43,358 nucleotides of DNA. Origin: Treponema sp. Its GTDB lineage: Bacteria; Spirochaetota; Spirochaetia; Treponematales; Breznakiellaceae. The notes beneath the pieces are model-generated. The model was not told the origin of the DNA and made no database searches. It saw nothing but the letters and a program-made list of their open reading frames with translations. Within the stretch, counting starts at the first letter, position 1, and each line of letters begins with the position of its first letter. The translations under genes were made by a program, and so were the position numbers. Location: positions 1-43,358 of the forward strand of contig JAISCR010000205.1 in assembly GCA_031265435.1 (NCBI GenBank), in the 5' to 3' direction. Positions 1 through 43,358 of this stretch are shown in pieces.

Positions 1-231
1 CTTGTTACAAAACAGTCATTTCAGCCCAACATCATGTTTTGTTCACAGTTTGTGTACACCATGCTGGATGAGGCAGGATTGAACTACTTTGAAATGCAGG
101 ATTCCCGGGTACAACCCGAAGATTTTGTTGACCGGAACAGCGCCGGTTCCCTGGCCCTTATGTATGAAGAACGGTTGAATGTCCCGCTTCCGGCGCAGAC
201 AAACGCACTGCCGCAAAATTTTTTACCCTAA
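1..231 (+). CDS. C-terminal fragment of a possible permuted papain/NlpC-P60-like cysteine hydrolase (5' end outside window)
   Basis: Frame 1 is open from base 1 (LVTKQSFQPNIMFCSQFVYTMLDEAG...) to a stop at 231; the CSQFV motif resembles the catalytic Cys region of YiiX/NlpC-like folds. Confidence 0.4.
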   Translation, partial: LVTKQSFQPNIMFCSQFVYTMLDEAGLNYFEMQDSRVQPEDFVDRNSAGSLALMYEERLNVPLPAQTNALPQNFLP

Positions 232-515
232 TACTTGATAGGCGTAGTATTATGGCATATGGGGTATTTTTATAGTAATAGACGGTGAAAGCTCAGCCGG
301 CAGGGTGCTTCACAGACGGGCAATAGATGTGACTTCTCCGGCTTTACCGGCAGCAATGGCGCGGTCATCGCCGGGGAGGGGATCACCTGCCGAGAATCCT
401 TCAAATGGGCTAAAAAACCTTGCCGCGGACAAGCAGACGGAAGAAGATGAGGAAATCAGGGAAGAATCCCCCGAGGGAACGGAAGAATATAGGCCGGGAT
501 CCTTCCGGGAGGGCC

Positions 516-815
516 TTATATGTATTTGGATACGAGGTTTATAACAGTTTCCCGGGCTTTCCGGCGGTCCTGATCGAGAGGATCAAACAGAACCGCCGGA
601 TTGATGTGCAGGGCATTGCAAAGTTTTAAAATTGTATAGAGATTGGGTGTTCTTTTGCCTGTTTCTATGCAGAAGACATGATTCTGTGATAGACCAGCCA
701 TAAAGGACAAGTCCATTTGAGATATCCGGGCTTTTTCCCGTTCTTCCTTTAAACGTAAGGCTACTTGTTTAACCTGAGTCTCTAATTCCATCTTATTTTC
801 TATATAATCAATCAT
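516..815 (-). CDS. XRE-family helix-turn-helix transcriptional regulator
   Basis: 99 aa; LRLKEEREKARISQMDLSFMAGLSQNHVFCIETGKRTPNLYTILKLCNALHI is a typical Cro/C1 HTH. Confidence 0.85.
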   Translation of the reverse strand: MIDYIENKMELETQVKQVALRLKEEREKARISQMDLSFMAGLSQNHVFCIETGKRTPNLYTILKLCNALHINPAVLFDPLDQDRRKARETVINLVSKYI

Positions 816-886
816 ATTGTGTTTAATATTCTAACATTTTTGTGATAGCAACATACATTAAAATTGTGAAATCAAATTTTTATGTA

Positions 887-915
887 TTGACAAGATAATA
901 AAAGCATTGTAAAAT
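887..915 (+). promoter_or_regulatory. Putative sigma70-type promoter reading into the transposase remnant
   Basis: TTGACA (887-892), 17-nt spacer, TAAAAT (910-915). Confidence 0.5.
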
Positions 916-932
916 GCAATACAAAATGAATT

Positions 933-1692
933 ATGCCAGGAGGGTACAATGAAAACGTGGTGCGTCTGATTCGGGAGATTGTGGAGCAGCATCACTACCG
1001 GTATGGCAGTCCACAGGTGAGGGAAGTGTTGAGGCGGGACTATGGGAGATGGGTGAACCGGAAGAAAGTGGCCTGTTTGATGAGGAAACACAGTTTAAAC
1101 ACCCGCCGGAAGAGGAAGTTCATCCCCACGGCCAACTCAAACCACGGACTTCCAGTCTGTAAGAACCTGTTGAACCGCCAGTTTTACGCCAAAGGGGGCG
1201 GACAGAAGTGGGTGTCCGACACCACGTATCTGTGTACGGTGGGAGGTTGGGTGTACTTGACGGTGGTGCTGGACCTGTATGACCGGAAGGTCGTTGGGTG
1301 GACCTTGAGTGCCGACATGGAGAGTGTCCATACCACTATCCCTGTCTTGAGCATGGCCTTTTCCAACCGGACACCCCGTGAGGGCCTGATCTTTCACTCG
1401 GACCGGGGAGTGTAGTATTGTGCAAAATCTTTTTCGGGACCACCTTAAGGAGTTGTATCCACAGATCCGTCAGAGTATGAGCGGTAAGGGGAATTGTTGA
1501 GATAATGCCTGTGCGGAATCATTTTTCAAAACGCTGAAGAAGGAACTGGAGTCCTTGGACGGCAGACATACTGCGGCGGAGGTGAGTCAGTCGGTGTTCA
1601 TGTATGTTGAGGCGTATTACAATCGCCTTCGGCTCCATTCGGTGCTTGTCTATGTGGCGCCTAATGTGTTTAACTCAGGGCAAGTCGGTTAA
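933..1692 (+). pseudogene. IS3-family transposase orfB (rve integrase core), decayed
   Basis: HYRYGSPQVREVLRRDYG...VSDTTYLCTVGGWVYLTVVLDLYDRKVVGW...HSDRGV then in-frame TAG (1413-1415), a frameshift near a T-run, TGA (1498-1500) where the family has Trp (GNC*DNACAESFFKTLK), ending YYNRLRLHS. Confidence 0.9.
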
Positions 1693-1693
1693 T

Positions 1694-1720
1694 GGTGTCT
1701 ACCAAACGGGGTACAGTCCA
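1694..1720 (+). repeat. Putative right terminal inverted repeat of the IS3-family element
   Basis: ggtgtctaccaaacggggtacagtcca just after the transposase stop; no matching left end seen upstream. Confidence 0.45.
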
Positions 1721-1773
1721 CTTAACCGGGGGGTTAGCTTATCACCTATTGACGACAAAATTTTCGAAATTTC

Positions 1774-1802
1774 TTGACAAACGTTTGTTGGCATAGGATA
1801 AC
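1774..1802 (+). promoter_or_regulatory. Putative promoter with embedded palindromic operator for the sugar ABC locus
   Basis: TTGACA at 1774-1779, 17 nt to GATAAC; perfect 12-bp palindrome ACAAACGTTTGT (1777-1788) with central CG as in LacI-family operators. Confidence 0.5.
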
Positions 1803-1851
1803 AATTTGATGTTTTGTTTTTATGAAGATGTGTCGATAGTCATCGGGGCTC

Positions 1852-2793
1852 ATGAGTGAGGAGGTCGCCATGTTCCGTTTATTTTGGAAGCAACGGTATA
1901 TTCAGCTATTTGCCCTGGCAGGCATTGCATTTATCATTGTTTTTAATTTCATTCCGATGTTTGGGATTATTATTTCGTTTAAAGATTACCGGCTCTCCAG
2001 TGGTATTAAGGGGATGTTCACCAGTCGCTGGGTAGGGCTCAGATATTTTATTGAATTTTTTACCGATTATAACAGTGCCGCCATTATCCGTAATACCATT
2101 GTAATGAGCGTTACAAAACTGTTATTTACCTTTCCGTTGCCTATTCTTCTGGCATTAACTCTTAACGAAATCAAATCGCCGCTTTTTAAACGTTTCGTAC
2201 AGACTGCCAGTTATTTACCCTACTTTATATCTTGGGTTATTGTCGCCGGTTTTTGCCAGATTTTTTTACAAGCCAACGGCGTAATAAATTCTCTGCTGAT
2301 GGCGATAGGGGTTACCGAAAGTAATATAGCCTTCTACGTGACCCCCAAATATTTTTTACCCATGGTGATAATCACTTCGATCTGGAAGGATACGGGCTGG
2401 TGGGCAATTTTATTTTTGGCTTCTATCGCTACTATTGATCCTACCTTATACGAAGCCGCCAGCATGGATGGTGTTGGGAGGCTAAAACGGATTTGGTACA
2501 TAACCTTGCCAAGTATTCAGGGGACAATCACGGTAGTTTTGATTATTGCTCTGGGGAATCTTCTGGGAGGAGGGCTTTCGGGTTCCAACTTTGAACAGGG
2601 CTGGTTATTGGGAACTCCGGGTAACGCAGAAGTTTCTGAGATCCTCCAGACCTATATTATGAAGATCGGATTATCCAGGGCCAGATACTCCTATGCGGCG
2701 GCCATGGGCTTTATTCAGTCTGTTATTTCCCTGTTGTTGATATTAGCCAGTAATTATGGAGCAAAAAAAATTTCCGGGGATGGGTTATTCTAA
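1852..2793 (+). CDS. ABC sugar transporter permease, LplB/YteP type (CUT1)
   Basis: Multiple TM segments; EAASMDGVGRLKRIWYITLPSI EAA loop. Confidence 0.9.
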   Translation: MSEEVAMFRLFWKQRYIQLFALAGIAFIIVFNFIPMFGIIISFKDYRLSSGIKGMFTSRWVGLRYFIEFFTDYNSAAIIRNTIVMSVTKLLFTFPLPILLALTLNEIKSPLFKRFVQTASYLPYFISWVIVAGFCQIFLQANGVINSLLMAIGVTESNIAFYVTPKYFLPMVIITSIWKDTGWWAILFLASIATIDPTLYEAASMDGVGRLKRIWYITLPSIQGTITVVLIIALGNLLGGGLSGSNFEQGWLLGTPGNAEVSEILQTYIMKIGLSRARYSYAAAMGFIQSVISLLLILASNYGAKKISGDGLF

Positions 2794-3702
2794 ATGAAAC
2801 AGAAGCGGCCTGTTCCGACCCGTATCCACAGAACTGCCGAAGACTGGGTGGTGGATGTTTTTGTGCATATAGTTGCGGTGTTAATTTTTATCGTCTGTTT
2901 TTACCCCTTCTATCTGGCTGTTGTGATGGCTTTTAACGAAGGAAGGGATGCCACTCAGGGCGGAATATTTTTCTGGCCCCGCAAATTCACATTGGAGAAT
3001 TTTAGACGCCTGCTGGAAGATCCTGTTTGGGCAAATGCCGTTATAATAACCATCCTAAGGACAGTTATTGGTACGGTAACTACTACCCTGTTTACCGCCA
3101 TGGTTGCCTATGGCCTTTCAGAAAGAACGCTGGTATTCCGCAAAATTTATATGGCCATGCTGATTATCGCCATGTATTTTTCCGGTGGTATTATTCCCTA
3201 TTTCGCGGTTCTTCGTTCCCTGCATCTTATCAACAATTTTCTGGTTTACATAATACCGGGAATGCTTAATCTGTTTTTTGTTCTGGTTTCCATTTCCTTC
3301 TTTCGGGGAATACCAAAAGAGCTGTGCGAGTCCGCACGGATCGATGGTGCGGGGGAAATGAAAATTTTTTCCCGGATTATTCTCCCTATCTCTCTTCCGC
3401 TCCTGGCCACTATCGCGATTTTTACCGCCGTAGGGCACTGGAATGCCTGGTTTGACGCCGCCTTTTTCATCCAGAATAAAAACCTTTATACGCTCGGATA
3501 CCAGCTGATGTCTATGCTTAATCAAACGCTTCAAAACATTTCCTCCCAGGCATCGGTTGAAGTTTCCATGTTTTCCAATATTACCACCATGTCCGTTCAG
3601 GTTGCAGCCATGCTGGTCGCAGTTGTTCCGATTCTTGTGGTCTATCCCTTCTTTCAACGGTATTTTATTAGCGGATTGACCATCGGATCCGTAAAGGCAT
3701 GA
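2794..3702 (+). CDS. ABC sugar transporter permease, LplC/YtcP type
   Basis: Adjacent to the previous gene; CESARIDGAGEMKIFSRIILPISLPLLATI EAA loop. Confidence 0.9.
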   Translation: MKQKRPVPTRIHRTAEDWVVDVFVHIVAVLIFIVCFYPFYLAVVMAFNEGRDATQGGIFFWPRKFTLENFRRLLEDPVWANAVIITILRTVIGTVTTTLFTAMVAYGLSERTLVFRKIYMAMLIIAMYFSGGIIPYFAVLRSLHLINNFLVYIIPGMLNLFFVLVSISFFRGIPKELCESARIDGAGEMKIFSRIILPISLPLLATIAIFTAVGHWNAWFDAAFFIQNKNLYTLGYQLMSMLNQTLQNISSQASVEVSMFSNITTMSVQVAAMLVAVVPILVVYPFFQRYFISGLTIGSVKA

Positions 3703-3765
3703 AGGAGTCCATTTAGCAGGGAATACTCTGTGAATATATGGAAATATTTTTTGAAGGAGATGTAG

Positions 3766-5286
3766 ATGAAGAAGATTCTATTTTTTCTGATACTGGTTGC
3801 GGTAATAGTAGCCGCAGTCAGTGCGGGTGGTGGCAATCAGGCCACTGCGTCAAGCCCTTCGGGAACCGCTCCGGTTACTTTTACGATTTTTGTTGATCAT
3901 ACCTGGTTTCGGACTAACAGCTTTACCGGTATTATTCCGGATGAAATAACCCGAATTACCGGAGTAAAGCTTGAACCTACCGTTGCAATTAATGATCAGC
4001 AGCTTGGGATTATGATAGGTTCGGGGTCGTTGCCGGATCTGGTGTATACCCAAAACCTGCTTGATCAGCTGTCTCATCCGGATATCTCCTATTGCCTGGA
4101 AGATCTGATCAAACAGTATAATGTTGACTGGCAGATTTCTCCAAAGCGCTTGGCGATTGGCCGGCTGAAGTCGGAAGAAAACAAGGCATACACCATATTA
4201 AACCACTTTGCGGAAAAATCCGAATGGGCGAATACTCCGGCGGTCCAGATGTTGCCTTCTCTTATTTACCGGACAGATTTGTACGAAGCGGCAGGTAGTC
4301 CTCCGGTCAGGAGTCTTGATGACCTCTTTAATCTTTACACCAGGATAAAAACCGCCAATCCAAACATGACAATGCTCCAGCTTAATGCCTATTGGAATGT
4401 ATTGTATTTCAGGGCTCAGTATGGTATGCCTCTGGACAACTACATTGAACAGGCAAACGCCAATTATATTCATTATACCAGGGATCCAAGATATAAGCAG
4501 ACCCTTGCTTTCCTGAACAAATGCTGGCGCGCCGGTTTTATTTCTCCCGACGAAGCTTATTTTGTATTTGGTAGCGAAGTGCCCGCAGACGGTAATTATT
4601 TCTCCAGTACCTGGTGTACTCAGGATGTCCTACCCAGACTCCTGGCTCAGCATAGGAATATCAACCCCAATTGGGGTCTGGCTGAAATGGTTCCCTTTGA
4701 AGGTGCATCCTATGTTAGTTCCAGTATCGGTTGGTCCGGAACCTTTATCACCAAGAGGAATAAAAATCCTGAGCGAGCCGTCAGGTTCCTTCAATTTATG
4801 TTCAGTGACGAAGGCCAGAAGCTTACCCAGATGGGCAGACCGGGAATTGATTATACCATGACGAGTTCGGGGATGCCCGAATTTAGCGCCGATTGGAAAA
4901 AAGCTATCGCCGACGGAACCATCGACAAGCTCTATAACCCCCTGTTCTACCTTGGAGGATCCCCGATTATAGAATCCCTTAGTCGTATTGCTCCCACGGA
5001 TCCCGCTCTTGTTACGGAAACCTACAAGTATATGCGGGATCATTATGATAACTATCCATGGGTTCTCGCTGCCGAGCCCATCGGAACTTCCGATGAAAAG
5101 GTGATCCAGGACAAGATTGTCGAACTCATTAGAACTGCGGAGCGGCAGATCATCATGGCCAATTCGGAAACGCAGTTTGAATCCCGGTTCCAGGAATACC
5201 TGAACAATGCTAATCAGATCGGCATTGCCCGGGTAGAGCAGTTTGTAACTAACAAAGTCAAACAAGTAAAACCGATGTTCCAGTAA
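3766..5286 (+). CDS. Extracellular solute-binding protein (LplA/YtcQ-like)
   Basis: 506 aa with signal peptide; SBP_bac_1-like composition; follows the two permeases. Confidence 0.85.
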   Translation: MKKILFFLILVAVIVAAVSAGGGNQATASSPSGTAPVTFTIFVDHTWFRTNSFTGIIPDEITRITGVKLEPTVAINDQQLGIMIGSGSLPDLVYTQNLLDQLSHPDISYCLEDLIKQYNVDWQISPKRLAIGRLKSEENKAYTILNHFAEKSEWANTPAVQMLPSLIYRTDLYEAAGSPPVRSLDDLFNLYTRIKTANPNMTMLQLNAYWNVLYFRAQYGMPLDNYIEQANANYIHYTRDPRYKQTLAFLNKCWRAGFISPDEAYFVFGSEVPADGNYFSSTWCTQDVLPRLLAQHRNINPNWGLAEMVPFEGASYVSSSIGWSGTFITKRNKNPERAVRFLQFMFSDEGQKLTQMGRPGIDYTMTSSGMPEFSADWKKAIADGTIDKLYNPLFYLGGSPIIESLSRIAPTDPALVTETYKYMRDHYDNYPWVLAAEPIGTSDEKVIQDKIVELIRTAERQIIMANSETQFESRFQEYLNNANQIGIARVEQFVTNKVKQVKPMFQ

Positions 5287-5297
5287 ACTCTAAATTC

Positions 5298-5336
5298 GGG
5301 GCCGGATATTCATACATGAATGCCGGTCCTGTTTTT
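5298..5336 (+). terminator. Rho-independent-like terminator after the SBP gene
   Basis: ggggccggatattcat ac atgaatgccggtcct followed by gttttt. Confidence 0.6.
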
Positions 5337-5376
5337 GAGGATTTTCGAAAAATGGGAAAATTTATAGGAGCTTTTT

Positions 5377-6363
5377 ATGCGGGCTGCAGTGGTTAAAGGT
5401 AAATGTGATGTGGTTATTTTGGATATAGGGGAACCCTTTATACTGCGGCCAACGGAAATCAAGATCCATGTTACCACCGGGGCTATATGTAATACCACCG
5501 ATAATAAACTTTACGCCAGCGATAGTCCTGAAAAACATTGGGCAGGCAAAGAATTTCCCTTTGTAATTGGTCATGAATGTACCGGTCGTATTGTGGAGAT
5601 GGGCAGCGGTGTAGAGGATCTTAAGATCGGGGACAGGGTGGTTTACTGGACAGTTAATTGCAGGGCCTTTGCGGATTATCTTATTCTTGATACTGAAAAA
5701 TCAGTAGTTTTAGCTGTAAGTGATGAAGCTTCCGAAGAAATGGCAGCCATTATGGAGATGGTTATCGGTTCTGCGCGTCTTTTGTTTCCAGAGGATGAGA
5801 AACCGCTGATTGGGCGTGGGGATTCAGTCGTGGTTATAGGCTTGGGACCTGCGGGGCTGATCTATCACCGCATAGCAAGAATGATGGGGGCGGCAAAACT
5901 GGCAGGGGCAGGACGCCGGGCACTGCGCCTTGAAACTGCCAAAAAGCTGGGCGCTGATTTTGTAATTGACACTGATACTCCATCCTGGCATCAGGAACTG
6001 CTCTCCAAATTGGGCAAACATCCCGATGTAATCATTGATGCTACCGGTGGGGATATTGTATCTGATATTATCGCCTTAGGGGATAAAAACACCCGTATTA
6101 TTGCCTACGGCGTAGCGCCCTTTAATTGGAAAGAGCGTGAGAACGAACTTATTAAAGCCGATATTCGGCCGCCTAGAAACTTTGGTGTAGCGAGTGCCAG
6201 GATAGTGGCACCAAAATGCATTGAGTGGCTTGAATCAGGGAAATTAGGCCTGGAGCCCGTTATCAGTCACCGCTTGCCTCTTGAAGAAGTAGGGAGAGGA
6301 TTCGATATGTGCCGTCTGGAACGTGATACGACATTAAAAGTTTTAATCCGGATAAACAGCTGA
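5377..6363 (+). CDS. Zinc-type alcohol dehydrogenase / MDR-family oxidoreductase
   Basis: GHECTGRIVEMGSGVEDLKIGDRVV and Rossmann VVVIGLGPAGLI motifs. Confidence 0.88.
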   Translation: MRAAVVKGKCDVVILDIGEPFILRPTEIKIHVTTGAICNTTDNKLYASDSPEKHWAGKEFPFVIGHECTGRIVEMGSGVEDLKIGDRVVYWTVNCRAFADYLILDTEKSVVLAVSDEASEEMAAIMEMVIGSARLLFPEDEKPLIGRGDSVVVIGLGPAGLIYHRIARMMGAAKLAGAGRRALRLETAKKLGADFVIDTDTPSWHQELLSKLGKHPDVIIDATGGDIVSDIIALGDKNTRIIAYGVAPFNWKERENELIKADIRPPRNFGVASARIVAPKCIEWLESGKLGLEPVISHRLPLEEVGRGFDMCRLERDTTLKVLIRINS

Positions 6364-6371
6364 ACTTAACA

Positions 6372-6394
6372 GTCTCACCCTAAAGGGATGAGAC
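6372..6394. other. Short inverted repeat (hairpin) after the dehydrogenase gene
   Basis: gtctcaccct aa agggatgagac, one bulge. Confidence 0.4.
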
Positions 6395-6539
6395 ATATAG
6401 TTTCTTCGGTAGTGGTTGCACGGCTGCGCTGGGGGATACTTTTAAGTGCCCTGAAGTTCTTCCGCGCAGGCGGGTTCTTGGGTGTTAAGCCCCTTGGTAG
6501 AAATAAACAAGAATCCGGATCCTGTGTGTAGTTGATTTC

Positions 6540-7739
6540 ATGAACGGATTGAAGGGGGATATTATGAATTTTTCCAGGTTGACGGTTTATCTGGATTCTT
6601 TATACAATGAAAAAAACATACCCGGTGTCGGTTGCGTTGTCTATCACCGTTGCCAGCGAGTATATGAACATTATACGGGTTTTTCCGATGTGGAAAACAA
6701 GATACCCTTTGGACCGGAAACTTTGTTTCGTCTGTATTCCGCTACTAAACTGGTAACCGCTGTAGCTGTTCTACAGCTCTGTGAACAGGGGAAGGTTAAG
6801 CTCAGCGATCCCCTATCCGCCTATATTCCGGAATACCGAGATGTGAAGGTTCGCCTTGCGGTCCCCGGTGGCGGGACGCTTATCCGGTCTGCGAAAAACC
6901 CCCTTACCATCGAACATCTGCTTTCTATGCAGGGCGGTGTAACCGGCCCCGATGTTGAACCGGTCAAACGGGTAATTGAAGAAACCGGCGGCAGGGCGCC
7001 TACCTTGGAGGTCATAAAAGCACTAGCCAGAGAACCCCTCCTTTTTGAACCCGGAACCCGCTTCCGGTATAGTTGGTGTTTCGATGTATTGGGCGCTCTG
7101 GTGGAAGCGGTTTCAGGACAAACTCTTGGTTCGTATCTTAAGAAACATATCTTTGATCCCCTGGGTATGAAAGATACCTCTTTTAAGCCAGATCCTGCCT
7201 GTACTGGACGTTTGGCAAAGGATTATATCCATTTTGATGCAAAAACCAACCGGGCTTGGCATTTCGGAGAGAACCTGTCTATCAACCTGGGGGTCGAATA
7301 TGAATGTGGCGGTGGAGGGCTCTATTCCACGGCTAGTGATTTTATATTATTTATCGAAGCTCTGTGTAACGGTGGTCAGTGCCTTAATGAGGTACGAATT
7401 TTACAAAAGGAATCAATTGAAAATATGCGGACCAATCGCCAGTTTGATCAGGCAGCGGTGGATTTTGCGCTTTTCGGAGGAATAAGCAAAGCTGGTTATG
7501 GATATGGCCTTGGAGTGCGGGTACTCCTGGATCGGGAAAAAAATAATGCCCTCAGTACGAACGGTGAATTTGGTTGGGACGGTGCCGGGGGTTGCTATGT
7601 TTCCATTGATCCCGCCGAGGAGGTTGCTATCTTTTACGCCCAACAGGAAAGCGGTTCCGAATGGTGGCGTTGGGTTGGTACTATTCGGAATTATGTGTAC
7701 GCAAGTCTCTGGACATCTCTGGGCATGGGGCCGGATTAA
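6540..7739 (+). CDS. Beta-lactamase-family serine hydrolase (class C/esterase type)
   Basis: SxxK motif in LFRLYSATKLVTAVAVLQL; FDPLGMKDTSF. The true start may be the ATG at 6564. Confidence 0.88.
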   Translation: MNGLKGDIMNFSRLTVYLDSLYNEKNIPGVGCVVYHRCQRVYEHYTGFSDVENKIPFGPETLFRLYSATKLVTAVAVLQLCEQGKVKLSDPLSAYIPEYRDVKVRLAVPGGGTLIRSAKNPLTIEHLLSMQGGVTGPDVEPVKRVIEETGGRAPTLEVIKALAREPLLFEPGTRFRYSWCFDVLGALVEAVSGQTLGSYLKKHIFDPLGMKDTSFKPDPACTGRLAKDYIHFDAKTNRAWHFGENLSINLGVEYECGGGGLYSTASDFILFIEALCNGGQCLNEVRILQKESIENMRTNRQFDQAAVDFALFGGISKAGYGYGLGVRVLLDREKNNALSTNGEFGWDGAGGCYVSIDPAEEVAIFYAQQESGSEWWRWVGTIRNYVYASLWTSLGMGPD

Positions 7740-7775
7740 TCGAAACTAAAAGAGCATATACCAGAGGAGGATAGA

Positions 7776-10139
7776 ATGGCGGAATATGTGATGAATTATG
7801 ACGAACCTGCGGAAACATGGAACGATGCAATTCCCCTGGGTAACGGACGACTGGGTGCGATGGTTTACGGGTATACCGGATCCGAACGGATTCAGTTGAA
7901 TGAAGACAGCCTCTGGTATGGTTCTTTTATCGATCGCAATAACCCTGCCGCGTTGCAAAAACTCGCGGAGACCCGCCGTCTGGTGTTGGAGGGCAAAATA
8001 CGGGAAGCAGAAACCCTGATCATCCAGTATTTCTCCGGAACCCCGGTGAGTATGCGTCATTATGAACCCTTGGGGGAATTGGACATTGCCCTGAATCAGC
8101 ATACCCCTTTTGCCTGTAACTGGTTTCCCAACAACACCGGGGCGGAAAGTTATAAAGCCAAGCTGGATTTGATGAAGGGATTATTTACAATTTGCCATAC
8201 TCGGGATGGGACCGCCTATATTCGAGAAATGTTCATAAGTTATCCCGATCAGATATTGTGCCTCTCTCTTACCGCCTCTAAAAAGAAAGCGATAAACCTG
8301 GATATCAAATTCGATCGTACAGTGATTTCCGATGAAAAGCAGACTGATGATCGCCGTCCGGGATTTTTCCGGCGTAGCGGTCCCTGGACGGGGTTTATGG
8401 CTGATGAGAACCGCACCTTGGATGAGCAGACTCTGGTTATGAGCGGTAATTCTGCGGGGGTTGGATTCTCCACCGTTCTCCGGGTCGTCTCTGATGGAGA
8501 GATGGAAAATCCTTACAGCCAGCTCTTTATCCGTAACGCTACGGAGGTCTGCCTCTACCTTGGTGCGGCAACCACCAATCGTGAACCGGATCCAAGGAAG
8601 GCATCGATGGATCGGGTAAACGCTGCCCAGGCGAAAGGGTATAAAGTCCTCAAGCAAAGGCATGTGGCAGATTTTGAGTCCCGAATGAGCCGGTGTGTAC
8701 TGGAACTACCCGGTTTAAGTGGTGAGTTGACGGTAGACGAACAACTCGCGAGGGCCCAGGCAGATCCTCACGATCCGGGCCTCCCCGCCTTGGCGGCTCT
8801 CTATTTTACCTTCGGCCGTTACCTGATGATGAGTGGCGGCCGGGAAAATTCGGCAGCCCTCAATTTGCAGGGAATATGGAACCGGGAGTTCATTCCACCC
8901 TGGGATTGCAAGTATACCATTAATATCAATACTCAGATGAATTATTGGCTGGCAGAGATTACCGATCTTGGCGAGATTCATGAATCCCTTTTCAATCTTA
9001 TCGAGACCATGGCTGTCCGGGGACGTGATACGGCTCGGATTATGTACGGTTGCCGGGGAACTATGTGTCATCACAATACAGATTTTTACGGCGATTGTGC
9101 TCCTCAGGATGTGTATATGGCCGCAACTCAATGGACAACCGGTGGCGCGTGGCTTGCACTGCACCTTTGGGAGCATTACCGTTTTACTTTGGACAAAGTC
9201 TTCCTGGAGAAATGGTTGCCGGTACTCAAGGAATACGCCCTGTTTTTTCTTGATTTTTTGTCCGATGATGGCAAAGGACATTTAGTAACAAATCCTTCGG
9301 TTTCACCGGAAAACCGGTACATCATGTCCGATGGGTTTGATACCCCTATCTGTGCGGGTCCTACAATGGACAATCAAATTATTCGGGCGCTGTTCAAAGC
9401 CTGTGTGGAGGCGGATAAAATTTTGGGTCTACAAGATCCACTGGTGAAGGAATTTGCAGTGGCATACAAAAAACTGCCTCCCAACAGGATCGGTTCCGGA
9501 GGGCAATTGTTGGAATGGATGGAAGAAGAACAAGAGATGACTCCGGGAATGGTTCATATTTCCCATCTCTGGGGGGCGTATCCCGGGGATGAAATCAACT
9601 GGCGGGATACCCCGGAGTTGTTGGAAGCGGTTAGGCGATCCCTGCAATTGCGTATGGACTATGGCTCAGGTGGTGATGGCTGGTCTCTGGCTTGGTTTGT
9701 TTGCGAAACCGCTCGTTTGGATGATGCCCAACTGACCGGTAAACTGATTAACCGTATGATAACCTGCAGTGGTACCCGTAATTTTTTTAACGGCGCCGAA
9801 GTATTCCAAATCGACGGTAACCTGGGTGCCGCTGCTGGTATCGCGGAAGCCCTGCTTCAAAGCCACACCGGTATATTGGAATTCTTGCCCGCTCTACCCC
9901 CATCATGGACAGAGGGAACGGTACGGGGTCTACGTGCTCGAGGAGGCCATAGGGTTGATATAATATGGAAGGAAGGAAGGCTTCAGGAGGCGGTAATTAC
10001 TGTTGGTGCCAATGGGAACATCACCTGTCGAGGAGGTCCATATCGGGTCTTTCAGGGAGACGTTGAGGTGCCCGTTGAAACCGTAGAACATGGCTTCCAA
10101 TTTTTAGCCTGCGCTGGAAAAACGTATACCCTTTCCTGA
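7776..10139 (+). CDS. Glycoside hydrolase family 95 (alpha-L-fucosidase/galactosidase-like)
   Basis: 787 aa; YDEPAETWNDAIPLGNGRLGAMVYG...NEDSLWYG N-terminus; LNLQGIWNREFIPPWDCKYTININTQMNYWLAE; characteristic of GH95. Confidence 0.93.
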   Translation: MAEYVMNYDEPAETWNDAIPLGNGRLGAMVYGYTGSERIQLNEDSLWYGSFIDRNNPAALQKLAETRRLVLEGKIREAETLIIQYFSGTPVSMRHYEPLGELDIALNQHTPFACNWFPNNTGAESYKAKLDLMKGLFTICHTRDGTAYIREMFISYPDQILCLSLTASKKKAINLDIKFDRTVISDEKQTDDRRPGFFRRSGPWTGFMADENRTLDEQTLVMSGNSAGVGFSTVLRVVSDGEMENPYSQLFIRNATEVCLYLGAATTNREPDPRKASMDRVNAAQAKGYKVLKQRHVADFESRMSRCVLELPGLSGELTVDEQLARAQADPHDPGLPALAALYFTFGRYLMMSGGRENSAALNLQGIWNREFIPPWDCKYTININTQMNYWLAEITDLGEIHESLFNLIETMAVRGRDTARIMYGCRGTMCHHNTDFYGDCAPQDVYMAATQWTTGGAWLALHLWEHYRFTLDKVFLEKWLPVLKEYALFFLDFLSDDGKGHLVTNPSVSPENRYIMSDGFDTPICAGPTMDNQIIRALFKACVEADKILGLQDPLVKEFAVAYKKLPPNRIGSGGQLLEWMEEEQEMTPGMVHISHLWGAYPGDEINWRDTPELLEAVRRSLQLRMDYGSGGDGWSLAWFVCETARLDDAQLTGKLINRMITCSGTRNFFNGAEVFQIDGNLGAAAGIAEALLQSHTGILEFLPALPPSWTEGTVRGLRARGGHRVDIIWKEGRLQEAVITVGANGNITCRGGPYRVFQGDVEVPVETVEHGFQFLACAGKTYTLS

Positions 10140-10214
10140 CCAATACGGTTATAGAAACTTGATGAAGGTCTGCTTCATGGATATATATCGATTAAAATAG
10201 ACAGGAAGAGTAAA

Positions 10215-10952
10215 ATGCGAATTACAGATCATGTGTACGTATTGAGTGGCAGTTATTATACCGCAACGGATATGCGCAACCTGGACCGAAATGGATTGTT
10301 GGGGGAGGTATATGGCATTCATACGCCCCAGGGAATAATCCTGGTGGATTGTGGTTTACCCGGCAGTGGTCTTGCCATGATCCGTGAAACTTTGGCTTAT
10401 TACAGACTTGAAGAGCGGATTGTCTGTCTGGTTGTAACCCATGCCCACAACGACCACTGTGGCAGCGCCAAGGCGATTCAGGACATGGGCGCCCAAGTGA
10501 TAGCCGGATCGGGAGATGCTCCTGCCTGTCTTAACGGTGGTAGTGGCGGCTGGGAGACTCCTTTTGATCAGGAACAACTTTATCCGGCCTTCACTCCGGA
10601 TATTCTTATTGACCGGGATTGTGAGTATAATCTCTATGGGCTTACCCTGCGATTTATTACTATTCCGGGACATACTCCCGGTAGTATTGCAATCCATCTG
10701 TGTCTGGATCACCGGACCATCCTGTTTACCGGAGACTCTTTGCTACCCTACGGCAGTGCTATCCTCGATGAGGTTTCCTTTGGTTGGCGGGGGGATATAG
10801 GTTTTAGCCGAGAAGCCCTCCTTACCAGTATGATGAAACTCAGAAAACTGCAAGTTGACATTATTCTGCCCGGTCATGGCAAGATATGCCTTAAAGACGG
10901 TACGCAGCTTCTAAATCTGGCCGCGAAGGAAGCTTTTTCTACTTTGCGCTGA
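10215..10952 (+). CDS. MBL-fold metallo-hydrolase
   Basis: VVTHAHNDHCGS (HxHxDH), IPGHTPGSI and ILPGHG motifs. Confidence 0.92.
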   Translation: MRITDHVYVLSGSYYTATDMRNLDRNGLLGEVYGIHTPQGIILVDCGLPGSGLAMIRETLAYYRLEERIVCLVVTHAHNDHCGSAKAIQDMGAQVIAGSGDAPACLNGGSGGWETPFDQEQLYPAFTPDILIDRDCEYNLYGLTLRFITIPGHTPGSIAIHLCLDHRTILFTGDSLLPYGSAILDEVSFGWRGDIGFSREALLTSMMKLRKLQVDIILPGHGKICLKDGTQLLNLAAKEAFSTLR

Positions 10953-11118
10953 AACCGCTGCATAGTTAATACCTAAAATCTGCCCCAAAGTATATCTACA
11001 CGGGATTTTTTGGTATCAGAGAACGGCAAACTCTGTTATGAATGCACTTTTAGAAGCTAAGCCGCCCCTTCCAAATTCATCCCTTCCCAAACCAGGGCAA
11101 AAATACTAGACTGGTGCC

Positions 11119-11730
11119 ATGCGTAAGGAATTTATTTCCTATGACCTTGTCCGGAACAATGCCCTGAAGCTGGCCCACAGGATATACAAGGACGGTTTTG
11201 TTCCTGACGTGATCTATGTGTCCCTCCGCGGCGGGGCCTATCTGGGAAACGTTATCAGCGAATACTTCAAGATAGTCCGGCAGAATGACAGGCCCGTCTA
11301 CTATGCCGCGGTTGTGGCCCGTTCCTATTCTGATGTGTTGAAGGCGGACAAGATCACCGTGGAAGGCTGGACGTATTCTCCGGAACACCTCCGCACCGGG
11401 GACAAGATCCTTCTGGTGGACGATATCTACGATTCGGGAATTACGATTAACCATCTCGCGGAGATCATCATGGAACGGGGCATTCCCCGCCACGATCTCA
11501 AGGTTGCGGTCCACGATTACAAGTATTTTTACGATAAACCGGAACAGTTCCCCGTACAGCCCGACTACTGGTGCCGTAAACACGAGCTTTCCGTAAACGA
11601 TGAGAGTTACTGGATACACTATATGAGCCACGAACTCGTGGGTCTTACGGATGAAGAACTGGAGAACAGATACTATGCCCAGGATCGGGAACTCCATGAG
11701 GTGTTGGCCCTGATCAACGGGAAACTGTAG
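11119..11730 (+). CDS. Phosphoribosyltransferase family protein (purine PRTase type)
   Basis: PRPP-binding loop KILLVDDIYDSGITI. Confidence 0.88.
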   Translation: MRKEFISYDLVRNNALKLAHRIYKDGFVPDVIYVSLRGGAYLGNVISEYFKIVRQNDRPVYYAAVVARSYSDVLKADKITVEGWTYSPEHLRTGDKILLVDDIYDSGITINHLAEIIMERGIPRHDLKVAVHDYKYFYDKPEQFPVQPDYWCRKHELSVNDESYWIHYMSHELVGLTDEELENRYYAQDRELHEVLALINGKL

Positions 11731-11738
11731 GGCGGTCG

Positions 11739-12308
11739 ATGAAACGTATCTGCGGCATTGACGAGGCGGGCCGGGGCTCTCTGGCGGGGCCTGTCTGCGC
11801 CGCGGCCGCGGTTCTGCCTTCGAATTTTCCCACGGAAACGCTTAACGATTCAAAAAAACTTTCCGCATCCCGGCGGGAAGCGGCCCGTATCCTGATCATG
11901 GAAAAAGCCCTTGCCTGGGGTGTGGGCTGGGCATCCAATGTAGAAATCGACAGGATCAATATACTCAGGGCAAGCCTTCTCGCCATGGAACGCGCCTTTG
12001 AAGCCCTCAAGCTGCAGAACCCTGCCGTCGAGCCCTCGAAGCTCAACATCATCGTGGACGGCGACAGGGCGCCTGCGCTTCCCGTCCCCTGTCAAACCAT
12101 GGTCAAGGCGGACGCCCAAATCCCCGCGGTTATGGCCGCCTCGATCCTCGCCAAAACCTGCCGGGACAGGCTCATGATCCGCTATTCCTGGCTCTACCCC
12201 CAGTACGGTTACGAAAGCCACAAGGGTTACCCCACTAAAGCCCACTACAAAAAAATCCGCCTCTACGGGACTTCCCCTATTCAGCGCATGAGTTTCCGGT
12301 ATCTGTAA
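11739..12308 (+). CDS. rnhB: Ribonuclease HII
   Basis: CGIDEAGRGSLAGPVCAAAAVL...VDGD...AASILAKTCRDRLM...GYESHKGYPTKAH. Confidence 0.95.
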   Translation: MKRICGIDEAGRGSLAGPVCAAAAVLPSNFPTETLNDSKKLSASRREAARILIMEKALAWGVGWASNVEIDRINILRASLLAMERAFEALKLQNPAVEPSKLNIIVDGDRAPALPVPCQTMVKADAQIPAVMAASILAKTCRDRLMIRYSWLYPQYGYESHKGYPTKAHYKKIRLYGTSPIQRMSFRYL

Positions 12309-12362
12309 AACGCGCAAGACGCCAGAGGCTGTTCCAAAACTTCGGTTTTTCGAACACGCTTA

Positions 12363-12707
12363 TCAGTCTTGCTTTGCTCTCCTAACCACTCGCGGCTTGC
12401 GGGGCGGTTTTTTTTCACCGGAAGCTTCAGACGGGCGCTCCGGGCGGTTTTTTACGATTACTCTCTTATTCTTTTCCCGTACATTTTTTTCCAGAATCTT
12501 GAGGGATTCGTCAAAACCCCGCAGGAATTCGGGGAGATCTTCCGCAAAAAGAATGACCGACTGGCGGTCAAACCCCCCGGTTTCCTTGTTTTTGCTCTCC
12601 ACGATGTTGAGATAGAGGTCTCCCAGCCGGTTTTCCTTGACGTTAAAGAAATAAGTTCTCTTCGGTAATGCGACTTTGGTGGAAAATATTTCACCCCGGA
12701 TACCCAT
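12363..12707 (-). CDS. PUR-family nucleic-acid-binding protein (BpuR/DUF3276-like)
   Basis: MGIRGEIFSTKVALPKRTYFFNVKENRLGDLYLNIVESK resembles the spirochaete PUR domain; basic C-terminal tail. Confidence 0.8.
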   Translation of the reverse strand: MGIRGEIFSTKVALPKRTYFFNVKENRLGDLYLNIVESKNKETGGFDRQSVILFAEDLPEFLRGFDESLKILEKNVREKNKRVIVKNRPERPSEASGEKKPPRKPRVVRRAKQD

Positions 12708-12708
12708 G

Positions 12709-14568
12709 TTATACTCCTTCCGCTTCTTGTACCATTTTTCGCTGCCATTCTATGAGTTCCCGCTCAAGCCGGGGATCACTGCCTTCCGCATCCGCTATGA
12801 CTCTGAATACCGGTTCCGTGGCGGAACCACGCATCCATATTGAGGCCACCGGAAAATCATCGCTATTCAAAAAATAGATCTTGAGACCGCCCCTGCCTGC
12901 TTCGCCAAAACGGGCAAGGCGCCTCTTTTCTTCCATACCACTATAGGCCGCCGCTTCCCATCCTGCAATGCCGTAGCGTCCCTTCAATTCATCTTTCTTT
13001 GCTTCCCAGTCCCGGAGGAATATCCTCTGGTACTTTTCCTTCAAAACGCCGTGATCCCCGGTTTTTACCCGGAGTTGGGCTTCCGGAGCCGCCGCTCCTG
13101 TGGTAACAAAGGCCGGAAGGCTGGCGAGAATATCCGCAAGGCTGAAGTCGTGATGGTAGAGTTCCGTCTGATCGGAAAGATTGCACCAGATTTCAAAGAG
13201 ACCCTGCCTGTTTCCGTCTCCCCGTAAAGAGAGAAGCTTTACCAGGGAGAGGATCGTGTTGAGCGGATCCCGTACCGCGGCCGGGTGGGTGATATTCCCC
13301 CCGTTGGAGCCTTCCCCCAGTATCCGTACCTTGTAACCCTGTGTACGCAGAAGGCGTGCCAGTCCTACCACATTGGCTTCTCCCACCTCGGCCCGGAAAA
13401 CAGACACGTCAAAGGCTCTGGCAATCCGGTCTATTCTGAGCGAAGTGGGATCGTTTACCGCCACCGCCGTCTTGTCGAGCGCATTCCCGCTGTTGTCGTA
13501 ACGGAGTTCTCCGGTATAAACCAGATGGGCCAGTTCCGCAATAAGGGACAGCGCAAAAACTTCCTGGGCCTCGAGGGCCCGCGTCTTCTCTCCGTCCCGG
13601 ATCACCATGTTTCCCCGGTCTCCGTCGCAATCGGGCACATAACCCAGGACAAAGGCCGGATCTTCGCGGCCGCACTCTTCCAGAAAAAGCCTGCATGGCT
13701 CCAGGGATTCCCCCTCGGGCACTATTTTGTGGACTATGAGGCCCGGTGTATCATTGATGGCCCTGAAGCGTATCCCCAGCTGTCCAAGAAAATCCCGGTC
13801 GATGGAACAGGTTCTCGCCGAGCCGTTAAAGTCGGCGGCAATACCCAGGGGTCTCCTTTTGATCTCTTCTTTCAACGTTTCAATGACAGGATCTCCTCCG
13901 GCTACAATACAGGTAAAATCCATATAAGCCTTCAGGGCTTCCGTTTTCAGTACCGCTGTCCCGCCTGGATCTTCTCCCCTCATCTCTCCCGGGGTGAATA
14001 TTTCTTCCGGTTTGAGGGGAAACCCTTCTCCGGAACACAGGGCCTCAACCGCTCCGGCAAGCCGGCCCGCAAGTTTGGCGTTTTCCGTTCCCGGAATAAC
14101 TCCGCCGTCCGCAAGGCCGAATTTGATACCGTTATGCCCCACGGGATTGTGGCTTGCCGAGATATAGATGAATCCGATGGGCCTTTCACCCTCTTTTTCC
14201 GCAAGAAACCGGGTATAGGCCATAATTTCGGGGGCTGCGGAAACTCCCAGGAAACGCAGCTCGCAGGTAAGGCTTTTCCGCATGGCTTCCGCAAGGGCAG
14301 GGCCTGTAGGCCGGGTATCAAAACCCAGAACGATGAGCGCCCTGGCGTTTCGATTTTTCTCTTCAAGATATGCCTCAAATACCCGCGCCGCGGCCGCCGC
14401 GACAAGCAGATGCGGCCCGGAAACCTCAGGCTCCCTGCTTTCCTCATCCCCTGCTTCCGCAAAAACCCCGCGCCAGCCGGATGCGGAAAGAATCATCGTA
14501 TCCAGAACTTTTAGCGCTTCTTCAACGCGTGTGTTTTTTTCCATGTACGGGTTACAGTATACCCGCAA
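12709..14568 (-). CDS. Phosphoglucomutase/phosphomannomutase family protein
   Basis: Phosphoserine loop YISASHNPVGHNGIKFG; GYVPDCDGDRGN metal loop; GEGSNGG sugar loop. Confidence 0.92.
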   Translation of the reverse strand: MRVYCNPYMEKNTRVEEALKVLDTMILSASGWRGVFAEAGDEESREPEVSGPHLLVAAAAARVFEAYLEEKNRNARALIVLGFDTRPTGPALAEAMRKSLTCELRFLGVSAAPEIMAYTRFLAEKEGERPIGFIYISASHNPVGHNGIKFGLADGGVIPGTENAKLAGRLAGAVEALCSGEGFPLKPEEIFTPGEMRGEDPGGTAVLKTEALKAYMDFTCIVAGGDPVIETLKEEIKRRPLGIAADFNGSARTCSIDRDFLGQLGIRFRAINDTPGLIVHKIVPEGESLEPCRLFLEECGREDPAFVLGYVPDCDGDRGNMVIRDGEKTRALEAQEVFALSLIAELAHLVYTGELRYDNSGNALDKTAVAVNDPTSLRIDRIARAFDVSVFRAEVGEANVVGLARLLRTQGYKVRILGEGSNGGNITHPAAVRDPLNTILSLVKLLSLRGDGNRQGLFEIWCNLSDQTELYHHDFSLADILASLPAFVTTGAAAPEAQLRVKTGDHGVLKEKYQRIFLRDWEAKKDELKGRYGIAGWEAAAYSGMEEKRRLARFGEAGRGGLKIYFLNSDDFPVASIWMRGSATEPVFRVIADAEGSDPRLERELIEWQRKMVQEAEGV

Positions 14569-14736
14569 AAGGCCTCAGCTTGCCAGAGGAATTACCCGGA
14601 TCTTCGCTATAATTCCTATTAATCATATAGTCAAAATGTGAATTGACTTTGATACTAAAAAATGATTATTATAGTATGGAAAGGCTTACACTTCTTGTAA
14701 GATTTTGGCTTTTATTCAATAATAAGGCAAGAGAAG

Positions 14737-15957
14737 ATGGAGAAAAAAATGTCCGAAAAACGGATTTATGTTGATTATAATGCGACCACACCCCTCAATC
14801 CTGAGGTAAAAGCCTCAATGATTGAAGACCTCGATATCTATGGGAACGCTTCCAGCATGCACGCCTCGGGCCGCTATGCGCACGCGCGGGTGGAGGAAGC
14901 ACGCCGTGCGGTAGGCACATTGCTTGGTGTCTATGCCGGCGGAAACCTCAAGGACGCTTCCGGGACGGTAATATTCACCTCGGGAGGGTCGGAGTCGAAC
15001 AATACGGTGTTCCGCACCATGGAACGGCTGGCCGCGGACAAAAACGGAGCGGCCTTTAAGGAAGGGCGGAATGAGTTTATCACCACCGCCATAGAGCATC
15101 CCTGTGTGCTTAATTCAGGCAAGGATGCCGAAAGTCTGGGCTTCAGGGTTCATTTTATTCCGGTGGATCAATACGGCAAACTCGATATGAACGCGTTTAC
15201 GGCCGCCCTTGGCCCCAAAACCCTCTTTGTGTCGGTGATGATGGCCAATAACGAGATTGGCACCATTGAAGACCTCAAGGAGATTGCCCGGCTGGTCAAG
15301 GCTGCCGGAGCGTGGATACATACCGATGCCGTACAGGCGGTAGGCAAAATACCGGTGAATGTCCGGGATTTACGGATCGACTATTTGACCATGTCGGCCC
15401 ACAAGATCTACGGGCCCAAAGGTGTCGGCGCACTGTATATCAGAAAAGGCGCTCCCATTTCTCCCCTTATCCACGGAGGGCATCAGGAAGACGGAATCCG
15501 GGCGGGTACCTACAATAATCCGGGGATTCTGGGTTTCGGCAAGGCCGCGGAAATAGCCCTGAGCCAGGTAGATGCCTACGGCGCAAGGCTCCGTCCCCTC
15601 CGTAACCGGCTTCGGGACGGTCTTCTGGAAAAGATTCCCAACATCAAGATAAACGGACACCCTGTGGATGTACTTCCCAACACCCTGAATGTTTCTTTTC
15701 CCGGCGCGGAAGGGGAGGCGATACTCCTCTCCATGGATCTGGCGGGTATCGAAGCCTCCACGGGTTCGGCCTGCGCTTCGGGAAGCCTTGACCCGTCCCA
15801 CGTGCTGCTGGCTATCGGCGCGGGTCCTGAACTGGCCCACGGTTCGATCCGTTTCAGCCTGGGTTGGGGAATTTCGGAAGAAGACGTAGATTATATTATC
15901 GAAAGCCTGCCGCCCATCATAGAGAAACTGCGGGCCATGTCAACGCTCATCTCGTGA
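14737..15957 (+). CDS. Cysteine desulfurase (NifS/IscS family)
   Basis: YVDYNATTPLNPEV; SAHKIYGPKGVGALY PLP lysine; ASTGSACASGS catalytic Cys loop. Confidence 0.95.
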   Translation: MEKKMSEKRIYVDYNATTPLNPEVKASMIEDLDIYGNASSMHASGRYAHARVEEARRAVGTLLGVYAGGNLKDASGTVIFTSGGSESNNTVFRTMERLAADKNGAAFKEGRNEFITTAIEHPCVLNSGKDAESLGFRVHFIPVDQYGKLDMNAFTAALGPKTLFVSVMMANNEIGTIEDLKEIARLVKAAGAWIHTDAVQAVGKIPVNVRDLRIDYLTMSAHKIYGPKGVGALYIRKGAPISPLIHGGHQEDGIRAGTYNNPGILGFGKAAEIALSQVDAYGARLRPLRNRLRDGLLEKIPNIKINGHPVDVLPNTLNVSFPGAEGEAILLSMDLAGIEASTGSACASGSLDPSHVLLAIGAGPELAHGSIRFSLGWGISEEDVDYIIESLPPIIEKLRAMSTLIS

Positions 15958-15970
15958 CTTTTACAGGAGA

Positions 15971-16576
15971 ATGATTATGCTTATGAAGGACTGGTTATAT
16001 TCAGATACGGTAAAAGACCACTTTACCAATCCCAGAAATGTCATATTCGGGGATGAGTCGGTCTTTCCCTACAATGCCAAGGGGATGACGGGGAATATCA
16101 AATGCGGGGATCAGATGCTGATGCTCCTCAAGATTGATGAAGATGTTATCAGCGATGTACGCTGGAAGACCTACGGCTGTGCCAGCGCCATTGCTTCCAC
16201 GAGCATGCTCTCGGAGACGATCAAGGGCATGAATATCCGGGACGCATACAATATCAAACCTGAGGATCTGGTACGGAAACTGGGAGGCCTCCCCGAAAAC
16301 AAGATCCACTGTTCCGTGCTGGGAGACAAGGCGCTCCGGGCGGCGATTGACGACTATCTTTCCAAAACAGGCCGGGAAGGGATGCTCAAGGAAGCCGCTA
16401 CGGAGATCTGCACATGCCTTTCAATTACCGACAAGGATATTGAACACGCATACCAAAACGGAGCCCGCACGTGGGAGGATCTTCAGGCGGCCACCAAGAT
16501 AGGCACCGGCTGCGGGCAGTGCAGGGAAAAAGCCCTGGATCTTCTCCACAGCCTGAATCACATCTACGGCGACTAA
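15971..16576 (+). CDS. NifU-like Fe-S scaffold (IscU domain plus BFD-like [2Fe-2S] domain)
   Basis: GNIKCGDQMLML, YGCASAIASTSML, HCSVLGDKAL; C-terminal CTC...GTGCGQC. Confidence 0.92.
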   Translation: MIMLMKDWLYSDTVKDHFTNPRNVIFGDESVFPYNAKGMTGNIKCGDQMLMLLKIDEDVISDVRWKTYGCASAIASTSMLSETIKGMNIRDAYNIKPEDLVRKLGGLPENKIHCSVLGDKALRAAIDDYLSKTGREGMLKEAATEICTCLSITDKDIEHAYQNGARTWEDLQAATKIGTGCGQCREKALDLLHSLNHIYGD

Positions 16577-16578
16577 CC

Positions 16579-18177
16579 CTATTTATATTCGCTCAGATCA
16601 GCCGGCTTGAGCAGGAGAGGTGAACCGTCCGTCCGCTGGGTGGCGAGGTAGTCTCCCTGGAAGATCACCGAGGCAAAGGGATTTACCGTTACCGTTGACC
16701 GTGCCAGTTGTTTGAGGCCGGTATCGAAACGGGCCAGATAGAGGCTTTGGGAACCGCCTTCCCCGCCCAGGGCAATGGCATACAGATCGTTTCCCTTTAC
16801 CCAAAGGGGGCTTCCCTCCAGGATGTCGATGTCGCCCTGTTTGACCATCTCAAGACTGCTGCCATTTATCTCAATAAGCCTGATCGCCCCGTTCCCCCTG
16901 TTTTCACCGGCAATGGCAAGAATCTTGCCGTCCAGCATCACCACTGTTCTTAAGTTTACCGTATCAAGCGGTGAACGTTTAAGCTCCGCCCCTGAACCGG
17001 GCTGGAGACTGAGGAGCCTTCCCACGGAACTTCCCTGAACTTCGATCCTGCCGCCCAGAATACCGGCTTCCGCAGTCTGGGGCCGTGAAGCTTCTTCAAT
17101 GATGATCTCCTGCTGATCTTTGGCTATCTCTTCCCGTTGCTGCTGGGCCTCTTCACTCTTCTGTTCCGCAAATTCTTCGGTTTGTCCGGCCTCTTCCCTC
17201 CGCTCGGCAAGGTTCTCTTCCCTTGTGTCAAGTTCCCGGGATTTTTCTTCGTTTGCCTGTTCCCGCCGGTCGATTTCTTCATTTCTGGCCTCGGCCTGCG
17301 CGGGGCTTATGGTTCCCTGGGCAAGTTCCTGCCGGGTTTCCTCCCGCGCCCCGGCGGTCTCGTTCCGCTCCTGATTGACCTGAGAGCGTTCTTCGGCAAT
17401 GCGGCGCTCTTCTTCCCGTATGGCTTCCCGCTGAACCTGGGCACGCTGTTCGGCCTCCGAGGCTTCCCTCTCCGTGAGGTCAACCATCTCCTTACGGTCT
17501 TCGATACCCCGGTCTTCCTGCCGCCGCATCTCCTCCACCACCGAAGAGTCCGAAAGCGAAGATGTATTCACCGCGCTCAGGGAACCGGCGCCGCCGGGAC
17601 CAAGGGGAATGAGCATGAGCGTCTGACCCGGCCATTCATCGAAACGTATCGAAATACCGGCTTTTTCAGGGCTAAGATACCCCACGACCGCCTGTTTGTA
17701 ACGGCTGCCGAAGTAATCCTGGTTCCCCCGGTATACCGCGTTGTAGATGGTCACGTATCTTGCAAGCAGGGCCGCGTCCTCGGGGGAATAGTCGTAGGCC
17801 CCCTCAAGATAACCCTGAATGATGGTTCTCAGGTTCCTGATGTGATCCACCCCCGTGTCTACTCCCAGTCCGAAAATATCCGAATCGAGTTTATCGCCGT
17901 CCTTTGGGGAAACCGAATGGATCACAAAGTAACGGTTTCCCGCCCCGGTACTGGTCTGACCGTTGCGTGCGGAGAGTCCCAGGCCATAGCCGATAGTCCG
18001 TATCTGGGCCCTGGTTTCGATCCGGGACTGGGGGCCTTCATAGTTGATAAAGACCACCGGATCCTGATTCTGCTCCAGTTCCGCCTGATCCACCTGGGCA
18101 AAAGCAAGACCTGTAACGAAAAGGAAAATATATATGAAGTTTTGGAACAACCCCGGATATTTGTTTCTTTCTGCCAT
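16579..18177 (-). CDS. P83/100-family spirochaete protein with coiled-coil region
   Basis: Signal/TM N-terminus, long Glu/Arg/Gln-rich coiled coil (EERRIAEERSQVNQERNE...), beta-rich C-terminus. Confidence 0.75.
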   Translation of the reverse strand: MAERNKYPGLFQNFIYIFLFVTGLAFAQVDQAELEQNQDPVVFINYEGPQSRIETRAQIRTIGYGLGLSARNGQTSTGAGNRYFVIHSVSPKDGDKLDSDIFGLGVDTGVDHIRNLRTIIQGYLEGAYDYSPEDAALLARYVTIYNAVYRGNQDYFGSRYKQAVVGYLSPEKAGISIRFDEWPGQTLMLIPLGPGGAGSLSAVNTSSLSDSSVVEEMRRQEDRGIEDRKEMVDLTEREASEAEQRAQVQREAIREEERRIAEERSQVNQERNETAGAREETRQELAQGTISPAQAEARNEEIDRREQANEEKSRELDTREENLAERREEAGQTEEFAEQKSEEAQQQREEIAKDQQEIIIEEASRPQTAEAGILGGRIEVQGSSVGRLLSLQPGSGAELKRSPLDTVNLRTVVMLDGKILAIAGENRGNGAIRLIEINGSSLEMVKQGDIDILEGSPLWVKGNDLYAIALGGEGGSQSLYLARFDTGLKQLARSTVTVNPFASVIFQGDYLATQRTDGSPLLLKPADLSEYK

Positions 18178-18263
18178 TTCTTCAACTCCTTCGCTCGATC
18201 ATAATATAGCATATCATACATCATAGATGAAAAAGACTCAAATTATAAATCCTCGTTACGCTG

Positions 18264-19976
18264 TCACTTGAGGCTTTTCAGTTCCCGGAGGGCCTGGACC
18301 TGAACCGGCCCGGGTCTGTCTCCCGCGGAGAGGGAATTGAGAAGCCGTACTCCCGTGTCGCTTAGGGGAGGGCCCGAAAAGCGGCAGAGAGCGCCGACGG
18401 CGGAACACAGGGCCATGAGCACCTGATCATCCTCCTGGGCCTTATAGATCGATTGCATAAAGGCCCTCATGGCAAGGCCTTCAGGATCGATGCCGATAGT
18501 CCCGACAGCCCGGGCGCTGCGGGCCTTGACGACCGGATCGCTCTCCCGGCTAAAGATATCCGCCAGAAAGGGCAGGGTTTCCCTGGAACCGATGCTTCCC
18601 AGAAGTTCAAGAGCCTGAACCCTGTAGGCAGGCTGAACCGGAGGGTGGAATTTCGATGCGCCGGGCTGCTCCATACCTGCGCCTATCACCTCCATGAGGT
18701 AGGCGGTATAGGCAAGTTCATTAGTTCCCAGAGAGCCTTTTTTCACGGCATTATCGATTTCCGCGAAACGGGCCTTGAGTTCTCCTTCTTCAAAGCGGTA
18801 ATAGTAAGAGGCCCAGGGCGAAGGGGGAGGGTCTCCGGTACCGTAGCGGCCTTCGTTCATGGGGCCGTAGAGGGACTGCCGCCCCTTCCCGACACGGTTT
18901 TCCAGCCTGTATGCGTTGAGAATCCAGTCGCTTCCCCCGGAATAGAGGAAGCCCTCGTCGTCAAAGGCGGGGATTGCGGCGGCCCCGTCGAGCCGTATCA
19001 GCCAGAGCCTCCTTCCGTCTTCGGTAAAACCGCTGGCCCCGCTCCTGCTGAGGAAGTAGATTCCCCGCTCGTCGTAGAGTACCGAGGCTAAGTCTTCGCC
19101 GCTCCTCCGGCCGGATATATGGCTTTCCCCTGTCCAGAGAAAACTTCCGTCATCTCCCGAGATAAGCAGAGCCGTTCCGTCCTCCAGCAATGCGGCGACC
19201 CTGTTCATGCGGCCGGCCGCGGCCAGAGGCGGGCCGGGAAGCCGGGGCAAGGTATAGGGTCTCCCGCTTTCCGCATCAGGATCGATGATCTCCGCCCGGG
19301 TGTTTTTATAGAGAACCAAAAAACGGTAGCTGCCCCTGTTTTTTATGGGGGGCAGGGAGAGGATCGCCGCGGGATCATCCCTGAGGCTGTATGCTGTCGA
19401 AAAGCCGAAGGGATCTACCGAGAGGAAAGTCCCGTTTCCCAAAGCCGCTATAAGACCGCCTTTCTGATCCGGTTTGAGGGGAAGGGAGAGAGAATTGTCC
19501 AGGGCAAGCTCCCAGAGCCGCTGCCCGGATGCGGTAAAACAGCTTATCCGCCGCTCCGTGGGGATGAAGATCCTCCCGTCCCAGCCGCAGACCGCGGGAG
19601 AAACCAGGGGGCCGCCGGGATTGGCGCGCCACAGTTCCCTGCCCGAACGGTTCACGGCAATAAAGGTACCATTGGTCCTGGATATATAGCTTGTACCTTC
19701 GGGAGAACGTGACACATAGGGGGAAAGCCTGCCCCGCGCGAAAAAAGCCCAGAGCGGTTTCCCCTGATCCGAATATGCCTTGATATTTCCGCTGTCCAGA
19801 ACCACTACGATGGACTGGGCCTGCACCGTGGGGATCCCGATCATGACCCCGCCCATTGCCTGCCGCCAGAGCGGTTTTGCCGCGGCTTCTCCTCCGTCCT
19901 CTGCCTGCGCTCCAGGATTCAGACAGAGAAACAACAGGAAAACCCTTAAAAAAATCCGGCCCGTTTCATGTTTCAC
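18264..19976 (-). CDS. Secreted PQQ-like beta-propeller protein with HEAT-like C-terminal region
   Basis: Signal peptide; repeated GKPLWAFF/GRELWRAN/GQRLWELA motifs; C-terminal LGSIGSRETLPFLADIFSRESDPVVKARSARAVGTIG. Confidence 0.8.
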   Translation of the reverse strand: MKHETGRIFLRVFLLFLCLNPGAQAEDGGEAAAKPLWRQAMGGVMIGIPTVQAQSIVVVLDSGNIKAYSDQGKPLWAFFARGRLSPYVSRSPEGTSYISRTNGTFIAVNRSGRELWRANPGGPLVSPAVCGWDGRIFIPTERRISCFTASGQRLWELALDNSLSLPLKPDQKGGLIAALGNGTFLSVDPFGFSTAYSLRDDPAAILSLPPIKNRGSYRFLVLYKNTRAEIIDPDAESGRPYTLPRLPGPPLAAAGRMNRVAALLEDGTALLISGDDGSFLWTGESHISGRRSGEDLASVLYDERGIYFLSRSGASGFTEDGRRLWLIRLDGAAAIPAFDDEGFLYSGGSDWILNAYRLENRVGKGRQSLYGPMNEGRYGTGDPPPSPWASYYYRFEEGELKARFAEIDNAVKKGSLGTNELAYTAYLMEVIGAGMEQPGASKFHPPVQPAYRVQALELLGSIGSRETLPFLADIFSRESDPVVKARSARAVGTIGIDPEGLAMRAFMQSIYKAQEDDQVLMALCSAVGALCRFSGPPLSDTGVRLLNSLSAGDRPGPVQVQALRELKSLK

Positions 19977-19982
19977 TATTCT

Positions 19983-21194
19983 CTATTCCCTGATAAAAAC
20001 AGCCATACTTTCAATATGGGCCGTCTGGGGATAAAAATCAAAAAGTTTCAGTGAATGAAGCGTATAGCCTCCTTTTTTCAATGCCCCCGCATCCCTGGCC
20101 AGTGTAGCCGCGTCGCAGGACACATAGACCAGCCGGGGAGGGCCCTTTTTACAGAACCAGGCCAGCAGTCCCGGAGAAAAACCTTCCCTCGGGGGATCCG
20201 CGACAACAAAGCCGTAAGGTTTTTCGGCCTGTTTCGCCCATACCTCATCCCTCAGGGCAAAGAATTCCCTTTTCCCGGCCGCAAAACGAAGATTCTCCCG
20301 CGCAAGAGAGAGGGCCTGCCTGTTTATCTCCACCAGTTCTATATGGGGAAACAGCCCGGTGAGAAAAAGTGAAAAAGTTCCCACCCCGCAGAAAATATCC
20401 GCCGCGGGAAGGTCTTTTTCAGCCTGTTCCGTAGTTTCAAGAATATCTTTGCACAGTTTTTCAAGCATTTCCCCGTTACTCTGGAAGAAAACCCCCGCGT
20501 CAATGCCTATTTCCCTGCCGAGAAGAGCGGTTTTGCCCCGGCTTGTTCCCCCTTCACAGAGAAGAAGCCCATTCCGGGCATAGACGGTAAAACGGTCTTT
20601 ACCCGGTGGCGCTTTTATGCCTTCCCGGTTTTTCAGAGCCTTCCGGATCAGGGGATCCGCAATGGGGCAATCGTCCAGGGAGACAATTTCCGCACTTTTA
20701 CGGGCCTTGAGGCCCAGAAGGGAAACGCTGCGGGGAAGTATGGATTTTCCGGAAAGGGAACGCGCCCGGACATGATCCTGCCGCACTGTGTGGAACTGCA
20801 TCCTGTTCCGGTATTCCCAGGGGGAAGAGGCTTCAGTCTCTATACAGGGTATTTTTTCAAAGCCTCCGATTCTCGTAAAAGCCTCCTCCAGAATGCCTTT
20901 TTTCGCTTCCAGTTGGGCCTCGTAGCCAAGATGCTGGAGGGAACAGCCGCCGCAGCGTCTGTAGAGAGGACAGGGCGGATTCACTCTTAGGGGAGAGGCT
21001 TCATGTATTTCAACAATTTCCGCTTTTGCCCAGCGCGATTGTTCGCGTGTAATGCGGCAGACAAGCTCGTCTCCGGGAGCCGAAAGGCCTATAAAGACCC
21101 GTTTATCTCCTCCGGGGGTTTTTATAAAGGATATTCCGTCCCCGCCGGAACTTATTTTTTCAATTCTGCAGGCAAAAATATCTCCGATAGGCAT
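19983..21194 (-). CDS. 23S rRNA/tRNA (uracil-5-)methyltransferase, RlmD/TrmA family
   Basis: TRAM-like N-terminus, CPLYRRCGGCSLQH Fe-S motif, ADIFCGVGTFSLFL, LVYVSCDAATLARD. Confidence 0.9.
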   Translation of the reverse strand: MPIGDIFACRIEKISSGGDGISFIKTPGGDKRVFIGLSAPGDELVCRITREQSRWAKAEIVEIHEASPLRVNPPCPLYRRCGGCSLQHLGYEAQLEAKKGILEEAFTRIGGFEKIPCIETEASSPWEYRNRMQFHTVRQDHVRARSLSGKSILPRSVSLLGLKARKSAEIVSLDDCPIADPLIRKALKNREGIKAPPGKDRFTVYARNGLLLCEGGTSRGKTALLGREIGIDAGVFFQSNGEMLEKLCKDILETTEQAEKDLPAADIFCGVGTFSLFLTGLFPHIELVEINRQALSLARENLRFAAGKREFFALRDEVWAKQAEKPYGFVVADPPREGFSPGLLAWFCKKGPPRLVYVSCDAATLARDAGALKKGGYTLHSLKLFDFYPQTAHIESMAVFIRE

Positions 21195-21278
21195 GGTTCA
21201 TTCTATCATGTCTCCCTCCTGTCGGCGAGTGTACGGTGTAAGGTTGAAAGAAGGGGAACATCAGGATAGAATAGGCGT

Positions 21279-22253
21279 ATGGATGAACAATTCATGCTGC
21301 AGGAAGATGCCCAATGGTTCAACTGTGATGATGGTGGGCGTATCTTCCTCCGCGTCTGGGTCTCCCGGGCTTTTGCGGAGAAGCCTCTGGCTGTTCTTCA
21401 TATTGTTCACGGCATGAGCGAACATGGCCGCCGTTACAAACGGCTGGCCGAAACCCTTTGTAAGGCAGGTTTTGAGGTGTGGGCCGCGGATCAGCGGGGT
21501 CACGGCAAGACCGCGGATAGTTCTGTGAACGGAGAGGACAAGGGCGGCCTGAGGGGGTACTGCGGCGGCGGCGGATTTTCAAGGGTATGCGCCGATATTG
21601 TACAGCTTAACCGCCTGATTCGGGAGAAGAGGCCCGCGGCGCCTCTGTTCATCCTGGGACATTCCTGGGGTTCTTTTATTGTTCAGGAGTGCTTTGAAAA
21701 ATATTCCGGTTTTGAAGGCTGCATTCTTTCGGGAAGCCGGGGCCCCGGCGGCCTCAAGGTAAACTTAAGCCTTCCCCTCATTACCTTTCTTGCCTTTGTC
21801 CGGGGAGAACGGCGTGTCTCTTTCCTGGCTTCTCTTGTTGTAAACAGATTTTACAGTAAACCTTTCAGGCCCAACAGAACTTCTTTTGACTGGATCTCCA
21901 GGGATCAGGAAGAGGTGGATCGTTTCCTTGCCGACAGCCTCTGCAGAGTCAGCTATACCTGGGGTTTCTACCGGGATCTGATCAAGGCCCTGGACCGTAT
22001 CCACCGGCGGGAAGCGTTGGAGAAGATGCCGAAGGATATACCGGTGTATATTTTTGCGGGTACCTCCGATCCGGTAGGGGAAATGGGTAAAAGCCCTACG
22101 GCTCTTGTGGAAACTTACCGCAGTATTGGTGTCAAGGATCTGGAGTTTGTTCTCTATCCCGGCGCCCGGCACGAGACATTGAATGAAAGCAACCGGGAGG
22201 AAGTAACGGAAAATCTTCTTTCATGGTTAAAACGGCATATTGAGCCGGCTTAA
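21279..22253 (+). CDS. Alpha/beta hydrolase (monoacylglycerol lipase-like)
   Basis: VHGMSEHGRRY, FILGHSWGSFIVQE nucleophile elbow, YPGARHETLNE. Confidence 0.9.
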   Translation: MDEQFMLQEDAQWFNCDDGGRIFLRVWVSRAFAEKPLAVLHIVHGMSEHGRRYKRLAETLCKAGFEVWAADQRGHGKTADSSVNGEDKGGLRGYCGGGGFSRVCADIVQLNRLIREKRPAAPLFILGHSWGSFIVQECFEKYSGFEGCILSGSRGPGGLKVNLSLPLITFLAFVRGERRVSFLASLVVNRFYSKPFRPNRTSFDWISRDQEEVDRFLADSLCRVSYTWGFYRDLIKALDRIHRREALEKMPKDIPVYIFAGTSDPVGEMGKSPTALVETYRSIGVKDLEFVLYPGARHETLNESNREEVTENLLSWLKRHIEPA

Positions 22254-22291
22254 AAAACTGGAGTGGCCTCCATAAAAGACGGAGAGATACT

Positions 22292-23479
22292 TTGCGGATC
22301 AGGTATTCAACAGGGGAAAACGGAAAACGAATCAAGAAGGCTGTCGTATACACCCAGGATGAACACGGTATAAACTTTTTCGATATTGACAGTGATGCTG
22401 TCAGTGTTGTTACCAGGCTGAAGGCTTCGGGACACGAGGCATATATCGTAGGGGGCGCGGTCCGGGATCTTATTCTGGGAAAGAAACCAAAGGATTTTGA
22501 CATTGCCTGCGACGCGAGTCCGGGAAAGATAAAAAAGATATTCCGCAATGCCCGCATCATCGGCCACCGTTTCCGCCTGGTTCATGTTTACTTTGGCCCG
22601 AAAATTTTTGAAGTGTCCACCTTCCGTTCCCTTTTGGACAGTCCGGAAAGCAACATCTTTGGTACTATTGACGAAGATGTACTCCGCAGGGACTTTACCT
22701 TTAATGCTCTTCTTTACGATCCCCAGCAGCAGATTGTTGTAGACTATGTGGGCGGCATGAAGGATATCCGTTCCCGCTGCATCAGGCCCATCATCCCGCT
22801 CAACATGATTTTTTCAGGAGACCCGGTGCGGATGCTCCGCGCGGTAAAGTATTCGGCGATTACCGGATTCCCCCTTTCCATGAAAGTCCGCTGGAAGATC
22901 CGCAAACAGGCATCTCTGCTTGCCTCGGTATCCCCCTCACGCCTCACCGAAGAGATCAACAAGATCATCCATTCCTCGCAGGCAGGCGGCATTGTTGCCC
23001 GTCTTGAGGAACTCGGTCTCTATCGGTATCTGCAGCCGGGAGCCTCGCGTCTCATGAAAGAGAAACCGGCTTTCCGCGGCCGCTACCTTTCCACCCTTGG
23101 ACTCCTCAACAGGGAAGACTTCAAAAACCGTCCCGGAGAAATCATTTCGGCCCTTGTCCGGGATTATCTTGAAGAAGAGGCTCTCTGGGATGAAGGGCAG
23201 GAAGATCTGCCTTTGAGTCATCAGGAAATCTACAAGAATGTTTTTGCCGCGGCGCGCTCGTTTGTACTGCCCATGAATCTTCCCCGCATGGAACTGGATC
23301 ATGCCGTAAGGATGATCCTTGCCGAACACGGCATAGTCATCAAAAAATCCCGTTTTACCGAACGGAACAGCGCCATGCGGCAGGGTTCCCGCAGCGGAAA
23401 TGCCGCTCATCCGGCGGAAATTTCAGGCGAATCTCCTCCCGCAAAACGGAGGAGACGCAGGCGGCCGGCCGGCGACTGA
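22292..23479 (+). CDS. pcnB: Poly(A) polymerase / tRNA nucleotidyltransferase family (PcnB-type)
   Basis: AYIVGGAVRDLILGKKPKDFDIACDASPGKIKKIFRNARIIGHRFRLVHV; RRDFTFNALLYD; Arg/Lys-rich C-terminus. Confidence 0.88.
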   Translation: MRIRYSTGENGKRIKKAVVYTQDEHGINFFDIDSDAVSVVTRLKASGHEAYIVGGAVRDLILGKKPKDFDIACDASPGKIKKIFRNARIIGHRFRLVHVYFGPKIFEVSTFRSLLDSPESNIFGTIDEDVLRRDFTFNALLYDPQQQIVVDYVGGMKDIRSRCIRPIIPLNMIFSGDPVRMLRAVKYSAITGFPLSMKVRWKIRKQASLLASVSPSRLTEEINKIIHSSQAGGIVARLEELGLYRYLQPGASRLMKEKPAFRGRYLSTLGLLNREDFKNRPGEIISALVRDYLEEEALWDEGQEDLPLSHQEIYKNVFAAARSFVLPMNLPRMELDHAVRMILAEHGIVIKKSRFTERNSAMRQGSRSGNAAHPAEISGESPPAKRRRRRRPAGD

Positions 23480-23489
23480 GGAGCCGCCG

Positions 23490-24635
23490 CTACTTAATCC
23501 GATCCAACAGTATCTCTACCCGATCCTTGTATCTTTCCGGAGAAGCCGCGGCGGCATCCTGAAGAAAAACCACGGCTTCGTTGTTTTTGCCCGCGGCAAC
23601 GGAGTTAAGTCCCAGCGCATAGGAGATAAGGGCCCTGTCCGCTCCGTACTCAAGACTGGAACGGTAGTATTGTTCCGCAAGATTGTAATTTTTTTCGTCA
23701 TAGGCAATAAGGCCCAGATAATAATAGGGAATGTGCTGTGCCGGTTTCTGATCCAGCGCGGCTATAAAGGCCAGTTCCGCGGTGATGGGATCTCCTGAGC
23801 CGTAAGCCTTTGTGCCTTCATCTACCAGTTCCGCAAAGGTTCTGCGGGAGGCGATATAGGAACTAAAGTCCGCGGAAAGGGCAGGCTGGGGAGACCACGC
23901 GGAAATCCGCTCATATACCGCCTCCCCGTTTTCCGCGGCGCTTTTTGCATTGTCAAGGATCATGAAGCTTTCTATCATGGTTCTAAAGTATTCTTCCCTT
24001 CCGGAATTGAGAAAGAAGGAAACCAGAGCCCAGGCGGAGGCCTGAAAGTTTTCCGGCACAGTTCTGTTATCCGCCAGTAAAATTGCCTCTATCCGGGGCA
24101 TTCCGCTTCCCATGGTCTTTACCGTATTAAGCCAGGAGAGGTTTTCCTCATAGGAGAGTTCCCCGTTTTCACCGGCCTTGAGGCTGCTGAAATAGACGGC
24201 AAATCCTTCCCGTATCCATGCCGGCGGGTTGGACACAAAGGCCCGTAAAAACTGAATGAATGCCTGGTGGGGAATCTGTCCGGCACTTTCATCGGCGGCC
24301 GTGTGGATTACCAGTTCCCGTCTTTCGGGACTTGCGTAGTGAAGGTACACAGCCCCCGGCCTGGCAGAACCAAGTCTTGAACCGACATAATCGGTGTAGG
24401 CCTGTCCGTTATCGATAAGCCTGACCCGCAGGGGCAATGCGGCCTTTGATTCATCAAAACGGAAAAGCCTGTTGTATACCGCAAACCGGGCTTCCAGTTC
24501 TTTTGAAAGAAGGTCCGTCATGCGGCTGTCTCCTGAAAATACATAATGAACGTTTCCGGCCCCGCTCTGGGCAAAAAGTCTTCCGCCCGCAAACAGTAAC
24601 AGTACCGCTGTCAGAGCCAATCCTGTTTTTTTCAC
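23490..24635 (-). CDS. Secreted TPR-containing protein, peptidase-MA-like
   Basis: Signal peptide; TPR-like AEQYYRSSLEYGADRALISYALGLNSVAAGKNNEAVVFL. Confidence 0.7.
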   Translation of the reverse strand: MKKTGLALTAVLLLFAGGRLFAQSGAGNVHYVFSGDSRMTDLLSKELEARFAVYNRLFRFDESKAALPLRVRLIDNGQAYTDYVGSRLGSARPGAVYLHYASPERRELVIHTAADESAGQIPHQAFIQFLRAFVSNPPAWIREGFAVYFSSLKAGENGELSYEENLSWLNTVKTMGSGMPRIEAILLADNRTVPENFQASAWALVSFFLNSGREEYFRTMIESFMILDNAKSAAENGEAVYERISAWSPQPALSADFSSYIASRRTFAELVDEGTKAYGSGDPITAELAFIAALDQKPAQHIPYYYLGLIAYDEKNYNLAEQYYRSSLEYGADRALISYALGLNSVAAGKNNEAVVFLQDAAAASPERYKDRVEILLDRIK

Positions 24636-24658
24636 TCAAGCCTCCTTCCTGAAAACAC

Positions 24659-25516
24659 CTATTCCGCAATCTTGTCAATGATAATATTAACCTCTTCAAT
24701 AAGTATACTGGTATAGCGTTCGAGGTTGTCGATAATGTACTGCTGCAGGGCATGCATGTTTCCCCCCAATTGGGTACCGTAGGGCACATCAATGGTAAGG
24801 GCGAGCCTGTAGCCCATCTCTTCATCCTTGATGACAATTTTTTTTATTTTGATTCCCGGATTATACTCATCTATGCAGTGGATAACCATCTGGCTCAGGG
24901 CCGCTTCGCTGATCATCACCTTGCCCCGCTTTGAGTATTCAGGCCGTACTACCGACTTTTCGTGAACCTTGAGTGTCGACGCAATCCCTGTCGGCCCTCC
25001 CTTCCGGCGGAAGATTCTGATGGCATCATAAAAAATGTGGGGATAGCTCCGCTTGATTTCGATGGAGGGTACGGGGATGACATGTTTCCCCTCTATGCGC
25101 CTGGTACGGATTGCCTTGTCGATTTCCTCCTGGGTGGCGATGTCCTCTATCTTGATGAGCTTTGAAGGAGGGGGAAGCTGCAGCCGGGCGGCAATCTTGT
25201 TTACCATCTTTTCGCTTGTTCCCAGAATCAGTATCTTCTTGAACTTTTCTCCCTGGAGCTTGCGGGCAACCTCATCCCGCTGTGCCTTTTCGTCAAAGAG
25301 GGCCACCTTGACCGCCGCCATAAAGGTTTTCTCCTTCTTGGCGGAGTGTCCCGCCAGAATCCGGTTTTCCCGGATCAAAAGCCCGTCGTCAATGATAAAA
25401 TCCACCCCGTACTTCTGGGCTACCAGGGCTGCCCGGAAACTCTTTCCCGTGCCGCTTTCCCCGACGAGAGCCAGGGTTTTTACCTTTTTTATCTTCCAGA
25501 AGATGTCCCGCCACAT
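24659..25516 (-). CDS. P-loop NTPase with C-terminal Asp23/Gls24-like domain
   Basis: Walker A LALVGESGTGKS; C-terminal ISEAALSQMVIHCIDEY...LERYTSILIEEVNIIIDKIAE resembles the Asp23/Gls24 pattern. Confidence 0.7.
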   Translation of the reverse strand: MWRDIFWKIKKVKTLALVGESGTGKSFRAALVAQKYGVDFIIDDGLLIRENRILAGHSAKKEKTFMAAVKVALFDEKAQRDEVARKLQGEKFKKILILGTSEKMVNKIAARLQLPPPSKLIKIEDIATQEEIDKAIRTRRIEGKHVIPVPSIEIKRSYPHIFYDAIRIFRRKGGPTGIASTLKVHEKSVVRPEYSKRGKVMISEAALSQMVIHCIDEYNPGIKIKKIVIKDEEMGYRLALTIDVPYGTQLGGNMHALQQYIIDNLERYTSILIEEVNIIIDKIAE

Positions 25517-25566
25517 GTTTTTATTATAGGGCTTTGCCGCGCAGAAGGTAAAGCGGAAACGGCATC

Positions 25567-26550
25567 TTATTCAGGAATGAAACCGGGAAATAACTCCTCA
25601 ATCCGGGAGCTGAATTTTTCGGGCAGAGGCGCAGTAATACTGTGGGGCAGGGCGGGGAGCAGGATTTCCGCTTCGCCGGTTTTCAGGAACCGCCACGCAT
25701 GAAGGAAGAAGCCCCGGCCCCCGGCGCGGCCTCGATACTTCCTGTCGCCTGCCAGCGGATGTCCGTGGAAGGCAGCCTGGGCGCGAATCTGGTGGGTTCT
25801 TCCGGTTTCGATCTCCGCGCGGATAAGGCTGTATGTTCTGCCGGAGACAAGGGGCCTGACTCTTGTGACTGCCTTTTTCGGAAGATCCTCCCCCCGGCGT
25901 CCCTGTACAGATATGTGCAGCGATTGTGCGGGCCCTTCATGTATACGGCTTATGCCGCTCTCCCTGTCCCGTTCAAGATCCTCCTCCCAAAACTCTTCAT
26001 CCCCGACAAGACCCTCCACGATGGCAAGGTACTGTTTAATCAGCAGCCTTTCCCGAAGCGCCGTGCTGAAGGCCCTTGCCCCCGCAAGGCTTGTCGAAAA
26101 GGCGATGATGCCGCTTGAAGGCTTGTCGAGTCTGTGCAGGGGGCCGGGCCTGAAGGAAAGGGAAGGGGAAAGTTTCGGCGAGAGGTAGCCGCGTACCAGG
26201 GTTTCAAGGCTCTCTTTTCCGTGGCTTGCCAGTCCCGCGGGTTTGTTCAGTATGAGAAGGCCGGTATCTTCGTAGAGTATATTAAGAGGGGAACCATGCA
26301 GCACACCTTCACCTTGCAGGCCCGGTTGGGGTTCCGTAAGCGGGGAGGCTCCTTCGTTTTCCCGGCCGGGAAAGCTGATACTCTGGCCCGGCCGGATACG
26401 GGTTTCCGGCCCCGCTCTTTTGCCGTCCAGCTTTACCCGGCCCTGGCGGAGCAGGCGCTGGATGGCCGAGAGGGGAATCTCGGGCAGGGCCTTGCGGAGA
26501 ATCCGGTCAAGACGGCGGCCTGAATCATCGGGGCCCGCGCGGAGGATTAT
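25567..26550 (-). CDS. RluA-family pseudouridine synthase with N-terminal S4 domain (start extended beyond the ORF track)
   Basis: HRLDKPSSGIIAFS catalytic motif; in-frame upstream extension GRRLDRILRKALPEIPLSAIQRLLRQGRVKLDGKRAGPETRIRPGQSISF is an S4 domain; no ATG/GTG/TTG exists in the extension. Confidence 0.85.
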   Translation of the reverse strand: MILRAGPDDSGRRLDRILRKALPEIPLSAIQRLLRQGRVKLDGKRAGPETRIRPGQSISFPGRENEGASPLTEPQPGLQGEGVLHGSPLNILYEDTGLLILNKPAGLASHGKESLETLVRGYLSPKLSPSLSFRPGPLHRLDKPSSGIIAFSTSLAGARAFSTALRERLLIKQYLAIVEGLVGDEEFWEEDLERDRESGISRIHEGPAQSLHISVQGRRGEDLPKKAVTRVRPLVSGRTYSLIRAEIETGRTHQIRAQAAFHGHPLAGDRKYRGRAGGRGFFLHAWRFLKTGEAEILLPALPHSITAPLPEKFSSRIEELFPGFIPE

Positions 26551-27002
26551 GGACGAACCTCCCTGATTTCCCTGACAAATTCATCAAGATCCTCAAAATG
26601 CCGGTACACCGAGGCAAAGCGGATATAGGCAACCTTGTCTATGCGTTTAAGCTTGGAGAGGATCAGGTCTCCGATTACCACAGAATCAATCTCGTGGTTT
26701 ACCTTACCCATGATGGCGGATTGATCCTCCACCTCATTGACGAGGTTCTCTATGCTCATCTGGGAGACAGGCCTCTTTTCCAGCGCGCGCTGAACACCTC
26801 TTTCGATTTTTGACCTTTCAAAGGGTTCCCGCCTGCCGTCCCTTTTGATCACCATAAAATATCTGTCTTCGATACGCTCGTAGCTGGTAAAGCGGAAACC
26901 GCAGCCGTTACACTCCCTCCGCCGCCGGATCGCTTCTCCGTCGGCCAGGGTACGGGATTCAATTACCTTGTCGTCAAAACTGCCGCAATGGGGGCAACGC
27001 AT
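26547..27002 (-). CDS. nrdR: Transcriptional repressor NrdR
   Basis: MRCPHCGSFDDKVIESR...CNGCGFRFTSYERIE zinc ribbon and ATP-cone. Confidence 0.97.
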   Translation of the reverse strand: MRCPHCGSFDDKVIESRTLADGEAIRRRRECNGCGFRFTSYERIEDRYFMVIKRDGRREPFERSKIERGVQRALEKRPVSQMSIENLVNEVEDQSAIMGKVNHEIDSVVIGDLILSKLKRIDKVAYIRFASVYRHFEDLDEFVREIREVRP

Positions 27003-27216
27003 ACCTGACTATACCATGAAACCGTCAAAACCGCAACAGCTTTATCCCAAAATACCCACGAGTCTCTGTATACGAGTCTAATAAAAATCGTCAACAAAAG
27101 TTATTGTTGAAACCTTGCCGCGTGTAAAATAAAAAGAAATAAAACAGTATTCCGGTATATTCGCATAACCCAAATAATTCTTTTCAACCGTTTGAGCGTT
27201 TGGGAATTCCTTCAAT

Positions 27217-27322
27217 CAGCAATTCTCCATCTAAAATAACCACAAACTACTCGAACGAAAGAGGAAGAGATTACCACAAAAAGTCGAAGAAGTCGAAGAA
27301 GTTTTTTAATGGAGAATTGCTG
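27217..27322. repeat. Inverted repeat pair with 78-nt spacer
   Basis: cagcaattctccat (27217-27230) is the perfect reverse complement of atggagaattgctg (27309-27322). Confidence 0.75.
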
Positions 27323-27472
27323 TCTTTCTCCTTTTCCCTCCGAAACGTCTAAATTGCTGATAAATCAAGTCAGGAAAGGGAAAAAAGGGCCTGAAATGAC
27401 GCCTTGAAAGACTGGCCGGTACGGACGGAAGGGGGTATCCGTACGAAAATTTTCCGAATTTTTGTGTTTTTC

Positions 27473-27501
27473 TTGACGAAATTAAAAAACGGATGTATAT
27501 T
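27473..27501 (+). promoter_or_regulatory. Putative sigma70-type promoter for the lipoprotein/radical SAM operon
   Basis: TTGACG (27473-27478), 17-nt spacer, TATATT (27496-27501). Confidence 0.55.
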
Positions 27502-27606
27502 AATCTTTATGAATGGTGTATGGTACCAGTGCTTTTTCCGACAGCGAACTATCAGCGGAGGTAAGCGAGACAATACCGTAAAAACTGTTGACGGCAAGGG
27601 GGGCAG

Positions 27607-27684
27607 ATGCGGTTAAAATTGAAAATTATGGTTTTCTTTTTTGGCCTGGTGATATGCGGATGTAAAATGAAGGAAATTTCATGA
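27607..27684 (+). CDS. Short ORF (25 aa) resembling a lipoprotein signal peptide
   Basis: MRLKLKIMVFFFGLVICGCKMKEIS*; preceded by G-rich aaggggggcag; its TGA overlaps the next ATG (ATGA). Confidence 0.4.
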   Translation: MRLKLKIMVFFFGLVICGCKMKEIS

Positions 27685-28064
27685 AACTGACGAAAGAAAC
27701 CGGCCGTAAGATTTTAAGAAAAATTTACACCGGATTAGGATTAACTACTGTAGCGCTGGTATTCCAGGCATGTTATGGAACCCCTATAGGACTGGACGTT
27801 CTGGTACGGGGCACTGTAAAATCGAAAACAACCAATGACCCGATTGAGGGAATAAAAATCTCGGTTAAGGATATGTATCAATATGAGCTAACGGATAACA
27901 CCGGTAAATTTCAGTTCTATGTCCCGCAGGATGAAATTTGCGTCATACAATTGGAGGACATTGACGGCACGGAAAACGGTTCATATTTATCAACGGAAAT
28001 TTCTGTCGATTTGTCAAAAGATAAAATGGACCTGGGAGATGTATTCTTGGATGATGCCGAATAA
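27681..28064 (+). CDS. Putative lipoprotein with carboxypeptidase-regulatory-like fold, rSAM-associated
   Basis: Signal peptide with lipobox-like VFQAC; VRGTVKSKTTNDPIEGIKISVKDMYQYELTDNTGKFQFYVP; followed by a radical SAM gene. Confidence 0.8.
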   Translation: MKLTKETGRKILRKIYTGLGLTTVALVFQACYGTPIGLDVLVRGTVKSKTTNDPIEGIKISVKDMYQYELTDNTGKFQFYVPQDEICVIQLEDIDGTENGSYLSTEISVDLSKDKMDLGDVFLDDAE

Positions 28065-29109
28065 AGTTTTACTCTATCTGCATCGTCTATTTAAACAGAA
28101 TGAAACAAAATTACATGAATTAAATTATCTGTTCTGGGAATGTACCCAACGGTGTAATTTGGCGTGTTTGCATTGCGGATCGGATTGTACCTCCGATTCC
28201 ACGATACCTGATATGCCCTTTAACGATTTTTTGCAGGCTATACTGCCCATAAAGAAAATGTATAAGGAGAATGTCATAACAATAGCAATAACGGGCGGAG
28301 AACCGCTGTTGCGGAAAGATCTGGTTTTGTGCGGCAAAACTTTACGGGAACACGGTTTTCGCTGGGGAATTGTTACCAATGGGTATGGTTATACCTTTGA
28401 TATTCACGCCAGACTGCTCGCGGCGGGGATGAGGACGGTAACCCTAAGTCTTGACGGACTTGAAAACAGTCATAATTGGCTCAGGTCAAACAAAAAAAGT
28501 TTTGAAAATGCGGTTAAGGCATTGGATTTGATTGTATCTTCAAAAGGCTTGACCTATGATGTTGTTACGTGCGTTAATCGAAAAAATATTAGTGAGCTTT
28601 CCGATCTTAAAGAATTTTTGATTTCAAAAAAGGTAAAAGCGTGGCGGCTGTTTACCATAGCGCCTATTGGAAGGGCTGTAAACAATAATGATATGATATT
28701 AACATCCAATGAATTAAAACAGTTGATGGATTTTATTGTCCTCTCTCGTATAAAAAGTGACATTGATGTTAAATTTAGCTGTGAGGCATATGTTGGAAAA
28801 TATGAAAAACGAGTACGGGATTCCTATTTTTTTTGTCATGCGGGAATAAATATAGCTTCAGTACTGATAGACGGATCAATATCGGCGTGTCCAAATATCA
28901 ACCGAAATTTTGTGCAAGGGAATATTTACACTGACAATTTTCCGGAAGTATGGAATAATCGGTTTGAGATTATGAGAAATCGTAATTGGATGAAGGCAGG
29001 AATTTGTACAGATTGTACAGATTATAAAAATTGCAATGGCGGCGCCATGCATCTATGGAATGAAAAAAGAGATACGATAATGACTTGTATAAATAAAACG
29101 ATTAAATAA
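28054..29109 (+). CDS. Radical SAM/SPASM protein (rSAM/lipoprotein system type)
   Basis: CNLACLHC (CxxxCxxC), ITGGEPLLRKD; Cys-rich C-terminus CHAG...ACPN...CTDCTDYKNCNGG. Start at MPNKVLLYL overlaps the lipoprotein stop. Confidence 0.9.
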   Translation: MPNKVLLYLHRLFKQNETKLHELNYLFWECTQRCNLACLHCGSDCTSDSTIPDMPFNDFLQAILPIKKMYKENVITIAITGGEPLLRKDLVLCGKTLREHGFRWGIVTNGYGYTFDIHARLLAAGMRTVTLSLDGLENSHNWLRSNKKSFENAVKALDLIVSSKGLTYDVVTCVNRKNISELSDLKEFLISKKVKAWRLFTIAPIGRAVNNNDMILTSNELKQLMDFIVLSRIKSDIDVKFSCEAYVGKYEKRVRDSYFFCHAGINIASVLIDGSISACPNINRNFVQGNIYTDNFPEVWNNRFEIMRNRNWMKAGICTDCTDYKNCNGGAMHLWNEKRDTIMTCINKTIK

Positions 29110-29189
29110 TTCCCGAATCCGTATAAAACACCACCAAAGGATGTAACGCATGATTGAGAAATAAGCTTATCCAAAGAGGGCTTATAAAA

Positions 29190-29327
29190 CCGCCGTGAAC
29201 TCCATGGCAAAAAATTCTTCATTTCATTCGCAAGCCCGCCTTCCTCTTAAAACTTTTTCGACTTCTTTGACTTCGCGGTAAAGATTCCCCTTCTTTCCTC
29301 CGTAAAATTCCGTGGTAAAAATTCTTC
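29190..29327. repeat. Imperfect direct repeat (two ~31-nt copies) downstream of the radical SAM gene
   Basis: ccgccgtgaactccatggcaaaaaattcttc (29190-29220) and cctccgtaaaattccgtggtaaaaattcttc (29297-29327). Confidence 0.55.
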
Positions 29328-29418
29328 TTTATCCGGGATTCCTGTTCGCCTTCTTTTTATATTGCTTTATTCTCCTCCGGCTGTTATGATAAATAAATAC
29401 AGATCGAAGCGGAGGTTC

Positions 29419-30588
29419 ATGATGAAAATAGGTATTGATACCTTCGCCTGCGACAGCGGTAAAACCGGAATCGGCCTCTGTCTCAAGGAATTTTTAAAAC
29501 GGATTCCGCCTTCCGGCGCGAATTATGAGCTTTTTGGCTGGGAATATGACCGCTTTACCTATAGTGAGGACGCGCCGGCCCTGGATTTTGTGCCGCAATG
29601 TTTTGTAAAGGGTACGACTGCCAATTCACTATGGCATATCTTCAAGTATCCCGATTTTGCCTCAAGCCGTTCCTACAACGCCTGTCTCTTTCCCGCGGCC
29701 CACAGACGCCTGCCCAATGCTTCCCCCTGTCCCACCATCGGCATAGTTCACGACATGGCGGCCTACTACGGAACCCGTAAAACGCGCAGGCATCTGGGAG
29801 CCGTTATCAGGATGATGCTTCCCAGCGCGCTCCGCCGGCTGGACAGGATCATTGCGGTGAGTAACTTTGTCAAACAGGAGCTGGTTGAACTGGCCGGAGT
29901 AAATGAAAACCGTATTGAGGTGATTCCAAACGGGATAGATCACTCAAATTTTTATCCGCGGCCCATAAATGACGAAGCGGTGGTGCTTATCCAGCCTTTC
30001 AGTTTCAACCGGCCCTATATTCTCTATACTTCCCGGCTCGATCACCCCATAAAAAACCATGTTACCCTGATAAAGGCCTTTGGAATTTTCAAGGAAAGGA
30101 CAAAATTCCCCCACCGTCTGGTATTGGCCGGAGCGGAAGCCCACGGCGCCGAAAAGGTAAGGGAAACCGCCGAGGCTTCGGCCTACAGGGGCGACATCTT
30201 TTTTACCGGACACTTCCCTCCAAAGAGCCTTCCGGAACTCTACTCCGGCGCCGACATGGTGGTTTTTCCTTCAATGTATGAAGGCTTCGGCATGGGTGTT
30301 CTTGAAGCCATGGCAAGCGGGGTTCCCGTGGCCTGCGCCAGGGCAGCCTCTCTCCTGGAAGCCGCGGAACACGCCGCCCTCTACTTTGATCCGCTGGACG
30401 CGGAAGACATGGCGGACAGGATGGTGAGCCTCGCAACCGACCGTGAACTTGCCTCGGAGTGCCGCCGTCTGGGTCTGGAGCGTGTAAAGGAGTTTTCCTG
30501 GGATCGTTCCGCGGAACGGATTTTGGCGGTTATTCTGGAGACCGCCGGCGTGGTTTCCCGGCCGTATAAGACTTCCGCGGAGTCTTGA
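29419..30588 (+). CDS. Glycosyltransferase family 4 protein
   Basis: IPNGIDHSNFYP, RPYILYTSRLDHPIKN, VFPSMYEGFGMGVLEAMASGVPVACA. Confidence 0.93.
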   Translation: MMKIGIDTFACDSGKTGIGLCLKEFLKRIPPSGANYELFGWEYDRFTYSEDAPALDFVPQCFVKGTTANSLWHIFKYPDFASSRSYNACLFPAAHRRLPNASPCPTIGIVHDMAAYYGTRKTRRHLGAVIRMMLPSALRRLDRIIAVSNFVKQELVELAGVNENRIEVIPNGIDHSNFYPRPINDEAVVLIQPFSFNRPYILYTSRLDHPIKNHVTLIKAFGIFKERTKFPHRLVLAGAEAHGAEKVRETAEASAYRGDIFFTGHFPPKSLPELYSGADMVVFPSMYEGFGMGVLEAMASGVPVACARAASLLEAAEHAALYFDPLDAEDMADRMVSLATDRELASECRRLGLERVKEFSWDRSAERILAVILETAGVVSRPYKTSAES

Positions 30589-33100
30589 GAATACCAGGCT
30601 CAAAGAGAATGGCGAAAGCGTCATTGGCCCTCTCCACAAAGTCCGCCTTGAGCGCACTGCGGATATCTTTATCCAGCTCTTCCCAGTCTTCCCTGTTTTC
30701 CAGGGGGAGCAGTACCCGTTCAATGCCGTTCCTTATGGCGGCAAGGAGCTTCTCCTTAAGCCCCCCGATGGGGAGTATCCTGCCTGTCAGGGTAAGTTCC
30801 CCGGTCATGGCAATGCCCGGCAAGGGTGCTTTCCGGCAGAGCGTGGAAAGGAGGGAAGAGGCCAGGGTTATCCCCGCGGAGGGCCCGTCTTTTGGTATGG
30901 CCCCTTCCGGCACATGGATATGAAAATCGTTTTTCCCAATATCCTTGAAGCAGAAATGATAGTTATCCTGCACACTGCGGAGGTAAGAGAGGGCAATCCG
31001 GGCGCTTTCCTTCATCACGTCTCCCAAATTTCCGGTGATGATTAAATCTCCGCTGCCGGGGAAACGGCTGGTCTCCACAGGCAGCATGGCCCCGCCTGTT
31101 TCAGTCCATGCAAGACCGTATGTAACCCCGATCCGGGCTTCCTTGAATACCACATCGTTTTTGTACTTCCTCCGGCCCAGAAGCTTTTCAAGATCCCCTT
31201 TTGAGATAATCTTTTTGAAGGAGCCGATCGGTTTACTTTTGCCTTTGGAAAGTTCCCCTTCCTTGCCCGCATCTTCGCCCAGGGGTTCGGCTTCATGTTG
31301 CGGAACGGGCCGTTCTATTCTGTAGCCTCTTTTTACCGCATCCCTGGCAATACGGCGGATACAGCGGGCAATCTCCCGTTCCAGGTTCCGTACCCCCGAT
31401 TCCATGGTCCAGTGCCGGATTATTTCCAGCAACGCGTCATCCCTGATGCTGATCTGCGCATCGCTAAGACCATTTTCCTCAAGCTCCTTGGGAAAGAGAA
31501 ACTGTTTCGCTATCGAAAGTTTTTCGTTTTCCCCGTAACCGGGTATCTCAATAATCTCCATCCGGTCCAAAAGGGGGTAGGGGATTCCATAGAGTGAATT
31601 CGCGGTAGTGATGAAAAGCACTTTGGACAGATCGTAGGCCAGTTCCAGATAGTGATCGGTAAAACTTGAATTCTGTTCCGGATCCAGCACCTCAAGCAGG
31701 GCGGAGGCAGGATCTCCCCGGAAGTCGCTGGAAAGCTTGTCGATTTCATCCAGCAGAAACACGGGGTTCATCGTCCTGACTTTCCGCATGGACTGAATGA
31801 TCTTCCCCGGCAGGGATCCCACATAGGTCTTGCGGTGGCCCCGGATTTCGGCCTCGTCCCGTACTCCGCCCAGGGAGATCCGTACAAACCGGCGGCCCAA
31901 AGACCGCGCCACCGACTTCCCGAGGCTTGTCTTCCCCGTTCCCGGCGGCCCCACAAAGCAGAGAATGGGCCCGCGGACAGCCGCCTTTTCATTGCTGCCC
32001 CCGGAAAGCTGCCGTACCGCAATGAATTCCAGAATGCGTTCCTTAGCCTTCTTCATGCCGAAGTGGTCCTCGTCAAGGATTTTTTCCGCTTCCGAAAGTT
32101 CAATGGAATCGGGACTGTACTCGCTCCAGGGGAGGTCTGCCAGCCATTCAAGGTAACCGCGCAGAACTCCCGCCTCGGGGGAAAGCGGCTGGAGTTTACG
32201 GATCCTTTTTATTTCTTTCCGGGCCTTTTCCAGCACTTCCTCTCCGGGATTCTTTGCCAGTAAGGCCTTTTCTATTTCTTCAAATTCATCAACCGCGTCT
32301 TCCTTGCCCAGTTCCTTGTTGATCTCCCGGAGTTGTTCATTGAGGAAGTATTCCCGCTGATTCCGTTCCATCCGGCTTTTTACCTTGCCGGAAATGTTTC
32401 TCTGAATTCCAAAGATCTCATTTTCCGCTTCAAGGCTTTCAAGAACGGCGATAAGCCTGTCCCGGGGATCTTCAATGCCGATAAGCGCCAGTTTCCTCTC
32501 CACCCGTACCGCAAGGGAATTGCAGACAAGGTTGCAAAGCCGTTCCGGGTTTTCGCTCCGTTCAGCCGCGGAGATCGTTTCGGTTGAGATTTTTTTTGAA
32601 AGTTCAGCATACTGGGCAAAGGATTTCTGTACAGCCCTCATCAGGGCTTCTGTTTCCGAATCGAGAGACTCTCCGCTTTTTACAGCCTTGAAGGGCTTGA
32701 CCCAGACTCTGACGTGCTCCCTGTCTTCTTCGGCATTGACCACGAGCCCCCTGTATTCTCCCTGCAGTACAATCCGGAAACCGCCGTCCGGAAGCCGCAA
32801 ATGCTGGACGATCCGTACCACCGTTCCTGCCGGAGAAGTACTGTTGTCTTCTTTGGACTTTGTAGAGGCGGCAAAGAGCCTCAGTTCCTGCCGCAGGGCT
32901 GTTTCAACGGCAAGAACTCCCGGCTTCTGGGTTATAAAAAGCGGAGTTACCGTGTTGGGAAAGAGAACCAGTTCTTTCAAGGGGAGGAGGGGAAAGGATT
33001 CGGTAAGGGTCGCGGCGTTACTGTCGCCCAGAATATTCAGGGCGAGGCTGCCGGTTTTTCCCTTTAATGCGGAAAAGAACTGTGAGACACCGCCTTTCAT
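30530..33100 (-). CDS. lon: ATP-dependent protease La (Lon)
   Basis: [57 protein letters not shown]. Confidence 0.97.
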
Positions 33101-34350
33101 GCACTCTTTGCCAGCGGGTGAATCTCCGGCGGTTCAGCCTTCTCCACCACTTCCTGGGTGATGGTAACCTGTTTTTCACCCTCTATTGATGGAATTTCAT
33201 ACATGATGTCGGTCATGATTTTTTCTACAATGGCCCGCAGTCCCCTGGCGCCGGTTTTTTGTTTGATGGCCGTATCGGCAATGGCGTTGATGGCCCCTTC
33301 GGTAAATTCAAGTTTTACATTGTCAATAGCCAGGGAAGCCTGGTACTGCTTGACGATGGCGTTCTTCGGCTCGGTGATGATCCGCTTCAGATCGTTCTGC
33401 TTGAGTTCCTCAAGACTTACGGTAATAGGAAGCCTGCCGATAAATTCGGGGATCATGCCGTAGTGGATAAGATCGTCGGGGTGCAGGGCGTCAAAAAGTT
33501 CCCTGATACTTTTGCTTCCTCTCTCGGTACTCTCCGATCCGAAGCCCATCGGATGCTGAACCACCCGCTGTTCAATCATCTTATCCAGGCCGACAAAGGC
33601 GCCGCCGCAGATAAAGAGAATGTCACCGGTGTTTATCCGTATCATCTCCTGATTTGGATGCTTGCGGCCTCCCTGGGGCGGCACACTGGCTACGGTGCCT
33701 TCGATGATCTTGAGGAGGGCCTGCTGCACGCCTTCGCCTGAAACATCCCTGGTAATGGAGACATTTTCCCCTTTCCGGGCAATCTTGTCGATTTCATCGA
33801 TATACACGATGCCCCGTTCGGCCGAGGCAATGTTCCCGCCCGCATTCTGAATCAGCTTGAGGAGGATATTTTCAACATCCTCACCCACATAACCGGCCTC
33901 GGTGAGGGTAGTAGCATCGACAATGGCAAAGGGTACCTTGAGTTTACGGGCCAGAGTTTTGGCCAGGAGGGTTTTCCCCGTTCCCGTGGGGCCGATAAGA
34001 AGCACATTTGATTTTTCAATCTCGACATCATCCGGTTCCCGGGCAGGGTTGGCAATACGCTTGTAGTGATTGTACACCGCCACGGAGAGGGCCTTCTTTG
34101 CCGCTTCCTGACCGATTATGTAGCTGTCAAGGTAAGTCTTGATCTCCCTGGGAGTGGGAATGTCGCCTGTAAACTGGGCCGCCAGTTCATGATCCTCTTC
34201 GCTGAGGATCTTCCGGCAGACTTCGACACACTCATCGCAGATAAATATGTCCTTGGGCCCCGCAATAAGCCGCCGGGCCGTTCCCGCGCTCTTGCCGCAG
34301 AAGGAGCAGATACGCTCAAAACTGTTTGTGTTGTTACGAAACTTTGCCAT
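33097..34350 (-). CDS. clpX: ATP-dependent Clp protease ATP-binding subunit ClpX
   Basis: [18 protein letters not shown] zinc finger; [28 protein letters not shown]. Confidence 0.98.
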
Positions 34351-34948
34351 GTTTCTCCCTTACCAGGACAGAATCTGCCGCTCCATAGCTTACCGCGTCC
34401 TGGGCCGACATGTAGAAATCCCGCTCCATATCCTGAGCAATTTCATCATAACTCTTGCCTGTGTGTTGTGCAAAATATTCAATGGTAAGCCGCTTGAGGC
34501 GGATGATCTCCCTTGCCTGTATACCGATATCCCTGGCCTGTCCCTGGGCGCCGCCCCAGGGCTGGTGTATGAGTACCCTGGAAGAGGGAAGCACCATACG
34601 TTTTCCCGGCGCTCCGGCAACAAGAATGAGAGCCGCCATGCTGGCCGCCTGCCCGAGACATATCGTCTGTACATCACTTTTTACATGCTGCATCGTATCG
34701 TAGATTGCAAGTCCGGCGGTAACGCTGCCGCCCGGAGAATTGATGTAGATGTTAATGTCTTTTTCCGTATCCTGCCCGTCGAGAAAGAGGAGCTGGGCCA
34801 CAACAAGATCGGCGGTAATATCGTTTATTTCACCGTCTATAAAGACGATCCTGTCTTTGAGGAGCCGGGAATAGATGTCATAGGAACGCTCTCCCTGGCC
34901 GCTCTGTTCGATAACATAAGGGACAAGGTTATTCATTTTTTCATTCAT
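34334..34948 (-). CDS. clpP: ATP-dependent Clp protease proteolytic subunit ClpP
   Basis: [47 protein letters not shown]. Confidence 0.98.
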
Positions 34949-34957
34949 ACTTATAAT

Positions 34958-36331
34958 TTACCCATTATTACCCACAAGGTCGAGATAATTCATTTTTTTT
35001 CCCGGCTTTAGTGTATTTTCCGCCAGTAAAACATCGAAAAGTTTACGCTCCTTGATGTCTTCCTTCAGGTATTCTTTCATGGTGTCGCCCTGATAGTACT
35101 TCTTGATCTCCTCTATCGGACTTCCCATTTCCTCCGCCATGCGTTCAAATTCCTTTTCAACTTCATCGTCGCCGGCTTCAAGCTTTTCCTGCTCAATGAG
35201 GGTTTCCACAATAAGCCGGGAATGGAGAGCCTTGACAGCGTCGGTACGCCAGCCTTCCTGAATGGTCCCCTTGCCGTTTCCATCGCCCGATTTTGCCATA
35301 TTTGCGCTGAGGGCTTCCTCATCCACCCCGAACTGCCGGGCCAGATTCCGCCAGCGGCCTTCAAGTTCAACCCGAATCATCGACTCCGGTATGTCCACAG
35401 GGGTGTTTTCCATTATTTTTTCCAGCAGCGCATTGATCTTCAAGTTTTTAAGCTGCTGTTCCAGGTTTCTACCGAGCCGTTCCCGGATGCTGTTCTTGAG
35501 ATCGTCAAGAGTCTTGTACTTTTCGTCCACATCCTGGGCCAGATCGTCGTCCAGTTCGGGGAGTCTCTTTTCCTTGAGTGCGGTAAGCGTTACCCGGAGC
35601 TTCTTTGTCTTACCGGCAAGATCCTTGTCGCTGAAATCTTCAGGATATGTCTTGTCGAAGTCTCTGGTTTCATCCTTCTTTATCCCCACAATTTCATCAT
35701 CAAAATGATAGAGATTGTAACCTGAGCCCAGGGTAAAGGCAAAATCCTGCCGTTCCGAGCCGGGAATAACATTTCCCGCATCATCACATTCGCAGTAGTT
35801 CACCGTAACTACATTGCCCTTTTCTGCGGCGTCTCCGTCGTCACGGTCAAGCACAATGGCGTTCCGTTCCCGGAGCGCTTCCAGTTCCCGGTTGAGATCC
35901 TCATCGCTTACGGAAGCCTCGGGCGCCTCCGCCTCAATCCCCTTCCAGGCGCTTACCGTTATTTTGGGCAGCACATCGTACACAACAGAAAATTTGAGAT
36001 CCTGATCCAGATCCAGTTTCGGTTCATCCTGAACCTGGGGGGTAGAGTAGGGCAGGGGCCGGTCTTCCCTGGTAAAAGCTTCATCCGTAAAGATGTCGGT
36101 AATGGATTTTTCGATGATCCGCCCCAGGGCCTCTCCCTTCAGGGCTTCGCCGAATTTTCTGATCAGCACTTCCCGGGGTACCTTTCCCCTGCGGAAACCG
36201 GGCATCTGAACGCTTTTGGTATAATCTTTCAGCAGATCATCATACTGGGAGCGGACATCGTCCATTCCCACGGTGACGGTAAGTTTTACGCTTGATTTTT
36301 CCAGCCGCTCGAGTTCTTTGCTTAAAGCCAT
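34958..36331 (-). CDS. tig: Trigger factor
   Basis: VQMPGFRRGKVPREVLIRKFG; start at MALSKELERLEKSSVKLTV rather than the longer track ORF. Confidence 0.95.
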   Translation of the reverse strand: MALSKELERLEKSSVKLTVTVGMDDVRSQYDDLLKDYTKSVQMPGFRRGKVPREVLIRKFGEALKGEALGRIIEKSITDIFTDEAFTREDRPLPYSTPQVQDEPKLDLDQDLKFSVVYDVLPKITVSAWKGIEAEAPEASVSDEDLNRELEALRERNAIVLDRDDGDAAEKGNVVTVNYCECDDAGNVIPGSERQDFAFTLGSGYNLYHFDDEIVGIKKDETRDFDKTYPEDFSDKDLAGKTKKLRVTLTALKEKRLPELDDDLAQDVDEKYKTLDDLKNSIRERLGRNLEQQLKNLKINALLEKIMENTPVDIPESMIRVELEGRWRNLARQFGVDEEALSANMAKSGDGNGKGTIQEGWRTDAVKALHSRLIVETLIEQEKLEAGDDEVEKEFERMAEEMGSPIEEIKKYYQGDTMKEYLKEDIKERKLFDVLLAENTLKPGKKMNYLDLVGNNG

Positions 36332-36357
36332 AGTTATTCCTTGTCTTATAGAATATA

Positions 36358-36480
36358 TGCGAGAGAAGGGACTCAGCGTCCTGCTTCGGGCTTCCGGCCC
36401 GCGGTTCGACCCTGCCGGCGCCATCCTGGCGCCTTTTCTTCCCGTTGGTCAGCGGGTCGAACCGTTCGAGTCCCTTCTTT
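36358..36480. repeat. Nested palindromic element between tig and tRNA-Leu
   Basis: agaagggactc/gagtcccttct (36364-36374/36468-36478), cggttcgaccc/gggtcgaaccg (36402-36412/36454-36464), ggcgcc-atcct-ggcgcc (36417-36433). Confidence 0.8.
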
Positions 36481-36490
36481 CTTACTGCGT

Positions 36491-36570
36491 GCGAGAGAAG
36501 GGACTCGAACCCTTAGGCCAAAGGCACCAGATCCTAAGTCTGGCGTGTCTACCAATTTCACCACTCTCGC
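36491..36570 (-). tRNA. tRNA-Leu (UAG)
   Basis: gcgagagtggtgaaattggtagacacgccagacttaggatctggtgcctttggcctaagggttcgagtcccttctctcgc; 7-bp acceptor stem, anticodon TAG. Confidence 0.95.
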
Positions 36571-36648
36571 GCGGCGCCTTTGCAGAGGCTGATCCCTAAA
36601 ATTGAGTAATTCTACCGGAAACAGGGGGCTTTAATCAACTGCCGTTGT

Positions 36649-38418
36649 CTAGTGATGCAGGTGGCAGGCTATTCCCCGGCTGCCTTCGGCTGTCCAGGAA
36701 GGGGCCTCTTTCCGGCAGAGAGGCATGGCTTTCGGGCAGCGGCCCTGGAATACACAGCCTGAGGGGGGATTCAGGGGAGAGGGAGCCTCTCCGTTCAGCC
36801 GTATCCGTTCCCCGTTTTGACCCGGTATGGCCGAAAGCAGGGCTTCGGTGTAGGGGTGGAGGGGCCGCCTGAAAAGTTCATCCCGTTCCGCGTGTTCCAC
36901 GATACGGCCCAGGTACATCACCGCTACCCTGCGGGAAACAGAACGCAGTACCCGCAGATCGTGGGAGATAAAGAGGGCGCTCACCTCTTCTTCCCGTTGA
37001 ATGGCTGTAAAAAGCCTGAGAATCTCATCGCGGGTACCTGAATCAAGGGAGGCCACAGGTTCATCCAGGATGAGCAGCTTCGACTTGAGGAGGAGGGCCC
37101 GTGCGATACAGAGCCGCTGAAGCTGGCCGCCTGAACATTCACGGGGGTAGCGTCCATAGAATTCCCTGCCCAGGCCCGCACGTTCCAGGGCTTCGATTAC
37201 CAGATTGAGCCTTTCCTTCCTGTCTTTGCCAATCCGGTGGATCTTCAGGGCCTCTTCAAGGGAGTTTCCCAGTCTGACATGGGGGGAAAGGCTCGAATAC
37301 GGATCCTGGAAAACCATCTGCATCTCACGCCGCAGGGGGCGCAGATCCGTTTCCTTTAGTGTGCTGATGTCCCGGCCCTGAAAAAATACGGAACCCCTGT
37401 CCGGCTTGAGGAGCCGGGCCAGGGTACGGGCGAGGGTACTCTTGCCGCAGCCGGATTCTCCCGCAAGGCCCAGGGTCTCTCCTTCACAGATGCGGAGATC
37501 GACTCCTTCCACCGCATGCAGGATGGAAAACCGGCCCCGCATCTTTCCGGTTTTGAAATACTTGGAAAGCCCCCGCGCTTCAAGAACCATGCCGCTTCCC
37601 GGCCTGAAGCTGCCGGAGAGGCGGGCAAAGTTTTCTGTTTGAATCTTCGGCCCTTCCGCGGCAAGCCGGCCTTTTTCCAGAACCAGCGTCCGGCTGCAGT
37701 AGTCCGAAGCCAAAGCCCTGTCGTGGGTGATGAACAGCACCGCCATACCCAGATCCTGCCTGAGTTTGGCAATCAGCTCCATGATCCTCGCCTGAATGCT
37801 GAGATCCAGCGCGGTAGCAGGCTCGTCGGCGATGAGCAGCCGGGGATCTGAGGAGAGGGCCATGGCGATGAGGGCCCGCTGCCGCATTCCGCCTGAAAGC
37901 TCATGAGGAAACTGCATGAAACGTTTTGAAGGATCGGGAATATCAACCCTGTTGAGGAGATCCAGCGCCCTTTCCGAGGCTTCCCTGCCTTTCAGTTTTC
38001 GGTGGAGTTTCAAAGACTCGACAATCTGGCTTCCTATGCTGAGTACCGGATTGAGCGCCCTCATGGCGTCCTGGCAGATCAGGGCAATGCGTCCGCCCCG
38101 GTAGTTTCTCATCTCCTGCCGGGAAATGTTCAGCATGTCCCTTCCCTCAAAGATAACCTTTCCCGAGTAGGAAACCTGCTTCTCGTCATGAAGCCTCAGT
38201 ATTGACTGTGCGGTTACCGTTTTCCCGGCGCCCGATCTGCCCAAAAGGCCCAGCATTTCACCCCGCTCCAGGGAAAAGGAGACTCTGTCAATAGCCTTTA
38301 CAGGACCCTTTGGCGTATTAAAACTGGCCGAAAGATCCTGAATGTCAAGCAGGGGCGAAATGCTCACTGTTCCTCCATAATATAAATTATATGAATTTTG
38401 AAAGCAGACTAAAGCCAC
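36649..38418 (-). CDS. Fused dipeptide/oligopeptide ABC transporter ATP-binding protein (DppD-DppF type)
   Basis: Two ATPase modules: GRSGAGKT/LSGGMRQR and GESGCGKS/CSGGQLQR. Confidence 0.95.
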   Translation of the reverse strand: MALVCFQNSYNLYYGGTVSISPLLDIQDLSASFNTPKGPVKAIDRVSFSLERGEMLGLLGRSGAGKTVTAQSILRLHDEKQVSYSGKVIFEGRDMLNISRQEMRNYRGGRIALICQDAMRALNPVLSIGSQIVESLKLHRKLKGREASERALDLLNRVDIPDPSKRFMQFPHELSGGMRQRALIAMALSSDPRLLIADEPATALDLSIQARIMELIAKLRQDLGMAVLFITHDRALASDYCSRTLVLEKGRLAAEGPKIQTENFARLSGSFRPGSGMVLEARGLSKYFKTGKMRGRFSILHAVEGVDLRICEGETLGLAGESGCGKSTLARTLARLLKPDRGSVFFQGRDISTLKETDLRPLRREMQMVFQDPYSSLSPHVRLGNSLEEALKIHRIGKDRKERLNLVIEALERAGLGREFYGRYPRECSGGQLQRLCIARALLLKSKLLILDEPVASLDSGTRDEILRLFTAIQREEEVSALFISHDLRVLRSVSRRVAVMYLGRIVEHAERDELFRRPLHPYTEALLSAIPGQNGERIRLNGEAPSPLNPPSGCVFQGRCPKAMPLCRKEAPSWTAEGSRGIACHLHH

Positions 38419-38442
38419 TCAAGTGTTTTTTTTGGAACAGAT

Positions 38443-39270
38443 TCAACTTAAGTTACTCTTTACAGGATTCAAGAGATCGCGCAAACCGTCTCCCAGAAGA
38501 TTAAAACCCAGCACCGCAAGGCCGGTATACATACCAGGAAAGATTACCATCCATCGGGCCTGATAGATAACCCCCCGGGCTTCACTCAAAATACTGCCCC
38601 AGCTCGGTTGGGGAACAGGCACCCCCGCGCCCAGAAAACTCAGGGAAGCTTCCGTAATGATCGAAGAGGCAAAGACAAAACTAAGCTGCACGATGAGCGG
38701 AGACATGATATTCGGTACAATATGAAAAAAGATGATACGCCCCCTTCCTGCCCCCAGAGCCTTCATCGCTTCGATATAGGGCTCCTCTCGTACCACCAGT
38801 GCGGCTCCCCGTACAAGGCGCGCCATGTTTGGTGTATATGCCAGCGAGAGGCAGAGAATCACGTTCCACAGATCCGCTCCGAGAAGGCTCATCATGGCGA
38901 TTGCCAGAAGCACCGGGGGAATGGCCTTGACCCCGTCGCAGATCCTCATGAGAATTTTGTCCAAAAAACGATTGAGGCCGGCGGCAAGGCCGAGAAGCAG
39001 CCCCAGCGTCCCGGTAATAAAGCCTACGGTAAAGGCCGCGGCCAGGGAGATTCCCGCTCCGTGAATCACCCGGGCACAGAGATCCCGTCCCAGAGTATCG
39101 GTGCCGAACCAGTGCAGGGCGGAAGGCCCCATGAGCCTCTCGTTTATGTTAATCGTATAGGCTGAAGTTTTCAGCAGCAAAGGCCCCAGCGTGGCGCTAA
39201 GGATCATGAAACCGGTAATAAGGCTTCCGGCCAGAAGGCGGCGGTTTTTCAACACTTCCATTTCAGTCAT
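38443..39270 (-). CDS. ABC transporter permease (DppC/OppC type)
   Basis: GTDTLGRDLCARVIHGAGISL; EAMKALGAGRGRIIFFHIVPNI; start MTEMEVLKN overlaps the upstream stop. Confidence 0.92.
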   Translation of the reverse strand: MTEMEVLKNRRLLAGSLITGFMILSATLGPLLLKTSAYTININERLMGPSALHWFGTDTLGRDLCARVIHGAGISLAAAFTVGFITGTLGLLLGLAAGLNRFLDKILMRICDGVKAIPPVLLAIAMMSLLGADLWNVILCLSLAYTPNMARLVRGAALVVREEPYIEAMKALGAGRGRIIFFHIVPNIMSPLIVQLSFVFASSIITEASLSFLGAGVPVPQPSWGSILSEARGVIYQARWMVIFPGMYTGLAVLGFNLLGDGLRDLLNPVKSNLS

Positions 39271-40225
39271 CCCCAAAGCGGACACGGGGATCGACCCTGG
39301 CAATAACAAGATCCCCAAAGAGGTTCAGGATCACGTTGAGCAGGGCTGCCAGCAGTACAAGTGTGCGGATCACCAAAAAATCCCGCCGGCCTATGGAGGC
39401 CACCAGCAGGGAACCGAGTCCCGGTATGCCGAAGAGGGATTCGATCACCGCCGCCCCGGAGAGAATGGCGGTAAAACTCTGGAGGATGGGGCTTATCAGC
39501 GTAGAAAGAATATTGCGGAAAGCATGGTGGAGGAGAATGTGTATCTCTCCTGAGCCTTTTGCCCGCGCCATGCTGACATAACTTTTCCCCAGTTCATCCA
39601 GCAGGGAAGCGCGAAGGAGACGCATCAGAAGTCCCGCGTGGATCAGGCCCAGCGAAAGGGCCGGCAGGGCAATCGAACGGAGATGCGGCAGAAGCCCTGC
39701 GGAAAGCGGCCTGTAGGCGGCAACCGGAAACCAACGCAGGCGGACCGCAAAGAGCATCATGAGCAGCAGCCCCAGAAGAAAGCCGGGAAGACTGATGCCG
39801 AGAAGGGCCAGAGTGGAAAGTCCCCTATCCGCAAGGCTGTCCTTCTTTCCGGCGGCCAGCATGCCCAGCGGCAGGGAAACCGCCAGAGCGATAAACAGGG
39901 AAAAAAACGCCAGCGAAAAAGTCGGAAAAAGATGCCCGGTAATGAGACTTGAAACCCTCACCGAATTGGCAGTGGAAAGACCGAAATTCCCCTTGAGCAT
40001 ATTCCCCAGCCAGCGGAGGTATAGCAGGGGAGGGGCCTCGTGAAGCTGAAGCCGGTTTTCGAGGAGGACAATATCCTCCTGGCTTGAAGCTTCCCCCAGG
40101 AGCAAAGCGGCCTCGTTCCCCGGCACAAGGTAACCCATACCGAACACGATCAGGGAAACGACAAAAAGCACCGGCAGTACAGAGAGAATGTGGGGGATGA
40201 TTTTTTTGCCGGGGAGATGAGCCAT
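39263..40225 (-). CDS. ABC transporter permease (DppB/OppB type)
   Basis: YVSMARAKGSGEIHILLHHAFRNILSTLI; IESLFGIPGLGSLLVASI. Confidence 0.92.
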   Translation of the reverse strand: MAHLPGKKIIPHILSVLPVLFVVSLIVFGMGYLVPGNEAALLLGEASSQEDIVLLENRLQLHEAPPLLYLRWLGNMLKGNFGLSTANSVRVSSLITGHLFPTFSLAFFSLFIALAVSLPLGMLAAGKKDSLADRGLSTLALLGISLPGFLLGLLLMMLFAVRLRWFPVAAYRPLSAGLLPHLRSIALPALSLGLIHAGLLMRLLRASLLDELGKSYVSMARAKGSGEIHILLHHAFRNILSTLISPILQSFTAILSGAAVIESLFGIPGLGSLLVASIGRRDFLVIRTLVLLAALLNVILNLFGDLVIARVDPRVRFGDD

Positions 40226-40237
40226 TAAAAAAGGATA

Positions 40238-41851
40238 CTACTTCCGCAGCCCGGCATTCCAGAAGTAAAGTCCCTTGAATGTGATAATATTCTCCAGTTT
40301 TTTGTTCCAGGCATGGGTGCTGCCGAAGTGTCCCACATTGATAACCGGAAGGGAGACCCAGCAGTAACCCTGGAGATTATCCCAGCGCTGTTTTGCCTCT
40401 TCCCGGTTTTCCGCGGAAGTGAGTTCCCTTACCAGATGCTGCAGGGTCTCGTCTTCCGACCAGCCGGGATAGGAAGGCCCAAAGAAGAGTTTGAGTAAAG
40501 GGGAGGGAACCGAAACAAAGTTGGTAATAAAGATGTCATAACGGGAAGGATCGTTCCGGTACTGCAGCATGGCGGCCCAATCAACAATTTCAAGTTCCAC
40601 CGGTATTTCAAGTGCTTCCAGCTGCTGTTTTAATACCAGCGCGCCCCGGTCAAAAGTACCCATATTGGAAATGAGTATCCGTAAAACTTCACCCCGGTAA
40701 TCCGCCTTTTTCAGAAGCTCTCTTGCCAGCGCTATATCCCGGCGGTTATAGTATTCCGCGCCTGCGCGGGAAAACCAGAAAGACTCAGGATCTTCCATGT
40801 AGGAAGAATTCAGGGAATACTCTTCCCCGAAACATGCCTTGAGTATTTCCTCCGCGTCGAGTGCCGCGTTGATCGCCTGCCGGAAGTAGAGATTTGTCCC
40901 CAATCCCTGTTTTTTGTTGAAGATGAGAAGCATGGAACCCGCCTGATAGCTTACCGTTTCCACATCCTTCATTGCCTTGAGCCTGGGAAGATCGTCTTCC
41001 ACAAGGTTGTAATCCGCCTGGAACTGGCCGGTTTCAAGACCCGCAAGACGGGTAGCGGACTGCGGCACGATTTGGAAACAGATCTTTTCTGCCGCGGGCT
41101 TTTTGTATACCGCCCAGCCGTCCGCAGGTTTGTCCGGGTCTCCGTATGGCGCATAGGAATCAAAACGTTCCAGAAGTATATACTGATTCAGTTTCCATTC
41201 GGCAAATTTGAAAGGCCCCGTTCCGATATACCGGCGCAGAAAGCCCCTTTCATCCTCATCCCCGCAGGCTTCGGCAGTTGTAATAACGGCAGGCTGGGCG
41301 GAACCGGCCATTATTTCAGGAAAACTTAAAGCCGGGTTTTCAAACCTGATCCTCACCGTGTAATCGTCAACTTTTTCAAAACGGGATGCGCCTGCCATTT
41401 CCCGGACTGAGGAAAAACTCTCTATCCAGCGGTTCAGGGAAGAGATCACGTCTTCCGCGTCCATAATTGAGCCGTCGTGAAAGGGCACCCCTCGTCTCAG
41501 GTAAAACGTTAAACTTCTCCCGCCTTCGCCTGTTTCAAAGCGTTCCGCCAGTTCGGGAACCGCTTCGGAAGCGGAAGAGAGCGTTACAAGTTTTTCCCAG
41601 ATCGTGCCGTCCCCAATCTGTCTGGCAATAAGGGTAGAGTTCTTGTGGAGATCCAGGGAAGGAGATTCCTGCATCACCGCTATAGTGAGGGTTTCTTCGT
41701 AAAGAGCATCGCTCTCCGGCCCGCCGTCTTCCCGGCACCCGGCGAATACTACAAGACTCAGACAAATTACAAAGACTTGAGAAAACTTAACCGGGTTTTG
41801 AAACCGGCCCGGAAAGCTTCCTGTTTCTCTGTTTGGAACATACGCCGCCAT
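40238..41851 (-). CDS. ABC transporter substrate-binding lipoprotein (family 5, Dpp/Opp)
   Basis: Lipobox LVVFAGC; SBP_bac_5-type LTFYLRRGVPFHDGSIMDAEDVISSLNRW. Confidence 0.92.
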   Translation of the reverse strand: MAAYVPNRETGSFPGRFQNPVKFSQVFVICLSLVVFAGCREDGGPESDALYEETLTIAVMQESPSLDLHKNSTLIARQIGDGTIWEKLVTLSSASEAVPELAERFETGEGGRSLTFYLRRGVPFHDGSIMDAEDVISSLNRWIESFSSVREMAGASRFEKVDDYTVRIRFENPALSFPEIMAGSAQPAVITTAEACGDEDERGFLRRYIGTGPFKFAEWKLNQYILLERFDSYAPYGDPDKPADGWAVYKKPAAEKICFQIVPQSATRLAGLETGQFQADYNLVEDDLPRLKAMKDVETVSYQAGSMLLIFNKKQGLGTNLYFRQAINAALDAEEILKACFGEEYSLNSSYMEDPESFWFSRAGAEYYNRRDIALARELLKKADYRGEVLRILISNMGTFDRGALVLKQQLEALEIPVELEIVDWAAMLQYRNDPSRYDIFITNFVSVPSPLLKLFFGPSYPGWSEDETLQHLVRELTSAENREEAKQRWDNLQGYCWVSLPVINVGHFGSTHAWNKKLENIITFKGLYFWNAGLRK

Positions 41852-41926
41852 CACTCCATCTACAATATAGGTTTTGGAAAAAAAAACAAGGAGAGACAAC
41901 CCCTGACCCTTTTCCGGTTTCGCCGC

Positions 41927-41956
41927 TTGACAAAGAAACGATCATTTTTATATAGT
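41927..41956 (+). promoter_or_regulatory. Putative promoter upstream of tRNA-Gly
   Basis: TTGACA, 18-nt spacer, TATAGT. Confidence 0.4.
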
Positions 41957-42057
41957 AATTACAGGTATCCTTTGGTCTTTGTGTTTCATAGCGCAGGAAG
42001 GCGTCAAAAGGCACTTGAAAAAGTTTGTAATGCAGGGTATAAAATCCTGGTGAACGC

Positions 42058-42129
42058 GCGGGAATAGCTCAGTGGTAGAGCGCGACCTTGCCAAGGTCGA
42101 TGTCGCGGGTCCGACTCCCGTTTCCCGCT
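42058..42129 (+). tRNA. tRNA-Gly (GCC)
   Basis: gcgggaatagctcagtggtagagcgcgaccttgccaaggtcgatgtcgcgggtccgactcccgtttcccgct; anticodon GCC. Confidence 0.95.
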
Positions 42130-42147
42130 CAAAAACATAAAGATAAG

Positions 42148-42177
42148 CCCGGAATTTCTACGGTTCCGGGTTTTTTT
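42148..42177 (+). terminator. Rho-independent terminator after tRNA-Gly
   Basis: cccggaa tttctacgg ttccggg ttttttt. Confidence 0.8.
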
Positions 42178-42263
42178 ATGCCCTGCCGTCCAAAGCGGGA
42201 GTCGGACGGGTTTTCACGGCCCGAAAAATCCAAGCAAGGCGTAGGATTTTTGAGGCAAAACGG

Positions 42264-42428
42264 GTGTGGGTGTTCTTTTTCCTGCTCATTAACCGGAAAG
42301 AGGGAAAGCGGCTTATTGAGACGCTTATCGAAAAGGTGAATGAAGCCTCCCAAAAATCGGACGAAATGATCCGCAAGGTAGACGCCTATACAGAGCGGGC
42401 CAACAAGAAACTAAGGGAGACGGTATGA
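42264..42428 (+). CDS. Short membrane-anchored coiled-coil ORF (possible remnant)
   Basis: Open frame VWVFFFLLINRKRGKRLIETLIEKVNEASQKSDEMIRKVDAYTERANKKLRETV*; GTG start assumed; its TGA overlaps the next ATG. Confidence 0.35.
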   Translation: MWVFFFLLINRKEGKRLIETLIEKVNEASQKSDEMIRKVDAYTERANKKLRETV

Positions 42429-42508
42429 GACATTGGTACTTGCCCTTCCTGGGCTTGGCCGCCTTGACCGGGGGCTCAGGCTTCTTCCGGGGGCGGATCA
42501 TGCCAGTA

Positions 42509-42868
42509 TTAGATAAACCGTCCCGGACTTATCCTAAAGACTTCGGACAATTGATACGCGGTTTTACGGCTTATGGGCTTTGCGCTATGCTCCATATTGG
42601 AAATCTTCTGTTTGGTTACGCCGATCCGGGCCGCAAGATCCTCCTGCGTCATGTTGTGTAGCGTCCGGTAAAAGCGAAGGGTGTTTCCAGGCGTTTCTTG
42701 TTCCTTCATTTCCCGGTACCAGTCCATTTCCGTTATGGGCATAGTTTCCCCATCCTCAAAAATAGACAGAGCAGGGCCAAAATCTTTTTTCAGAAGTTTA
42801 AGGTATTTATCGGGAATCTCTCCCTGCACGGTAAACTCAATAGGGGGCTTTTTCACGACTGCCAACAT
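42509..42868 (-). CDS. XRE-family antitoxin (HigA-like)
   Basis: Start with GGAGGTTGAATATG; C-terminal HTH LRFYRTLHNMTQEDLAARIGVTKQKISNMEHSAKPISRKTAYQLSEVF. Confidence 0.8.
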   Translation of the reverse strand: MLAVVKKPPIEFTVQGEIPDKYLKLLKKDFGPALSIFEDGETMPITEMDWYREMKEQETPGNTLRFYRTLHNMTQEDLAARIGVTKQKISNMEHSAKPISRKTAYQLSEVFRISPGRFI

Positions 42869-43103
42869 ATTCAACCTCCACGACATAAGAGCCGTTCTCA
42901 TTGCGCCAGACGGCGACCCAACTATAGGCAAGATGACAATGGTACTGGTCTTTGCCCAGCTTGCTGTAGTTTCGGTATTCAGGACGTACCGGGCCGGTTT
43001 CCCGAATATCGTTCACCAGGTGGAACAGCGTCCGCTTCGCGTTTTCGGGCATTTCCCGAAGCGTCTTTTCCAGCTTTTTTGGCATACGGACACTGTATTC
43101 CAC
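42837..43103 (-). CDS. RelE/HigB-like toxin
   Basis: KLEKTLREMPENAKRTLFHLVNDI...YRNYSKLGKDQYHCHLAYSWVAVWRNENGSYVVEVEYVGSREKAPY; overlaps the XRE antitoxin. Confidence 0.8.
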   Translation of the reverse strand: MEYSVRMPKKLEKTLREMPENAKRTLFHLVNDIRETGPVRPEYRNYSKLGKDQYHCHLAYSWVAVWRNENGSYVVEVEYVGSREKAPY

Positions 43104-43171
43104 ACGATAAAGGTAATAGATTTTTTATTACTTGTCAAGGACCTTAGACTTCCGTAAATTGAACTTTGACG

Positions 43172-43243
43172 TGCCCCCACGGAGGGGCAGCCAGTCTCGA
43201 CCCCCGTTGGGCCGATGATCCTCCGCGGAGCAGAGCTCCGCGG
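43172..43243. other. Two GC-rich hairpins in a noncoding tail region
   Basis: TGCCCC/GGGGCA (43172-43177/43184-43189) and perfect 9-bp ccgcggagc-aga-gctccgcgg (43223-43243). Confidence 0.6.
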
Positions 43244-43358
43244 TATCTTTAGCTTCGCCGTTGTTCGAACGGAGGCTCGGTCGTAAGGAAGTTTATTATA
43301 CCGTCTGGTTTAATACCAAATTTTCGTAAGCATTGCGTTAGTTGAGCCGGGGCAGAGC

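Follow-up and report, generated by a model that had tools for sequence, protein, structure and literature searches.

Among the described systems closest to the gene pair analyzed here is PlpA/PlpX/PlpY (TIGR04103; IPR026482), in which a SPASM radical SAM enzyme is encoded beside a ribosomal X-Tyr-Gly substrate whose residue X is variable. The splicease PlpXY acts on MYG and LYG without needing the leader, and its minimal tag comprises ten residues, either PIRPLYGLPI or a GYG form (PMC10533398). A cluster of this type (L133 4666-6487) is found on a plasmid of Nostoc sp. C057; it comprises an enzyme belonging to TIGR04103 proper (853 bits, cut-off 725), a Nif11 precursor ending in GGRGSIALYGLPPELF with the core end ALYGLPPELF, and a 71-aa PlpY-like ORF, with TOMM-type genes close by. 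The GDL-motif/DUF1843 system (TIGR03913) has enzymes ~48% identical to the PlpX type and placed on the same tree branch, and a PYG-x-A or PYG-A-G motif occurs in a small substrate from Azospirillum and in another from Aureibacter. DUF1843/GDL-motif peptides encoded beside TIGR03913-type enzymes (L135 3153-3866, L139 1787-2242) include some with PYGPA or PYGAG near the N-terminus and others with YAA or YMA in place of YG, so that these peptides may be related substrates. The NCBIfam rSAM/lipoprotein system, TIGR04133/TIGR04134, was known beforehand as a named family pair, listed (June 2026) without an assigned function (hypoth_equivalog), and a literature search for TIGR04133 or TIGR04134 found no paper mentioning either.

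Gene content and family membership of the cassette

The window, i.e., the entire 43,358-nt stretch of DNA from Treponema sp., a gut spirochaete, analyzed here, encodes on its forward strand a lipoprotein of 127 aa (27681..28064) and a radical SAM/SPASM enzyme of 352 aa (28051..29109), the latter starting at an ATG at 28051 or 28054. The two ORFs overlap by 14 nt. In the NCBIfam profile search, the enzyme scored 459.8 bits against TIGR04133 (cut-off 425, E 5.1e-138), and the lipoprotein barely passed TIGR04134 in the protein search (40.0 bits, cut-off 39.8), with a score of 38.2 bits in the six-frame search. The window pair thus belongs to the TIGR04133/TIGR04134 family, with which it shares the curated cut-offs, the operon order and the overlap seen in relatives, and from which it differs in no essential respect. 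In addition, Pfam searches identified Radical_SAM (PF04055; 62.9 bits, cut-off 29.5) and SPASM (PF13186; 32.8 bits, cut-off 21.5) domains in the enzyme.

The lipoprotein consists of an extended basic signal peptide, a lipobox (FQAC31), the residues Y32-G33-T34-P35, and a TTR/CarboxypepD-like beta-sandwich. Its AlphaFold model (pLDDT 87) contains a helix (residues 5-30) followed by a predicted sandwich of seven strands (DSSP; residues 39-123, 27795..28049, + strand), which Foldseek matched to transthyretin-like domains, while CarboxypepD_reg-like Pfam domains matched below their cut-offs. The original prediction had described a lipoprotein with a beta-sandwich-like domain, translationally overlapped by a radical SAM enzyme with a Cys-rich SPASM-like C-terminus, and had named TIGR04133/TIGR04134 as the matching family pair; these points all agree with the above results, TIGR04134 only just. 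Its start at 27607, however, belongs to a different ORF of 25 aa, whose ATG lies there, and the lipoprotein begins at 27681.

Co-occurrence of the two genes across genomes, proposed at that stage as a check, was confirmed. Among 294 genomes of the same order, TIGR04133 was present in 49 (E <= 1e-40) and a TIGR04134 match in 34, of which 30 also contained TIGR04133 (Fisher p = 7e-24). The co-occurrence is imperfect, as no TIGR04134 match was obtained in 19 of the genomes that encode the enzyme, in part because the TIGR04134 model misses partners that are short or divergent. A partner candidate adjoins the enzyme in 125 of 134 cases, and in more after inspection, and the pairing with a motif-bearing protein recurs at ~130 loci in two phyla, plasmid copies included. 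Some loci (L033 1189-3938, L090 and L091) contain tandem rSAM genes, each with its own motif-bearing partner. At another locus (L049 1869-3076, genome G192), the TIGR04133 gene is split over two frames behind an intact CYGTP lipoprotein, owing to either a frameshift or an assembly error.

The X-Tyr-Gly-x-Pro site of the partner lipoproteins

Across 130 loci of Spirochaetota and Bacteroidota, essentially all partners keep an X-Tyr-Gly-x-Pro motif just past the lipid anchor. In the window lipoprotein, this motif corresponds to C31-Y32-G33-T34-P35 (27771..27785, + strand), a proposed splice or modification site located in the low-confidence linker between the signal helix and the sandwich of the AlphaFold model. 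YG follows the signal peptide in 116 of 121 unique partner lipoproteins, for which automatic picking favored the YG-bearing ORF where several lay nearby, a lipobox-only selection giving the same picture; 103 of the 116 contain YG-x(1-3)-P. Residue X is the lipobox Cys itself in ~70% of partners, with counts of C 81, E 12, M 10, A 4, K 4, V 2, and L, Q and H 1 each (n = 116). In an alignment of 49 divergent sequences (29% mean column identity), whose members were required to contain YG somewhere but at any position, only four columns were invariant, namely Y32, G33 and two glycines of the fold. Along the enzyme tree, X switched 10-13 times while YG stayed constant.

The motif is also kept where other features of the lipoprotein vary. 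Its distance from the Cys reaches some 40 residues, some partners contain two copies (L025, L080, L123, L127), and YG is retained where the lipobox Cys is lost, as in HAAYGMREP (L058/L059) and AQYGAP (L124). Partners of 60-78 aa that lack the domain (L008, L019, L075, L077, L128) still carry the motif and conserve little beyond it. The beta-sandwich is disfavored as the modified part because these short partners have no such domain. For comparison, of the 53 further lipobox ORFs at the same loci, 12 had YG within 40 aa, a figure that fell to 3 of 44 (~7%) after removal of nine partner-type lipoproteins. A TTR-lipoprotein of genome G256 (86% complete), in which a search for TIGR04133 found none, has no YG after the lipobox (a single case).

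The only clear partner without YG (L042 1800-3485, genome G065) contains LYMPP/LYAPP; Tyr and Pro are retained in its sequence CGLYMPPAALYAPPPGDY but Gly is missing, and this partner could reveal whether Gly is required. Other apparent exceptions disappeared on individual reading: at L017 and L049 the wrong ORF had been picked, the partner of L120 (EYGTP) lies at a greater distance upstream, and YG partners occur at other places within loci L119, L129, L130 and L138. At L061, no lipoprotein was found at the locus. When the partners are compared with one another, their conservation lies mainly in X-Tyr-Gly-x-Pro rather than in the beta-sandwich, and YG is very probably the target site of the enzyme. 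The original suggestion that the lipoprotein may itself be the substrate thereby gains strong support from the invariant XYG motif.

The enzyme and the proposed reaction

The putative SAM [4Fe-4S] cluster ligands of the enzyme form a CX3CX2C motif (C35, C39, C42; 28153..28176, + strand) that is invariant in 67 sequences. The SPASM-type auxiliary cluster region (28780..29088, + strand) comprises C244, C262, C280, C319, C322, C328 and C346, as assigned from column counts in 130 proteins. At the second Cys position of the CX3C motif in SPASM, all 130 enzymes of the family have G, A, P or S instead of the usual Cys, a loss not seen in the PlpX- and GDL-type enzymes compared, and an extra Cys, C244, is kept in 129 of the 130 but absent from those PlpX and GDL enzymes. 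In anSME, the counterpart of the lost Cys binds auxiliary cluster I; by this analogy, the cluster may possibly have an open or otherwise ligated site in the family. The best fold matches of the enzyme model (pLDDT 93.5) were SkfB, SuiB, anSME, PqqE and ChlB, placing the model nearest to peptide-modifying SPASM enzymes. An RRE fused to the N-terminus was rejected, as the ~25 residues preceding the radical SAM core in the model are too few.

The enzyme falls outside TIGR04103, against which it scored 131.3 bits (cut-off 725), close to its scores against NirJ2 (132 bits) and AhbD (115 bits), and a PDB sequence search returned generic relatives only. The HMM scores alone therefore do not single out TIGR04103, and the splicease argument is carried by the motif. 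Phylogenetic analysis placed TIGR04133 as sister to the PlpX/GDL branch (SH-aLRT 91), before MftC, NirJ, PqqE and TIGR04053, in a quick tree whose outgroup sample was small (13 sequences) and had long branches. Likewise, the Nostoc TIGR04103 enzyme was the best-scoring plasmid match outside TIGR04133 (143 bits, 27% identity). This kinship with PlpX and GDL enzymes agrees with the splicease reading but does not prove it.

The YGxP context is shared with the PlpA/PlpX/PlpY system, LYGLP in the PlpA2 tag and ALYGLPP in Nostoc corresponding to YGTP, YGMPP and YGPPP in the family. In contrast to that system, the substrate in the family is anchored in the membrane as a lipoprotein, includes a folded domain and has no Nif11/NHLP leader, X is mostly the lipobox Cys, and the enzyme has an altered SPASM Cys pattern. 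The GDL-motif/DUF1843 proteins differ in that they are small, lack a lipobox and in some cases lack YG, and their enzymes are ~25-28% identical to that of the window. No PlpY-like ORF lies beside the window cassette, and the Nostoc PlpY-like sequence, a short query used without a positive control, gave no match in the genome at E <= 1.

Taken as a whole, the observations are best explained, with fair probability, by a horizontally mobile two-gene modification unit in which the TIGR04133 enzyme is a maturase dedicated to its lipoprotein substrate. The enzyme would rewrite the lipoprotein backbone at the Tyr-Gly site, and, by analogy with the spliceases, excision of tyramine, leaving an alpha-keto-beta-amino acid, appears somewhat more probable than another reaction. 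The modified lipoprotein would then be lipidated and displayed, its beta-sandwich being exposed but not essential. The X position of the window lipoprotein is occupied by Cys31, to which the lipid would also be attached, and the ketoamide would therefore sit directly on the lipid anchor; in relatives X is Glu, Met, Ala, Lys or another residue further along the chain. To our knowledge, no splicing at a lipobox Cys as X has been reported. The support at hand consists of the pairing, the co-occurrence, the invariance of the motif irrespective of domain and lipobox, and its identity to the proven splicease motif.

Alternatively, the enzyme could modify XYG by another radical reaction, such as a cross-link of Tyr to Pro, Cys or another residue, C-beta oxidation, epimerization, or cleavage without rejoining. 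SPASM radical SAM enzymes perform many reactions on Tyr and Gly, and the range of fold matches from SkfB to ChlB, the rewiring of the SPASM ligands relative to PlpX-type enzymes and the undetected PlpY (in a search that had no positive control) all fit such a reaction. However, the agreement with an established splice motif is specific, the tag having YGLP and the family YGxP, and a cross-link would need its partner residue to be kept, yet X varies freely; a different reaction is thus possible but rather unlikely.

Two further readings place the action of the enzyme away from the motif. Lipoprotein sorting signals lie next to the lipidated Cys, and XYGxP, directly at that Cys in 81 of 116 partners, could be an anchor-proximal sorting, export or docking signal, with the enzyme modifying another part of the lipoprotein or another protein. 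A signal of this kind is hard to reconcile with a motif that wanders far along the chain, is sometimes doubled and persists when the Cys is lost, that is seldom found in other lipoproteins of the same loci (3/44), and that is nearly all the short partners conserve, which makes this reading improbable. It is more doubtful still that the substrate of the enzyme is a small molecule or porphyrin, as for its AhbD and NirJ relatives, with the lipoprotein as carrier or sensor: the NirJ2 and AhbD scores equal or approach that for TIGR04103, but no heme or cofactor genes adjoin the cassette, and the strict pairing with a motif-bearing protein spans two phyla and plasmids.

The invariant XYG site and the splicease proposal with its predicted mass change (loss of C8H9NO, about -135.07 Da) are new here, although part of the present finding may already be covered by Scott et al. 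2022 (Chem). For a family without assigned function that is common in Bacteroidota and in gut Treponema, the motif suggests a specific and testable chemistry. If the splicease reading is correct, radical protein splicing would extend beyond secreted natural products and include ordinary lipoproteins of the cell surface, common gut bacteria would display a non-ribosomal backbone unit there, and ketoamide protein labeling would gain enzymes whose natural X residues are, e.g., Cys, Glu and Lys. Spliceotides have been reported as protease inhibitors (PMC10373908, PMC11117315). It may be speculated that the E, K, M and A variants, with X as the P1 residue, serve as surface protease traps, and that the Cys-type product serves in covalent capture or resistance to cleavage.

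Insertion site and horizontal spread

The operon has a GC content of 38.3%, compared with 52.0% (SD 3.7) in the rest of the window, where every stretch of 1,429 nt has at least 42.5%. Within the genus, TIGR04133 is present in one of five genomes. In a tree of 124 enzymes, the window enzyme sits within mixed Spirochaetota/Bacteroidota sets, and six phylum-label changes were counted, five of them forced by starred branches. The AT-rich composition noted originally is thus evident, and the recent acquisition proposed from it is supported by composition, patchiness and at least five forced phylum switches. A scan of GTDB genomes gave 80 loci among the matches listed, mostly in Bacteroidota, and at least 574 relatives are encoded in this phylum among the candidate stretches, including gut Parabacteroides and Phocaeicola. 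Enzymes of termite-gut Bacteroidales, e.g., Candidatus Symbiothrix dinenymphae, show 70% identity to the window enzyme (among the matches listed), and the enzyme is also encoded on plasmids, namely in Treponema saccharophilum, Parabacteroides distasonis and Phocaeicola massiliensis. On these composition and tree data, the cassette is AT-rich, patchy and, by phylogenetic criteria, horizontally spread.

A sister genome (G083), 95% identical around nrdR, lacks TIGR04133 at E <= 1e-40 and has at the place of the cassette an array of FN3 lipoproteins (L151 4554-6324; MKKVLSMAVLICGFGLLISGC...). Upstream of the cassette, the stretch 27417-27522 shows 83% identity to L151 4554-4659, its counterpart being conserved upstream of an FN3 lipoprotein gene in the sister genome. 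This stretch contains a promoter-like TTGACG-17-TATATT (27473..27501, + strand) found in a consensus scan in which the number of such sites was not above chance. It is followed by 52 nt that apparently remain from the 3' end of a gene for an FN3 lipoprotein (27532..27583, + strand; 92% identity to L151 5761-5812). The 25-aa ORF with a lipobox (27607..27684, + strand; MRLKLKIMVFFFGLVICGCKMKEIS*) resembles MKKVLSMAVLICSFGLLISGCKTEVS at the syntenic place in the sister genome and is probably what is left of an FN3 lipoprotein gene that once resided here. It was rejected as the start of the lipoprotein, as a second substrate or as any part of the cassette, as it has no counterpart beside the enzyme in relatives and resembles in place and sequence the start of the sister-genome FN3 lipoprotein. 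Given these remnants, the conserved upstream stretch and the FN3 array of the sister genome, the cassette seems to have replaced resident lipoprotein genes. On plasmid pTS1 of Treponema saccharophilum (L137 2809-3453), an Mpi-type serine DNA invertase gene lies directly beside the lipoprotein/rSAM pair, a possible sign of phase variation or mobility.
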